Assembly (NCBI GenBank): GCA_902610655.1
Contig: CACLWL010000002.1
Coordinates: 1-64,000, forward strand
Direction of reading: 5' to 3'
Length of the DNA stretch: 64,000 bases
DNA from: an uncultured Pelagibacteraceae bacterium
GTDB taxonomy: Bacteria > Pseudomonadota > Alphaproteobacteria > Pelagibacterales > Pelagibacteraceae
The translations under genes and the position numbers were made by a program. Shown here one piece after another: positions 1-64,000 of this stretch (positions are counted from its first letter, which is position 1; each line of letters opens with the position of its first letter). The notes beneath the pieces were generated by a model, which was not told the origin of the DNA, did not search any database, and saw only the letters and a list, made by a program, of their open reading frames with translations.

Positions 1-2
1 CA

Positions 3-125
3 CTTATACCTTTGTTTAGTAGCTTTATGGCTATATTCTTTTTTGACGAACAGTTTAGATATTTTCATACAATAGGTTCTATTTTGGTAATAATTGGTTT
101 ATTTTTATCAAATAAAAAAAAATAA
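3..125 (+). CDS. C-terminal fragment of EamA/DMT-family transporter (truncated at window edge)
   Basis: Frame 3 reads LIPLFSSFMAIFFFDEQFRYFHTIGSILVIIGLFLSNKKK*, typical last TM helices of EamA proteins. Confidence 0.55.
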   Translation, partial: LIPLFSSFMAIFFFDEQFRYFHTIGSILVIIGLFLSNKKK

Positions 126-126
126 A

Positions 127-501
127 ATGTCAAAAATAGATAAATCAAAACTTTCAGCTGAACAAAAAATAGTTTTACTTGAAGAGGGAACCGAGCCTCC
201 TGGGTCTAGTGAACTAAATGCAGAAAAAAGAGAAGGTGTTTATCATTGTGCAGCTTGTGGAATAAAACTATTTGAATCTTCAACTAAATACGAAAGTGGT
301 TCTGGATGGCCTTCATTTTTCAAGTCCTTACCAGATGCCTTTGAAACTAAAGTTGATCATCTTTTAGGTTATCCAAGAACAGAGTACCATTGCAAAAATT
401 GTGGAGGGCATCATGGCCATATTTTTGATGATGGTCCAAAACCAACTGGAAAAAGGTATTGTAATAACGGTATTTGCTTAATTTTTAAGCCTAAGCGGTA
501 A
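127..501 (+). CDS. msrB: Peptide-methionine (R)-S-oxide reductase MsrB
   Basis: CAAC and CKNC zinc motifs, GSGWPSF, HHGHIFDDGP, RYC active-site region; ATG at 127 (MSKIDKSK) preferred over the ORF-track start at 94. Confidence 0.93.
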   Translation: MSKIDKSKLSAEQKIVLLEEGTEPPGSSELNAEKREGVYHCAACGIKLFESSTKYESGSGWPSFFKSLPDAFETKVDHLLGYPRTEYHCKNCGGHHGHIFDDGPKPTGKRYCNNGICLIFKPKR

Positions 502-562
502 AATTAATACTACCAAATTTCAATAATTTTATTAATGTGCATATTTGCTAGAACAAAATAAA

Positions 563-1405
563 ATGAAAAAAATTCTTATAACATTAATATCTTTCTTCTT
601 AATTACTTCATCAAATGCAGATGATTTATCAAATAAAATTTCAAATATAATCGCTGATTTAATACCTGGTGAAGGTGATACTGAAGTAAGTATTGATTTA
701 AGAGAAAATCACAAACCAGACTATAGTATTCTTGGTGTAAGAGAAATTGATAAAACAGACAGCGGAAATTTTTTTATGCAATTCTCATTATCTAATACTG
801 AGAAAAGAAATACAGAAAGAACAGTTGGAAACCTAGGTTTCGGACAAAGAATGTTAAGTAACGATAATACAATGATGACTGGTTATAATGTTTTTTGGGA
901 TTATGATAGTTATGGAAATTCAAGAACAAGTTTAGGACTTGAGGCTAGAAATGCAGTATTGGATTTTTCTGGTAACTATTATTTAAATACAGGAGATGGA
1001 AAAGACGAGGAAAAACCTTTAGAGGGTTATGATTTAAATTTAGCTTCCCAAGTTCCTTATATGCATTGGGCCGATGTATTCGTTAATGCTTATGAATGGT
1101 TTGGAAGAGATAGAGCCGGTATAAGAGGAACAAAACTTGGATCAGAATTATTATTAAACCCAAATTTAAATTTGGAATTAGCATTTGATGACAAGGATAA
1201 AAAAGGCTTAGAAGATGAGTGGTATGCAAGAGTAATGTTTGTATATCCTCCAAGATCAGGCCCTTCACTTCAAGATGGATTTATAAGCGCAACTGCTTGG
1301 AATGAAGAAAAAGATATGAGTAAAGAATTATTAACTAAAGTTAAAAGAAACAATAAAATTGTAGTAGAGTTTAAAGGTACATCAACAATTTCTAGAACCG
1401 ATTAA
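563..1405 (+). CDS. Inverse-autotransporter (intimin/invasin-type) beta-barrel domain protein, no evident passenger
   Basis: Signal peptide MKKILITLISFFLITSSNA; GNLGFGQRMLSNDNTMMTGYNVFWDYDSYGNSRTSLGLEAR resembles the IAT_beta family. Confidence 0.65.
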   Translation: MKKILITLISFFLITSSNADDLSNKISNIIADLIPGEGDTEVSIDLRENHKPDYSILGVREIDKTDSGNFFMQFSLSNTEKRNTERTVGNLGFGQRMLSNDNTMMTGYNVFWDYDSYGNSRTSLGLEARNAVLDFSGNYYLNTGDGKDEEKPLEGYDLNLASQVPYMHWADVFVNAYEWFGRDRAGIRGTKLGSELLLNPNLNLELAFDDKDKKGLEDEWYARVMFVYPPRSGPSLQDGFISATAWNEEKDMSKELLTKVKRNNKIVVEFKGTSTISRTD

Positions 1406-1406
1406 T

Positions 1407-2168
1407 ATGATAAAAAAAATACTAATATCTTTTTTAATACTTCTTGGTTTAAAAGCTTCAAGCTTCGCGGAAGTAACGGGACCTGCAGCAGTTTACAAAG
1501 TAACAATGAAAAAAGTAGAGCTATGTACTGCGAGCACAAGTGTAACTGATTGTCAAAATTCAATTGTTATTGGATCTGGTGATCAAGAAGTGGATATTGC
1601 ATCAGTTGGTTCAGGATCAGCAGCAGCAGCTTATGGTGATCCAGCATTATTACCTTTAGGCGAGACCTACACTCATATGAGAGTTACTGTTGATAGAAAA
1701 TTTGTTATGAAATCACAAACAGTATTAGATCCTGCTGGTGATGCAGAAGGATGTGTAACGATGGCTACATCAGCTACATTATATGGAGCGGCAGAAGCTA
1801 CAAGAAAATATACTCATAGAATTTCACACGCTGATGAAAAAGATTTAGGTGATGCAGAAGAAATGAACATTTATTTAGAAAATGACAGCTACACATTGTG
1901 TACTAATGGTACTTGTGGCGCTGGTAGTTCAAACACTAATGATTATTCAAGTCCATCAGTTGCGACATTTCAAGAAACTCATGATGCTGACACAGGTGAT
2001 GATCATATGCTTGTTTATGAATTAACCTCACCTTACACAGTCGCGTTGATTGCGCCAACAATTGATATATCCTTTGGAACAAGTAGTGCACTTGGCACTT
2101 TTACTGCGGCTGAAGGAAGATGTGCATTTTTTGCAGACGAACCCCAAGTAACAATTACAATTAAATAA
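1407..2168 (+). CDS. Secreted protein of unknown function
   Basis: Signal peptide MIKKILISFLILLGLKASSFAE; Ser/Thr/Ala/Gly-rich, Cys-containing; starts just after the upstream stop codon. Confidence 0.6.
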   Translation: MIKKILISFLILLGLKASSFAEVTGPAAVYKVTMKKVELCTASTSVTDCQNSIVIGSGDQEVDIASVGSGSAAAAYGDPALLPLGETYTHMRVTVDRKFVMKSQTVLDPAGDAEGCVTMATSATLYGAAEATRKYTHRISHADEKDLGDAEEMNIYLENDSYTLCTNGTCGAGSSNTNDYSSPSVATFQETHDADTGDDHMLVYELTSPYTVALIAPTIDISFGTSSALGTFTAAEGRCAFFADEPQVTITIK

Positions 2169-2169
2169 T

Positions 2170-3273
2170 CTAAAAACTTCTAATTAATTCTGCCGCCAAA
2201 ACTTTATGGCCTATCTTATTGAAATGTGGGTCATTTTTAAAATAATATTTTTTATAAATTTCAAAGTAAGAAGAATCATTCATCTTTTCAAAGAAGATCG
2301 GGAAATAATTAATAAATTTTTCACATTTATTTTGGCAGAATTCTTGCCATATTTTTACATGTATAGAATTAACTACATCATTTTCTAACTGGTGCGGCCA
2401 CGGGTAGACTGCCAGACTTAGCTTAATATTATTTTTTGAGAGTATTTCATAAAGTTTTTCCATATGATTAATCATTATTTGATTTCCTTTTTTAACCCCT
2501 AAATCATAACCTTCAATTTTATCAGTTTTTGCGTAAGTCCATTTAGCTTTAAGATTTACTTTATCAGTAAAAATTGGATTTTCATTATTATCTAATTGCT
2601 TTTCCTCTTTTGAAAATTTGTATTTTTTTAAAACAAACATATAAAAGTTAGTTAGTGGAAAATTATTTCTTAAAAATTTCCTTCGTTTTAAATTTTTCTT
2701 TTTATAATTTTTCTCGGTTACTTTAAGACTTTCATCTATAGAGTAAAAATTAATATCGTCGTAAAAATCACTGATATCAATAAAGACTACAACATGATCA
2801 AATTTAAAACCTTGATTAATTAGATAATTTAACTTTGAAAGATATATTTTAGGTGAGTAAGATACTATTCCGAGATTTGCAGTTTTATATCCTGTCTTTT
2901 CAGTAAAAATTCCGACAAAGCTATCCTCATATTCAATTGGAGTTCCTTCAGTAAAAGAGTCTCCTATAAAAGCAAATTCATAATCTTTATTATCTACTTG
3001 ATCACATTTTGACTTGAAACCGTGATTGTTGGTGCACAATACATAAGTATCTACAAAACTTACATTATTTGTATACTGTACATTCTCTCTTAATGTGTGA
3101 TGGTAAATTGGATGATCTATTCGAATTAATCTTTCATAGAATTGTGATTTTGCAAAATAGGCATCAAAGTATTTAAGAATTTTTGACCCTAGAAAAAAAT
3201 CAATAACCAATGAGAATACAAAGGTGATCAACAGAATCTTTATTAAGTCGAGTAGTTTTTTTACAAAAATCAT
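2170..3273 (-). CDS. SGNH/GDSL-hydrolase-like membrane-anchored protein
   Basis: N-terminal TM; FAFIGDSFTEGTPIEYEDSF (block I GDS) and C-terminal DPHFNKIGHKVLA (block V DxxH). Confidence 0.65.
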   Translation of the reverse strand: MIFVKKLLDLIKILLITFVFSLVIDFFLGSKILKYFDAYFAKSQFYERLIRIDHPIYHHTLRENVQYTNNVSFVDTYVLCTNNHGFKSKCDQVDNKDYEFAFIGDSFTEGTPIEYEDSFVGIFTEKTGYKTANLGIVSYSPKIYLSKLNYLINQGFKFDHVVVFIDISDFYDDINFYSIDESLKVTEKNYKKKNLKRRKFLRNNFPLTNFYMFVLKKYKFSKEEKQLDNNENPIFTDKVNLKAKWTYAKTDKIEGYDLGVKKGNQIMINHMEKLYEILSKNNIKLSLAVYPWPHQLENDVVNSIHVKIWQEFCQNKCEKFINYFPIFFEKMNDSSYFEIYKKYYFKNDPHFNKIGHKVLAAELIRSF

Positions 3274-3398
3274 CTAGATAATAAATTATGACCAAAAATT
3301 AGTTAAATTTTGTGAAAAATAACAATTTTTTAGACTATTTTGAGCTAATTCTACAGTTTAAAATTCATTTTAACATAGCTATTATAGAAATAATTATC

Positions 3399-4412
3399 AT
3401 GTTTGAAAAATTAGAAGAACTAGCAAAAAATAACAAAAAAATTTCAGATTTTCATATTAGGTCAGGTTCACCTTTAGCTTATAGACAAACAGGTGAAATT
3501 ATCATGGTAAAAGAAGTAGTAGTCAAGCCGCAAGACTTAATAGATATGCTAACTACAAATTGCAATGAACATGAGACAAAAAGATTTCAAGATACACATG
3601 AATTAGACTCAGCAGTAATGATTAGTGGACTAAGATTTAGAGCTAACTTTTACAAAACTTTAAATGGACCCGCAGCAGTTTTGAGAAGAGTAGAGAGCAA
3701 AATACCAGAGATGGGACAATTCGATTTACCCGATGCACTTTATGATATTATTGATATGCATAAAGGTTTAGTACTAGTTACAGGCCCAACAGGTTCAGGT
3801 AAATCTACAACACTTGCTGCGATTGTTAATGAAATAAATAAAACAAGAACATCAAATATTATAACAGTTGAAGATCCAGTAGAATTTATTCATAAAGATT
3901 CAAAAAGTATTGTTTCGCATAGAGAAGTAGGTAAACAAACACAAAGTTTTGCAAGTGCTTTAAAAGCTGCATTGAGGGAAGATCCAGATGTAATTTTAGT
4001 TGGAGAGATGAGAGATTTAGAAACAGTAAGCTTGGCATTAACAGCTGCTGAAACAGGCCACTTGGTATTTGGAACGTTACACACAAGTGGTGCACCAAAT
4101 ACTATAAATAGAATTATTGATGTATTTCCTCCAGAACAACAGGCGCAAATTCGTGCGCAGTTATCAACCTCTTTAAAAATGGTTGTTACGCAAAGATTAT
4201 TAAAAACTAAAGATGGTCTAGGTCGCGTTGGTGCTTTTGAAATAATGAAGTGTACTGCTCCAATTCAAAACTTAATTAGAGAAGCAAAAATTCATCAAAT
4301 ACCAAGCATCATGCAGACTGCTGTTAAAGACGGAATGGTTACCATGTCTAAATCTTTAGAAAATCTAGTAGCAGCAGGAAAGATTGATGCAAATGCAGGA
4401 AAAGAAAATTAA
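3399..4412 (+). CDS. Type IV pilus retraction ATPase, PilT/PilU family
   Basis: Walker A GPTGSGKST, GEMRDLETVSLALTAAETGHLVFGTLHT; in-frame ATG at 3399 (MFEKLEELAKNN) gives the PilT-like N terminus. Confidence 0.9.
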   Translation: MFEKLEELAKNNKKISDFHIRSGSPLAYRQTGEIIMVKEVVVKPQDLIDMLTTNCNEHETKRFQDTHELDSAVMISGLRFRANFYKTLNGPAAVLRRVESKIPEMGQFDLPDALYDIIDMHKGLVLVTGPTGSGKSTTLAAIVNEINKTRTSNIITVEDPVEFIHKDSKSIVSHREVGKQTQSFASALKAALREDPDVILVGEMRDLETVSLALTAAETGHLVFGTLHTSGAPNTINRIIDVFPPEQQAQIRAQLSTSLKMVVTQRLLKTKDGLGRVGAFEIMKCTAPIQNLIREAKIHQIPSIMQTAVKDGMVTMSKSLENLVAAGKIDANAGKEN

Positions 4413-5103
4413 AGGATTTTCATTACTCGAATTGATAGTAGTGGTTTCAATAATTGGAATTTTGTCAGCTATTTCGTTTCAACCATTTATGTCTTGGAGA
4501 GGAGATAGAGCAGCAAGGATAGAGGCTCAAAATATTACTAGTGTGATAAAGGATATATTTTCACAAGTTCAAAGAGGACAATACAGTTTTGTGCAATTCG
4601 AAATCCAAAAAATCAATAATGAATATTTAATTTCATCTAATGGGATGTTTATTGATAGATTTACAGGTTATGTAAGAGATAAATATAATGCATCTGATCA
4701 ATTGAATGATTTTCATAAATTTACTACTAGATGTTCAGATACTTTAACTTGGGATCATGTTGGTGAAGTTGATGAAAATATTTTAACAGTAAACCAAATA
4801 TCTGTGGATGCCACAAAAATTGGTATTGGCGTTGAAGGTAGTGATGTATCATCGGATGGGGGACGTGTATGTTTTTCAAAAGATGGAACATATTATAGCC
4901 CAGGTGGAATTTTTTTAAGTGGATCAACACCCGTAGAAAGACTATTTATTTGTACAGTAAGATCCAGTGGAACAGGTTGTTCCTTAGGTGTTAATAATGA
5001 ACCACCGTCTGATCAAAAGAATACATTTGCTTTAGAATGGTCCAGATTTGGTAATATATCACTTAAAAAATATAGCGAAAGTAACGGATGGATAGAACAG
5101 TAA
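4384..5103 (+). CDS. Type IV pilus minor pilin, GspH/FimT-like
   Basis: Prepilin signature KIKG-FSLLELIVVVSIIGILSAISF; overlaps the pilT-like 3' end. Confidence 0.82.
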   Translation: MMQMQEKKIKGFSLLELIVVVSIIGILSAISFQPFMSWRGDRAARIEAQNITSVIKDIFSQVQRGQYSFVQFEIQKINNEYLISSNGMFIDRFTGYVRDKYNASDQLNDFHKFTTRCSDTLTWDHVGEVDENILTVNQISVDATKIGIGVEGSDVSSDGGRVCFSKDGTYYSPGGIFLSGSTPVERLFICTVRSSGTGCSLGVNNEPPSDQKNTFALEWSRFGNISLKKYSESNGWIEQ

Positions 5104-5819
5104 AAAATATTTTTAAAAACTCTTACGAGAAAGGAATCAGTCTTCTTGAGTCTTTAGTTGCAACAGCAATAGTAGGGATTGGATTTGTTGCGGTTTTCCA
5201 AATTGTAAATTACTCAACACAATCAATTAACGTTTCCTCTGAAAGAACAAAAATGAATTATATTGTTAGTATGGTTGCAGAGGATTTAATTGGTTATAGT
5301 AATTCACTGGTTAATGAAAATCCAAAAACAACACAGGTACAACTCGATGAGTATCGTAGACCAGTTGAAAATGGTGTAATTTCAAGTGTTAAAAAATATC
5401 CACAGAATTTTGTTGGGAACGAATATAAAATTAGTGCGTGCGATGAAAATAACGAAAAATTTAAAAAATTTAGTGAAAATCCAGAAATTTATGACAACGA
5501 TCCTGACAAAAGTGCGGCACATAATAAAACATATAGAATGCAAAAGATACTTTCAGAGGATATTTATTTAAAATGTGTTCAACAAAATAGTGTAGATGCT
5601 AGTGGTGCAAGTTTATCTTCAACGCAAGACATAAAAAGTATTGAAGTATTTAAAATATGTAATGACTCATCAATTGGTTGCACAACTGATACAACCACAG
5701 AATTTATTTTTGATGAAACCTACATTGGTAGAGTTCAGATAAGTACAAATAACGGTAGGAAGAAGAAGACTTTATATTTTCAAGCCGATTATATTTTTAA
5801 GGATTATTCAGGATCATGA
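5088..5819 (+). CDS. Type IV pilus minor pilin, PilV-like
   Basis: YEKG-ISLLESLVATAIVGIGFVAVFQIVNY; position between FimT- and PilW-like genes. Confidence 0.78.
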   Translation: MDRTVKNIFKNSYEKGISLLESLVATAIVGIGFVAVFQIVNYSTQSINVSSERTKMNYIVSMVAEDLIGYSNSLVNENPKTTQVQLDEYRRPVENGVISSVKKYPQNFVGNEYKISACDENNEKFKKFSENPEIYDNDPDKSAAHNKTYRMQKILSEDIYLKCVQQNSVDASGASLSSTQDIKSIEVFKICNDSSIGCTTDTTTEFIFDETYIGRVQISTNNGRKKKTLYFQADYIFKDYSGS

Positions 5820-6781
5820 CCAAAAATTTTAAATCAGAGTCTGGTGTTAGTTTAATAGAATTATTGGTTGGAGTTGCAGTTACTGCACTTATGATGGGAG
5901 CAATGTTAGCAACGTATACTGTAGTGAATAATAGCTATAGACAAGTACTTGATAAAGCGTCAATTAGTTCTTCAAGTAGAGATATAGTTGGTATGTTAGC
6001 AAGAGATATTAGACTAGCTGGATTTCAATATTATTACGGGCAAAATGACGAGGGAATTGCTCCATTCGATGATTTAAAATATGTAACTGGACTAACTAAT
6101 GTAGAAAGTTTGTATGACAGTCATGACCCAATTATTGTAGTAAGAAATAAGTTAGGTTATATACCAGAAGATGAAACTAATGGACAACAGACTTCATCCA
6201 GACATAACGATCAACATCTTTGCTGTGATAGGATTCATATTGTTTACGGAGACTTTAATAAAAACGATGATCAAAAATATAAAAAGTATAGAGTTACTTA
6301 TTATGCATTACCGATGGAGTATGAAGCAGGTAATGATGAGAAAAATAAATATTATGGAGTTTATAAAACAAAAGAAAGTTGGATAGAAACAACAGCATTT
6401 CCTGACGGAAATTGGACAAGTGATATATCTGTTTGTAATGAGTGTTATAGACAACAACTAGTAAGATCACATGTTGCTGATATGGAATTTTTATTGTTTG
6501 ATGAAGATGGTGTTGATCTTTATGACGTAAGTGGCACAGGGACTTACCCACAGCCTAACAATGACAGCAGATACGACCTTAATAAAATAAGGCAAGTAGA
6601 CATAGCGTTATCATTTAGATCAGGTAGAGATTTTTATAAATCAAAACCCAAAGGTGATTTGAAAAGATTTATCAAAACTTTAAGAAAAGATAGAAATTCA
6701 ACTGACAAAGGATATGAAGATAAATATTTGAGGGAGTCTGTTGTTGTAAGCGTATATACAAGGAACATTGGTGCACAATAA
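5816..6781 (+). CDS. Type IV pilus minor pilin, PilW-like
   Basis: ESG-VSLIELLVGVAVTALMMGAMLATYTVVNNSYRQV; RDIRLAGFQ motif common in PilW. Confidence 0.82.
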   Translation: MTKNFKSESGVSLIELLVGVAVTALMMGAMLATYTVVNNSYRQVLDKASISSSSRDIVGMLARDIRLAGFQYYYGQNDEGIAPFDDLKYVTGLTNVESLYDSHDPIIVVRNKLGYIPEDETNGQQTSSRHNDQHLCCDRIHIVYGDFNKNDDQKYKKYRVTYYALPMEYEAGNDEKNKYYGVYKTKESWIETTAFPDGNWTSDISVCNECYRQQLVRSHVADMEFLLFDEDGVDLYDVSGTGTYPQPNNDSRYDLNKIRQVDIALSFRSGRDFYKSKPKGDLKRFIKTLRKDRNSTDKGYEDKYLRESVVVSVYTRNIGAQ

Positions 6782-7484
6782 AAATAAAAAAAATATAAAG
6801 GGATTTGCTTTAGTATTATCAATAGTTTTATTGTTGGTTATGTCACTAATGAGTGGAACCCTTGTAGTAATTACTTCAAGTGACCATAAGAGTAATAATT
6901 TTACTGATCATAACCAGCAGGCTTTTTATGTTGCTGAAACCGGTCTTTTAGAGGCTGAAAAATATTTAATAAATACTTTTATGGGTCTTCCAAAAAGAGA
7001 GATTGCAGCAGATGGAACAGAGTCTAAAGGAGCTGCAAATTCTGCAAATAAAGGAAAGCATCCTTCTAATGTAGCAGACGCAGCAGATGACACTACTGGC
7101 TGTTATAAAAGTTTTAAAAATGTAATAAATTTGCAAGACGTAGTTGTTCATCATAAAAATGCAAGCTTTTTAAATATTGTACGGCCGGCAATTGTAAACT
7201 CTTCACATTCAGGATTTAGTGCAGATGATGAAGGTGATGAAATGGATTATATTGATAAATTTAAATATGAATATTTCATAGTCAACGTTGGAGTTGCTGA
7301 TTTCACAGAGAGTGGATCTAGTATTGCCTCAGGCTCTATCGATATTATGAACGCTGGAACAGCCTATAGAATTTATGCATGCGGCATATATGAAGACACA
7401 GGTATTGCGGGAGGAGCAATAAGATTATTTAAACAAAGTAAATTGATTATACCTCTAGAAAGTTTAATTATTTTACCAGGTTAA
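6768..7484 (+). CDS. Type IV pilus assembly protein, PilX-like
   Basis: NIKGFALVLSIVLLLVMSLMSGTLVV...NQQAFYVAETGLLEAEKYL typical of PilX; gene order. Confidence 0.75.
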   Translation: MVHNKNKKNIKGFALVLSIVLLLVMSLMSGTLVVITSSDHKSNNFTDHNQQAFYVAETGLLEAEKYLINTFMGLPKREIAADGTESKGAANSANKGKHPSNVADAADDTTGCYKSFKNVINLQDVVVHHKNASFLNIVRPAIVNSSHSGFSADDEGDEMDYIDKFKYEYFIVNVGVADFTESGSSIASGSIDIMNAGTAYRIYACGIYEDTGIAGGAIRLFKQSKLIIPLESLIILPG

Positions 7485-7488
7485 TTTA

Positions 7489-8088
7489 ATGTTGAGCTAT
7501 ATTGATAATTTTATAATATTTAAGAATATAAAAATGAAAATATTTACGTTTTGTTGTTTACTCTTATCTTTTGTCCTTTGCTTTAACTATTCTTACGCGT
7601 GTAATCTTTTAGATATTGAAATTGGTGAAAATAAATCATCTCTTGAAAACATATTTGGAGAAATACCCGAAAGTCGATATCTGGAAGGTGATAATAAAAA
7701 AGTTAATCTTATCTCGAAAATCACGCATCAGGTTGATGGCTTTTGTGAAGATAGGGATGTTTTTGGCAATGTATTGATGCATGCATATATTGTCGATAAT
7801 ACTGTAGGAGCGTTCGAGCTTGAGGTTCTAGGTAAATCTAAGTCTAAAGATGGTAAAGAAAACAAATCAGATCTGTTAAGTAGATATGTTCAGTCGAATT
7901 TTGGAGAAATAAACACTGAGGATAAAAGTTGGCCTGGGTATAAATTTTGGGATGTAGGAAATAAGTACATCTATTATTATAAAATCAAACAACGTGACAA
8001 TTCAATCGATGAAGGAGTTGTTGTGACAAGTCATGAATACTTTGATGTTCTATCATCCAATGAAGATATAAATGAGTTACCTGAATAA
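7489..8088 (+). CDS. Exported hypothetical protein within pilus operon
   Basis: Signal-peptide-like N terminus; between PilX- and PilY1-like genes. Confidence 0.55.
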   Translation: MLSYIDNFIIFKNIKMKIFTFCCLLLSFVLCFNYSYACNLLDIEIGENKSSLENIFGEIPESRYLEGDNKKVNLISKITHQVDGFCEDRDVFGNVLMHAYIVDNTVGAFELEVLGKSKSKDGKENKSDLLSRYVQSNFGEINTEDKSWPGYKFWDVGNKYIYYYKIKQRDNSIDEGVVVTSHEYFDVLSSNEDINELPE

Positions 8089-11000
8089 TATGCAGCACTT
8101 TTTTAAAATAATCCTAGCAGTTTTCTTATTCTTTATAACGCTTTCCTCAAGCATTCATTCAAAACCTATTCCACCTGGATCTGGTAAAGGGGATGTTCCT
8201 GCAAATATTTTAATTTTGCTAGATAGTTCTGTCAGTATGAGAAATCCAGTTGTTGGAGGAACTGGAATTAAAGGTGTTGATTGGGCAGTAGAATTAGATG
8301 ATGGTAATTTTATTGTTTCAGAACATAATCGTGGATTATTTAAATATTTAGTTGTTGATGAAAAAAGAGATACAGACTTTGCAGGTGGTCAAGGAGCTTT
8401 TTATGGTACCGAATACTGCGCTAGCTCATTTGATACATTTGGTACCAACAAAAGTTGGGCAGGTGATATAACGAGCGACGACGAAGTATGGCTAGCAACT
8501 TATGGTGAAGGTGGACAAATTATAAGAATTGATAGTGCTGGTAATTGTACAGCAGTAATTAATAAAATTAGTGCTTGGTCAAAAGTTGAAGAGGGCGGAG
8601 TGGTTTTAAACTCGATTGGAACAAATATAGCTATGACAAGACATCTTGAGATCAGAGAAATTGGCGGCGAAGAAATTTTATTTGCAGCAGGATCAACATT
8701 CGCCAGTGGACATAAAGGGAGAATGTATGTGAGAAATCTGACAACCAATGCTGAGAAAAAATGTGGTGGTAATCTTTCTGGTCAAATTGGAAATATGTTA
8801 AATGATTCAAAAACTACCTCGATGACTATAAGTAACGATGGATCGTATATTTATTTTTCAAGACAGGGAAAATTATGGGCTTTCCCTATGACAGCTGACG
8901 CAAATAATCTTTGGTGCCCATCCAACAATGCACACATGATTGTTGAACCAAGTCAGAACAGAATTAAAGGCGGCCCTGGATTACCAGTTCAAAATACGAT
9001 TTCTGGTGTTAATAATTTCAGTGCGATAGAATTTTCTAGAGATGAAGATAATGTAATTTATACAACAAGTATTTGGCAGCATGGAATTCAAAGACTTCAA
9101 GTAGACCCAGTTAATTTTACTGTTAGCATCGATGTTACTCTCGGTACATCTGGAAATGGAAATGAAGGATCTACTTCTGGTGGTTTAGCTGCAGCAAATG
9201 TAGAATTATTCGAACCAGGAAGAGCATCAAGTCAAAACAATGTAACTAATAATATTTCTATAAGCGCAGATAGAGACTCTATTTTAGTAGGTGATAGAAA
9301 TGCCTTTTTACAAAGATTTACAAAAACAAAATTTACAAATGCTAATAAAGATACAGCATGGCATTCCCAACATTTTGGTAAAGTAAAATCAAAATTTGAG
9401 GGAGCCAAAGATGCGATTGAAGCAATTGTTACAGACAGCTCGTTGACAAACGGTGCAAATTTTGGATTTGGACATTGGAATTCAGGAATGTTTGACTTCC
9501 ATGGGAGCCCACAAAATTGGTGGTATGGTGGAGAAGTTTACTGTCATCATTACGGTGATTGTCAATATTACGATGGCTGGACAGGAACGAGAGCAACTGG
9601 GAAATCTAATCCTTGTAGAGGAGATTACTGTATTGAAGTTGGAGTTAGCCCATCTGGTGCTGAAAGAATATTAGATGTGCTAGAGGACATGGGTATGAGA
9701 TGGGGAACAGACGGTAATTCTTTTTCACAAATGGCAAAAGATTATTTTGCAGATACAACAATTTCAGGTTTAGATGAGCCAATGATTGATCCAAATCTAA
9801 AGTGTCAGCTTAACTACGTCATTGTGATAAGTGACGGGCATATTAGAAATGCATCATTAGCTTTTGATGCGCTTCATGAATTACGACATGGTGAAAATAA
9901 AGATTTGGATTCCGTAAACGGACTGGCTGATGATGTTCAGACTTTAGTAGTCGGTTATGGAGGTTCTTATGATAATGTAAATGCTAAACCAATATTTGAC
10001 AGATTAGCAAGAGCTGGATCATGTAATGATCCTGGCACATACAACCAAACTGTAAACCCAGATACATACGATGGGCTCGCAGACAAAACTAATTGTGAAA
10101 GAGCAATTGGTGCAAACACTCCAGAAGATTTAAAAACTGAAATTGAAGCTAAGATTAGACAAATAATAGCTGAAAGATTAGCGTTTTCGGCACCATCAAT
10201 TACTGCAACATTAGAGGAGGGTGGATCAGTTTATCAAGCACAATTTAGTTATCAGCAAACAGGAGAGTGGAAGGGACACCTTTTCAGAAAAACTATTTTA
10301 CCATCTTCAGAAATTAAACACTCTCCTTCATACGGCGAAAACTGGGATGCAGGAGTAGTCATGAAAGAAAGAGGTTCGGATGTAAGAAAAATATGGACTC
10401 CATTAGACTCCTCAGGGAATAATTCTGCAAATTATGTTGGCAACTGGAATAATTGGAACGAAAATAATTATAATGAAATTAATACATTATTTGAATTCAC
10501 AGGGAATTTAGTAAGAGACTTTCATAATAGTAATACTACTTGTAGTTTTGTGGATGGTGTAGCCGACGGTAATATAGATGACATTAAAGGATTAATAAAT
10601 TTTGTAAGAGGTGAAGATTATTTTGATTATAGAGGTGGATGTGGCATATACGCTGACAGAAATTGGGATTTTTGTCCTGAGGGAACAGACATAAATGATT
10701 GCGAAGTGGAATCATCAATGTTGTCAGACATTTATCATTCTCAACTCGTTGAAGTAGGTGTGCCAGGTGCGAATACATCTTTTACTGCTAATAACCAAGA
10801 AGCTTATTGGAGAACAACAAATGGTTATGCTGGCTTTAAAAGAAATCAACAATCAAGAGAAAAAATTATTTATGCAGGTTCAAATGGAGGAATGTTGCAT
10901 GCATTCAGAGCTAATGGTGGTATTGAGGAATGGGCTTTTGTTCCTCCTATGATAGCCTCTAAATTACCGTTAATGATTAATACAAATTATGAGGGAGCTT

Positions 11001-13057
11001 TTCAGATATCATCAAATGTTTACGGTGGTGGTTCAAATGCAATCTTTGGTGTAGATGGCTCGCCTGTAGTGCATGATGTCTTTATCCGTGGTCTTAATGA
11101 GGATGGTACAGACTATGATATTAATAAATCATGGAGAACTTTATTATTTATTCCTTATGGTCGCGGTGGGCCAGGATTTTCTGTTTTGGATGTAACAAAT
11201 CCAATGATAGTTGCAGGGACAACAGATGACGACGGCAATGTTACTGGAAGTGGTAAAGGACCTCTTCACATGTTCTCAATATATAATGATACATATAACA
11301 ACGAGGTAATCAGAGTTGATCATAGCGGAGAAGTTGCAAGAATACCTTACACAAGATTTAGATTAAATATTGATGATTCAGATGAAGCTAAAAAAGCGAC
11401 TGATAATTATGTTGCTGCAGAAGAGGTAGATTTAGCTGCTGATCCTACTAACAATACTTTCGATAGAAGGAATGAAATAGCAGGTTGCGAAAATAATGGT
11501 GATGTTGCTGGAGATTTTCGTCAAGATGGAACTACCTCGTGTTATAATGATGATACATATGTATTTGACATAGCAATGTCAGCTGAACAAATCAACGCCG
11601 ATAATACTGTCAAAAGCGGTATACTTACAGTTTCTGAAAGAGTGGCAGACAAATGGAAGCCTATAATTATCAAAGAAGCTAAAATTGAGAATGATAAATT
11701 AAAAATTAAATTTGATACCAAAAAGACTTTTAATGCTGGAACAGGGTCTGACACCACTGATACATTTAAAATTGAGACAAATTGTGAAGGTGCTGGAACA
11801 AATAATGTAAAATTTGATTACAGTACGTTAGGGGAGACATGGTCTACACCAAGAATTTTCAGAACTCCTACACCAGGTGCACAAGATATTGATGATGATC
11901 GATATGTTGCTGTTATGGGCGGAGGAATGGGTGCTGGAAATTCATGCCTTGGGTCAGGTGTCTTTGTTGTAGATCTTGAAGGAGGTGCGGATCAGAACTC
12001 AGATTCAGATTTAGCACAACACGACGCAGGAAAATTATTTACAGATGGCCCAATACTGATTTTAGATAGTGATCCAGATAGATCGAAAATGGGAAGCACA
12101 ACTGCAGGAACTTTTACAAAAGGTAGCCCAATAACAAATTCTATACCGGCTAATCCTATTGTTATAACAGCCGATAAAACAGATGCTAATTGGCGTGGTG
12201 CTATGGTTTACGTAAATGATTTAGAAGGAAAAATTACAAAACTAAATTTTACTTCAGAAGGCACACTGTTTGATCAAAAACCAATAATGAATTTACGATC
12301 TGACTTTAAAAATGCTAGATTAAATTATTTTGAAATGGATGCTGCAATAGGAACAACAACAAAAAATCTTTGGTTGTTCGGTGGAACTGGTGACTTCAAT
12401 AGAATCGCCGATACTGTAAATTCTGAGGGTTTAGCAAGTATGGACAACATTGTCTATGGCGTAAAAGATCCAGACTTTCCTGATTTTGGACCAAGTTCTG
12501 ATTTAGTATATAATAAAGACAGTTTTATCGAAGATGCTATTGATGCGTTGGACAAAGCTCCAATAATAGATGGTGATCAAAGCACACTTTGTATTCAAAC
12601 AAATGATTCTGTTGGTGCTCCAACATGTGACGTTGGTTTAAATGATATTGCTTGGTACTATAAATTAGGTGATGCAGACGATCAGATACTTGAAAGCACA
12701 AATAATAAATTCAGAAAAGTTTCAGCATCGCCAACCATTTATAGAGGCAGAGTTTATTTTCCAGTCTATGAACCAAACAGTGAACTTGGTGCATGTCATT
12801 TAGGAAATGCTTATGTTTGTTCTTATAATGACGAGTGTGGGTATCTTGATACAGAAGGCATAAGTCCAGATGGTGACGTACCGCAAGGAGATTGTTATGA
12901 AGTTGGAGCAGGTATATTATCAAAGCTAGTGGTATTTGGTGGCAGTATGTTTGCGAACTTGGCAGGACCAAAGGAAACAGAAGATACCTTAGTGCAAATT
13001 CTTGCAAGTGATGTTGAATTTAGATCATTCAAGAGATCTTGGAGAGAAAATTTTTAA
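8072..13057 (+). CDS. PilY1/PilC-like pilus tip-associated adhesin (1661 aa) with VWA-like parts
   Basis: ILILLDSSVSM MIDAS-like motif, LNYVIVISDGH, and PilY1 propeller region KIIYAGSNGGMLHAFRA...EEWAFVPP; alternative ATG at 8090. Confidence 0.85.
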   Translation: MSYLNNMQHFFKIILAVFLFFITLSSSIHSKPIPPGSGKGDVPANILILLDSSVSMRNPVVGGTGIKGVDWAVELDDGNFIVSEHNRGLFKYLVVDEKRDTDFAGGQGAFYGTEYCASSFDTFGTNKSWAGDITSDDEVWLATYGEGGQIIRIDSAGNCTAVINKISAWSKVEEGGVVLNSIGTNIAMTRHLEIREIGGEEILFAAGSTFASGHKGRMYVRNLTTNAEKKCGGNLSGQIGNMLNDSKTTSMTISNDGSYIYFSRQGKLWAFPMTADANNLWCPSNNAHMIVEPSQNRIKGGPGLPVQNTISGVNNFSAIEFSRDEDNVIYTTSIWQHGIQRLQVDPVNFTVSIDVTLGTSGNGNEGSTSGGLAAANVELFEPGRASSQNNVTNNISISADRDSILVGDRNAFLQRFTKTKFTNANKDTAWHSQHFGKVKSKFEGAKDAIEAIVTDSSLTNGANFGFGHWNSGMFDFHGSPQNWWYGGEVYCHHYGDCQYYDGWTGTRATGKSNPCRGDYCIEVGVSPSGAERILDVLEDMGMRWGTDGNSFSQMAKDYFADTTISGLDEPMIDPNLKCQLNYVIVISDGHIRNASLAFDALHELRHGENKDLDSVNGLADDVQTLVVGYGGSYDNVNAKPIFDRLARAGSCNDPGTYNQTVNPDTYDGLADKTNCERAIGANTPEDLKTEIEAKIRQIIAERLAFSAPSITATLEEGGSVYQAQFSYQQTGEWKGHLFRKTILPSSEIKHSPSYGENWDAGVVMKERGSDVRKIWTPLDSSGNNSANYVGNWNNWNENNYNEINTLFEFTGNLVRDFHNSNTTCSFVDGVADGNIDDIKGLINFVRGEDYFDYRGGCGIYADRNWDFCPEGTDINDCEVESSMLSDIYHSQLVEVGVPGANTSFTANNQEAYWRTTNGYAGFKRNQQSREKIIYAGSNGGMLHAFRANGGIEEWAFVPPMIASKLPLMINTNYEGAFQISSNVYGGGSNAIFGVDGSPVVHDVFIRGLNEDGTDYDINKSWRTLLFIPYGRGGPGFSVLDVTNPMIVAGTTDDDGNVTGSGKGPLHMFSIYNDTYNNEVIRVDHSGEVARIPYTRFRLNIDDSDEAKKATDNYVAAEEVDLAADPTNNTFDRRNEIAGCENNGDVAGDFRQDGTTSCYNDDTYVFDIAMSAEQINADNTVKSGILTVSERVADKWKPIIIKEAKIENDKLKIKFDTKKTFNAGTGSDTTDTFKIETNCEGAGTNNVKFDYSTLGETWSTPRIFRTPTPGAQDIDDDRYVAVMGGGMGAGNSCLGSGVFVVDLEGGADQNSDSDLAQHDAGKLFTDGPILILDSDPDRSKMGSTTAGTFTKGSPITNSIPANPIVITADKTDANWRGAMVYVNDLEGKITKLNFTSEGTLFDQKPIMNLRSDFKNARLNYFEMDAAIGTTTKNLWLFGGTGDFNRIADTVNSEGLASMDNIVYGVKDPDFPDFGPSSDLVYNKDSFIEDAIDALDKAPIIDGDQSTLCIQTNDSVGAPTCDVGLNDIAWYYKLGDADDQILESTNNKFRKVSASPTIYRGRVYFPVYEPNSELGACHLGNAYVCSYNDECGYLDTEGISPDGDVPQGDCYEVGAGILSKLVVFGGSMFANLAGPKETEDTLVQILASDVEFRSFKRSWRENF

Positions 13058-13076
13058 ATAAATATTTTTTTTTAAT

Positions 13077-13847
13077 TTAATAATTAAATAAAAATAATTT
13101 AATTACATTTCCAAATAAAATAAATATTACACAACCTATAATTAAAAAAGGTCCAAAAGGAATTTGCTCTGAAAGGTTTCTAGTTTTATTTATTAAAGAT
13201 GGTATTACAGATAATAATGCAATTGTAGATGAAAAAAATATTACTATTGGAATACTAAACCATCCAAACCAAAAGCCAATTGCTGATAATAGTTTTGCAT
13301 CACCTAAGCCCATTCCTTCTTTATTTCTAATTTTTTTGTACAAGTATATAATTAACCAAATTATTAAATAACCAAACACCCCACCAATTAAAGAATTAAT
13401 ATAATTAGGAAACAAATTTTGATTTAAATTTGGATAAAATGATTTGATAAAACCAATAGTCATTAGTGGGAAAGTAAGTTCATTTGGAATTATATAATGT
13501 TTAAGGTCAATAAAAAAAATTATTATAAAAAAAACTGACAAAACCATAAGAAGTAAAGAGGTAATTGAGAAACTATAGATGTAATATATAAAAGAGAAAA
13601 TGATTGCAGTTGAAATCTCTACAATAAAGTATTCTAAACGGATTATAAAATCACAATTTCTACATTTAGCTTTAAGCAGAATAAATGAGATTATTGGAAT
13701 ATTATCGTACCAGTTAATTACTTTTTTACAGCCAGGACAATAAGAGCGATTAAAAACTATACTTTCATTTTTAGGTAGCCTATGTATACAAACATTTGAA
13801 AAACTACCTAAAAAACTTCCAAAGATAAAAAAAGAGAGAAATAACAC
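13077..13847 (-). CDS. pilD: Prepilin peptidase, A24 family (PilD)
   Basis: SFSNVCIHRLP, two CxxC pairs, FFIDLKHYIIPNELT and GMGLGDAKLLSAIGFWFG catalytic Asp motifs. Confidence 0.92.
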   Translation of the reverse strand: MLFLSFFIFGSFLGSFSNVCIHRLPKNESIVFNRSYCPGCKKVINWYDNIPIISFILLKAKCRNCDFIIRLEYFIVEISTAIIFSFIYYIYSFSITSLLLMVLSVFFIIIFFIDLKHYIIPNELTFPLMTIGFIKSFYPNLNQNLFPNYINSLIGGVFGYLIIWLIIYLYKKIRNKEGMGLGDAKLLSAIGFWFGWFSIPIVIFFSSTIALLSVIPSLINKTRNLSEQIPFGPFLIIGCVIFILFGNVIKLFLFNY

Positions 13848-13994
13848 TAATTAAATTTTGAACTGCGAAGCAACATTCAAAATTCCATCAATACAGTATT
13901 GAATGAATACTACAGCATCCTGAATATGAAGATAAAAACCCGGTGAATTGATTATAATTTCCATATGTGTTAAAAATATCAAAAAAGTAATAAA

Positions 13995-15299
13995 ATGCCA
14001 ATTGTTAATATGTTTTTTAAATCCAATAAAATCCCAGTAAAGACTGAGGAACCAAGAATAAATCAGGATTTAGCCATTATCACTCAGATGAATCAAGAGT
14101 TTGCAACATCTCTTGACTTAACTGATACTTTACAAAATGCTTTGGAAGTTATTATTAAAAGATTAAACGCACAAGCTGCAAATATTTTTCTTATAGAAGA
14201 CAAAAAACAAGTATTTCAATGTATCGCATCCAAATATCAATCTTATCTGGATGAATATGAAATACCTTTAACACAAGGCGTTATGGGTAAAGCTGTTTTA
14301 CAAAAAAAATGTATAAGAGTAGGTGATGTCAGAAAAGATGTAAGAGAAATAGCAGAATTTTATTTTGATTTAGATAATAAAACAAATTTTACAACTTATT
14401 CAGTTTTATGTTCTCCGTTGATTGCAGCCAATGAATGTATTGGAGTAATACACTGTCTGAATAAAAAAACTGGCAATAAGTTGTTTGAAGAAAGCGATAG
14501 GAAATTATTAGAAACATTATCTGCACCTGCTGCTTTAGCTATAAGAAATGCTAAAATGGCAAAAGAACTTATAGATAAAAATAGAATGCAAAAGGAAATT
14601 GAAATTGTTGGAGAGATACAAAAAAATTTACTATCTCAAAATAAAAAAGAAGAAACTTTCCCAATTGCAGGAATAAATATTCCAGCAAAAGTTGTTTCAG
14701 GAGATTTTTATAATTTTTCAGAATTAGGAAACGGGAAATTTGGTTTCGGAGTTGCAGATGTTTCTGGAAAAGGAATCAAATCATCTTTGTTGATGTCCAA
14801 AGCATCTAGTCTGTATAGATGTTTAAGTAAAACTATGTTCTCTGCATCTGAACTTTTAGAATTACTTAATAAAGAAATTTGTGAAACTGCTGCAAGAGGA
14901 ATGTTTGTAACAATGTTAGTTGGAATTTATGATAGTTTAAAAAAAGAACTGCTTTTATCTAATGCAGGTCACGAACCACCTCTTATTTATTCTAAAGATA
15001 AAAAATTTTCAAATTTTACAGAAGCTGGACCACCTTTAGGAATTATGCCGAAGATTAAATACAAAGAGACAAAATTAAAGTTTGATGATAGTTCTATGTA
15101 TATTTTCACAGACGGTATTACAGAAATCAAAGATCCTGGTGGAAACATGCTAGGTGCAGATGGTTTCCAAAATTATATTAAAAAATATCAAGTCAAACCA
15201 AATAATCAAAGATTAAAAATTATGGTTGAAGATATAATCAAGTCTGGAAAAATTCAAAAAGATGATCTAACAATTGTAGTTATCGACTCTTTAAAATGA
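13995..15299 (+). CDS. GAF domain + SpoIIE/PP2C serine phosphatase (RsbU-like)
   Basis: GAF region followed by VVSGDFYNFSELGNGKFGFGVADVSGKGIKSSLLMSKASS and DGITEIKDPGGNMLGADG. Confidence 0.88.
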   Translation: MPIVNMFFKSNKIPVKTEEPRINQDLAIITQMNQEFATSLDLTDTLQNALEVIIKRLNAQAANIFLIEDKKQVFQCIASKYQSYLDEYEIPLTQGVMGKAVLQKKCIRVGDVRKDVREIAEFYFDLDNKTNFTTYSVLCSPLIAANECIGVIHCLNKKTGNKLFEESDRKLLETLSAPAALAIRNAKMAKELIDKNRMQKEIEIVGEIQKNLLSQNKKEETFPIAGINIPAKVVSGDFYNFSELGNGKFGFGVADVSGKGIKSSLLMSKASSLYRCLSKTMFSASELLELLNKEICETAARGMFVTMLVGIYDSLKKELLLSNAGHEPPLIYSKDKKFSNFTEAGPPLGIMPKIKYKETKLKFDDSSMYIFTDGITEIKDPGGNMLGADGFQNYIKKYQVKPNNQRLKIMVEDIIKSGKIQKDDLTIVVIDSLK

Positions 15300-15589
15300 A
15301 AAGTGTAATGATTGTTTTTGCAATTATTATTTCTACAATTTTATATTGGACTACAGCTAATGTATGTAAATATAATTTTGCAATTGACAAAAAAACAAAT
15401 ATTTTAAACGTAATTACAAAAGAAATTGATCCATCAATACCAAAAGCTAGAGTATATTATTATCAAGAACTAAATTGCACTAGCGTAGATCTAGTTTGGG
15501 ATATAAATAGAGTAATTAAAAACTTGGAAGCGATTAGCGTGCTTGTTTATCAAAGTTTAACCACTGATATAACTGGTAGACCACTTTAA
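15296..15589 (+). CDS. Hypothetical exported/anchored small protein
   Basis: 97-aa ORF overlapping the phosphatase stop (ATGA-type); N-terminal hydrophobic segment. Confidence 0.5.
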   Translation: MKSVMIVFAIIISTILYWTTANVCKYNFAIDKKTNILNVITKEIDPSIPKARVYYYQELNCTSVDLVWDINRVIKNLEAISVLVYQSLTTDITGRPL

Positions 15590-15800
15590 TTTATTTAAAT
15601 ACTTTGATTTAACTATTAAAGTTAATTTTTTTTAAAATTTTACAAAAAAAAATGATTTTTCTCGAAAATGATTGCAATTAAGGATTGAAAATTGAAAAAA
15701 AGCAAAAATTTTTTGCCAAATGGCTAAATTGATGGATTGAAAATCTAAATAGGAAAATTATTATAGAGATTAATTTTCCATTATTGGAATTAATTGTCAG

Positions 15801-16111
15801 ATCTAACACAAAAAAAAATACTCTAACACAAAATATAAACAATAAAATTGAATCTTAAAAAATGTTGATTTTACTTGTTTTTTTAATTTTTCAAAAATTT
15901 TAAAACTCTAACACAAAAATGATTTGTTAATTTGTGTTAGAGTATTGAAAAATTTTTTTGATTTATGATTTTTTTTAAAATTTATTCAATGTTAAAAAAC
16001 CCAATATTTATGCGCCTTATTACAATTACAACCTATAATGGACACAAAAAAATTTTTTTGTGTTAGACATTTTACAAAATTGTGTTAGAGTTTTATTAAA
16101 TTGTGTTAGAG
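15801..16111. repeat. Array of ~7 copies of TTGTGTTAGAG / CTCTAACACAA in both orientations
   Basis: CTCTAACACAA-type at 15801, 15821, 15906; TTGTGTTAGA-type at 15932, 16058, 16080, 16101; spacing 20-22 bp within clusters. Confidence 0.9.
16034..16039 (+). promoter_or_regulatory. Candidate -10 box TATAAT of the pilMN operon
   Basis: Exact TATAAT ~95 bp before the ATG at 16133; no good -35 at 17 bp upstream. Confidence 0.4.
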
Positions 16112-16132
16112 AAAAAAATATTTGGTTAAATT

Positions 16133-18550
16133 ATGGATGACAAAGAGAAAGAAAAGTTCGGTGTCATAATAGATAAGAACAACCAACCTGAAGGCGAAAA
16201 ACCTCAGGTTGAAGATAAACCGTCGGAAAGTTCTGAACAAAATCAAAAAGATGTTAATGAAAATCAAAATTTATCTGAAGATCAACCAAAAGTTGATATT
16301 GTTTCACAAGACGAAACAGAAAAGTCATCAGACAATGTAAATTTTTCATCACCTGAAGAAAATTCACAAGAAAACAAAGTTGAAGTTGCTGAAAAAACTA
16401 ATGAAATTCAAAATGATGAAAAAAATAATGAACAAGAAAAAAAAGAACACCAAGTTATTCATAAAAAAGACGGAAGACTGCATATATATGTGCGGCAAGA
16501 CAAATATAAGGGCGAATTAAAATCAAAAAATTGGGTTGGAAGACTTTATAAAGATGGAAAACAAAAAATTTCATCTTCAGGTACTCCAAATTTAGACGAA
16601 GCAATACCAATTCTTGAAAAATGGTTCGATGATGTTCATTCAGAAAAAGAAAATTTAGAAACACAATCTTCGACACCAACAACAGAAAAAATTGAAACAA
16701 AAACTGAAATAGAAATAGAACCTGAACGACAAATACAAAAACCTATTACTGAACAATCTAAACCAAAAGTAGAAAATGTTGCTACAGTTTCACAAAATTT
16801 AACTTCTGAAGATGCAAGCGAAACAAAACCAAAAAATATTTTAGAAAAATTAAAAAATATAAAGTTTAAAGCTCCATCTTTTGGAAAAGGTGACGTAAAG
16901 AAATTAAATTTTAAACCTAATACAGGAAAAGTTAAAGAAAAGTTTAATAATTTTTTAAAAGCTCGACTTGGAAAAAAAACAGCACAAGGAGAAGAAATTG
17001 TTGGAGTTGAAATTACCAATAAGGAAATAAGACTCTCTCAAATTTCATCTAACAAATCAAATCAATGGGTGATGGATAGATTTTATATTCATCCTATTGA
17101 TTTACCAGATGACGCATTAATTGTTGATCATGCAACAAAAGTAAGTGAGGAATTAAATATTGCTCTACAGAAATCTAAAGTAACAACATCTAATGCTGCA
17201 ATCGCTATTCCTGTTACTAACGCTATTATTAGAGTTGTAACTGCACCTCTTATGAATGATGAGGAATTAAAAAAAGCAATAGATACAAATTCTTTATGGG
17301 AAAACTTGGTTCAACTAACAGATAATCTTGACGATTATTCAATATTCCACCAAGTTATAAATAGAAATCCAAAAGACAATACAATGGATATATTATTTGT
17401 TGCATCGAAACTTACCGATATAAACAATTATACTTCTATAATTAAAAATAGTGGATTAAACCCTGTAATTATCGATGTAAAATGTTTTGCTTTAAAATCT
17501 GCAGTTGATCAAATTAATCAGATCTCAAATAAGACCGAGGATGTAAATTTTACCGCACTATTAGAATTTGGCTTAGACGAAAATTATGTAATGATTTTAT
17601 ATAATAATAACCCAATAATAACCGACATTTTTTTAAGGGGTCAAGATAGAAAAATTTTAAAAGAGTCTAATGATCAAGAAGAAAAAGATGCTTTAGTAAG
17701 AAGATTCATGACACAAGTTAAACAAGCAGTTCAAGATTTTGAGACTAAATATGAAAAAAGAGTAAGGAATATTAAAGTAGTATCTAACCTTGAGAACGTA
17801 GAAGATTATTTATCAAGTTTTAGAAAAAGCCTGGTTAATACAGGATTTAACTTATTTGATCCTTTTGATGGACTTAAAATACCTCAACAATTAGAGGAAA
17901 AAATAAATATCCAAAACAGATCTTATTTCTCAACAGTTGTTGGTTTAGCTTTTAGAAAGCTTGATGTTTTTGGTTACTATAAGTTTGTTACAGCCGTTAA
18001 AAATATAAACCTTCTTCCAAATCGAGAAGGAATGATTAAGCAAAAGAAAATGAAAGCGTTCTCAAATTTTGCTTATAAAGGAATAGTTGGTGCCATAGCA
18101 GGTGTGTATCTAATTTTGTTTGGTTTAGCTTTTTGGAATATATTTAGTTACAATAGTAAGTTGTCTGGTTATCAAGCAGTTTTAACAGAGCACGATCAAA
18201 CAAAAAAGCAGCTTTCCAAGGTTAATAAGGAATTAAAAAAAATGACTACAACTTTAAAATTAAGTAATAGTTTGAAATCAAATAAAGATTTAAGTTATAG
18301 AGTGTTGGCCCAGATCGCATCAAGCGTGCCAAATAGAATAAAATTTAATTCAGTTGATTACAATGGTAAATCAGAAATAATAATAACAGGTATAGCTGCT
18401 GGAGATAATGATATTTTACAACTTATTAGAAATCTGCAATCTAAAAGTTTAATTAATCAGGCATCACTTTCTTCAATGAAAATGCCAAATGCAAAAGCAG
18501 GTGAACAAATTATGAAAGGATTTAAAATTTTTGTAAAAGTAAGTGGATAA
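16133..18550 (+). CDS. PilM-PilN fusion protein with extra N-terminal region
   Basis: Middle part PilM-like (VGVEITNKEIRLSQIS...AAIAIPVTNAIIRV...LLEFGLDENYVMIL), then INLLPNREGMIKQKK + TM + coiled coil as in PilN. Confidence 0.8.
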   Translation: MDDKEKEKFGVIIDKNNQPEGEKPQVEDKPSESSEQNQKDVNENQNLSEDQPKVDIVSQDETEKSSDNVNFSSPEENSQENKVEVAEKTNEIQNDEKNNEQEKKEHQVIHKKDGRLHIYVRQDKYKGELKSKNWVGRLYKDGKQKISSSGTPNLDEAIPILEKWFDDVHSEKENLETQSSTPTTEKIETKTEIEIEPERQIQKPITEQSKPKVENVATVSQNLTSEDASETKPKNILEKLKNIKFKAPSFGKGDVKKLNFKPNTGKVKEKFNNFLKARLGKKTAQGEEIVGVEITNKEIRLSQISSNKSNQWVMDRFYIHPIDLPDDALIVDHATKVSEELNIALQKSKVTTSNAAIAIPVTNAIIRVVTAPLMNDEELKKAIDTNSLWENLVQLTDNLDDYSIFHQVINRNPKDNTMDILFVASKLTDINNYTSIIKNSGLNPVIIDVKCFALKSAVDQINQISNKTEDVNFTALLEFGLDENYVMILYNNNPIITDIFLRGQDRKILKESNDQEEKDALVRRFMTQVKQAVQDFETKYEKRVRNIKVVSNLENVEDYLSSFRKSLVNTGFNLFDPFDGLKIPQQLEEKINIQNRSYFSTVVGLAFRKLDVFGYYKFVTAVKNINLLPNREGMIKQKKMKAFSNFAYKGIVGAIAGVYLILFGLAFWNIFSYNSKLSGYQAVLTEHDQTKKQLSKVNKELKKMTTTLKLSNSLKSNKDLSYRVLAQIASSVPNRIKFNSVDYNGKSEIIITGIAAGDNDILQLIRNLQSKSLINQASLSSMKMPNAKAGEQIMKGFKIFVKVSG

Positions 18551-18552
18551 TT

Positions 18553-19251
18553 ATGGATTTAAACGAACTTAAAAATTTGAACATGAACGATCTTAAAGCA
18601 AAAGTGCTAGCTTTTGCAGACAAGAAAACTTTAATTAAAATTGGGATTAGTTTTGGATCGGTAATTATTTTTTTAATAATTTATTATGCAATACTAAATC
18701 CAATAGTTAATGAGAAAAAAGCAAAAATAAGTGACATGAACGCCAAAAAGCAGGAAATTTCTCAATTTAAAGAAAAAATTAAAAAATCAAAAAAACAAAT
18801 AAAAAAAATAAAACCCAAATATGAAAATTATTCATCTTTATTTCACTCGAAAGCGGAGGTTGAAGGGCTCTATCAAAATTTGAGCGAATTTGCATCTATC
18901 AATGGTTTGGTAATTTCACAAATAGTTAAAGGCCAACCAGTTATGGTCTCCAAATCAACTGCTTTAAAAACCAAGGCTACGAAAAGTAAAAAGAAAAAGA
19001 AGAAGAAGAAAAAGAAAAAGGCAGCTAAAAAAGACGGTATTAAAGATATTGCCTATTATAAAATTCCAGTAAGTTTCGTCATAGATGGCAATTTTATTGG
19101 ATATATTAAGTTTAAAAGAGCACTTTCATTATCAAATAAGATGTTAAATTTTGACAAAGAATCGATAAAAGTGGTAAAAGGTGATTCAACTGGAACGATA
19201 AAAGTAAGTGGAACTTTAACAATAGTGGGGCTAGCAGATGAATTTTATTAA
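18553..19251 (+). CDS. pilO: PilO-like inner-membrane alignment protein
   Basis: Single N-terminal TM, coiled coil, gene order pilM-N-O-P-Q; poly-Lys insert. Confidence 0.75.
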   Translation: MDLNELKNLNMNDLKAKVLAFADKKTLIKIGISFGSVIIFLIIYYAILNPIVNEKKAKISDMNAKKQEISQFKEKIKKSKKQIKKIKPKYENYSSLFHSKAEVEGLYQNLSEFASINGLVISQIVKGQPVMVSKSTALKTKATKSKKKKKKKKKKKAAKKDGIKDIAYYKIPVSFVIDGNFIGYIKFKRALSLSNKMLNFDKESIKVVKGDSTGTIKVSGTLTIVGLADEFY

Positions 19252-19678
19252 GATTATAATTTATAAATTTCTATTTTTGTCATTGTTAACAACATCCTTG
19301 TTATCAGATAATCATGACACAACAAGCTCTTCTACAAATAAAAAAGAAGAACCTTTACCACTGAACGACCCATTCGTTGGAGACTCCTCATTCACTGGTG
19401 GTGTACAGATAATTTCAAATAACGAAACATCAGAGCAGGAAAGAAAAAAAATAGATTTATACACTTATAAATTAGTAGGAATTATTAAAAGTGAGGAAAA
19501 AAGTTTTGCTTCTTTAATTAACGCTGATGGTGAAGTAATTGCATTGGCTATGTTTGAGGAATTAAATGATGGAGTAAAACTGGTTGACATGAAGCAAAAT
19601 GAGGCAATTTTTCAAACTGAAGATTCTTATCTTATAATGAATTTTAAAAATCAAATTAGGGAAACAAATGAATATTAA
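19238..19678 (+). CDS. PilP-like protein
   Basis: DPFVGDSSF..., YKLVGIIKSEEKSFASLINADGEVIAL typical PilP core; gene order. Confidence 0.7.
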   Translation: MNFIKIIIYKFLFLSLLTTSLLSDNHDTTSSSTNKKEEPLPLNDPFVGDSSFTGGVQIISNNETSEQERKKIDLYTYKLVGIIKSEEKSFASLINADGEVIALAMFEELNDGVKLVDMKQNEAIFQTEDSYLIMNFKNQIRETNEY

Positions 19679-21221
19679 ATATTTTAAGATTGTTTCTTTA
19701 TTTGCTGTGCTAACTATATTTTTAAATGGTTGTGCAACTCAACCATATTCTAAGTCAAAATCTAAAGGTTTTAAACACAATGAACCACTTATTAAAGAGG
19801 ATATAAAAAAAACTGGAAAAGCTTCTATAGAAAAAACAGTTGATATGGGCCCACAACCTGTTTTGGGGGATACTAAAAGTCTTCAAAAAAGAAAAAAAAT
19901 TTCCTCCCAACAAAAAAGAAATTATTTATTAATACCTGACGAGTTTGCCTCGCTAAAACAAAACGTGAGTTTTAAATTTAAAAACTTAGATTATGCAGAG
20001 GCAATGCAATTAATGGGTAAAGTTGGCGGTATAAATATTTTAGTTGGAGACGAGGTGGCAGGAGCAATAACTGCAGATTTAAAAAACGTACCTTGGGATA
20101 AAGCTTTTAATGCACTGCTTGATATGAAAAATTATGCAGCAGATATTGATGTAAGTAGTAATTTAATTAGAGTTCATTCTCCGTCAACATTGACAGCACA
20201 AGAAAATTACAAATCAACTAGAGCAGCCGCTGTTAAGAAAAAAGTAGAATTAGAAGACTCCGTTGAACCAATTGTATCGGAAATTTTTAGACTTTATTAT
20301 ATATCGCCTGCACAAGCTAAAACCACTATTACTGAATTATTTACATCATCAGGAGACAGTTCTTTTAGTCCAATACAAATTACAGAAGAAGTTACAACTA
20401 GATCTATAATTGTAAGAGGAAAAAGCGAAGATCTTGATGTTGTAGATAAAATAATTGGCGAAATAGATGTTAGAACAAAACAGGTTTTAATTGAAGCATT
20501 TATAGTTGAGGCAGACTCTGAATTTGAAAGAGCGCTTGGAACAAGATTGGGTGGTGCATATCAGAGAGGTCAAGAGTCTGTTGGAGGTATAGCAGGCGCA
20601 ACATCAACTGCTAATTCAGCAATTGGAACAAGTAGTGCCCAATTAGGTGGGACTGCAGACTCTATTACAGATTTTACAACAAATGCAGCAGGAGCTACAA
20701 GTGGTATAGGAATTTTAAAAAGAACTGGCTCTGCAGTTTTAAAGGCAGAAATTCAAGCATTAGAATCTATTGGTTTAGGGAAAACTATTTCAAATCCAAA
20801 AGTTTTTACTTTGGATAATCAAGTTGCAACAATTACACAAGGTGAAGAAATTCAATTTCAAGCGACCGGATCAGAAGGAGCAAATACATCTTTTAAAGAA
20901 GCGGCGCTTAAACTAACCGTTACACCAAGTATAATAGGTGATGGTAATGTGCTATTAGATGTACAAGTCAATAATGACTCAGTAAACCGTGCCGTATCAG
21001 GTGAACCTGGAATTAATAAAATGGAAATTGCTACAAAACTTTTAATTGCAGATGGAGATATTGTTGTAATTGGTGGAATAAAGAAAAATAAAGTATTTGA
21101 CTCAAAAGAACAACTCCCAGGACTTGGTAATGTTCCTGTTTTAGGAAATTTATTTAAAGGTACGAAGAAAAGTGATAGTTTAGATGAATTATTAATATTT
21201 ATCGCACCGAGGGTATTATAA
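19668..21221 (+). CDS. Type IV pilus secretin PilQ/MshL family
   Basis: Lipobox LNGCA; FKNLDYAEAMQLMGKVGGINILV; VLIEAFIVEADSEFERALGTRLGG; IVVIGGIKKNKVFDSKEQLPGLGNVPVLGNLFK. Confidence 0.92.
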   Translation: MNIKYFKIVSLFAVLTIFLNGCATQPYSKSKSKGFKHNEPLIKEDIKKTGKASIEKTVDMGPQPVLGDTKSLQKRKKISSQQKRNYLLIPDEFASLKQNVSFKFKNLDYAEAMQLMGKVGGINILVGDEVAGAITADLKNVPWDKAFNALLDMKNYAADIDVSSNLIRVHSPSTLTAQENYKSTRAAAVKKKVELEDSVEPIVSEIFRLYYISPAQAKTTITELFTSSGDSSFSPIQITEEVTTRSIIVRGKSEDLDVVDKIIGEIDVRTKQVLIEAFIVEADSEFERALGTRLGGAYQRGQESVGGIAGATSTANSAIGTSSAQLGGTADSITDFTTNAAGATSGIGILKRTGSAVLKAEIQALESIGLGKTISNPKVFTLDNQVATITQGEEIQFQATGSEGANTSFKEAALKLTVTPSIIGDGNVLLDVQVNNDSVNRAVSGEPGINKMEIATKLLIADGDIVVIGGIKKNKVFDSKEQLPGLGNVPVLGNLFKGTKKSDSLDELLIFIAPRVL

Positions 21222-21222
21222 A

Positions 21223-22974
21223 ATGTTAAAAATTAGTAGAGAGAGCGAAATAAACTTAATCAATGTATTAATAGATAACGATATTATTTCGGGTAAAGAT
21301 TTACCAAATATTAAAAAAGTTAGCACTGAGGGCAACAAATCACAAATCGACGCAGTTTTTGAGCTGAAATTATGTGATGAAAAAAAAATTTTAGATGTAT
21401 TAGTTAAAGAACAAAGTTTAGAAACTATTGATTTAGCAAAAGTAGAAATTACAGACGAGATAAAATCTGTGCTTCCCTCAAATTATATTAATGTTAATTT
21501 TGTTGCTCCATTTAAAGTAGATGGAAAGGTGCTGCATATTGCAATATCTGATAGTTCGAAACTTGGTTTAATGAGAAATTTAAAGGCTATTACAAAAAAA
21601 GAAATTGAATTACATGCTGCTACTGTAAGTCAAATTTCAGAGTTTATTCAGAAACTTCAAAGTGAAAGTGGTAATATTACAACTGAAACAATAAGACAAG
21701 AAAAAAAAGAAAAAACTAAAACTTTCGACTCTGACTTAGGTGAAGCTGGAGAGGTTTTAGAAAATAAACCAGAGGAAGAAGTAGAGGCTATAGAAAATGA
21801 GTCTGAAGTAATAAAATTTAGTACAGCAGTTGTAGCAGACGCAATTAAATTAGGAGTTAGCGATATTCACATAGAACCATACAGATTTTCATCCCGAGTT
21901 AGATACAGATTAGATGGCATGCTTCAAGAACAAGAGGAATATAAAAAATTTCTTCATGATAATTATGGCGCAGTGGTGACTAGATTTAAAATAATGGGAA
22001 AACTTGATATTGCTGAAAGAAGACTGCCACAAGATGGTGCAATTAACTTCAAGATAGACGGAAAGGTTGTTGATCTTCGATTATCAATTCTTCCAACAGC
22101 CAATAACGAGAGGATCGTTATGCGTATATTGAACAAAGACGCTGGAGATATTACTCTTGAACAATTAAATTTTGAGGACCAAGATTTAAAAAATTTGAGA
22201 AAATCAATTCACAGCACGCAAGGATTAATTTTAGTTACAGGACCAACAGGATCTGGTAAATCAACTACTCTTTATAGTATTTTGAAAGAAGTCAGCAAAC
22301 CACATTTAAATATATTAACGGCAGAGGATCCAGTTGAATATGAATTGGATGGAGTAGGGCAAGTACAAATTAAAGATGATATTGGTTTATCATTTGCATC
22401 TGCCTTAAGATCTTTTCTTAGACAAGACCCAGAAATTATTCTGGTTGGAGAGATGCGAGATAAAGAGACAGTCGATATTGGTTTAAAAGCTGCTCTTACT
22501 GGTCACTTAGTCTTTAGCACACTACACACTAATGATGCACCAAGTACCATTACTAGATTGCAAAACATGGGAACTCCAGATTATTTAATAAGCGCAGCTA
22601 CACAAATGGTGTTAGCTCAAAGACTAGCTAGGAAAAATTGTAAAGACTGCCGTGTACCTGACGAGGATGTTACTCCAAAAGTTTTAACAGATTTAGGTTT
22701 TTCTCCAGAGCAAGCATCAAGAGTGAAAGCGATTAAAGGAAAAGGATGCGCAAAATGTAAAGACTCGGGTTACAAAGGAAGACAAGGAATTTATGAAATT
22801 ATGGTTGTATCAAAACCCATAAAAGAAGCAATCTTAAGACAAGCAACAACACCAGAATTAAGAGAAATTGCGATTAAAGAAGGTTTTCAAACAATGCAAG
22901 ATATGGGCAGAAGACTTATAGCAAACGGAGAGCTAAATTTCAGGGAATTCGAGCGTGTATTGTCCGCAAGTTAA
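21223..22974 (+). CDS. pilB: Type IV pilus assembly ATPase PilB (GspE family)
   Basis: GPTGSGKSTTLYS, AEDPVEYELDGVGQVQI, four-Cys zinc motif CKDCR...CAKCKDSGYKGRQGIYE. Confidence 0.93.
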   Translation: MLKISRESEINLINVLIDNDIISGKDLPNIKKVSTEGNKSQIDAVFELKLCDEKKILDVLVKEQSLETIDLAKVEITDEIKSVLPSNYINVNFVAPFKVDGKVLHIAISDSSKLGLMRNLKAITKKEIELHAATVSQISEFIQKLQSESGNITTETIRQEKKEKTKTFDSDLGEAGEVLENKPEEEVEAIENESEVIKFSTAVVADAIKLGVSDIHIEPYRFSSRVRYRLDGMLQEQEEYKKFLHDNYGAVVTRFKIMGKLDIAERRLPQDGAINFKIDGKVVDLRLSILPTANNERIVMRILNKDAGDITLEQLNFEDQDLKNLRKSIHSTQGLILVTGPTGSGKSTTLYSILKEVSKPHLNILTAEDPVEYELDGVGQVQIKDDIGLSFASALRSFLRQDPEIILVGEMRDKETVDIGLKAALTGHLVFSTLHTNDAPSTITRLQNMGTPDYLISAATQMVLAQRLARKNCKDCRVPDEDVTPKVLTDLGFSPEQASRVKAIKGKGCAKCKDSGYKGRQGIYEIMVVSKPIKEAILRQATTPELREIAIKEGFQTMQDMGRRLIANGELNFREFERVLSAS

Positions 22975-22976
22975 TC

Positions 22977-24215
22977 ATGGAAGCCTATACATATAAAGGA
23001 ATATCAGAGGGAAAATACGTTGAAGGTGAAATAGAAGCTTTAAATCAAGACGAAGCATCTTTTAAACTAAAAGAACAAAAAATAATAATCACTAACTTAA
23101 TAAAGTCTGCAAAGAAAAAAGCGGCTAAAAAGGAAAAAACAAAAAGTAAAGGATTATCTCTTTTTGGTAAAAAGAAAGTTAAAGTCGAGGAAATATTAAT
23201 ATTTTCAAAACAATTCGCTACAATGGTAAAGGCAGGTTTACCTATTTTACAAACACTTGCTATGTTAAGAGACCAACTAGAAGGTCCCGCTATAAAGGAA
23301 GTGGTTGAAGATATTAGAAAAAGCTTAGAGGGTGGTGTTACATTATCTAAATGCTTTGAAAAATATCCACAATATTTTGACAATGTTTATGTTAACTTAA
23401 TTAAAGCTGGAGAGGCTAGCGGTAAGTTAGATGTTTTTTTATTAAAAATTGTAGATGATTTAGAAAAAAAAGAAAAAATAAAGAAGAAAATTAAAGGTGC
23501 ATTAATGTATCCATCTATAATGTTTACAGTTGCAATTACTGTCAGCGCGTTTATGTTAATTAAAGTAGTCCCAGTTTTTGCCAACATGTATGACGGAATG
23601 GGAATAGCTCTTCCAAAACCTACAGCAGTGATTATGAATATGAGCAACTTCTTAAGGGGAACAGGTGGTTTAATTCTATTGATTACTATAATTGGCGGAT
23701 ATGGATTATTTAAATATCTTACAACAAAAAATGAAGCTATTAGGTACAGATGGCATAAACAAGTATTAAAAGTTCCAGTATTTGGTGATTTAATATTAAA
23801 ATCTGTACTAGCACAAATTTCATTGATCATGGGTAACTTAAGTGCTGCAGGAGTAAACTTACTTGAAAGTATTGAGATTGCAAAATCTGTAAGTAAAAAT
23901 GTTGTTGTAACCGAAGCTTTAGAAAATGTTAAGAAAGGAGTTTTTTCAGGTGACACATTGACAAAATTATTTTTAAAAGAACCATTGTTTCCGCCTACTT
24001 TTAGTCAGCTTATCTCTGTTGGTGAGCAAACTGGTCAGCTAGATGAAATGTTTAATTCTGTTGCAATATATTATGAAGCAGAATTTGATACTGCAGTTGA
24101 TAACATGTCTAGTTTGATTGAACCGATCATGATTGTTTTTATGGGATTGATGATTGGTGGCTTGATGATTGCAATGTATTCACCGATATTTAATGTTGGT
24201 GCATTAATTGGCTAA
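22977..24215 (+). CDS. pilC: Type IV pilus inner-membrane platform PilC (GspF family)
   Basis: FSKQFATMVKAGLPILQTLAML, ALMYPSIMFTVA, FPPTFSQLISVGEQTGQLDEMF. Confidence 0.93.
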   Translation: MEAYTYKGISEGKYVEGEIEALNQDEASFKLKEQKIIITNLIKSAKKKAAKKEKTKSKGLSLFGKKKVKVEEILIFSKQFATMVKAGLPILQTLAMLRDQLEGPAIKEVVEDIRKSLEGGVTLSKCFEKYPQYFDNVYVNLIKAGEASGKLDVFLLKIVDDLEKKEKIKKKIKGALMYPSIMFTVAITVSAFMLIKVVPVFANMYDGMGIALPKPTAVIMNMSNFLRGTGGLILLITIIGGYGLFKYLTTKNEAIRYRWHKQVLKVPVFGDLILKSVLAQISLIMGNLSAAGVNLLESIEIAKSVSKNVVVTEALENVKKGVFSGDTLTKLFLKEPLFPPTFSQLISVGEQTGQLDEMFNSVAIYYEAEFDTAVDNMSSLIEPIMIVFMGLMIGGLMIAMYSPIFNVGALIG

Positions 24216-24625
24216 ATTCTTTTTGTTAAAACTAAATGATTTACCCATTGCTGCTGATCTTTTTTAAAAACGGCATCGTCCATAATTTGTTTGATAAAAT
24301 AAGTTCCTAATCCCCCTGGCTTAATATCATCTAGCTTTCTGTGTTGTATGTTTTCAGATACAACTGGTTTACCTTTATCATAAAAACCTATTTCTAACTG
24401 ATTGTCTTTCATGGAAATTTTTATTTGCATATGATCCTTTGTCTCTTCAACACCTTTATATGCATGCTTAACAATATTTTGTGCTGCTTCTGCAATGGCT
24501 AGGACTAATTCATCTTTAAGATCTTTATTTAAATTTAACTTATCAAATACATCTCTTGAAAAAGTTCTTACCTCTTTTAAACTTCCGCTATGTACTAAAA
24601 AATCTTTAGATTCTGATATATCCAT
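24212..24625 (-). CDS. Anti-sigma regulatory factor, RsbW-like HATPase
   Basis: ELVLAIAEAAQNIVKHAYKG (N-box), GGLGTYFIKQIMDDAVF (G-box). Confidence 0.85.
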   Translation of the reverse strand: MDISESKDFLVHSGSLKEVRTFSRDVFDKLNLNKDLKDELVLAIAEAAQNIVKHAYKGVEETKDHMQIKISMKDNQLEIGFYDKGKPVVSENIQHRKLDDIKPGGLGTYFIKQIMDDAVFKKDQQQWVNHLVLTKRI

Positions 24626-24924
24626 TACTCTAAGTTTAGTATTTGCTCTAATTTAGCCATCATAATAACTTTTAGAACAGATTTACTCACCTCTTTGACT
24701 ACAACTTTAGTATTTGACTCTAATGCTTTTTGATGACTTTCTATTAATACAGAAATACCCGAGGAATCCATATAAGACACATCTTTTAAATTTAAGTGAA
24801 CTTCTTTGCCAGTTTCAACAAGAGGTAAAATTACTTCTTTAGCCTTTTCTGTCACATCCATATCAATTTCACCATTTAAAAAAACAGTTGCAATGTTACC
24901 CTCTTCAGAAATTTTATAACTCAT
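24625..24924 (-). CDS. STAS-domain anti-anti-sigma factor
   Basis: NGEIDMDVTEKAK...VHLNLKDVSYMDSSGISVLI with the phosphorylatable DSSG motif; stop/start overlap with the kinase gene. Confidence 0.9.
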   Translation of the reverse strand: MSYKISEEGNIATVFLNGEIDMDVTEKAKEVILPLVETGKEVHLNLKDVSYMDSSGISVLIESHQKALESNTKVVVKEVSKSVLKVIMMAKLEQILNLE

Positions 24925-25104
24925 AGAGAAACTGATAACATTATTAATAAATTATTAAAAACCTAAAATTTAGCCAAAATGGCCACAAAATTTTAAAAAA
25001 CAAGGTTTTTTCTTTATTTTAGGGTCAACTTCATTCTTTACATAGATGATATAAATAATAAATATATGTATATTATACAAAATTTGGTCAATTATAGGAG
25101 GACT

Positions 25105-25578
25105 ATGAAAAAAACAAATCAAAAAGGTTTTACACTAATAGAATTATTGGTTGTTGTAGCAATTATAGGAGCACTAGCAGCTGTAGGTGTTGTTGCTTAT
25201 AATGGATACACTGCAGCAGCTAAGAAAAATTCTACTAAATCAATTCATGCAAATGCTACAAAATACATTGCTTCAGAAATGGCTAAATGTAACATCGATG
25301 GAGAACCATTCGGTGGAGATATTAGTTGTCCTGGTACCGCAGCAGCGGTTTTGGCATTACTTACTGGAGATGACAGTCCAATGAAAGATAAGAATCCTTT
25401 TGATACAAGTGAAGATGCAGTTGGATCGGGAAATTCTTCTACAGCATCAGATGCAAGTGATTTAGGATATGTAGTAGTAACCGTATCAGGTACTGATATT
25501 GTACTTACAACTAAGTATGATGATGATGATACTGTAGATGCTCTTGAAAGTAAAATCTGCATAGGAAATAGTTGTTAA
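25105..25578 (+). CDS. Type IV major pilin (PilA-like)
   Basis: MKKTNQKG-FTLIELLVVVAIIGALAAVGVVAYNGYTAAAKK; strong RBS ATAGGAGGACT before ATG at 25105. Confidence 0.92.
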   Translation: MKKTNQKGFTLIELLVVVAIIGALAAVGVVAYNGYTAAAKKNSTKSIHANATKYIASEMAKCNIDGEPFGGDISCPGTAAAVLALLTGDDSPMKDKNPFDTSEDAVGSGNSSTASDASDLGYVVVTVSGTDIVLTTKYDDDDTVDALESKICIGNSC

Positions 25579-25979
25579 TAGATAAAGAAGAAGGTTTTAG
25601 TTTAATTGAACTCTTAGTAGTCGTTGCAATAATAGGAGCAATCGCTTCAATTGGTGTGCTTGCTTACAACGGCTACACAGAGGGTGCAACAAAAACTTCA
25701 GCTAAAAACGCTATGCAACAAATCGCATTAGGATATCAAGACTACTACTCTATGAATGGAAGTTACAGTCATACTACAGATGCTACTTGCGATTCCCCAA
25801 GTGCAGCTGATACAAGCCATATAAATACCGAAATTTTTGAATCAGAAGGTGATGATAAAGTCATAGATCTTGATGATTGGGATTTTTGCGTTCAAGATCA
25901 TGCGACGGGATTTTTAATAGTTGGTACCGATGGAACTACTGAATATACTTTGAATGCCAAAGGGAGTAAGAATTTTTAA
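25572..25979 (+). CDS. Second type IV pilin, tandem paralog
   Basis: KEEG-FSLIELLVVVAIIGAIASIGVLAYNGYTEGATKTSAKNAMQQIALGYQDYY; overlaps first pilin gene by a few nt. Confidence 0.88.
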   Translation: MLIDKEEGFSLIELLVVVAIIGAIASIGVLAYNGYTEGATKTSAKNAMQQIALGYQDYYSMNGSYSHTTDATCDSPSAADTSHINTEIFESEGDDKVIDLDDWDFCVQDHATGFLIVGTDGTTEYTLNAKGSKNF

Positions 25980-25996
25980 TTAATGCAGATAATAAA

Positions 25997-26242
25997 ATGT
26001 CTTTTCAAAATTTTAAAAAATTCAGTACGAAATTATTATCTGGTGAGCAATCCACAAAAGTAAAAATATTTTCTACACTTAGTTTATTATGGATGGTTTT
26101 AATAGGTTATCTTGTTTGGTGGAATGGTTTAAAAAGTCCTGGCTTTGATAAAAGTTTTAAGTGGGAAGAATGGATATGGTTTGGTTTAGTACCAGCAATT
26201 ACCCCATTTATTATTTATATTATATGGAAAAAAGATGAATAA
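25997..26242 (+). CDS. Small membrane protein (two predicted TM helices)
   Basis: 81 aa; hydrophobic LLWMVLIGYLVWW and WFGLVPAITPFIIYIIW; overlaps next gene. Confidence 0.6.
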   Translation: MSFQNFKKFSTKLLSGEQSTKVKIFSTLSLLWMVLIGYLVWWNGLKSPGFDKSFKWEEWIWFGLVPAITPFIIYIIWKKDE

Positions 26243-27539
26243 ATTAAAATTTTTAAAAATATTTTTGGTATTAATTATTTTTATCTCAATTGATAAGGTT
26301 TTTGCTTCAGATAAGAATATTACTTATATACAAATTTTACAAAAACCTAATGATTTAGAGTTAAATATAAAGTACGCACAGCAACAAGGAAAAATCGGTA
26401 ACTTTAAACAAACCATTTCTACTTTAGAACGATTGAATATGGTATACCCAGATAATATTGAAATTAAAATGTATTTATTATCTGTTCTTGTGCAAGCTGA
26501 CTCACCTGACAAAGCGCTTACGGTAATAGATGAAATAAAAAATAACGAAGATGCAACAGAAGAAGACTTATTAACGGTTAAAGATATAGAGAAAGAGTTA
26601 GAGGACAGAGCAAGACCAAAATTGTGGAGTTTTGCTGCTGGAGTAAACTGGGGGCTTTCACAAAGTAACAATGTGAACAATGTATCAAAAACTAGATTAC
26701 AAATGAGTTCAGACTCTTTAGATCCTTTCAATACACCAATGCATGATAGAACTTATTCAGCTAGTACTGACATTTCAGCAGTGAGACGAATTGGGGAAGA
26801 TTCATCTTTTTTATTAAATGCAAGTGTATCAGACTCTCGACAAGTAATTGAAACGGGTGATGATGTAGAAGGTTACACCTTGACAACCTCATACGACACA
26901 ACAATCGGTAACCAAGGCATATCAATTTTTGGTATGTTTAGTAAATCTGATTATATTGATGACGCTGATAGCTTTTCTACAATAGCAGGTCTGTCTGGCT
27001 TTTTCCCAAGCGGAGACAGAAGCACATACAGTTATTCTTATTCACTATCTGACTCTAAAGGAAATAGGAATTCTTCTGATACAACTGCTGATGAAACTAA
27101 TTCTATTGGACATAGTGTTACTATTGGCCATGATTATGCAGTTAATGAAATTATTTCAACTAGTCTTTCTACCGGATATGGTATTTCAGAAAATAAAGTT
27201 GGGGTAAATGACTATGAAACCTTTGATTTTGGTTTTAGGCTTAATTTAAATCTACCTATTGCATATGTTTCAATTGGAGAAGCTTTATCATTTAATGAAT
27301 ATTTTGAATCTGACTCCAGCAACAATTCCTCATTAATAAGATCGGATGTCGCTAGTACTTTTGATATAATTGTTGTTAAACCATTAGGTGATTTTTTACC
27401 TTTCTTGGATCCTAACAAATTAATTAATTTGTCATTTTCATATGATAAAACAATTTCAGAAGCTAACATTATAAATTATGATTACGAGGCAGAATCTTTT
27501 GGCTTTGGAATTTCAAGATCTTTCGATTTAAGAGGTTAG
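26235..27539 (+). CDS. TPR + C-terminal outer-membrane beta-barrel protein (Slam/DUF560-like)
   Basis: Signal peptide, TPR-like repeats to ~aa 130, then alternating-residue beta strands ending in GFGISRSFDLRG. Confidence 0.55.
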   Translation: MNKLKFLKIFLVLIIFISIDKVFASDKNITYIQILQKPNDLELNIKYAQQQGKIGNFKQTISTLERLNMVYPDNIEIKMYLLSVLVQADSPDKALTVIDEIKNNEDATEEDLLTVKDIEKELEDRARPKLWSFAAGVNWGLSQSNNVNNVSKTRLQMSSDSLDPFNTPMHDRTYSASTDISAVRRIGEDSSFLLNASVSDSRQVIETGDDVEGYTLTTSYDTTIGNQGISIFGMFSKSDYIDDADSFSTIAGLSGFFPSGDRSTYSYSYSLSDSKGNRNSSDTTADETNSIGHSVTIGHDYAVNEIISTSLSTGYGISENKVGVNDYETFDFGFRLNLNLPIAYVSIGEALSFNEYFESDSSNNSSLIRSDVASTFDIIVVKPLGDFLPFLDPNKLINLSFSYDKTISEANIINYDYEAESFGFGISRSFDLRG

Positions 27540-27674
27540 AATTATTAAGTCTATTTTAAAATTATAATAAAGGTAATTTTTTGCCTGTTTTTCAACATTA
27601 TTCGTGGTTGTAAAAACCCAAACTGACTAAAAAAATGGTTTTTTAAGTCTTAAAAATTGTTATAAGCTTGTCAT

Positions 27675-29069
27675 ATGAAAAGAATTCTGAGTTTCGTTGC
27701 TGGTTTGCTGTTTTTATCTTCAATTTCATTCGCTGAAGAATTAACAATTGAAAAGCAATTAGTTGGTATAGTTGGCGCAATAAACGGAACTGTTAAAACT
27801 GAGAACAGAACTTTAAAAGCTGGAGATAGAATTTATTTAAATGAAACGATCTTGGCAGGTGAAAACTCAGGAACTCAAATTTTATTATTAGATCAATCAA
27901 CTTTTACTATTGGCTCTGACTCAGAAGTTGTAATGGATACTTTCATATATGATCCAGAAACAAATGATGGAAAAATAGTTGCCAGTGTAAAACAAGGTAG
28001 TTTAAAAGTAATATCAGGATTAATAAGCAAAAAAAACCCAGATAGCTTAACAGTTGAAGTACCAGAGGGGACTTTAGGATCTAGAGGTACAGAATTTCAA
28101 ACTAATGTATCAAAAGGTAAAACAGATACTTTATTAATCGGACCAGGAAAAAATAATACTTTAGGATTAAGACCAGGCGCAGTACTCGTTGGAAATAATA
28201 AAGGACAAACTTTATTAAACAAACCTTACAGTATCACAAGCATGACTAAAGGAAAAGCTCCAGGTAAAGCTAGGCAAATTACAAAAGCACAGTTAAAAAA
28301 ATTCAATAAAAAAATGAAAGCTTTAAAAGTTGCAAAAGCTACAGGCGCATCAAAAGAAGAAAAGAAAGCTATTAGAAAAAAAATTAAACAAGAATTAAAA
28401 GCACAAGGTTTTGAAAAAGAAGAAATTAGAACTTTAATTAAAGACAACCTACAAAAAGATAAAGAGAAAAGAATTGTTTTATTAAATGAGGGAGGTCAAG
28501 ACACTACTGATTTAGAAATTGACCAAAGTATAACTGATGAGGTTGAGGCCCCAGAAATAGAAATTGCTGAACCTGAAACTCCAACAGTAGACATTGAGCC
28601 TAAGGCAACAGAACCGAAAAAAGATAAAAAGAAAAAAGATAAAGCTAAAAAGAAAAAAGGAAAAAAGAAAAAAGAAAAAGCTAAAAATAAAAAAGGAAAA
28701 AAGAAAAAAGAAAAAGCTAAAAAATCAAAAGATAAAAAGAAAAAAGCTACTAAAAAGAAAGCTACTAAGAAAAAAGAAACTAAAAAGAAAGCTACTAAAA
28801 AGAAAGCTACTAAAAAGAAGGCAACTAAAAAGAAAGTTACTAAAAAGAAAGCAACTAAAAAGAAAGCTACTAAGAAAAAAGCACCTAAAAAGAAAAAGGC
28901 TGTGAAGAAAAAAGCGCCTAAAAAGAAAAAAGCAGTTAAAAAGAAAAAAGCAGTTAAAAAGAAAAAAGTAGTTAAAAAGAAAAAAGTAGTTAAAAAGAAA
29001 AAGAAAATAGTTAAGAAAATAGTTAAGAAAAAGAAAAAGAAGAAAAAAAAGAAGAGAAAAAAGAAATAA
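27675..29069 (+). CDS. FecR-domain exported protein with a ~150-residue Lys-rich tail
   Basis: Signal peptide; VGIVGAINGTVKTENRTLKAGDRIYLNETILAGENSG FecR-type motif; tail (KKKAT)n/(KKKKAV)n. Confidence 0.85.
   Translation: MKRILSFVAGLLFLSSISFAEELTIEKQLVGIVGAINGTVKTENRTLKAGDRIYLNETILAGENSGTQILLLDQSTFTIGSDSEVVMDTFIYDPETNDGKIVASVKQGSLKVISGLISKKNPDSLTVEVPEGTLGSRGTEFQTNVSKGKTDTLLIGPGKNNTLGLRPGAVLVGNNKGQTLLNKPYSITSMTKGKAPGKARQITKAQLKKFNKKMKALKVAKATGASKEEKKAIRKKIKQELKAQGFEKEEIRTLIKDNLQKDKEKRIVLLNEGGQDTTDLEIDQSITDEVEAPEIEIAEPETPTVDIEPKATEPKKDKKKKDKAKKKKGKKKKEKAKNKKGKKKKEKAKKSKDKKKKATKKKATKKKETKKKATKKKATKKKATKKKVTKKKATKKKATKKKAPKKKKAVKKKAPKKKKAVKKKKAVKKKKVVKKKKVVKKKKKIVKKIVKKKKKKKKKKRKKK
28616..29066 (+). 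repeat. Degenerate tandem repeat encoding KKKAT/KKKKAV
   Basis: Repeated aaaaagaaagctact / aaaaagaaaaaagcagtt units. Confidence 0.9.
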
Positions 29070-29128
29070 TCTCTATAAATTCCTCTAAGATTTATTTACT
29101 TTAATAATAATATATATACATTCTAAGT

Positions 29129-31222
29129 GTGAAGGCTTGGTTATCGAAATATGGAAATTATGTAACATTCTTTATTTTATTATTTCTTTTAATTTCTATA
29201 AAAATATCAAACCCTAGCTTTGTAAAATCAATTTCCTTTATAAGTTTTGATTTATATCAAAAAATATTTCCTTTAGAAAAAAATGAAACAGAGGTAGTTA
29301 TAATTGATATTGACGAAAAAAGTCTCGGAAAATTTGGTCAATTTCCATGGAGCAGGTCTGTTTTTGCTAAAATTTTAGAAAATGTTAATGCAGTAAATCC
29401 AAAAGCAATAGGTTTTGATGTTTTTTTCACTGAAAAAGACAAACAATCACCCAAAGAATTTTTAAAAGCTTATAATTTAATACCAACAGATGTTGGAGAA
29501 ATTCAAAATCTTAAAGGCCATGATGAAATATTTAAAGAACAATTAGAAAAATCAAAATCAGTTACTGCTGTTTTAGGAAGTACTGTTCCTTCCCATAGTA
29601 ATTATGATAGAAAATCAAAAGCTAGGTTTCTTGCAAAAGGAGGTGACCCCAAAAAATTTACGTATTCGTATCCTTATTCAATTGGATCTTTAGAAATGTT
29701 AGAAAAAAGTGTTAAGGGACTTGGTTCAATATCTTTTCTTGATCAAACAGACGGAATAATAAGATCTTTACCATTAATAGTTCAGTTCGAAAAAAAAATG
29801 TACCCAACAATGGGTCTTGAGATGGTAAGAGTTGCTGAAAAACAAAAGAATTTATATGTAGAAATGAATGAGGTTGGCATTAGCAAAATAAGCGCAAGAC
29901 CACATAAAATTTTGTCTGATCCAAATGGAATAATTTGGATTAAATATAAAAAATCTCTTAAAAGCCAATACATTTCTGCTAGTTCAGTTTTTGATGGAAA
30001 GTTTGATGAAGCAAGATTTAAAGATAAATATGTATTGATAGGAGCTTCCGCACAGGGTTTATTTGATTTAGTTAAAACACCTTTAGGAGTGACTATTCCA
30101 GGAGTAGAAGTTCATGCAAATGTTATTGAAAATATTTTAGATCAATCCTATTTAATACGAAATCCAAATACTTATGTTTTTGAATTAATATTCTCAATAT
30201 TGGTTGCTTTAATTACCTTTCTGTTATCTCAAAAGATTAAACCAAAATATAGTTTGTCAGTATTTTTTGGAAGTCTGGTAGTGACAATAATTATTGGTTT
30301 TAGTTACTTTTTATTAAAATCTGAACTGGTTGATATAAGTTATCCAATTTTCATACTTACAATAACATTTCTAACTGGTTTGTACTTTAGATTTATAGAA
30401 GAAAATAAAATGGCGCTTGCCAATCTTCAGAAAGAGGCAAAACTCCTTAAAGAAAGAGAACTCGCAGGAGGAGTTCAAAAAAGCCTTTTTCCAAATATTG
30501 AAAGATTTGAAAATTTCATTTATGCAAAAAATGTACCAGCAAGAGATGTCTCAGGCGATTATTATGATGTTGTAAAGGTAAGTTCTAATGAATATTTTTT
30601 TACACTTGCAGATGTTTCTGGAAAAGGGATTAAAGCAGGTATGTATATGGCAAAAGCTTCATCTATATTTAGAACTCTATCTAACCTTTCTTATCCACTT
30701 GAAAAAGTAGTATTCGGGGTAAATAATGAGCTTGTTGAAGCAAAGTTTAAAGGAATGTTTGTCACTGCAGTTTTTGGTAAATTTAATATTGAAACTGGAG
30801 AAGTAAATTTTGTTAATGCTGGTCATGAAAGTATAATGGTGTTCGATCGAAATAAAAAATTTGAATTCATTAAATCCGAGATGCCCCCAATTGGTATTAT
30901 TAAATACTTCACTGAGTCGATGGTAAAATCAAATAAAATTAATCTTAAAGATAAGACATTTGTTGTTTACACCGACGGAGTGACAGAAGGATATTTAAAG
31001 AATGGCCAAGAGCTTGGCGCAGAAGGGGTTCAAGAAATTGTAAAAGACCTTCAAAATACAACACCAAAAGTTATTGTAGATAGTATCGCTGAAAAACTTG
31101 ATTGGGGAGCTGAAAAGTTAAGAGATGACATTACTTGCTTAGCTTTAAATTTAAATAATACTGAATTAATAAAGCCTGCTAAGAAAAAAAGACCAGAAAA
31201 CCAAGAAGAAGACAACAAATAA
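29129..31222 (+). CDS. CHASE2 sensor + SpoIIE/PP2C serine phosphatase
   Basis: CHASE2 (VVIIDIDEKSLGKFGQFPWSR, AIGFDVFF), TM helices, then ARDVSGDYYDVVKVSSNEYFFTLADVSGKGIKAGMYMAKASS; GTG start. Confidence 0.88.
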   Translation: MKAWLSKYGNYVTFFILLFLLISIKISNPSFVKSISFISFDLYQKIFPLEKNETEVVIIDIDEKSLGKFGQFPWSRSVFAKILENVNAVNPKAIGFDVFFTEKDKQSPKEFLKAYNLIPTDVGEIQNLKGHDEIFKEQLEKSKSVTAVLGSTVPSHSNYDRKSKARFLAKGGDPKKFTYSYPYSIGSLEMLEKSVKGLGSISFLDQTDGIIRSLPLIVQFEKKMYPTMGLEMVRVAEKQKNLYVEMNEVGISKISARPHKILSDPNGIIWIKYKKSLKSQYISASSVFDGKFDEARFKDKYVLIGASAQGLFDLVKTPLGVTIPGVEVHANVIENILDQSYLIRNPNTYVFELIFSILVALITFLLSQKIKPKYSLSVFFGSLVVTIIIGFSYFLLKSELVDISYPIFILTITFLTGLYFRFIEENKMALANLQKEAKLLKERELAGGVQKSLFPNIERFENFIYAKNVPARDVSGDYYDVVKVSSNEYFFTLADVSGKGIKAGMYMAKASSIFRTLSNLSYPLEKVVFGVNNELVEAKFKGMFVTAVFGKFNIETGEVNFVNAGHESIMVFDRNKKFEFIKSEMPPIGIIKYFTESMVKSNKINLKDKTFVVYTDGVTEGYLKNGQELGAEGVQEIVKDLQNTTPKVIVDSIAEKLDWGAEKLRDDITCLALNLNNTELIKPAKKKRPENQEEDNK

Positions 31223-31300
31223 ATAAAACCCAAATTGGTTTATTAATATTTTTCTTTTGTCTTTTATCACATATAATAATAAAAATTCATTTAGGGAAAC

Positions 31301-31615
31301 ATGAAAAAAGTATTTGGAATAATATTTGCAGTTTTATTTTTAAACGGATGTGCGCAAACTACATCAATGATGGGGCCAACTTATACAATGGCAAAAACAG
31401 GAAGCGTTGTTCAAGCAGGTTCATCTGTTGCTACATCTTATGGAATCAAACAAGCACTAGGACAATCCCCAACTGAATACATTACATCATTAACTAAAAA
31501 AGAAACCAAAGTTAGAGAATGTAGAACTTTTCATTCATCTAGTTTAAGTGAAATATTTTTTGAAACTTTAGATGAAATAGATTGTTTAAGAGACCCTTTT
31601 AGTATTTTAAAATAA
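31301..31615 (+). CDS. Putative lipoprotein of unknown function
   Basis: Lipobox FLNGCAQ after short signal peptide. Confidence 0.65.
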   Translation: MKKVFGIIFAVLFLNGCAQTTSMMGPTYTMAKTGSVVQAGSSVATSYGIKQALGQSPTEYITSLTKKETKVRECRTFHSSSLSEIFFETLDEIDCLRDPFSILK

Positions 31616-31616
31616 A

Positions 31617-31874
31617 TTAATTACCTAAAATATTTTTTAACTCTCCATTTTTCTCTAAGGCTCTCAACTCTTCGTATCCACCAATATGATTATCTTCGAT
31701 AAAAATTTGTGGAACAGTTCTTCGGCCATTACTTTTTTTAATCATCTCTTCTCTAATTTTTAAATCAGTTCCAATATCAACTTCTTTAAAAGATGCATTA
31801 TTTCGTTTTAGAAGTCTTTTTGCTGCATCACAGAATGCACACATCGGTCCAGTATACATAATAATATTTTTCAT
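31617..31874 (-). CDS. Glutaredoxin (GrxC-like)
   Basis: MYTGPMCAFCDAAKRLL, TVPQIFI, GGYEEL. Confidence 0.9.
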   Translation of the reverse strand: MKNIIMYTGPMCAFCDAAKRLLKRNNASFKEVDIGTDLKIREEMIKKSNGRRTVPQIFIEDNHIGGYEELRALEKNGELKNILGN

Positions 31875-31905
31875 ACTTTAGATATAACCATTATTAAATT
31901 TTTTT

Positions 31906-32202
31906 CTAGCTTCGATAATCATTTTTATTTATTTTAACTCTTATATTTTTTCTAAAAGCTTCAAATTTCTTTCTGTGTTTTATACTTTTTGAATGGACTC
32001 TTTTTCTCCATAAACGAAAAGATGAAGGCTTAAGAGATTTTCTCATAATTTTAATAACCTCATTTTCCGATTTTCCGGTTTTACTTTTAATTTCTTCGAA
32101 TGTGATTCTGTCTGCCCAAGCTGCCCATATAACCCAATCTGGACTCTCCTCCTTAGGCTCTGGATTTTTAACTCTGGTTTGGGGTCTGTGACTTTTTTTC
32201 AT
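31906..32202 (-). CDS. TIGR03643 / DUF2805-type protein
   Basis: SPDWVIWAAWADRITFEEIKSKTGKSENEVIKIMRKSLKPSSFRLWRKRV. Confidence 0.75.
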   Translation of the reverse strand: MKKSHRPQTRVKNPEPKEESPDWVIWAAWADRITFEEIKSKTGKSENEVIKIMRKSLKPSSFRLWRKRVHSKSIKHRKKFEAFRKNIRVKINKNDYRS

Positions 32203-32394
32203 AAATTTTTTAACTATTTTTTAGTAAATCGTTAATGAAATTTTTATAACATGTGTTATATTCATCATAGATAGTCCTATCTAGCCATCTTTAGCTCCCG
32301 GTTTTATAGGGCTATCCACAACTCATAATATATAAATTTCCATTTTTTTACCAATTAGATAATTTTGGTGTAATAATATTAATGTCTATTTTTT

Positions 32395-33165
32395 ATGAAA
32401 TTAGGTTTTTTAGGAACAGGAAATATCACTTCAGATGTAATAAGTGGAATTTGTAAATCTAGTTTAAAATTTAAACAAATAGTAATTTCACCTAGAAATA
32501 GAATTAAGGCTAATAAATTAAGAAAGAAATTTAGAAAAGTTTATATAGCTAAAAATAATCAAGAAGTCTTAAACAAATCTGATTGGGTGTTTATAGGTTT
32601 ACTACCAAAAGTTGCTGAGAAAATTTTACCAGAGTTGAAGTTTAAAAAAAATCATACAGTAATTAGTTTTGTTGCAACTCTTGATTTTTCAACTTTAAAA
32701 AAAATTATAAATAATAAAAAAACTTTAGTAAGGGCAATACCTATGCCCCCTATATCTCTCGGCATGGGTCCTGTAGTTATGTATCCACCTAATAAAAAAG
32801 TTAAAAATTTCTTTAATAAAGTTGGAAAAAGTATTGAAATAAAAAATGAAAAACAATCTAATAATTTTTGGGCTATTTCAGGAACAATGGCAACATTTTA
32901 CGAAACTTTAAAAGTTTTATCTGATTGGTTGGTAAAAAAGAAAGTAAATAGGATAAAATCTAAAGAATATATTACCTCGCTGTATTTTGCCTTAGCAGGA
33001 TTAGCATTAGAAAATTCACGTAATAGTTTAAAGAAATTTGTTGCAGATTCTCAAACACAGGGGGGTTTAAATTGGCAAGGAGTAAATTATTTAAGAAAAT
33101 CTGGTTATTACAAGTCACTTGAAAATTCTCTAAATAATTTATTAAAAAGATTAAATAAATCTTAA
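32395..33165 (+). CDS. Pyrroline-5-carboxylate reductase-like (ProC family)
   Basis: GFLGTGNITSDVISGI Rossmann motif; VRAIPMPPISLGMG. Confidence 0.75.
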   Translation: MKLGFLGTGNITSDVISGICKSSLKFKQIVISPRNRIKANKLRKKFRKVYIAKNNQEVLNKSDWVFIGLLPKVAEKILPELKFKKNHTVISFVATLDFSTLKKIINNKKTLVRAIPMPPISLGMGPVVMYPPNKKVKNFFNKVGKSIEIKNEKQSNNFWAISGTMATFYETLKVLSDWLVKKKVNRIKSKEYITSLYFALAGLALENSRNSLKKFVADSQTQGGLNWQGVNYLRKSGYYKSLENSLNNLLKRLNKS

Positions 33166-33168
33166 TCT

Positions 33169-33948
33169 ATGCAGCAAAATTCAAACATTTTGCAAGTCAA
33201 CAGTCTTTCAAAATACTTTGGAGGCTTGGCCGCTGTATCGAATTGCAATCTAAATATAAAAAAAGGCTCTATCACAGGAATTATTGGACCAAATGGTTCA
33301 GGAAAAACAACTTTATTTAACTTAATCTCTGGCAATCTTAAACCAAACCAAGGAAAAGTACTGTTCAATAATCATGATATTACAGGAACACCACCCTATG
33401 AACTTTTTTCAAAAGGTATTTTAAGAACATTTCAAATTGCTCATGAATTTACAAATCTAACAGTATTAGAAAATTTAATGATGGTGCCAGGAAATCAATT
33501 TGGTGAAAAATTAACTAATGTTTTTTTAAATTCAAAGGTAATAAATAAACAAGAAGAAGACATTAAAAATAAAGCATTAAGTGTTACAGAGTTTTTAAAT
33601 TTGAAACATTTAGCAAATGAACTAGCTGGTAATTTATCAGGTGGTCAAAAAAAACTTTTAGAGCTTGGTAGAACAATGATGGTTGAGGCCAGTTTAGTTT
33701 TGTTAGATGAAGTTGGTGCGGGTGTAAATAGGACATTATTAAAAGATCTAGGAAGTGCAATTCTTCGATTGAACAAGGAAAGAGGCTATACTTTTTGTAT
33801 GATCGAGCATGATATGGATTTTATAAGCAGAATGTGTGATCCGGTTATAGTGATGTCTGAAGGTTCAGTTCTATTTGAAGGTACCTCTCAAGAAGTAAAA
33901 AAAAATGAAAAAGTAATTGATAGTTATCTAGGTAGAGGAAAAAAATAA
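33169..33948 (+). CDS. livG: Branched-chain amino acid-type ABC transporter ATPase (LivG family)
   Basis: GPNGSGKTTLFNLISG, LSGGQKKLLELGRTMM; followed by LivF/H/M. Confidence 0.88.
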   Translation: MQQNSNILQVNSLSKYFGGLAAVSNCNLNIKKGSITGIIGPNGSGKTTLFNLISGNLKPNQGKVLFNNHDITGTPPYELFSKGILRTFQIAHEFTNLTVLENLMMVPGNQFGEKLTNVFLNSKVINKQEEDIKNKALSVTEFLNLKHLANELAGNLSGGQKKLLELGRTMMVEASLVLLDEVGAGVNRTLLKDLGSAILRLNKERGYTFCMIEHDMDFISRMCDPVIVMSEGSVLFEGTSQEVKKNEKVIDSYLGRGKK

Positions 33949-34656
33949 ATGGCATTTTTTGAGGGAAGTAAAATGACAGCAGGTTACGGAGATGGCCCTA
34001 ATATAATAAATTCTTGTACAATTAAAGTTGATAGAGGAGAGATTGTTGCCATACTTGGACCGAACGGTGCAGGCAAATCTACAGCTATGAAAACTTTGCT
34101 GGGTTTACTTAATTTAAAATCTGGAAAAGTTTTAATTGACGGAAACGATATAACAAATTTATCTCCACAAGATAGAGTTAAAAAAGGAATATCATTCGTA
34201 CCCCAAAGTAGAAATGTGTTTGCAGAACTAACTGTTAAAGAAAATCTAGAGATTGGCGCATTCCTAAGATCAGACAATATAGAAAAAATACTTAATGAAA
34301 TTTATGATTTATTTCCAATTCTTAGTGAAAAACAATCTCAAATAGTTGGTGAGTTATCAGGAGGGCAAAGACAACAAGTTGCATTAGGACGTGCCTTAAT
34401 GATCAAACCTTCTGTTTTAATGCTTGATGAACCGACAGCTGGCGTTTCACCCATTGTGATGGATGAATTATTTGAGCACATAATAAAAGTTAAAAAAACA
34501 AATGTTGCTATAATAATGGTGGAACAAAATGCAAAACAGGCTCTTAGTGTTTCTGATAGAGGCTATGTATTAGTGACAGGTGAAAATAAATTTGAGGGAT
34601 CAGGTGAAGATCTTCTAAATGACACAGAAGTTAGAAGATCCTTTTTAGGAGCTTAA
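33949..34656 (+). CDS. livF: ABC transporter ATPase (LivF family)
   Basis: GPNGAGKSTAMKTLLGLL, ELSGGQRQQVALGRALM, MVEQNAKQAL. Confidence 0.9.
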   Translation: MAFFEGSKMTAGYGDGPNIINSCTIKVDRGEIVAILGPNGAGKSTAMKTLLGLLNLKSGKVLIDGNDITNLSPQDRVKKGISFVPQSRNVFAELTVKENLEIGAFLRSDNIEKILNEIYDLFPILSEKQSQIVGELSGGQRQQVALGRALMIKPSVLMLDEPTAGVSPIVMDELFEHIIKVKKTNVAIIMVEQNAKQALSVSDRGYVLVTGENKFEGSGEDLLNDTEVRRSFLGA

Positions 34657-35667
34657 ATGGAATTTATAAACGCAATAATATTACTTTTAAACTATACAAT
34701 CATACCAGCTCTTACTTATGGATCTCAACTTGCTTTAGGAGCAATATTCGTAACTTTAGTTTATGGTATTTTAAGGTTTGCAAACTTTGCAACTGGAGAC
34801 ATGATGTCATTTGGTACAATGATTGCAGTATTATTAACTTTTTATTTTCAATCTTTAGGTATTAGTTTTGGTTTTTTGCCGACTGCTTTATTAACAATAC
34901 CTTTTGCAATAATAGGCATGATTTTTTACATGCTATTTATCGACAAATTTGTTTTCAGTTATTATCGAATTAAAAAAAGTCCACCTGTTCAACTAGCAAT
35001 GGTTAGTGTGGGTGTCATGTTTGTTACACAAGCAATAATTAGAATAATAATTGGTCCATTTGATAGAAGATTTTTTGATGGTGAAAAATTTATCTTAAAG
35101 GCTACAGAATTTAAAGAAATGACAGGACTTAATGAAGGTTTAACAATTAAATCAACACAAGCAATAACTATTCTAGTTACCATAGTTTTAGTATCAATAA
35201 TGTTTTGGTTTTTAAATAGAACTAAAACAGGAACCAGTATGAGGGCATATTCTGACAATGAAGATTTAGCTTTATTATCAGGAATTGATCCTAAAAGAGT
35301 TGTTTTAATTACATGGATTATTGCTGGTATGTTAGCAACTATTGGAGGAGTACTTTATGGTTTGGATAAAAGTTATAGACCTTTTGTTTATTTCAATAAT
35401 ATGCTTCCAATTTTTGCAGCAGCGATTGTTGGTGGTATAGGAAATCCGTTTGGTGCTTTTCTTGGAGGTTATGTAATTGCTTTTGCAGAAATATTAATTA
35501 CTTACGCTTATAAAAAATTCTTTACTTACATCTTGCCTGACTTTTTAGAACCAGACTCTTTAGTACAATTATTATCAACAGATTATAAATTTGCAGTATC
35601 ATTTTCTATTTTAGTAATTGTATTACTGTTTAGACCATCTGGTATATTCAAGGGGAAAACTTTATGA
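34657..35667 (+). CDS. livH: ABC transporter permease (LivH family)
   Basis: Multi-TM; LVYGILRFANFATGDMMSFG; DNEDLALLSGID. Confidence 0.88.
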   Translation: MEFINAIILLLNYTIIPALTYGSQLALGAIFVTLVYGILRFANFATGDMMSFGTMIAVLLTFYFQSLGISFGFLPTALLTIPFAIIGMIFYMLFIDKFVFSYYRIKKSPPVQLAMVSVGVMFVTQAIIRIIIGPFDRRFFDGEKFILKATEFKEMTGLNEGLTIKSTQAITILVTIVLVSIMFWFLNRTKTGTSMRAYSDNEDLALLSGIDPKRVVLITWIIAGMLATIGGVLYGLDKSYRPFVYFNNMLPIFAAAIVGGIGNPFGAFLGGYVIAFAEILITYAYKKFFTYILPDFLEPDSLVQLLSTDYKFAVSFSILVIVLLFRPSGIFKGKTL

Positions 35668-37040
35668 AGCAATATAAAAATATAATTGCTGCTTACTCAA
35701 TAATGATACTATTAATTATTTCTGTAGGAGTTTTACAATCATGGTCAATTGCTTTAACAATTTTAAATTATTGTTTGATATCTGCTGTTATGACAATTGG
35801 CGCAAATATCCAATGGGGTTATGCTGGATTAATAAATTTTGGAATTATGGGCTATACAGCTTTAGGAGGTTTAGCTGCAGTTTTAGTAAATACACCACCA
35901 GTTAAAGAAGCCTGGAAAGCTGGAGGAATGGAAATGATAATTTCTCTAATTTTAATTATATTGGGCGTTTATTTAATACATTTAATTTTAAGGAAACTTG
36001 TAAAGTCAAAAAAAAGAAATTATTTAATTGCATTAATAATTATTATTGGATTTTTAGTTGTAAGATATATATCTGGACCAGCGATTGAAAATATCGAAGC
36101 AGTGGATCCTGCTAAAACTGGATTTCTTGGTGGACTAGGTTTACCCATAATTTTTTCTTGGATTGTTGGAGGTTTATTTGCAGCAGGAATTGCTTTTATC
36201 GTTGGAAAAATTGCACTTGGTTTAAGAGCAGACTATTTAGCAATAGCAACCTTACTTATAGCAGAAATAATAGTTTCTGTAATTAAACATGAAGATTGGT
36301 TGTCAAGAGGTGTTAAGAATGTAATAGGTTTAAAACGGCCAGTTCCATACGAAGTTGATCTACAAAACACAAGTTGGTTTATAAATTTAGTTGAAAAATT
36401 TCACTCAAAGAAATTACAATTAATTTCATCTATGTCTGAAAAACAAGATATTTTGAACCATCTAGTTATTGATGCATCTTCTGTATATGTGAAATTGTGT
36501 CTTGCAGGATTATTTTTAACCGTTGTAATCATTTTATTAATTCTTACTCAAAAAGCTTTATATTCTCCATGGGGAAGAAAAATGAGAGCAATTAGAGATA
36601 ATGAAGTTGCAGCAAATGCTATGGGAAAAAATGTAGTTAAAGAACATTTATTAATTTTTATATTAGGTTCTGCAATAGTCGGGATCGCAGGTGCAATGAT
36701 GGTAACAAATGATGGTTTGTTTACACCTGGAAGCTACAGACCTATGAGATACACATTTGTAATATGGGTAATGGTTATTGTTGGTGGTACAGGAAATAAT
36801 TTTGGAGCGATACTCGGAGGATTTGTCGTTTGGTTTTTATGGGTGGAGGCAGCTCCAATAGCTTTATTTTTTATAAATTTCTTTACATCACATTTGGAGG
36901 AAACTAACTCATTTAAGGCACATTTAATTGAAAGTGCAGCATATTTCAGGTTTTTATTAGTTGGAATTGGACTATTGATAATAATGAGATATCGTCCAAA
37001 AGGTTTAATACCAGAGAAAATAAATATTAAAAAAATATGA
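35664..37040 (+). CDS. livM: ABC transporter permease (LivM family)
   Basis: Multi-TM; GYAGLINFGIMGYTALGG; MRAIRDNEVAANAMGKNV. Confidence 0.88.
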   Translation: MKQYKNIIAAYSIMILLIISVGVLQSWSIALTILNYCLISAVMTIGANIQWGYAGLINFGIMGYTALGGLAAVLVNTPPVKEAWKAGGMEMIISLILIILGVYLIHLILRKLVKSKKRNYLIALIIIIGFLVVRYISGPAIENIEAVDPAKTGFLGGLGLPIIFSWIVGGLFAAGIAFIVGKIALGLRADYLAIATLLIAEIIVSVIKHEDWLSRGVKNVIGLKRPVPYEVDLQNTSWFINLVEKFHSKKLQLISSMSEKQDILNHLVIDASSVYVKLCLAGLFLTVVIILLILTQKALYSPWGRKMRAIRDNEVAANAMGKNVVKEHLLIFILGSAIVGIAGAMMVTNDGLFTPGSYRPMRYTFVIWVMVIVGGTGNNFGAILGGFVVWFLWVEAAPIALFFINFFTSHLEETNSFKAHLIESAAYFRFLLVGIGLLIIMRYRPKGLIPEKINIKKI

Positions 37041-37105
37041 AATATATTTTATTAGGAGCAGCCTTAGCTTTTGCGATGTATTTATCTGATAAATACATTT
37101 TTTGA
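37037..37105 (+). CDS. Candidate 22-aa membrane microprotein MKYILLGAALAFAMYLSDKYIF
   Basis: ATGA overlap with livM stop and TGATG overlap with the next gene's ATG; not in ORF track because of length. Confidence 0.45.
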   Translation: MKYILLGAALAFAMYLSDKYIF

Positions 37106-38289
37106 TGAATAAAAATCTTTTACTATTAGCTTTAAGTCAAATTTTTAGTTTTACTGCTGCACCAGTAACAGTTTTTTTAAGTGGAATTATTGGATCCCAA
37201 ATAAGTCCAGTAAAATCATTATCTACTTTACCAATGTCAATTTCTGTCGTTGGCATAGCCATTGGAGCAATTGTAGCAACAAAAGTAATGAGTTTAGTGG
37301 GAAGAAAATATGGTTTTATACTAGCATCAATAGGTAATGCACTAATCTCAATTTTAGCTGCATATTCAGTATTAAATCAAAATTTTGTTTTATTTTGTTT
37401 TGCAAACTTTTTTTTGGGCGTAGGTATGGCTTTTACACACCAATATCGATTTGCTGCAGCTGAAAGTGTAGAAAAAAATATGGCCCCGAAAGCTATTTCA
37501 ATAATACTATTTGGAGGAATAATCTCAGCTTTCCTTGGACCAAGTTTAGCAAACTATGCAAAAGATTTATTAAGTGAGCATTTATACGTAGGATCTTATT
37601 TAGTTTTAGCAGCATTAACTTTTATACCATCAATTCTCTTTTTATTTTATAAAAATGATACAGTAGTGAAAAAAAATATAAAATATTCTGGGAGAAGTTA
37701 TTTAGAATTAATTTCACAACCAAGATTTATTCAAGCGATTACAGCATCAGCTTTTGGATATGCTATAATGACATTTCTAATGACAGCAACGCCAATAAGT
37801 ATGCATGTTATGGAAAAAATGAGTTTGAGTAAAACAGGTATAGTTATTCAATTTCATGTAGCCGCAATGTTCTTGCCATCTCTTATCACAGGTCATCTAA
37901 TAAAAAAAATAGGTCATAGCAATGTAATCTATGCTGGTTTATTTCTTTACGGTGTCACATTATTTATGAGTATTTTCGATCAAAGTTTTTATAATTATAT
38001 GATTGCACTTATTTTTTTAGGTTTGGGCTGGAACTTTTTATTTATAGCTGGGACAAGTTTACTTGTGCTTACATATAATGAAAATGAAAAATACAAAGCA
38101 CAAGGCTTAAATGATTTTATTGTTTATTCTGTGCATGCTTTAGGAAGTTTATCAGCGGGAATATTTATATCCTTATCTAGTTGGAAAATAATGAACTTAA
38201 TATGTATTCCATTTATAATATTAATAATACTAACAAGTGTTAGAGCAGATATTGTAGATAAAAAAAACCCTAGCGTTTTACGACGCTAG
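37105..38289 (+). CDS. MFS transporter
   Basis: About 12 hydrophobic segments; ATG at 37105 preferred over TTG at 37102. Confidence 0.8.
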   Translation: MNKNLLLLALSQIFSFTAAPVTVFLSGIIGSQISPVKSLSTLPMSISVVGIAIGAIVATKVMSLVGRKYGFILASIGNALISILAAYSVLNQNFVLFCFANFFLGVGMAFTHQYRFAAAESVEKNMAPKAISIILFGGIISAFLGPSLANYAKDLLSEHLYVGSYLVLAALTFIPSILFLFYKNDTVVKKNIKYSGRSYLELISQPRFIQAITASAFGYAIMTFLMTATPISMHVMEKMSLSKTGIVIQFHVAAMFLPSLITGHLIKKIGHSNVIYAGLFLYGVTLFMSIFDQSFYNYMIALIFLGLGWNFLFIAGTSLLVLTYNENEKYKAQGLNDFIVYSVHALGSLSAGIFISLSSWKIMNLICIPFIILIILTSVRADIVDKKNPSVLRR

Positions 38290-38296
38290 GGTTTTT
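38263..38296. terminator. Bidirectional intrinsic terminator
   Basis: ACCCTAGCGT-TTTACG-ACGCTAGGGT stem flanked by A and T runs, between convergent genes. Confidence 0.9.
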
Positions 38297-38305
38297 AAAT
38301 TAAAA

Positions 38306-39496
38306 TTATCTTTGTTTTTTTGTTTTAAATTTACCACCTTTTATTTCTTTCTCTAAAAAAGAACCAAAAGCTTCACCGACATCAGTAAATTCTACTCCTG
38401 TTGCTCCTTCATAATTTACAGCTTTTCCACTTGCTAATAAATCAAGAGCTTTTTTTAGTTGACCAGGATAAATTTTTGTCCCAGGTGCATTCGCTACAGA
38501 CATCACATTCTTTTGTACTGTATTTCTGTCAGCTTTTCCTCCTGCTTGCATAGCAAGAGTAATTAATGCAGCAGCATCGTAAGATTCACCTGTATATGGT
38601 CCAGATGAGTCTATACCAGCAGACTTAGCTACCTTAGAAAATACACCAGCACCTTTACCAGTTGATCCAGGTATAGATCCAAAAGATTTGTTTAAATCTT
38701 TCCCAAAAGAGTCTGTAAGAGTATCTCCTATCATACCGTCTGATAAAATAAATTTATCAAATGCTCCAGAATCTAAAGATCCTTGTATAATACCTTTTCC
38801 ACCTTGGTCTAAGTATCCAATAACTGCAACCGCATCTCCACCTGCTGAAGCTAATGTTGCAACTTCAGATGAGTAATCTGCTTTACCATCTTCATGAGCC
38901 ACAACAGTTGTTACTTTAATACCATGTGCTTTAACTGCAGCAGAGTAAACATCAGCCAAACCTTTTCCATAGTCGTTATTCGTATATGTTATTGCAACAC
39001 TTTTAACGCCTCTATCTTTCGTAATATCTGCAAGAATTTGACCACCTCTTGCATCAGATGGTGCTGTCCTAAAAAAATACCCTCTATCATTAATATCCGT
39101 TAAACCTGGTGATGTTGCTGATGGTGAAATCATTACAACACCGTTAGGCACTGCAACTTTTTCTGCAATTGCACCAGTAACTCCAGAACAGTCTGCACCC
39201 ATGATAGCAACAACGCCTCCAGAAACTAATCCTTCAGCTGCAGTAACAGCTGCCGCCGAGTCTACACATGTAGAATCCGCTCTTGTTACTGAAATTTTTT
39301 TACCACCTAGCAATGATCCCGAGTCAGATGCTTCTTTAAAGGCAAGTTCTGCTGACGCTGCCATCGCTGGAGTAAGTGATTCAATTGGACCTGTGAAACC
39401 TAAAATAATACCCATTTTAATTCCATGTCCGTCCGCATAAGAATTTGTAATCATTGAAGATACAAATAAAAATACAGCAATTATTAATTTTCTCAT
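38306..39496 (-). CDS. Branched-chain amino acid-type substrate-binding protein (LivK family)
   Basis: Signal peptide; IKMGIILGFTGPIESLTPAMAASAELAFKEA; VAVIGYLDQG. Confidence 0.87.
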   Translation of the reverse strand: MRKLIIAVFLFVSSMITNSYADGHGIKMGIILGFTGPIESLTPAMAASAELAFKEASDSGSLLGGKKISVTRADSTCVDSAAAVTAAEGLVSGGVVAIMGADCSGVTGAIAEKVAVPNGVVMISPSATSPGLTDINDRGYFFRTAPSDARGGQILADITKDRGVKSVAITYTNNDYGKGLADVYSAAVKAHGIKVTTVVAHEDGKADYSSEVATLASAGGDAVAVIGYLDQGGKGIIQGSLDSGAFDKFILSDGMIGDTLTDSFGKDLNKSFGSIPGSTGKGAGVFSKVAKSAGIDSSGPYTGESYDAAALITLAMQAGGKADRNTVQKNVMSVANAPGTKIYPGQLKKALDLLASGKAVNYEGATGVEFTDVGEAFGSFLEKEIKGGKFKTKKQR

Positions 39497-39684
39497 TTTC
39501 CCTCTAAGTTGTTTGCATTTATAAAAGAGTAATTTAAGGACGATTAAATTTATTTTTCAAGATCAAAATTATTTAATTTTATGACTGAAAAATACCATTA
39601 TTTTATACAAAAAAAACAATTTTGAAAAAGAAGCACTAGTAAATCCTGAAATTATAGAGGAGTATACAGAGATTAAAGAATTAT

Positions 39685-40431
39685 ATGAACTTTAAAAAAA
39701 TTGATCCAAAATTTATTAAAAAAACAAATCCAAGAATTGGTCTTATAGCCTTAGCCTCAGATTTTGTAATTGAAAGAGATTTTACAACTGTAATTAAAGA
39801 AAAAAATATAGATTTTTTTGTAAATCGAATTAAATCTTATGATCCTTTGACAAGAGAAAATTTGATAAAAATGTCAGAGGAGATAACAAGCGTTACAAAT
39901 GAAATTTTACCGAATGAAAAAATCGATTGTATTGTTTATGGTTGTACTTCTGGAACAATAGCTAGTGGTTTTAGCTCAATTGAAAGAAAGATCAAAAATG
40001 CAAAACCTCTATCTAAAGTAACAACTCCAAGCTCAGCTGCGATATCTGCATTAAAAAAATTAAATATTAAAAAAATATCTATTTTTACCCCTTACCCAAA
40101 AAAGTTAAACGATGAAGTTGTTTCATTTTTTAAGAATGAGAAATTTGATGTAACAGCAAATGCTTATTTGGATATAGAGTCAGACAGCGATATTTGGAAA
40201 GTTGATCCAGATTTTTTATATGAAGTATTAACTAATATGGATCATGCTGCAGCTGATGCAGTCTTCATTTCTTGTACTGCTCTACCTGTACTACAAATAA
40301 TTAAAAAACTTGAAACAAATCTTAATAAATTTGTTCTTTCTAGTAACCAGGTTCTAATTTGGGACACTTTAGAAAAAATTGGACAAAATAATTCTATAAC
40401 AGGTTTTGGTAAATTATTTACATCAAATTAA
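39685..40431 (+). CDS. Asp/Glu racemase-superfamily protein (maleate isomerase/EutA-like)
   Basis: NPRIGLIALASDFVIERDF; DCIVYGCTSGT; AVFISCTALP two-Cys arrangement; next to ectoine-hydrolase-like gene. Confidence 0.75.
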   Translation: MNFKKIDPKFIKKTNPRIGLIALASDFVIERDFTTVIKEKNIDFFVNRIKSYDPLTRENLIKMSEEITSVTNEILPNEKIDCIVYGCTSGTIASGFSSIERKIKNAKPLSKVTTPSSAAISALKKLNIKKISIFTPYPKKLNDEVVSFFKNEKFDVTANAYLDIESDSDIWKVDPDFLYEVLTNMDHAAADAVFISCTALPVLQIIKKLETNLNKFVLSSNQVLIWDTLEKIGQNNSITGFGKLFTSN

Positions 40432-40432
40432 T

Positions 40433-41599
40433 ATGCTTTTCTCGAAAAAAGAATATCAGGATAGATTAAAAAAAACACAGCATTCCATGCAAGAGAAAGG
40501 ACTAGAACTATTAATTTCTCAAGATACCAACAATATAAATTATCTTACTGGTTATGATGCATGGTCTTTTTATTATGCTCAGTGTGTTATTGTCCACGTT
40601 AATTTAGAGGAACCATTATGTTTTGTAAGAGCTCAAGATGCTGGTGGCGCGTATATCAAAACTTATTTAAAAGAGGAAAACATCATAGTTTATGATGAAA
40701 AGTATATTCATACTTGGCCAATGCATCCTTATGACTCTTTAGTTAGTTTAATTAAAGAAAGAAAATGGGATAAACTTAATATTGGCGTTGAAATGGATAG
40801 CCATTATTTCACAGCATACAGTTATGAAAAATTAAAAAAGGGATTACCAAATGCAAATATTAAAGACTCTGAGAGATTAATTAATTGGGTAAGATTTTTA
40901 AAGTCAGAAGCAGAAATAAATCTTATGAAAGGAGCAGCAAAAATTTCGGAAAATGCAATGAAAGTTGCAATGGAAAGTATAAATCCGGGAATAAGACAGT
41001 GCGATGCAGTTGCAGAAATACAAAGAGCACTTTTCAGAGGAACACCTGAAATTGGGGGTGAATATGCAAGCATTGCAGTTTTACTACCTACTGGAAAAGG
41101 TACATCAGCATCACATTTAACAGCAACAGATGAAAAATTTGTTAATGGTGAGGCAACAGTAGTTGAATTATCTGGTGTTAATAAAAGATATCATTGTCCA
41201 ATAGCAAGAACAGTACATCTTGGCAAACCAGAGCAAAAAAAAATAGATGCAATGAAAGCAACTAACGAAGCTTTAAATGAGGGAATATCTGCATCAAAAC
41301 CAGGTAATACTGCAGATGATGTTGCTCAAAAATTTTGGGGTGTTCTTGATAAATACAATATTAAAAAAGAATCTAGAACAGGATACTCAATTGGAATTGG
41401 ATACCCTCCAGATTGGGGTGAACATACTTTAAATATTTCTAAAGGTGATAAAACTATATTAAAACCAAATGCATGTTTTCATATGATAGCAGTAATGCAA
41501 TTTGGAGATTGGGGAGTTGAGGCATCTGAGTCAGTAAGAATAACAGATAAAGGAAGTGAGTTATTTTGCAATTTCCCCAAAGATTTACATATAAAATAA
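40433..41599 (+). CDS. M24-family hydrolase, ectoine hydrolase (DoeA/EutD)-like
   Basis: NINYLTGYDAWSFYYAQCV; GGEYASIAVLLPTGKGTSASHLT; VELSGVNKRYHCPIARTVHLGKP. Confidence 0.72.
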   Translation: MLFSKKEYQDRLKKTQHSMQEKGLELLISQDTNNINYLTGYDAWSFYYAQCVIVHVNLEEPLCFVRAQDAGGAYIKTYLKEENIIVYDEKYIHTWPMHPYDSLVSLIKERKWDKLNIGVEMDSHYFTAYSYEKLKKGLPNANIKDSERLINWVRFLKSEAEINLMKGAAKISENAMKVAMESINPGIRQCDAVAEIQRALFRGTPEIGGEYASIAVLLPTGKGTSASHLTATDEKFVNGEATVVELSGVNKRYHCPIARTVHLGKPEQKKIDAMKATNEALNEGISASKPGNTADDVAQKFWGVLDKYNIKKESRTGYSIGIGYPPDWGEHTLNISKGDKTILKPNACFHMIAVMQFGDWGVEASESVRITDKGSELFCNFPKDLHIK

Positions 41600-41637
41600 C
41601 TTGAAAAACCATCACACAAATGTTTTAAACCATTCTT

Positions 41638-42723
41638 ATGTCCAAGAATTCTGAATTTGTAAAATTCGATAAAGTTGACAAAAGTTACGATGGTAAAGTT
41701 TTGGTTGTTAAAGACCTTAACTTAGATATTTCTGAAGGTGAATTTATTACAATGCTTGGACCTTCTGGTTCCGGTAAAACAACATGCTTAATGATGCTAG
41801 CTGGTTTTGAAACACCAACAAATGGAGAGATTTATCTAGACTCAAACCCTATTTCAAATATTCCTCCACATAAAAGAGGAATAGGGATGGTTTTTCAAAA
41901 TTATGCTTTATTTCCACATATGACAGTTTATGAAAACTTAGCCTTTCCTCTTAAAGTAAGAAAAATTGCTAAAGATGAAATTGATAAAAAAGTTGATAAA
42001 GCATTGTCAATGGTTTCTCTAACAGGTTTTGAAAATAGAATGCCAGGACAATTGTCTGGTGGACAACAACAAAGAGTTGCAGTTGCTCGAGCATTAGTTT
42101 TTGATCCTGCGGTTGTTTTAATGGATGAGCCACTTGGAGCTTTAGATAAAAACTTAAGAGAAAGTATGCAATACGAAATAAAACATATTCATGAAAGTAT
42201 CGGCGTTACAGTAGTGTATGTCACTCATGATCAAGGTGAAGCTTTAACTATGTCTAATAGAATTGCTGTGTTTAATGATGGAAAAGTTCAACAATTATCA
42301 TCACCTGATAAATTATATGAAGAACCAGTAAATTCTTTTGTAGCGGAATTCATTGGAGAAAATAATACATTTCAAGGAGAAGTTTCAGATATTTCAAATG
42401 GAAAGTGTAAAGTAAAATTAAAAGAAGGAGAAATAGTAGCAAATCCAATTAATGTTAAATCTAAAGGTGATAAAACTACTGTTTCTATAAGACCTGAAAG
42501 AGCTTTAATTAATCCAACAAAAAAATTGGATAATAATTATAAAGGTAAAATTGAAGAAGTTATTTACCACGGTGACCATACTCGAGTGAGATTAAATGTA
42601 CTTGGAAATTCAGAATTTATTTTAAAAGTCCCAAACAGCTCACAAAATTTGGACATCAAACTTGGCAATATTATAGATATTAGTTGGAACTCAGCTGATG
42701 CTAGAGCTTTAGACCCAAAATAA
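41638..42723 (+). CDS. potA: Spermidine/putrescine-type ABC transporter ATPase (PotA family)
   Basis: GPSGSGKTTCLMMLAGFETP; LSGGQQQRVAVARALVFDP; C-terminal TOBE-like region. Confidence 0.88.
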   Translation: MSKNSEFVKFDKVDKSYDGKVLVVKDLNLDISEGEFITMLGPSGSGKTTCLMMLAGFETPTNGEIYLDSNPISNIPPHKRGIGMVFQNYALFPHMTVYENLAFPLKVRKIAKDEIDKKVDKALSMVSLTGFENRMPGQLSGGQQQRVAVARALVFDPAVVLMDEPLGALDKNLRESMQYEIKHIHESIGVTVVYVTHDQGEALTMSNRIAVFNDGKVQQLSSPDKLYEEPVNSFVAEFIGENNTFQGEVSDISNGKCKVKLKEGEIVANPINVKSKGDKTTVSIRPERALINPTKKLDNNYKGKIEEVIYHGDHTRVRLNVLGNSEFILKVPNSSQNLDIKLGNIIDISWNSADARALDPK

Positions 42724-42787
42724 ACTAGTTTAGAATTATTCTCATTATAATCTGCTCTAATTCACTCAATTTAAAGCAAATACAAGG

Positions 42788-42816
42788 TTGACTCCGTTTT
42801 TTTTACTTGTTGTAAT
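42788..42816 (+). promoter_or_regulatory. Candidate sigma70-type promoter of the substrate-binding protein gene
   Basis: TTGACT, 17-nt spacer, TGTAAT; RBS CGGAGG just before ATG at 42851. Confidence 0.45.
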
Positions 42817-42850
42817 TATGTTTTTAAAAAAACGTTTAAACGGAGGATAA

Positions 42851-43966
42851 ATGAAAAAATTAAGTAAACTATTACTTGCCCTTTCTTTTGCTCTTTCAAT
42901 AACTTCATCAGCATTTGCAGTTACAGTTGCATCTTGGGGTGGAGCTTATACAGAGTCTCAAAAGTTAGGATATGGTGATCCTACTGCTAAAAAACTTGGT
43001 GTTGATATTAACTGGGTTGATTATTCAGGTGGATTGTCTGAGATTAAGGCACAGAAAGAAGCAGGCGCAATTGTATGGGATATTATTGACGTATTTGCAA
43101 TGGATACTATCACTGGATGTGACGAAGGTTTATTTGTTGAATTTGATTTTGACAAAGATTTTCCAGCAGCTCCAGATGGAACTCCTGCAAGTCAAGATTT
43201 CTTTACAAGCATGCCATCAAAATGTGCAGTGGGAAATATTTTATATTCTTGGAACTACGCTTATAATACAAAAAATGTAAAAGGTACTCCAAAAACTATA
43301 AAAGATTTTTTTAATACAAAAAAATTCCCTGGAAAAAGAGCTATCTATAAAAGCGCCCTAACAAATTTAGAAATCGCTTTAGCAGCAGATGGAATTAAAC
43401 CAGGAAAAGGTGGTGCTAAAATCTACAAAGCTCTTGAAACAGAAAAAGGTGTTAACAGAGCAATGGATAAAATCAAAAAACTTTGTACAGATCCAAAAGG
43501 TGGATGTGTATTTTGGTCAGCAGGTGCTCAACCGCCAGAATTATTAATGAGTGGTGAAGTTGTTATGGCAACTGGTTGGAATGGTAGATTCTTCAACGCA
43601 ACAGTTGGAGAAGGTGCTCCAATTAAACAAGTATGGGATGGTCAAGGTCTTGACTATGAATATTTTGTACTTGTTAAAGGTGGTCCAGACGAAGCAAACG
43701 CAAAAAAAGCTTTAGTTGAAATGACAAGTACTGAAGGTTTAGCGGGAAGTGCTAAGTATATTGCTTATGCTCCTTGGAGAAAATCTTCAATCGACGTAAT
43801 GTCAAAAGGTGAGCCGTGGTATAAAGATGGTAAAACTAACATGGTACCTCACATGCCTACAGCTCCTGAGAACACTAAAAATTATTTCCTAGTAGATCCA
43901 ATTTTCTGGGCAGACAATGGCACAGAGCTTGGTGAAAAATGGGAAGCTATGAAAGCTGGTCTATAA
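42851..43966 (+). CDS. Polyamine-type extracellular substrate-binding protein (PotD/PotF family)
   Basis: Signal peptide; VTVASWGGAYTESQ; DFFNTKKFPGKRAIYK. Confidence 0.87.
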   Translation: MKKLSKLLLALSFALSITSSAFAVTVASWGGAYTESQKLGYGDPTAKKLGVDINWVDYSGGLSEIKAQKEAGAIVWDIIDVFAMDTITGCDEGLFVEFDFDKDFPAAPDGTPASQDFFTSMPSKCAVGNILYSWNYAYNTKNVKGTPKTIKDFFNTKKFPGKRAIYKSALTNLEIALAADGIKPGKGGAKIYKALETEKGVNRAMDKIKKLCTDPKGGCVFWSAGAQPPELLMSGEVVMATGWNGRFFNATVGEGAPIKQVWDGQGLDYEYFVLVKGGPDEANAKKALVEMTSTEGLAGSAKYIAYAPWRKSSIDVMSKGEPWYKDGKTNMVPHMPTAPENTKNYFLVDPIFWADNGTELGEKWEAMKAGL

Positions 43967-44004
43967 TTTTAAGTTTTAAAGATTAAAATTATATATTATA
44001 TTTA

Positions 44005-44032
44005 GGGCGGTTATTTAATAACCGCCCTTTTT
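44005..44032 (+). terminator. Intrinsic terminator between substrate-binding protein and permease genes
   Basis: GGGCGGTTAT-TTA-ATAACCGCCC followed by TTTTT. Confidence 0.88.
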
Positions 44033-44036
44033 ATTT

Positions 44037-45290
44037 ATGAGCAGCGAAACAAACAAAATTTTAACAACCGATGGAATTCCTTTAGAGGAAAGTCTAAAAA
44101 AGGCAGAAAAAAAAAATAAAATAAAAGCTTTTTTGTTGGTAGCTCCTTTATTACTATTTTTAATAATAACATATGTTTTTCCAATTGGAGATATGCTTTT
44201 TAGAAGTGTAGACGACCGAATGGTGACTAATATGCTACCTAAAACTTTCAAGGCAATGGAAAAATGGGACGGGAAAGAATTACCGGACGAGGAAGTTTTT
44301 GAAGCATTCTATTTAGATTATAAAAAATTAGTTGAGGAAAAAACTTTTGGAAAATTAGCTACACAGCTTAATTATGAGAAAAATGGCTTTAAAAGTATTC
44401 TTAAAAAATTAAAAAGAAAAATGAAAAAATTTGAAGAGGGAAATTATAAAGAACAAATAATGGAGGTACACAAGAGATGGGCGAACGTTGAATATTGGAG
44501 AGCTCTTAAAAGAAGAACTCCAGCATACACTTACTCTAAATATTTAAAAGGAGTAGACATGTATGAAAATGAAGATGGTAAAATTGTTCAAGTTCCTGAA
44601 GACAGGAGGGTACATAAAATATTATGGGTTAGGACTATCGAGGTAGCTTTTTTTGTAACAGTATTATGTTTTTTAATGGCTTACCCGATTGCACATTTGC
44701 TCGCAACTCTGCCAATGAAATATAGCAATCTATTAATGATTTGTGTACTTCTTCCATTTTGGACCTCTTTACTTGTTAGAACTGCAAGTTGGATGATTTT
44801 GTTACAGCAACAAGGAATTGTGAATGATTTTTTTGTGTGGATAGGTTTAATCAGCGATGATAATAGACCAGAAATGATGTACAATAAAACAGGAACCTAC
44901 GTTGCCATGACTCAAATACTTTTACCATTTATGGTTCTTCCTTTGTATAGTGTTATGAAAACTATATCTCCTAGCTTAATGAGAGCAGGAAAATCATTAG
45001 GTGGCACACCATTCGTCGCTTTTTGGAAAGTTTATTTTCCTTTAACAATACCTGGAATAGGCGCTGGCTGTTTATTGGTTTTTATATTGGCAATTGGTTA
45101 TTATATTACACCAGCATTAGTTGGGGGTGCATCAGGAACATTGATAAGTAATCAGATTGCCTACCATATGAAAAGTACTCTTGACTGGAGCTTTGCTTCA
45201 GCCATGGGATTAATGTTGTTGACTGGAGTGCTAGTGATCTATTGGATTTATAATAAACTTGTAGGGGTTGATAATATTAAGTTAGGATAA
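44037..45290 (+). CDS. potB: ABC transporter permease (PotB family)
   Basis: Multi-TM; PSLMRAGKSLGGTPFVAFWKVYFPLTIPG EAA motif. Confidence 0.86.
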   Translation: MSSETNKILTTDGIPLEESLKKAEKKNKIKAFLLVAPLLLFLIITYVFPIGDMLFRSVDDRMVTNMLPKTFKAMEKWDGKELPDEEVFEAFYLDYKKLVEEKTFGKLATQLNYEKNGFKSILKKLKRKMKKFEEGNYKEQIMEVHKRWANVEYWRALKRRTPAYTYSKYLKGVDMYENEDGKIVQVPEDRRVHKILWVRTIEVAFFVTVLCFLMAYPIAHLLATLPMKYSNLLMICVLLPFWTSLLVRTASWMILLQQQGIVNDFFVWIGLISDDNRPEMMYNKTGTYVAMTQILLPFMVLPLYSVMKTISPSLMRAGKSLGGTPFVAFWKVYFPLTIPGIGAGCLLVFILAIGYYITPALVGGASGTLISNQIAYHMKSTLDWSFASAMGLMLLTGVLVIYWIYNKLVGVDNIKLG

Positions 45291-45293
45291 ATT

Positions 45294-46148
45294 ATGGCTT
45301 TACCAAAATATACAGAACCACACTACAGAATTTGGCATTATTTTTATTTAACTATTTGTACGTTTGTATTTTTCTTTTTAATAGCACCTTTATTTGTTAT
45401 TTTTCCATTATCGTTCAATGCAGAAGAATTTTTAGTTTTTTCTGACGGCATGAAAAGACTTGATCCTGACGCATTCTCATTAAGATGGTATCAGGATATG
45501 GTCTACGGCACTAAAAATCCCTGGGGACTTGCAGCAAAGAATAGTTTTATCATTGCTATATTTGCAACATTGGGATCTGTATTATTAGGAACTGTAGCGG
45601 CATTAGGATTAAGTAGCAGGCACATGCCTTATAAAGGAATTATTATGGCAACTTTAATTTCTCCAATGATTGTTCCACTAATTATTTCAGGGGTTGCAAT
45701 TTTCTTTTTTATGGCAAAAGTAGGATTAGCAGCTACTCATACAGGAATTATTCTAGCTCATATAGTTTTAGGAACTCCGTTTGTGGTTATTACTGTTACA
45801 GCAACGTTATCTGGCTTTGACCATAGCGTGACAAGAGCAGCGTCTAGTCTTGGAAGTGATCCAGTAAATACTTTTATGAAAATAACATTACCACTTATAT
45901 TACCAGGTGTAATATCTGGTGGATTATTTGCATTCGTTACATCTTTTGATGAGGTTGTTGTAGTTTTATTCCTAGCTGGACTTGATAATACAACAATACC
46001 AATTCAGATGTGGACAGGATTAAGAGAACAGCTAAGCCCTACTATTCTCGCAGTTGCTACTTGTTTAATTGTTTTATCAACTCTTATTTTAGTTACGGCA
46101 GAACTTTTAAGACGAAGATCTGAAAGAATTAGAGGAATAAACAGATAA
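45294..46148 (+). CDS. potC: ABC transporter permease (PotC family)
   Basis: Multi-TM; RAASSLGSDPVNTFMKITLPLILPG EAA motif. Confidence 0.87.
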   Translation: MALPKYTEPHYRIWHYFYLTICTFVFFFLIAPLFVIFPLSFNAEEFLVFSDGMKRLDPDAFSLRWYQDMVYGTKNPWGLAAKNSFIIAIFATLGSVLLGTVAALGLSSRHMPYKGIIMATLISPMIVPLIISGVAIFFFMAKVGLAATHTGIILAHIVLGTPFVVITVTATLSGFDHSVTRAASSLGSDPVNTFMKITLPLILPGVISGGLFAFVTSFDEVVVVLFLAGLDNTTIPIQMWTGLREQLSPTILAVATCLIVLSTLILVTAELLRRRSERIRGINR

Positions 46149-46150
46149 TA

Positions 46151-47275
46151 TTAATCAACTGTTTCAATTATAGTAGCAATTCCCATTCCAAGTCCAATAC
46201 ATTGAGTTGAAAGAGCATATTTTTTATTTTCTCTTCGTAATAAATTTGCAACTTTACCAGTTATTCTTGCTCCTGTTGCTCCTAGAGGATGTCCTAATGC
46301 TAAAGCTCCTCCATCAATATTTACTTTTTTCTGATCTATTCCTAAATCTTTAATACAAGCCAAAGATTGCGAAGCAAAAGCTTCATTCAGTTCAAATATA
46401 TCAATCTGATCAATCGATAAATTTGCTCGCTTTAAAGCTTTTTTTGTAGCACCTATTGGCCCTAGCCCCATATAGTCTGGGTCACATCCATCTACTGCTG
46501 TAGAAATTATTCGACCTAAAATATCAAGATTATTATCTTTTGCGTAATTTTCTTCACAAATTATTGTTGCTGCTGCTCCATCTGTTAATGGTGATGAAGT
46601 TGCTGCAGTAACAGTTCCATTTGGATCAAATGCAAGTTTAAGCTGATCCAATTTTTCTTGTGTAGTGCCCGGTCTGATATTTCCATCAGTCTTACATTCA
46701 CCAATAGCAACTATTTCCTCATTAAATTTTCCATTTTTTTGTGCCTGGGCAGCTTTTTCATGACTTGATATAGCAAATTCTTGTTGTTCTTTTCTTAAGA
46801 TACTAAATTTTTTTGCTACATTCTCAGCTGTTGTACCCATAGTGAAATATACATGTGGGTTTTCTTTTTCAGTAAATGGATATGGAACTGGATCAAATCC
46901 AGTGTTTACTCTAGACATGCTTTCAACTCCTCCACAAATAAAAACTTTACCCGATCCCATTGCAATTTTACCAGCAGCTATATGTATAGCCTCCATAGAT
47001 GAACCGCACCATCTATCCACTGTCATTCCAGAAGTTTTAATGTTCATATCTGAGAGGAAAGTGACTAATTTACCAATGTTAAAACACTGTTCACCAACCT
47101 GAAAAGCACAACCAACAACAATATCTTCAACATCTTCTTTATTAATTTTTGATTTAGCAACTAAATTCTTTATAACCTCAGCTAATAAATTTACGGGTTT
47201 TACGTCAATCAAAGCACCTTTTCTTGCCATTGTGAAAGGTGAACGCGCGTATCCGGCAATTACTGGTTTAAACAT
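46151..47275 (-). CDS. Thiolase family acetyl-CoA acyltransferase
   Basis: VDRWCGSSMEAIHIAAG, NIDGGALALGHPLGATGARI, STQCIGLGMGIATI. Confidence 0.92.
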   Translation of the reverse strand: MFKPVIAGYARSPFTMARKGALIDVKPVNLLAEVIKNLVAKSKINKEDVEDIVVGCAFQVGEQCFNIGKLVTFLSDMNIKTSGMTVDRWCGSSMEAIHIAAGKIAMGSGKVFICGGVESMSRVNTGFDPVPYPFTEKENPHVYFTMGTTAENVAKKFSILRKEQQEFAISSHEKAAQAQKNGKFNEEIVAIGECKTDGNIRPGTTQEKLDQLKLAFDPNGTVTAATSSPLTDGAAATIICEENYAKDNNLDILGRIISTAVDGCDPDYMGLGPIGATKKALKRANLSIDQIDIFELNEAFASQSLACIKDLGIDQKKVNIDGGALALGHPLGATGARITGKVANLLRRENKKYALSTQCIGLGMGIATIIETVD

Positions 47276-47290
47276 AGTTTATATATATAT

Positions 47291-48454
47291 TTATTTCGGA
47301 AATGGTAAAGTGGTAATAGTACCTTTAACAACCTTACCATCTGAAGTTTCTACTATTATTTTCTCATTTTCATTCCAGTGACCTTTTGAAATCATTGAAA
47401 GACCTATATTTTTTTTATATTTTGGTGAAAATATTCCTGAAGTTATACGCCCAATAATTTTTTTATTTTGAGAAAGAACTGGTAGAAGCTTACCATTTGG
47501 CTTGTATGGTTTACCACCAAACATTACACCCCGCATTTTTTGTTTTAAGCCTTTTTTTTTTATTTCTTCTAAAGCTTTTTTTCCAATAAAATTATGAGCT
47601 GATGGTTTACAATATTCCTCTAAATTACACTCAAAAGGATTATTATCTTTTGTAAAATCATTTCCATAAGACATCAAACCTCCTTCAATTCTATCAATTA
47701 GATTTGGGCATCCAGGAGAAATATTAAATTTTTTTCCTGCTTTCCAAATTGCATCCCAAAGTTTTTCACCTATATCAACACTGTCAAAATATTTTTCAAA
47801 ACCTTTAAAATAAATTTCAAAACCATCTTGTTTACTATAACCTGATCTTGCGATAATTTGCTTTGTACCCATAAAATCAAATACTCTAAAATTAAAAAAT
47901 TTAATTTTTCTTATTGATTCTCCAAAAATAGATACAAGCAATTCTTCTGATTTAGGACCTTGAACGGCAAGAGGATAAACATCAGGTTCTTTTATTCTTA
48001 CATCTAGATTAGATCCTATTGCAATACCATTGGCCCACAGTAAAATATCCGAGTCTGCAATAGAAATCCAAAACATGTCGTCATCTAATTTTAATAAAAC
48101 AGGATCATTAATCATGCCACCGTGTTCATTTAGGATTGGAATATAAAAACATTTTCCAGTTTCCATATTTTTTAATGGTCTTGGTGTTAATTTTTGAATA
48201 AGCTTAAAGGCATCTTTACCAGTTATTTGAACCTGTCTCTGACATGAAACATCCCACAATTGTACATGTTTATTAAGATGCCAATAATCTTCTTCCACAG
48301 TTTTTCTAAAGCCTTTTGGTAAAAGCATATGGTTTACAACTGTAAAATCAGATACGCCTAACTTTTCAACTTTATTTGTAAAAGGCGTACGTCTTATCCG
48401 TCTTGACATATTTAACTTAATATTTTGTGACTTATTTACTGAAGTTTTTCTCAT
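47291..48454 (-). CDS. dmdA: Aminomethyltransferase-fold protein, DMSP demethylase (DmdA)-like
   Basis: GCV_T fold; SRRIRRTPFTNKVEKLGVSDFTVVNHMLLP, VQLWDVSCQRQVQI, AGKKFNISPGCPNLIDRIEGGLMSYGNDF resemble DmdA; ATG at 48454. Confidence 0.68.
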   Translation of the reverse strand: MRKTSVNKSQNIKLNMSRRIRRTPFTNKVEKLGVSDFTVVNHMLLPKGFRKTVEEDYWHLNKHVQLWDVSCQRQVQITGKDAFKLIQKLTPRPLKNMETGKCFYIPILNEHGGMINDPVLLKLDDDMFWISIADSDILLWANGIAIGSNLDVRIKEPDVYPLAVQGPKSEELLVSIFGESIRKIKFFNFRVFDFMGTKQIIARSGYSKQDGFEIYFKGFEKYFDSVDIGEKLWDAIWKAGKKFNISPGCPNLIDRIEGGLMSYGNDFTKDNNPFECNLEEYCKPSAHNFIGKKALEEIKKKGLKQKMRGVMFGGKPYKPNGKLLPVLSQNKKIIGRITSGIFSPKYKKNIGLSMISKGHWNENEKIIVETSDGKVVKGTITTLPFPK

Positions 48455-48458
48455 TCGA

Positions 48459-48794
48459 TTACTTTGACCACCATACAGAATACCCATTAGGCGCAATTAT
48501 AACTGGTATATGGTATTTCTTTTTCGGATTTTTCATATTAAACTTAATTAAAATATCTGAAACATTAGTTTTTTTTTTGTAATATTTCTCCAAATTAAAA
48601 ATAAGTTCATATTTTAATAAACAATCCTTTTTTGATAGGGAAAATTCTTTAGATACTCTACCATTTTTATCTGTTTTAGATTGATAGATTTTATTTCTTT
48701 TACCATTTTTTTTTATCTGATTAATAATTACTCTAACTCCTGAAGCGTGAGAACCATCTGTTGAACTCAACAAGTGTGATGATACTATTGCCAT
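48459..48794 (-). CDS. 5-hydroxyisourate hydrolase/transthyretin-like protein
   Basis: SSHLLSSTDGSHASGVRV, KTDKNGRVSKEF, YHIPVIIAP; no C-terminal YRGS. Confidence 0.75.
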   Translation of the reverse strand: MAIVSSHLLSSTDGSHASGVRVIINQIKKNGKRNKIYQSKTDKNGRVSKEFSLSKKDCLLKYELIFNLEKYYKKKTNVSDILIKFNMKNPKKKYHIPVIIAPNGYSVWWSK

Positions 48795-48797
48795 TAG

Positions 48798-50540
48798 TTA
48801 CTCAATTGATGCTTTATCTCTTTTATTACTTACGGCAGCCACAATAGGGCTAATAACCCCTTTAGCTTTAACATTCACACATGCAGTTTTTCCGCTTTCT
48901 AAAGCTCTTTTGAGTGCAGGTGCCAACTCTTCTCTTTTTAGAACAAGTTCTCCATGACCTCCAAATCCTTCAAAAATTTTATGAAAAGGAATATCTCTAA
49001 AATCTGTTGCAAAATGTTTGCCACTTTCAAACAACCTTTCTTGTTGTTGAGAAATACAATCTAATCCTCCATTGTTATCAATTACAACTACTATGGGTTT
49101 ATTTTCTTGAAATGCTGCCTCAATTGATAAGCCTCCTGATAGAAAAGCTCCATCGCCACTAATTAAAACTACATTTGACTTAGGGTTAAGATTCTTTGCT
49201 GATAGTGCAAATGGAACACCTACGCCTAGCATACTAAATGTTCCAGGATGTAGTATACCTCCAAGCTTTTTCCCTTTATGGCCTGCAATATTAATCGCTA
49301 TTTCAGACCAAAAATGTGTGTTTCCACCATCAATTACTAACCAGTCTTTATCTTTCATTACTTCCTGCACATCCAAAGCTAATTGTAGTGGGTGTATCTT
49401 TCCGCCATTCTTTTTTGCCTCAGCAGTTTCTATCTCAAGATCTTTTAAAGATTTATCAATCCATTTCTTTTTTTCTGATAAATTTTGTTCAATCCATTTT
49501 TTATCTAAATTCCATTTATTATTTAATTTTAATTTATTTAAAGTATCTAAAAACACTCCAGGATCACATAACATATTAATATCTGCTGCTCTATTTAATT
49601 CAATTTCCTCGTGAGATCCATTTATACAAATAAGTTTTGTGGATTTTGGAAATAACGGGGGATTTCCAAAATTCATTTGGTTGTCAAGTCTTGTTCCAAC
49701 CATCAAAATTAAATCAGACTCATCAAAAGCAAATTTTGAGGGAGGGTACTGATGTATATCCGCGAGCCCCATATAAGATTCTGCTTCTTCTCCCAAAAGC
49801 TTTTGATGATATGGAACATTAAAAATTGGTATATTTAAATTTTGACCTGCGGCCTCTAATTTTTTTTCAGAACCAGACCACCAAACTCCATGTCCACCAA
49901 TTATCATGGGTTTTTTTGCATTTGAAGCTAATTCCAATACCTCACTCATTTGATTTGGATCTGGCCAAGCAATATTTTTTAATTTCTTTGATTGTGAAAA
50001 AGGTCTTTCATCCAATCCTGCATTTTCATGAAATGAAGAAAACATAATATCTACAGGTACACTTAAATGAACTGCTCCCGGGTAACCATTCGTAGCTATT
50101 AAATATGCTTTATCTATAAATTCACGAATTCTATTTCCATCAGTAATACTAGCGCTATATTTTGTTAATGGTTCAGCTATTTTAACATCATCAATCTCTT
50201 TAAATCCACCTGACCCTTGTCTTCTTAAACTGCTTGATCCAGTAATGAATATTACCGGAGATCTTTCCCCCCACGCCTCCATCATTGATGGAACTGCATT
50301 GGCAAATCCTTCTGGACCAACTAAACATACAGCAGGCTTTCTGGTTATTCTTGTATGACCATCTGCAATGTGTCCTGCTATTTGTTCATGAGGACAATTA
50401 ATAACATCGATTTGACACTCCATTAATCCTTCTAATGCAGGATTACAGAAACCTCCTGAAAGTGTAAAAACATTTTCGATACCTTTGTCTCTCAAAGCTC
50501 TAGCGATTAAGGATCCACCTCTTATTTTTTTGTCTGACAT
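48798..50540 (-). CDS. Thiamine-pyrophosphate-dependent enzyme (acetolactate synthase family)
   Basis: GIENVFTLSGGFCNPALEGL, CPHEQIAGHIADGHTRI, GDGAFLSGGLSIEAAFQENKPIVVVIDNN; ATG at 50540. Confidence 0.88.
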   Translation of the reverse strand: MSDKKIRGGSLIARALRDKGIENVFTLSGGFCNPALEGLMECQIDVINCPHEQIAGHIADGHTRITRKPAVCLVGPEGFANAVPSMMEAWGERSPVIFITGSSSLRRQGSGGFKEIDDVKIAEPLTKYSASITDGNRIREFIDKAYLIATNGYPGAVHLSVPVDIMFSSFHENAGLDERPFSQSKKLKNIAWPDPNQMSEVLELASNAKKPMIIGGHGVWWSGSEKKLEAAGQNLNIPIFNVPYHQKLLGEEAESYMGLADIHQYPPSKFAFDESDLILMVGTRLDNQMNFGNPPLFPKSTKLICINGSHEEIELNRAADINMLCDPGVFLDTLNKLKLNNKWNLDKKWIEQNLSEKKKWIDKSLKDLEIETAEAKKNGGKIHPLQLALDVQEVMKDKDWLVIDGGNTHFWSEIAINIAGHKGKKLGGILHPGTFSMLGVGVPFALSAKNLNPKSNVVLISGDGAFLSGGLSIEAAFQENKPIVVVIDNNGGLDCISQQQERLFESGKHFATDFRDIPFHKIFEGFGGHGELVLKREELAPALKRALESGKTACVNVKAKGVISPIVAAVSNKRDKASIE

Positions 50541-50541
50541 T

Positions 50542-51699
50542 TTAATACTTAAACTCTCTAATAAATCTTTCTGCAATTATATCCGAAGATACGTCTTTTA
50601 TATCATTTAAACCTACTAATCCCAAGGTTGTACTAAGTTCTTCTTTAATAATATCAACTATTCTTCTAAGTCCTTTAGCACCGTCAGCACCTATTCCATA
50701 CATCAAAGGTCTTCCCACCATAGTAAAATCAGCTCCCAATCCTAATGCTCTAACAATGTCACTACCTCCTCTTATTCCACTATCAAATATTATTGGAAAA
50801 TCTTTACCTAAGGCATTTCTAATTAAAGGAAGCGCCTCTATAGAAGTAGTTGCACTATCTAATTGTCTCCCTCCATGATTAGATACTTGTATTGCATCAA
50901 CTCCTTCATCTTTGATTTTCGTAGCATCCTCTGGTGACATCACACCTTTTATTATTAATTTTCCTTTCCATTTTTCTCTTACTCTTTTAAGAGTATTCCA
51001 ATCTGTAGATCCTCTGCTTTCACTTCTAACAAATTTCTTTACCTTCTTAGATGTATGATAATTCATTGGTTTAGGTATTCCATACATCAATGTGCCTATT
51101 GACCAAAGAGGATGTGTTGCAAAGTCAAAAAATTGTTTGGGGCCTAGATTAAATGGAACAGTAAATCCATTCTTATTATCTTTAGCTCTTCTAAATTGTA
51201 TTGGTACATCAACAGTAAGAATTGCAACTTTATAACCCTTTTCATGAGCTCTATCTAAAAGCTCCATTAAGAATTCTTCATCTTGAAAATTATATAATTG
51301 CAACCAACAATTTCCTTGTGAAAGATCATACATTTTTTCTAAAGATGTGGACGACGCCATGGAAACACACATGGGTATATTGTTTGCCCTACACTCATCA
51401 GCTAGCATTTTATCTGCTCCTGGCCATGTTAAATTGCACATTCCCATCGGAGCAAAACCAAATGGTTGGTCATATTCAGACCCTAAAAAATTTTTTTTAA
51501 TCTTTCTTTTTTCAATATTTCTAAGTACTCTTGGTTGTAGTCTAATTTGATCTAGAGCTTTACTATTGCTTTCACATAATTTTTCATCTCCTGATGCGCC
51601 ATCAACAAAATCAAACATCATCTTGGGCATTCTTTTTTTAGCTAAACTACGAGCGTCTTCTACGCTATGAATTTTTTTGCTTGTTAAATTATTATTCAT
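50542..51699 (-). CDS. FMN-dependent alpha-hydroxy-acid dehydrogenase (lactate/glycolate/mandelate family)
   Basis: IKGVMSPEDA, VSNHGGRQLDSATTSIEALP, IIFDSGIRGGSDIVRALGLGADFTMVGRP. Confidence 0.92.
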   Translation of the reverse strand: MNNNLTSKKIHSVEDARSLAKKRMPKMMFDFVDGASGDEKLCESNSKALDQIRLQPRVLRNIEKRKIKKNFLGSEYDQPFGFAPMGMCNLTWPGADKMLADECRANNIPMCVSMASSTSLEKMYDLSQGNCWLQLYNFQDEEFLMELLDRAHEKGYKVAILTVDVPIQFRRAKDNKNGFTVPFNLGPKQFFDFATHPLWSIGTLMYGIPKPMNYHTSKKVKKFVRSESRGSTDWNTLKRVREKWKGKLIIKGVMSPEDATKIKDEGVDAIQVSNHGGRQLDSATTSIEALPLIRNALGKDFPIIFDSGIRGGSDIVRALGLGADFTMVGRPLMYGIGADGAKGLRRIVDIIKEELSTTLGLVGLNDIKDVSSDIIAERFIREFKY

Positions 51700-52387
51700 A
51701 AGTTTTTTTTATATGATCATTTAAGAGAATTCTATTATTTTTATTGATAAAATACGCAGATCTATTTTTTTTAGACGAACATACTGTGTTTGGTTTACCA
51801 TTAATAAAAAGCACTGCAGCTTCATCATCTATAGCAATTCCAGAAGGTATTTTTTTATTTTTGATGTTCAATTCAAATTCAGTTAATCGATTTTTTTTAG
51901 ATGCGTGAGGTGTGCAGCTTCCTGAGATAAAGTTCATTCCTTTTAGAGGCTTATATCCGCTTCCTAAAGAGTCGGTTAATATCCATTCAAACCAACACAC
52001 AGCGCCAGCACTTACACCTGATAAAATGATACCCGCATTATAAGCATCTTTGAAATTTTTATATAATTTATGTCTTTGCCATAAGTTAAGCATAAAATAA
52101 GTATCTCCTCCTCCAACATAAATTATATCCTTATCCTTAATCCAATCCGAAAAACCCACTACTTTTGAACAAAGCTCAAAATGAGATAGTTCTAAATCAT
52201 ATTTCTTTAATTCTTTATAGAATAATTTAATTTTATTAGGGTTATCTTTACTTGCTGTCGGTAAAAAGCCGAATTTAATATTTCTTTTTATTTTTTGATT
52301 AATTACAAACTCATCTAAAATTTTATCAGACTGATGAGTAAACCCACCACCCCCAATAGATATAATTTTTTTTTCGACTCTTTTCAT
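51692..52387 (-). CDS. Peptidase E-like (S51 family)
   Basis: IYVGGGDTYFMLNLW; GVSAGAVCWFEW nucleophile elbow. Confidence 0.82.
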   Translation of the reverse strand: MKRVEKKIISIGGGGFTHQSDKILDEFVINQKIKRNIKFGFLPTASKDNPNKIKLFYKELKKYDLELSHFELCSKVVGFSDWIKDKDIIYVGGGDTYFMLNLWQRHKLYKNFKDAYNAGIILSGVSAGAVCWFEWILTDSLGSGYKPLKGMNFISGSCTPHASKKNRLTEFELNIKNKKIPSGIAIDDEAAVLFINGKPNTVCSSKKNRSAYFINKNNRILLNDHIKKTYE

Positions 52388-52396
52388 TTAAGAAAT

Positions 52397-53623
52397 TTAA
52401 TTTTTATAAATTCCTGCCCAAGGTTCTGGTTTACTAGGTATATTTTTCGACAACCCACGAACTATCTCGTTTTTCTCATCGTACATTGGTAATTTACAAA
52501 TCTCACCTTTATATAGATTCCCATCTAAACACTTAACATCTATTACAGACCCTGGTCCAATATTATCATTGTTTAAATGAATTATTGCTACACCACAAAC
52601 CTGAAAAGGTGACCAGGTACTTGATGTAACTTTTCCGATCAATTTTTTTTCGATAAAAATGTTTTCACCTTTTAACGCTACACTTTCTTTAACTCTCAGC
52701 CCCCATGTTCTACATTTTTTCTCAACATTTGATAGTGCGTTTTTTCCAATAAAATCCTTTTTATCTAAATCTACAAATTTTCCAAGACCAACCGAGAAAG
52801 GATTTGTATTTTTATTAAAATCTTGTCCAGCTGAAAGAAGGCCTGCCTCTATTCTTCTACCTCTAAAGGATGGTGTAGCTGTTAAAATCATTCCCATTTT
52901 TTGTCCTTCAGAAAGAATTAAATCTCCAATTTTTTCAGTATTATTTTCAGGTCTAAAATATATTTCCCAGCCTAGTTCGTTGGTAAATCCAGTTCTACTA
53001 ATAATAACTTTTTCATTTAAAATTGTAACTTCCTTACAATCAAAATAATTCCATGTTTTTGCTGTATCCTTTTTTATTAATTTTGACAAAAGTTCCATAG
53101 ATTTAGGACCTTGAATTTGACTAATCCATACATTTGGATCAGATATTTCCACCTCATAACCTTCAGAGTTTGCTTTGTACCATGAAAAAAGATCTCCATC
53201 AGCTTGTGCAAACCAATATTTTTGATCTTCTAATCGTAAAAGAATTCCGTCTGTGATCATCCCACCATCATGGTAACATGCAAATTGGTAAGAACATCTT
53301 CCAACTTTTACTCTTGAAATGTTTCTTGGAAAAATTCTTTCTAAAAACTTTAATGAATCTGGACCAGATATCTCATATGGATATTCTCCAGTATGTCTTA
53401 AAATAATTTCCTTTCTTGTTTTCCAATACATTTCCTCAGGAGTAGCATTTGAGAGTTTTTCTAAAGTTAGTCTCCCTGCATAATGTGAATATTCTGGTTC
53501 ATAAGGCAGTTCTTGATATGTGAGAGGGTGAATTGGAAGAGTTCTTGCTAGCTCAACCTCATTACCACCATTCAATTTGGTTGGTTTAATAGAAAATCTG
53601 ACTTTTTTTAGCGTATCATGCAT
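52397..53623 (-). CDS. Second GCV_T-fold aminomethyltransferase-like protein
   Basis: VGRCSYQFACYHDGGMITDGILLRLEDQKYWFAQADGD; RRIEAGLLSAGQDFNKNTNPFSVGLGKFVDL. Confidence 0.8.
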   Translation of the reverse strand: MHDTLKKVRFSIKPTKLNGGNEVELARTLPIHPLTYQELPYEPEYSHYAGRLTLEKLSNATPEEMYWKTRKEIILRHTGEYPYEISGPDSLKFLERIFPRNISRVKVGRCSYQFACYHDGGMITDGILLRLEDQKYWFAQADGDLFSWYKANSEGYEVEISDPNVWISQIQGPKSMELLSKLIKKDTAKTWNYFDCKEVTILNEKVIISRTGFTNELGWEIYFRPENNTEKIGDLILSEGQKMGMILTATPSFRGRRIEAGLLSAGQDFNKNTNPFSVGLGKFVDLDKKDFIGKNALSNVEKKCRTWGLRVKESVALKGENIFIEKKLIGKVTSSTWSPFQVCGVAIIHLNNDNIGPGSVIDVKCLDGNLYKGEICKLPMYDEKNEIVRGLSKNIPSKPEPWAGIYKN

Positions 53624-53739
53624 TTTATTTACCTTAGATGATTATTAAACAACAAATGTCAATAAAACAATAAAGTTTTCTTTATTGATCTCGAAGTAAC
53701 GAATTGTTAACTTTATATTTTAAAAAGAGGGGTTAATTT

Positions 53740-55227
53740 ATGAAACAAATATACAAAGTGATATCATTTTCATTGATATCTTTAATGTTGTCTTTTTCAT
53801 TAGTAAATGCATCTAGCGGAGTTTTTAAATTATCGCATGATCTAGGCTTTGGAAAAGATACAAACCTTGATGCAATTACTAAAGGTCGTTTATTCCAAGT
53901 GGTTATAATGACACAAAATCGTTTAGTAAGAAAAGATTTAAAAGGAAAAGTTTCTGCATCATTAGCAACAAAATGGTCGGCGAACTCTGAAGCAACTGAA
54001 TGGACTTTCAACCTTCGTAAAGGGATTAAATTTCACGATGGTTCTGATTTTGATGCAGAGGATGTTAAATATTCATTAATGCGAGTTAAAGATCCAGATA
54101 TTGGATCTCCGGCTAAGAAAAGTATGAGCTCTGTTACTGATATTGAAGTAGTAGATTCACATACTGTAAAAATGAAATTAAATACTTCATTCGCAGATTT
54201 TCCATTATTATTAACTGATTACAGATTAAGAATGATACCTTCAGGCTCTGGGGATACCATTGGTAAAACTGGTATAGGTACTGGACCATTTAAAGTAGAT
54301 ACATTTGATCCAGAAGGAACAACTGTTCTTAAAGCAAATCCAGATTATTGGGAAGGCGCACCTGGCGTAGGTGAAGTGCATGTAATTGCTATACCTGATG
54401 GGGAAGCAAGAGTTCAAGCACTTCTTACTGGTCAGATTGATATGAATAGATATGTTCCATTTAGTCAGAAAAAAATTTTTGACGGTAATAAAAAATTTAA
54501 CGTTTCAGTAGTACCAACTGGGAACTGGAGAGGTATGGTTATGAGAACAGACACAGCTCCATTCGACAATCCAAAAGTAAGAAAAGCAGTTAGATTGGCG
54601 GTTGATAGACAAGAGCTTGTCGATTTAGTTATGGGAGGAGCAGCCACTGTATCTTGCGATACACCTGTTGCACCATCAGATCAATATCGTCTAAAAATGA
54701 AATGTCCTCAAGATATTAAGAAAGCTAAAAAACTTCTTAAAGAAGCTGGATATCCAGACGGTTTTGATATGGTAATACACGTATCAACTAAAGAACCTAC
54801 TTGGCCAACAATTGGTGAAGTATTACAACAGCAATTAGCTAAAGCAGGGATTAAAGCTGAAGTTAAAATGACACCTTCAAAAAGTTACTGGAAAGAAACT
54901 TGGATGAAAAAAGCAGTAGCAATGACTCGTTGGAATGAAAGACCAGCAGACAGTATTCTTCACGAAGCTTATCATAGTGGAGCAAAATGGAATGAGTCAT
55001 TTTTCAAAAATAGTGCATTCGATAAAAATTTATCTGATGCAAGAGGTGAATTGAACTTCGGTAAAAGAAAAAAAGCTTACCAAAATGCTCAAAAAACTTT
55101 ATGGGAAGAGTCTGGTACAATGATTCCTTATCACGTATCTAAACTTGTTATAACTTCATCTAGAGTTAAAAATTTAGATGATGTAGAAGTTTTTTCTGTG
55201 CGTTGGCATAAGCTAAAAGTAGACTAA
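53740..55227 (+). CDS. Peptide/opine-type ABC substrate-binding protein (SBP_bac_5/DppA family)
   Basis: Signal peptide; WTFNLRKGIKFHDGSDFDAEDVKYSLMRV; NPDYWEGAPGV. Confidence 0.9.
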   Translation: MKQIYKVISFSLISLMLSFSLVNASSGVFKLSHDLGFGKDTNLDAITKGRLFQVVIMTQNRLVRKDLKGKVSASLATKWSANSEATEWTFNLRKGIKFHDGSDFDAEDVKYSLMRVKDPDIGSPAKKSMSSVTDIEVVDSHTVKMKLNTSFADFPLLLTDYRLRMIPSGSGDTIGKTGIGTGPFKVDTFDPEGTTVLKANPDYWEGAPGVGEVHVIAIPDGEARVQALLTGQIDMNRYVPFSQKKIFDGNKKFNVSVVPTGNWRGMVMRTDTAPFDNPKVRKAVRLAVDRQELVDLVMGGAATVSCDTPVAPSDQYRLKMKCPQDIKKAKKLLKEAGYPDGFDMVIHVSTKEPTWPTIGEVLQQQLAKAGIKAEVKMTPSKSYWKETWMKKAVAMTRWNERPADSILHEAYHSGAKWNESFFKNSAFDKNLSDARGELNFGKRKKAYQNAQKTLWEESGTMIPYHVSKLVITSSRVKNLDDVEVFSVRWHKLKVD

Positions 55228-55240
55228 TACAAAAACTTTT

Positions 55241-55268
55241 TTTACAGGCCTTTAATTAGGCCTGTAAA
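55241..55268. promoter_or_regulatory. Perfect stem-loop downstream of the substrate-binding protein gene
   Basis: TTTACAGGCCT-TTAATT-AGGCCTGTAAA; no U-tract directly 3' on + strand. Confidence 0.7.
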
Positions 55269-55321
55269 ATCTAATTCATTTATTATAAATATATTTAAAT
55301 TAAATATTTATAATCATTATT

Positions 55322-56278
55322 ATGTTAATTTTAGTTTTAAAAAGAATTCTTCTTGGATTGATAACTTTATTTATTGTCTCATTAATTACTTTTGTTGGTG
55401 TTGAGGTTTTACCAGGTGATGCGTGTACAACTTATCTTGAACGAGAGGCCTATGGTGCTGCTCTTGAGGCATGTTATAAAAGATTAGGATTGGATATCCC
55501 AGCTTATGAAAGATATGTTAATTGGGCAGTAGGTGTAATCCAAGGTGATTTTGGTTATTCATTGAGTGGGGAAATGAAAATAAATGATGTGTTAGGCCCA
55601 AGAGTAAAAAATTCATTAGTTTTGGCGTCAGCTTCAATTTTGATAGGAATTCCAATTGCTTTATTGTTGGGTATTATCACAGCATTATGGAGAGATAAAT
55701 TACCAGATATAATAATTTCGACTTTTACAATTTTTTCAATGACAATTCCTGAATTTATAAGTGCAACGTTATTAATATTAATTGTTGCAATTTGGTTAGA
55801 ATGGTTGCCAGGAATAGTTATAGTGCCAACAGGTGCTTCAATATCAGAATTGTTGCCAAATATAATTTTACCTGTAATTGCAATTTCAATGATTATGACT
55901 GCTCATATGGCCAGAATGGTAAGATCAAGCGTTATACAAGTTATGTCATCAGACTATGTTCAAATGGCAATACTCAAAGGTGTACCTTATTGGAAAATGG
56001 TATTTAAACATGTATTACCAAATGCATTATTGCCAGCAATTAATGTAGTTGCCTTAACAATTGCATGGTTATTAGGTGGAGTAGTTGTTACAGAAGTAGT
56101 ATTTAATTATCCTGGCTTAGGTCGACTAGTAATCGAGTCTATTTCAAATAGAGATTTACCAGTTGTGCAAGCTTTAGCAATTATTTTAGCTTCTATATAT
56201 GTCGTTATTAACCTGATAGCGGATTTATTAACTTTAATGTTAAATCCTAGATTAAAATCACTTCAAATTAAAAAATGA
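55322..56278 (+). CDS. ABC transporter permease (DppB family)
   Basis: VLKRILLGLITLFIVSLITFVGVEVLPGDAC; EAA region YVQMAILKGVPYWKMVFKHVLPNALLP. Confidence 0.88.
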   Translation: MLILVLKRILLGLITLFIVSLITFVGVEVLPGDACTTYLEREAYGAALEACYKRLGLDIPAYERYVNWAVGVIQGDFGYSLSGEMKINDVLGPRVKNSLVLASASILIGIPIALLLGIITALWRDKLPDIIISTFTIFSMTIPEFISATLLILIVAIWLEWLPGIVIVPTGASISELLPNIILPVIAISMIMTAHMARMVRSSVIQVMSSDYVQMAILKGVPYWKMVFKHVLPNALLPAINVVALTIAWLLGGVVVTEVVFNYPGLGRLVIESISNRDLPVVQALAIILASIYVVINLIADLLTLMLNPRLKSLQIKK

Positions 56279-57165
56279 ACTCAACTATTAAAGAAGAAAA
56301 ACCAAAAAATACTATTTCAAAAGTATTAGAAGTTATTTTAACCATGGTATCAAGACCATCAGGTTTAATTGGCTTAATAATTTTAATTTTTCATGTAACG
56401 CTTGCAATAACAAGCCCTTTGTATGTACCTCATGATTATAAAGCTATAGATCCATCTTTGATGTTACAACCACCATCTTCGGAATATTGGTTTGGAACAG
56501 ATAGCTTAGGTAGAGATGTTTTTACAAGAACCATACTAGGAGGTCGTACAGCTTTAACAGTTACTTTTTTTGGTTCTTTAATTGCCCTGTTGTGGGGAGG
56601 TGCAGTTGGTATTTTTTGTGGTTTAGTTGGAGGAAAAATTGATGATGTTGTTATGAGAATAATTGATGCGTTTTTATCTATTCCATGGATACTTGCTATG
56701 CTGTTAATAGTGTCTTTACTTGGCACATCCATAATAGTTTTAATTCCTGCTCTAGGATTCTTTTATGGAAAGGGAATTGTAAGAGTTGCAAGAGCGGCAA
56801 CACATGATGTAATCGCTAAGGATTTTATAGTTTCTGCAAGAGCTAGAGGTCATAGTAACTTTTCTATAATTTGGAATGAAATACTGCCTAATGTGAGAGA
56901 TGCGATTATGGTTGAGGGTGCAATGAGGTGGTCATGGATGTTGTTAGGTTTTAGCTCATTATCTTTTTTAGGTTTTGGTGTGAGTCCTCCAACTCCTGAT
57001 TGGGGTTTAATGATATCTAATGCAAGAGGATTAATGTCGTTTGCATATTGGTCAGTTCTTGCTCCAATATTTGGATTAAGTTCACTTATAATTGGTATTA
57101 ATTTAACAGCAGATGCCTTTGCAAAAGCTTTAGGCATTGATAGATCAACAAAAGCCCCAGTTTAA
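56275..57165 (+). CDS. ABC transporter permease (DppC family)
   Basis: FGTDSLGRDVFTRTILGGRTAL; ARGHSNFSIIWNEILPNV. Confidence 0.9.
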   Translation: MNSTIKEEKPKNTISKVLEVILTMVSRPSGLIGLIILIFHVTLAITSPLYVPHDYKAIDPSLMLQPPSSEYWFGTDSLGRDVFTRTILGGRTALTVTFFGSLIALLWGGAVGIFCGLVGGKIDDVVMRIIDAFLSIPWILAMLLIVSLLGTSIIVLIPALGFFYGKGIVRVARAATHDVIAKDFIVSARARGHSNFSIIWNEILPNVRDAIMVEGAMRWSWMLLGFSSLSFLGFGVSPPTPDWGLMISNARGLMSFAYWSVLAPIFGLSSLIIGINLTADAFAKALGIDRSTKAPV

Positions 57166-57166
57166 A

Positions 57167-59200
57167 ATGCAACAGGTAGTCCAAGAAATTAAAAATTTAT
57201 CAATTGGTTTTACGAGTAAAAAAGGTCAACAAATTTCAATTTTAAAAAATATTAATACAAAAATTAAAAAAGGAGAAACAGTTGGAATCGTAGGAGAATC
57301 CGGATCAGGTAAAAGTACTCTTGCTTTAGCAATGATGGGATATGTTAAGCATGGATTATACACAATTTCAGGCGAATGCTTGTATCAATCAAATAATATT
57401 TTAAAAATGAAAAACAGAGAACTAGAGGGTATTCGTGGAAGAAAAATTGCAATGATACCCCAAAATGCTGGACAGTCTTTGACACCAAATTTAAAAATTG
57501 GATATCAGATAGATGAAGCTTTAAAATTACACACCAATCTTAAAAAAGAAAATAGAGATAATAAAATTTCTGAATTACTAAACAAAGTAAGGCTACCTTC
57601 TCCAGAAGCAATTTCAAAAAGATATCCGCATGAACTTTCAGGCGGTCAACAACAAAGAGTAGCTGTAGCAATGGCTTTAGCAGGTAATCCAGATTTATTA
57701 CTATTAGACGAACCTACTACTGGCTTAGATGTTACAACCCAAGCACATGTACTAGAGTTACTTAATTTTATTGCAAAAGATACTGGCACTTCGATGGTTT
57801 ATGTTAGTCATGACCTAGGTGCGATTGCACAAGTTAGCGATAGAGTAATTGTAATGTATTCGGGTGAAATAGTTTTAGATGGTCCAGTTAGAAATATTCT
57901 AAAAAATCCTATCCATCCGTATACTTATGGATTATTAAAATCTATACCAAAGTTAACCCTTTCAGGTTTGCCTGACTCGATGTCTGGCAGTCAGCCGCAG
58001 CCTGGAACAATTAAACAAGGATGCAGTTTTTATGTAAGGTGCCAATTTGCAGAGGATAAATGTAAAATAAATTCTCCAGAACTGGAATTTGTAGATGAGT
58101 TTAATACTAGCGTCAGATGCTTTAATCATAAAAAACTTCATAAACAAAAAAGTATAGACACAAGTTCCTCAAAACAATTAATTAATAAAATTCAAAAAAA
58201 TGAAATTTTAGATATTTCTTCGGTATCTATTAGTTATGCTAAACAGAAATTTTTGGAGCAATTATTAAATAAGATTGATGATAGCAATCCAACAGTCAAA
58301 GATATAAATATTAATATTGATAAAGGTGAAACACTAGCTTTAGTTGGCGAGTCAGGTAGTGGAAAATCTACTATTCTAAAATCAATTGCAGGTCTAATAA
58401 AAACAAAAGATGGTACAATTAAATTTGATAAAAAAAAAATATTATCAAATGATCTTAAAAAAAGAGATGCAAATAATTTGAGGGCTATTCAATTGATTTT
58501 CCAAAATCCGGATGAATCTCTTAATCCAAATCACACAGTAGAGGAAATAGTATCACAGCCACTAAAACTATATTTCGGTTTGACTGGCGAGGAGTTGAAA
58601 CAGAAAATTATAGAAGTTTTAGAAAAGGTAAGATTGGGGGAATTTTATCTTACAAGATATCCGAGACAACTTTCAGGAGGAGAGAAGCAAAGAGTAGCTG
58701 TAGCAAGAGCATTTGCTGCAAAACCTGATATTATTCTTTGCGATGAGGTTACATCTGCATTAGATGTTTCAGTTCAAGCTGCTGTTTTAAATTTACTTCA
58801 AGAACTTAAAGAAGATTTTGGCACAACGTATATATTTGTTTCTCATGACTTAGCAGTTGTGAGAGCAATAAGTGATAGGGTTGCTGTTTTGTATCAAGGT
58901 AGATTATGTGAGATTGGCCCATCAGACAGTGTCTACAAATTTCCTTCTCATCCTTATACAGAAGTTCTTTTAGGTGCCGTTTTAGAACCAGATCCTGATG
59001 TAAAACCAAAATTAGTTGCAGAGGATATTGTTGAAGAGAAGCCACCAGAAAAGGGCTGTTCTTTTCAAGGTAGGTGCCCAAGGTTTCTAGGCGAAATTTG
59101 CAAAACTAATGTTCCCCCTTGGCAAATAGATGAAAATGGAAACTCAATTCGTTGCCACATTAAGATTAATGATTTAAAAAAACAACAAAAACTAAATTAA
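57167..59200 (+). CDS. Fused dual ABC ATPase (DppD+DppF-like)
   Basis: Two Walker A motifs (GESGSGKSTLALAM, GESGSGKSTILKSI), two signatures; oligopeptide C-terminal Cys motifs in each half. Confidence 0.9.
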   Translation: MQQVVQEIKNLSIGFTSKKGQQISILKNINTKIKKGETVGIVGESGSGKSTLALAMMGYVKHGLYTISGECLYQSNNILKMKNRELEGIRGRKIAMIPQNAGQSLTPNLKIGYQIDEALKLHTNLKKENRDNKISELLNKVRLPSPEAISKRYPHELSGGQQQRVAVAMALAGNPDLLLLDEPTTGLDVTTQAHVLELLNFIAKDTGTSMVYVSHDLGAIAQVSDRVIVMYSGEIVLDGPVRNILKNPIHPYTYGLLKSIPKLTLSGLPDSMSGSQPQPGTIKQGCSFYVRCQFAEDKCKINSPELEFVDEFNTSVRCFNHKKLHKQKSIDTSSSKQLINKIQKNEILDISSVSISYAKQKFLEQLLNKIDDSNPTVKDININIDKGETLALVGESGSGKSTILKSIAGLIKTKDGTIKFDKKKILSNDLKKRDANNLRAIQLIFQNPDESLNPNHTVEEIVSQPLKLYFGLTGEELKQKIIEVLEKVRLGEFYLTRYPRQLSGGEKQRVAVARAFAAKPDIILCDEVTSALDVSVQAAVLNLLQELKEDFGTTYIFVSHDLAVVRAISDRVAVLYQGRLCEIGPSDSVYKFPSHPYTEVLLGAVLEPDPDVKPKLVAEDIVEEKPPEKGCSFQGRCPRFLGEICKTNVPPWQIDENGNSIRCHIKINDLKKQQKLN

Positions 59201-59250
59201 GACAATTTTTTTATTCCATGTCACAACTAAATTTAATATAAAAACACTCC

Positions 59251-61473
59251 ATGAAAATAAATAAAGTAGTTGTTATTGGTTCAGGAACGATGGGGAGTGG
59301 TATTGCTGCTCATCTTTGCAATGCAAATATTCCAGTCACATTATTAGACTTAACAACAGAAATTAGTCAAAAGGCAAAAGAAAGAATTCAAAAATCTAGA
59401 CCTCCTTTGCTAATCGACAAGTCAAAAATTAATGGAATTAATATTGGAAATATAAATGATAATTTTAATGAAGTTGCAGAAGCAGACTGGATAGTCGAGG
59501 CCGTTGTCGAAAGAATTGATATAAAGCATGATATTTATAAAAAAATATTTGATACTAGGAAAAAAAATACAATAGTATCCTCAAATACATCATCTATCCC
59601 AATTAGCATTTTGTCAGAAAAGTTATCTGATGAAGATAAAAAAGATTTTTGTATTACGCATTTTTTCAATCCGGTTAGATATATGGGGCTTTTAGAAATT
59701 GTTAAAAGTGAGAGCTCGGATTTAGATAAAATAAATTATCTTAAAAAATTTTGTGAGCATGAATTAGGTAAGGGGGCAATTATTTGTAATGATACCCCAG
59801 GATTTCTAGGAAATAGAATTGGTGTATTTGCGATGCAAGTTGCAATGACTGAAGCTTTTAAAATGAATTTATCAATCGAGGAGGCCGATGCAATATTTGG
59901 AAGACCAATGGGCATACCAAAAACAGGAGTATTTGGTTTATACGATTTAATTGGTATAGACCTTATGTCAGATGTTTTAAAAAGTTTTATTAAAGAACTT
60001 CCTGAAAACGATCCGTTTCAGCAAGTTGCGAAAGAAATTCCACTTATTACTAAATTAATTAAAGATGGCTACACCGGTAGAAAAGGTAAGGGTGGCTTCT
60101 ATAGAATGAATAAGCATGAAAATAAAAAAGTATTAGAAGCAATTAACCTTGAGACAGGGGAATACTTACCATCGAAAAAAATTGAACTAGGCATCGAAAC
60201 AGTAGATTTAAATTCATTAATTAATAGAAAAGATAAGTTTGGTGAGTACGCTTGGTCAGTAATATCAAAAATTATAAAATACTCATCATCTTTAGTTCCA
60301 GGCATTACAGATAAATTTAATGATATCGATGAAGCTATGAGACTAGGTTTCAATTGGTCTATGGGACCATTTGAAATGTTAAAATCAATTGGTGTGAGTA
60401 ATTTTTTTGACAAAGTGAAAGATGTAAAAGGGAATTCTTTCTTAGAAAACTTATCAAAAACAAAAGACGAAAACTTTTATGGCGAACGTCAGTTATATAC
60501 TGATATTGAAACACTAGGAAAAATAAAACCAAGAGCAATTAAGGTCGACAAAAATAAGTCTGCTGACATACTTAGATTTAAAGATTTTAATATCGTAGAA
60601 TTTACTACGAAAGCTTGCGCTTTAGATTATGATTCTATGGATGCACTGAAAAATGCGACCGATAAACCTTTAATAATAATTAATGAAAGTATGCAATTTT
60701 CAGCAGGTGTTAATTTAAAATATACAATGGAATTTGTTGAAAAAGGGGATTTTAAATCAGTTGAAAATTTTATAAAATATTTTCAACAAACTTGTAAACA
60801 TTTAAAATATTGTAAGCACCCTGTAATTTCAGCACCATCAGGATTAGTGTTAGGTGGAGGAGAGGAAGTTGCAATTCAATCAAATTTTGTTGTTTCTCAT
60901 ACTAACATTGTAATGGGACTTGTCGAAACTGGAGTAGGAGTTGTACCTGCAGGAGGCGGATGTAAGGAAGTTTTATGGAGATGGTCACAAACTGAAGAAG
61001 CTAAAAAAGATCCAGATTATGCACCGCTACAAGTTTTCAATATTATAGGTTATGCAAAAACAGCTACATCAACTGTAGAGGCATTACCATTAAAATTTTT
61101 AAGACCTGAAGATAAAATGGTAATGAATAGAAATAGTTTATTGGAGGAAGCTAAGAAATTATTAGAAAGTAATAAAAATTTTCAACCCCCTAAAGAATGT
61201 ACATTTAAATTATCTGGTAAACCTCTTAAAGACAAAATGATAAAATCTTTAGAAAAACTCTATAATGAAAAAATTATTTTAGATCATGGCTTTAAAGTTG
61301 GAGAAGAGCTAGCAACAGTCCTAAGCGGAGGTGACACTTCTATCGATAAAGAACTGAGTGAGGATAAACTTTATAATTTAGAATTAGAATCATTTATGCG
61401 ATTAATTGAGACTAAGCAAACACAAGACAGAATTAAACATACTCTTTCTACAGGCAAACAATTAGTAAATTAA
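59251..61473 (+). CDS. 3-hydroxyacyl-CoA dehydrogenase / enoyl-CoA hydratase (FadB/FadJ-type)
   Basis: VVIGSGTMGSGIAAHLCNANIPVTLLD; CITHFFNPVRYMGLLEIV; C-terminal crotonase part GLVLGGGEEVAIQSNFVV. Confidence 0.88.
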   Translation: MKINKVVVIGSGTMGSGIAAHLCNANIPVTLLDLTTEISQKAKERIQKSRPPLLIDKSKINGINIGNINDNFNEVAEADWIVEAVVERIDIKHDIYKKIFDTRKKNTIVSSNTSSIPISILSEKLSDEDKKDFCITHFFNPVRYMGLLEIVKSESSDLDKINYLKKFCEHELGKGAIICNDTPGFLGNRIGVFAMQVAMTEAFKMNLSIEEADAIFGRPMGIPKTGVFGLYDLIGIDLMSDVLKSFIKELPENDPFQQVAKEIPLITKLIKDGYTGRKGKGGFYRMNKHENKKVLEAINLETGEYLPSKKIELGIETVDLNSLINRKDKFGEYAWSVISKIIKYSSSLVPGITDKFNDIDEAMRLGFNWSMGPFEMLKSIGVSNFFDKVKDVKGNSFLENLSKTKDENFYGERQLYTDIETLGKIKPRAIKVDKNKSADILRFKDFNIVEFTTKACALDYDSMDALKNATDKPLIIINESMQFSAGVNLKYTMEFVEKGDFKSVENFIKYFQQTCKHLKYCKHPVISAPSGLVLGGGEEVAIQSNFVVSHTNIVMGLVETGVGVVPAGGGCKEVLWRWSQTEEAKKDPDYAPLQVFNIIGYAKTATSTVEALPLKFLRPEDKMVMNRNSLLEEAKKLLESNKNFQPPKECTFKLSGKPLKDKMIKSLEKLYNEKIILDHGFKVGEELATVLSGGDTSIDKELSEDKLYNLELESFMRLIETKQTQDRIKHTLSTGKQLVN

Positions 61474-61802
61474 TTAAATATTTTTTGTTGTTGGTTATGC
61501 CACTTTTCAAGCGCTGGACTAAGGGCTTCACAAGAGTAATACTTTTTCCTTTTATCTTTTTTATCTATAAATTTTTTTAAGTACCCCAACTTAACACCCT
61601 CTAATAAAATTGTTTGTATGGTTGTTCTACTGACTGTTGATTGAGTTATTTTACACAAATTTTCAAAAGTAATTTTGTCGTGCCCATAAATATAACAAAT
61701 TATTATAAAATGTATTTTTGTTTTAAAAACAAATGACAAAACACCGGTATCATGTACGTGACTTACTAAGTCAGAAGCTATTTTAATAAATTTGTTTTTC
61801 AT
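61470..61802 (-). CDS. Small winged-helix, MarR-like transcriptional regulator
   Basis: TFENLCKITQSTVSRTTIQTILLEGVKLGYLKKFIDKKDKRKKYYS resembles wHTH plus wing; in-frame ATG at 61802. Confidence 0.55.
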   Translation of the reverse strand: MKNKFIKIASDLVSHVHDTGVLSFVFKTKIHFIIICYIYGHDKITFENLCKITQSTVSRTTIQTILLEGVKLGYLKKFIDKKDKRKKYYSCEALSPALEKWHNQQQKIFN

Positions 61803-62108
61803 AATATTAAAATTTATTACTAAAAAACAATAGTATTTTTTTCGCCACATATAACCAATGCTGATACAGATTTTGAGCTATGCAATTTGATCATTTTAGA
61901 ATGAATTTAAGTTAATGCTCGATAGCAAAATATAGAATTAAAAAAACCCCCATTATAAAGGCTAATCTGAACCTATTTTACAATTAAATTTTGGTACTAA
62001 ATTTTAGTGCGATTTAAAAATTATATTACTTTAAATATCATTAGCTAAGATGCTTAAAACGTAAGGGATTCAATACTTATTTAATTAATTTGGGAGAATT
62101 AGACCAAT

Positions 62109-64000
62109 ATGAAATTGTTAATAAATAAATTTTTAAATTGGTTTTTAATTATTTTTCTGAGTTTAACCAGTACAAATTCTTACGTTTTTGCACAAAATAT
62201 TGATCAATTTGCTTTACCAACAGGCGGTCAGGTAGTTAGTGGTAATATTGATATTAATCAACCAAGTGTTGGAAGACTTGATGTAAATCAAACTACCCAA
62301 CAAGGTATTGTAAATTGGAATACATTTAATGTTGGATCAAGTGCTTCGGTGTATTTTAATCAACCAACTAATAAATCCACTATTTTAAACAATGTTGTTA
62401 GCGGAAAATCAATTATTAATGGATCTATTTTCTCAAATGGAAGACTTATATTAGTAAATCCTACCGGAATATTGATGGGGCCCACTTCAGCTGTTAGAGC
62501 AGAAGGTGCTATACTATCTACGCTAAATATTACAAATCAAAATTTTTTAAATAATAATTTATCGTTTTCAACAGATAAATTATCACAACTAACTGCAAGT
62601 GGAAAAATAGATGCCCAGTATGTAGCATTAATTTCTCCAGAAATTAATAATAAAGGACAAATTATTGCAAAAGCTTCAACCGCTCTTGCAGCTGGAGATG
62701 ATATTTTGTTAAGTATTAGCGGAAGTAACAAGTTAACAGTAAAAGTAAAACCATCAAAACTAAAATCACTTGCAAAAAATGAGGGAACAATTGAAACCAA
62801 AAATGGAATAGTAACAATAAAAGCAGATGCTGCACAAAGTTTGGTCGATGAAACAATTAAAATAAATGATGCAAAAGCACAGGGCCTTGTATCAGAAAAT
62901 GGTGTTATAAAATTAGTTTCAAATACAGGTACCATTGAAGCAAGTGAAATCAAAATCGATGCAGGATCGAAAGGTGAAGCAACCATCTCGGGTAAATTAG
63001 ATGTTAATTCTTCAACAGGTAAGGGTGGCGATATTGAGATTACTGGTAAAGAATTAAACATAGTATCTGCAAAACTTAGCGCAGATGGTAAAGAAGGTGG
63101 TGGTAAAATATTAATAGGTGGAGACTGGCAAGGTAAAGGGGATCTACTTCAGTCAACTTTTACTTCAATAGATAAAAATTCAGTATTATCAGCCAGTTCA
63201 ACAGAAAATGGTACTGGTGGTACAATTGTTGCTTGGTCAAATATTAAAGATAGCAATTCAATTACAAGTGTTTATGGAAAATTAATTGCAAAAGGTATTG
63301 ATGGCTACGGAGGTCAGATAGAAACGTCTGGAGCTGTTTTAAATTACGATGGAATTAAAGTCGATACAAGTTCAGAAACTGGAAATTATGGTAGTTGGTT
63401 ACTTGATCCAACCAATCTAACTGTTGGTTCATCTGAGGCTTCAACATATGTAAGTAACTTAGCATCTACAAATGTTAACGTAACTGCAGATAATACTATT
63501 ACTGTTAACAGTGCTATTTCTTATGGTGGTGGAAGATCTAATGGAACTTTAACTTTTACATCCGCTTCAACAGTTCTAAATGCAAATGTTGGATCGAGTA
63601 GTAATTCATTAAATGTTGTTTTTGCATCAGCAGTTAAACTTGGAGCAGATGTAACTATAAATACTCAAGGCGGAGATTTAACTTTAAATAGCACACTAGA
63701 CAGCAATACTAGCACAGCAAAAGGATTGACAGTATCAGGATCATCTGGAACAGCCACATTTATTGGAAATATTGGTTCAACTAATAGACTTTCAGGGATA
63801 GATGTTACAGCAGGTACTATTAACATTGGTGGAAATATTTCTACAGACGCGTCAGCTGGAACTTATTCAACTTCTTCTCTAGGAGCTGCAGGATGGATAA
63901 GAAGCGATTACAACGGTTATTTTGGAGAATGGAATAATGGGCATGTTAATGATAATACAAATCTATTTAACAACAATCCTACCGCTACCCATAACGTAAC
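62109..64000 (+). CDS. Two-partner-secretion adhesin (TpsA, filamentous hemagglutinin N-terminal domain), truncated at window end
   Basis: Signal peptide; ALPTGGQVVSGNIDI...QGIVNWNTFNVGSSASVYFNQP...GRLILVNPTGILMGPTS; open to the last base. Confidence 0.88.
   Translation, partial: MKLLINKFLNWFLIIFLSLTSTNSYVFAQNIDQFALPTGGQVVSGNIDINQPSVGRLDVNQTTQQGIVNWNTFNVGSSASVYFNQPTNKSTILNNVVSGKSIINGSIFSNGRLILVNPTGILMGPTSAVRAEGAILSTLNITNQNFLNNNLSFSTDKLSQLTASGKIDAQYVALISPEINNKGQIIAKASTALAAGDDILLSISGSNKLTVKVKPSKLKSLAKNEGTIETKNGIVTIKADAAQSLVDETIKINDAKAQGLVSENGVIKLVSNTGTIEASEIKIDAGSKGEATISGKLDVNSSTGKGGDIEITGKELNIVSAKLSADGKEGGGKILIGGDWQGKGDLLQSTFTSIDKNSVLSASSTENGTGGTIVAWSNIKDSNSITSVYGKLIAKGIDGYGGQIETSGAVLNYDGIKVDTSSETGNYGSWLLDPTNLTVGSSEASTYVSNLASTNVNVTADNTITVNSAISYGGGRSNGTLTFTSASTVLNANVGSSSNSLNVVFASAVKLGADVTINTQGGDLTLNSTLDSNTSTAKGLTVSGSSGTATFIGNIGSTNRLSGIDVTAGTINIGGNISTDASAGTYSTSSLGAAGWIRSDYNGYFGEWNNGHVNDNTNLFNNNPTATHNV

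Follow-up and report, generated by a model that had tools for sequence, protein, structure and literature searches.

A putative attP-like operator array upstream of a PilM-PilN fusion gene with an integrase-type domain in Pelagibacter

The arm-binding domain is the N-terminal part of tyrosine integrases that reads the accessory arm sites (PMC8138268). In prophage KplE1 the integrase IntS is an autorepressor whose promoter and arm sites overlap (PMC2951348). In type IVa pili, PilM and PilN (PF11104 and PF05137) head the pil cluster, and the locus described here is alike in this respect, with PilO/P/Q/B/C-like ORFs next; it differs in that PilM and PilN form a single polypeptide with an additional DNA-binding-type domain. 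One-component regulators of the CadC/ToxR type carry a cytosolic DNA-binding domain on a membrane-spanning protein and are found near their own operon. The PilM-PilN fusion resembles them in these points, whereas its DNA-binding fold and origin differ and its membrane part belongs to the structure of the type IV pilus machine. Our literature searches, which drew mainly on papers available without subscription, returned no description of a PilM-PilN-integrase-domain fusion or of its upstream array.

The PilM-PilN fusion and its integrase-type domain

The window, i.e., the whole stretch of 64,000 nucleotides analysed, originates from a Pelagibacter (SAR11) genome of 1.07 Mb that is 82% complete. 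The gene of interest and the domain within it are located as follows.

16133..18550, plus strand: pilMN, encoding a PilM-PilN fusion of 805 aa, with PF11104 at aa 291-495 and PF05137 at aa 723-801
16454..16633, plus strand: integrase arm-binding-type domain (aa 108-167), based on alignments to integrase N-termini and an AlphaFold2 (AF2) model

PilMN starts with an acidic, variable N-terminal stretch, followed by the ∼60-aa integrase-type domain, a variable linker, PilM, a TM segment and PilN. The PF11104 (PilM_2) match reached 73.1 bits against a cut-off of 27, and the NCBIfam match to TIGR01175 (85.5 bits) fell below the cut-off of 133. Among 17 relatives the mean identity was 95% in the domain, 20% and 28% in the stretches flanking it, 82% in PilM and 63% in the PilN part. 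The AlphaFold2 model of the domain had four strands and one helix (beta-beta-beta-beta-alpha) with a mean pLDDT of 80. Besides the domain, Pfam scans of the window protein and its relatives detected PilM and PilN only, and neither PF00589 nor a core-binding domain was present. Because it has no catalytic domain, PilMN is not an integrase.

When the domain alone was compared with Pfam and with PDB sequences, no significant family was obtained, and its sole match in PHROGs was a family of unknown function (E 5.6e-4). In genome G146, a tyrosine integrase of 423 aa (PF00589; phrog_1 integrase) that adjoins tRNA-Leu(CAA) has the same domain as its N-terminus. Aligned with PilM domains, this N-terminus gave 54-62% identity; across relatives the identity was mostly 38-62%, depending on the relative, with E-values of about 1e-16 to 1e-22, and a profile made from PilM domains alone matched the G146 integrase at 6.7e-25. 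A second integrase with the domain (G838, 418 aa), also adjoining a tRNA-Leu, was obtained from an order-wide search. In a class-wide profile search a single match fell outside the Pelagibacterales, to the N-terminal part of an ORF resembling an integrase (E 3.8e-4), and neither the domain nor the G146 integrase had a match in phage genome records. The best PDB match found by Foldseek was 3rmp, an N-terminal domain by which a P4-like integrase recognises attP (weak, E 0.44), and the best viral match was a phage integrase (weak, E 0.04). These matches are not significant alone, but point the same way as the sequence homology.

Judged from the alignments, the PilMN domain is homologous to the N-terminal domain of tyrosine integrases and, by its position and the weak fold matches, it is probably an arm-binding domain. 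It resembles the arm-binding domains of the lambda Int N-terminus and of HPI/P4-like integrases (PDB 3rmp) in this homology and possibly also in a mostly beta fold with one C-terminal helix, the arm-binding fold being a three-stranded sheet that packs against such a helix. In contrast to these, it is fused to PilM-PilN and not to core-binding and catalytic domains, it is internal in most lineages and not at the extreme N-terminus, and no recombination partner site was identified.

Several other profile hits did not hold. The match that suggested another copy of the domain, on SecD in G042, was false, as was the match in G073, which belongs to a CoA-transferase-like protein. A third integrase suggested by its length (G970:C21) was found to be a contig-truncated pilM. 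Weak, stop-interrupted matches to the domain profile at G117:C9:29790-29921 and G920:C13:8171-8296 are possibly remnants of an integrase or a pilM; a second local profile search did not confirm them.

Architecture of the array

The initial annotation described seven near-identical copies of a short motif in front of the pil genes, three on the minus and four on the plus strand. All seven were recovered as exact copies of the 10-mer TTGTGTTAGA, at 15802, 15822 and 15907 (minus) and at 15932, 16058, 16080 and 16101 (plus). The absence of further exact copies, noted before for the window, extends to the whole 1.07-Mb genome, in which the exact 10-mer is present seven times, always at 15802-16110 before pilMN; the motif is confined to the array and not common in the genome. 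When one mismatch to the extended 12-mer was allowed, the remaining genome matches were dispersed singles at control level. A genome-wide regulon is ruled out, as the exact motif is absent elsewhere in the genome. Relatives found by sequence were Pelagibacteraceae single-cell genomes, and 614 sites in 109 unique upstream regions, chosen by the exact 10-mer TTGTGTTAGA, gave the extended 12-bp consensus WTTGTGTTAGAG. The sites in the window group into three clusters, A, B and C.

15801..15812, minus strand: arm-type-like site A1, TTTGTGTTAGAT (PWM 15.0); cluster A is kept in relatives
15821..15832, minus strand: arm-type-like site A2, TTTGTGTTAGAG (PWM 22.1), 20 bp from A1; cluster A is kept in relatives
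15906..15917, minus strand: site B1, left half of the central inverted pair (PWM 22.1)
15931..15942, plus strand: site B2, right half of the central inverted pair (PWM 22.1)
16057..16068, plus strand: site C1, TTTGTGTTAGAC (PWM 19.4)
16079..16090, plus strand: site C2 (PWM 20.8), 22 bp from C1
16100..16111, plus strand: site C3 (PWM 20.8), 21 bp from C2 and 21 bp 5' of the pilM start codon

The spacings of 20, 22 and 21 bp and the 13-bp inverted repeat (15905-15917/15931-15943) that had been reported earlier were both found in the sequence. The copy at 15801 had been given as CTCTAACACAA; its actual flank is one base off and reads ATCTAACACAA. The 22-bp palindrome described at 16042-16063 is present, but relatives do not share it and it looks incidental. 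In site C1, the copy nearest the putative promoter, the 11th base was C in 88% of relatives.

The three clusters recur in relatives, with two sites in A, an inverted pair or trio in B, and two or three sites in C, which occupies the last ∼75-100 bp before the start codon. In some lineages nearly all sites are in minus orientation. The spacings of adjacent sites of the same orientation were concentrated at 20-23, 84-87, 116-118, 126-130, 138-139 and 148-151 bp, and the sites of inverted pairs were 24-25 or 34-35 bp apart. The best-fitting period of the site spacings was 10.7 bp (Rayleigh test at 10.5 bp on distinct values, p = 0.002-0.004) and, between lineages, the spacing shifts by steps of one helical turn.

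Between the clusters the pattern TTGATW-N7-CTTTTT, which was set after the alignment had been viewed and was modelled on the lambda H' site, was found in either orientation. It occurred exactly in 38 of the 131 intervals (0.05 expected) and with at most one mismatch in 78/131 (4.25 expected). The lambda record reads TTGATAAGCAATGCTTTTT at the H' site, which matches the pattern. The corresponding elements of the window, together with a conserved element before C1, are listed below.

15865..15883, plus strand: IHF-like (lambda H'-like) site TTGATTTTACTTGTTTTTT in the A-B gap, one mismatch to TTGATW-N7-CTTTTT; the element is kept in the A-B interval of relatives
15958..15976, plus strand: weak IHF-like candidate in the B-C gap, one mismatch; displaced from the position conserved in relatives
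16031..16045, plus strand: conserved element ACCTATAATGGACAC (family consensus ACCCAAAATGANCATACAAC, also given as ACCYAAAATGANCATACAAC), at a fixed distance 5' of C1; possible promoter element

The genome encodes an IHF-alpha-like protein, the gene of which is 3' of a fatty-acid synthesis gene and 5' of a MerR-like gene, and an IHF-beta-like protein encoded after an rpsA-like gene; both scored below the NCBI cut-off. The element ACCCAAAATGANCATACAAC before C1 may be a promoter. A sigma-70 promoter scan resulted in no convincing candidate, and the element showed no clear promoter match. The TATAAT box that the initial annotation placed between the clusters does fall within this conserved element, at 16035, but it is not established as a promoter. 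At the same element a dyad (TGACC-TAAAAT-GGTCA) was observed in some relatives only, and a conserved element, ACCYAAAATGANCAT, is located between clusters B and C. Both were weighed as a possible attP-type core site, with inverted core-type half-sites around an overlap.

As read from the sequence, the clustered arm-type-like sites in both orientations have the layout of an attP or intasome. Short repeated sites, clusters of mixed orientation and IHF-like sites between them are features that the locus has in common with the DNA partners of integrase arm-binding domains. Similar sites were also detected at the integrases themselves. A matrix made from pilM arrays alone identified five sites of at least 8.5 bits in the 5.1-kb island of G146, where 0.035 were expected from 288 kb of background, the 8.5-bit threshold having been picked after the scores were seen. 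These sites are located beside the integrase start, just 3' of the integrase gene and close to the island's opposite end. At the G838 integrase the pilM matrix marks positions -56, -24 and +1431. The integrase-flanking sites are mostly TTGTGTAAGA, one base off the TTGTGTTAGA of the pilM sites. The island in G146 (L118/L163; G146:C1, about 109.2-114.4 kb) spans ∼5 kb and contains the tyrosine integrase, a resolvase-like recombinase and a tRNA-Leu(CAA) of its own; close to each of its ends, arm-like sites occur in pairs.

The initial annotation offered a leader-RNA repeat bound by an RNA-binding protein as an alternative, and three copies do probably fall inside the pilM leader or close to it. 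Four of the seven sites, however, lie well upstream, three of these in opposite orientation, and the spacing tracks the helical period of DNA. Moreover, the lineages with nearly all sites on the minus strand and the occurrence of the same motif in integrase att regions, probably as arm sites, argue against it. With copies on both strands, orientation, position and helical phasing leave this explanation virtually ruled out.

Co-occurrence of array and domain

The domain profile matched 61 of 300 Pelagibacter genomes. A strict phased pattern, TTGTGTTAGAN{9,14}TTGTGTTAGA, was run on the same 300 genomes, and phased site pairs were present in 56/61 genomes with the domain and in 0/239 without it, counts that come from related genomes and hence are not independent events. 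The reversed control pattern had no matches in the 300 genomes. Four of the five domain-bearing genomes without a phased pair had variant sites (G154, G175, G236 and G146), and the fifth (G285) had no upstream sequence, as its contig ends 9 bp 5' of the gene. In G154 about fifteen variant sites lie upstream of pilM, G175 and G236 combine a divergent domain with variant arrays, and in G146 the domain sits on the integrase. In G301 the phased pair and the domain are on different contigs, and the pair is left unassigned. Arrays were present upstream of domain-bearing pilM in relatives, and the six domain-less pilM loci (L012-L017) had no site. In the order-wide search, three other genera of the family had the domain on pilM, with arrays at 7/7 such loci fetched.

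In the window the array is located downstream of a SpoIIE-type phosphatase gene and a small ORF. In relatives it is also found downstream of a large ORF resembling PilY1 (by-eye call), or between divergent pilT and pilM. The association of array and domain persists across these gene contexts and in other genera. Shared ancestry alone is insufficient to account for this, because the context changes, array and domain are absent jointly, and the association extends to other genera. The short PilM relatives of the same genus have neither domain nor array. In a PilM tree, in which some branches were poorly supported and some truncated loci were left unplaced, the short, array-less forms were nested within domain-bearing ones, with a support of 0.975 for the clade including L091. 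Because of this nesting, domain and array were probably lost together in the short forms.

The sites may be considered a target in the host, or a decoy, for the integrases of phages or islands, with the PilM domain as a passive relic or site protector. The genus does have integrases with similar domains and near-identical sites, and genome G838 has both. The arrays, however, follow the PilM domain and not the integrases (integrases in 2 genomes, arrays in dozens), the integrase islands are at tRNA-Leu and not at pilM, and the strong conservation of the PilM domain argues against a relic. This explanation is very improbable.

Some loci deserve separate mention. The sites in G154 (L162, G154:C20) appear as if the array had been duplicated, and L092 is similar. 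In L095, on a single-cell contig, a pilM with the domain is linked to a SpoIIE gene in inverted orientation, probably an amplification chimera, and L052 is a typical Pelagibacter pilM locus on a contig labelled as a Gammaproteobacteria MAG, which is probably mis-binned. In the window, a GAF-SpoIIE phosphatase is encoded upstream of the pil operon (13995-15299) and ORFs resembling a HATPase-type anti-sigma kinase and a STAS antagonist lie downstream on the minus strand (24212-24924). Together these could form a partner-switching module around the pilus cluster.

Possible modes of action of the array

The most likely reading is that the array is an attP-like operator that has been domesticated, and that PilMN uses it, together with IHF, to autoregulate the pil operon. 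The locus would work like an attP arm region with autoregulation, in which the domain is, by its alignments, a homologue of integrase N-termini and the protein is not an integrase. The predicted binding of PilMN to the array is strongly supported on comparative grounds, by co-occurrence and the shared motif, and we infer looping, repression and a response to the assembly state. The 12-bp sites WTTGTGTTAGAG in clusters A, B and C would be bound by the integrase-derived domain of PilMN, encoded directly downstream. IHF would bend the DNA at the H'-like sites between clusters, and several PilMN molecules would bridge the clusters into a looped, intasome-like complex that has no catalytic domain. 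A cooperative DNA-binding regulator of pilus biogenesis had already been proposed in the initial annotation; helical-turn spacing steps, sites in both orientations that flank the likely promoter region, and IHF-like sites support it well. The probable binder, an integrase-type domain on PilM-PilN encoded by the very next gene, had been overlooked there.

The location of all seven exact genome sites at one operon is as expected for an autoregulator. Occupancy of the array would most likely repress the pilM operon, because cluster C falls within ∼75 bp 5' of the start codon, with the promoter element just upstream of or within it. Such negative feedback is probable also because cluster C coincides with the likely transcription start or follows it closely and the integrase precedent is autorepression. 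By this feedback the pilus platform protein would sense how much of it is present, or how much is left unassembled at the membrane, and adjust pil expression accordingly. Like IntS of KplE1, PilMN would have its arm sites, here putative, upstream of its own gene, with IHF in the parent system; in contrast to IntS, the regulated product is a pilus assembly platform protein and there is no excision or integration.

The sequence signature expected of repression would be no different under activation or anchoring. As an activator, PilMN with IHF would switch the pil promoter on by positive feedback. Clusters A and B are upstream of the promoter region, as is typical of activator sites, and IHF is described as having a part in pilin gene control in Neisseria (PMC6528607). 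In contrast, cluster C, at or downstream of the likely start site, has the position of a repressor site and the integrase precedent is repression (PMC2951348), and we consider activation quite unlikely.

The chief rival of autoregulation is anchoring, in which the PilMN domain on the array would hold the locus at the membrane, tethered to the base of the pilus, for positioning or for coupled transcription-translation-insertion, with little effect on transcription. It is suggested by a binding-type domain that is joined by long variable linkers to a membrane-spanning assembly protein, and by the confinement of the array to one chromosomal locus, where one relative has about 15 sites and a simple operator would need fewer. 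However, the sites surround the operon start at fixed distances to the conserved promoter-like element, and cluster C is inside the last ∼75 bp before the start codon. Anchoring in place of autoregulation appears unlikely, but both could coexist. A combined scheme is put forward tentatively: with a captured integrase arm-binding module and an attP-like array, the inner-membrane platform of the pilus might be a DNA-looping complex that anchors its own locus and tunes expression to the assembly state, in effect a membrane-attached switch made of an intasome that lacks catalysis.

SAR11 bacteria, which rank among the ocean's most abundant cells, possess very few dedicated transcription regulators. 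If autoregulation through the array is true, a pilus assembly protein would be its own regulator, with a domain and a DNA architecture from the integrase of a mobile element, and co-opted recombination machinery would have kept its arm sites and IHF-like sites and lost recombination. The many naturally varied protein-site pairs, with TTGTGTTAGA at PilM and mostly TTGTGTAAGA flanking integrases, would serve studies of arm-site recognition, and the untouched question of type IV pilus control in SAR11 becomes directly testable.
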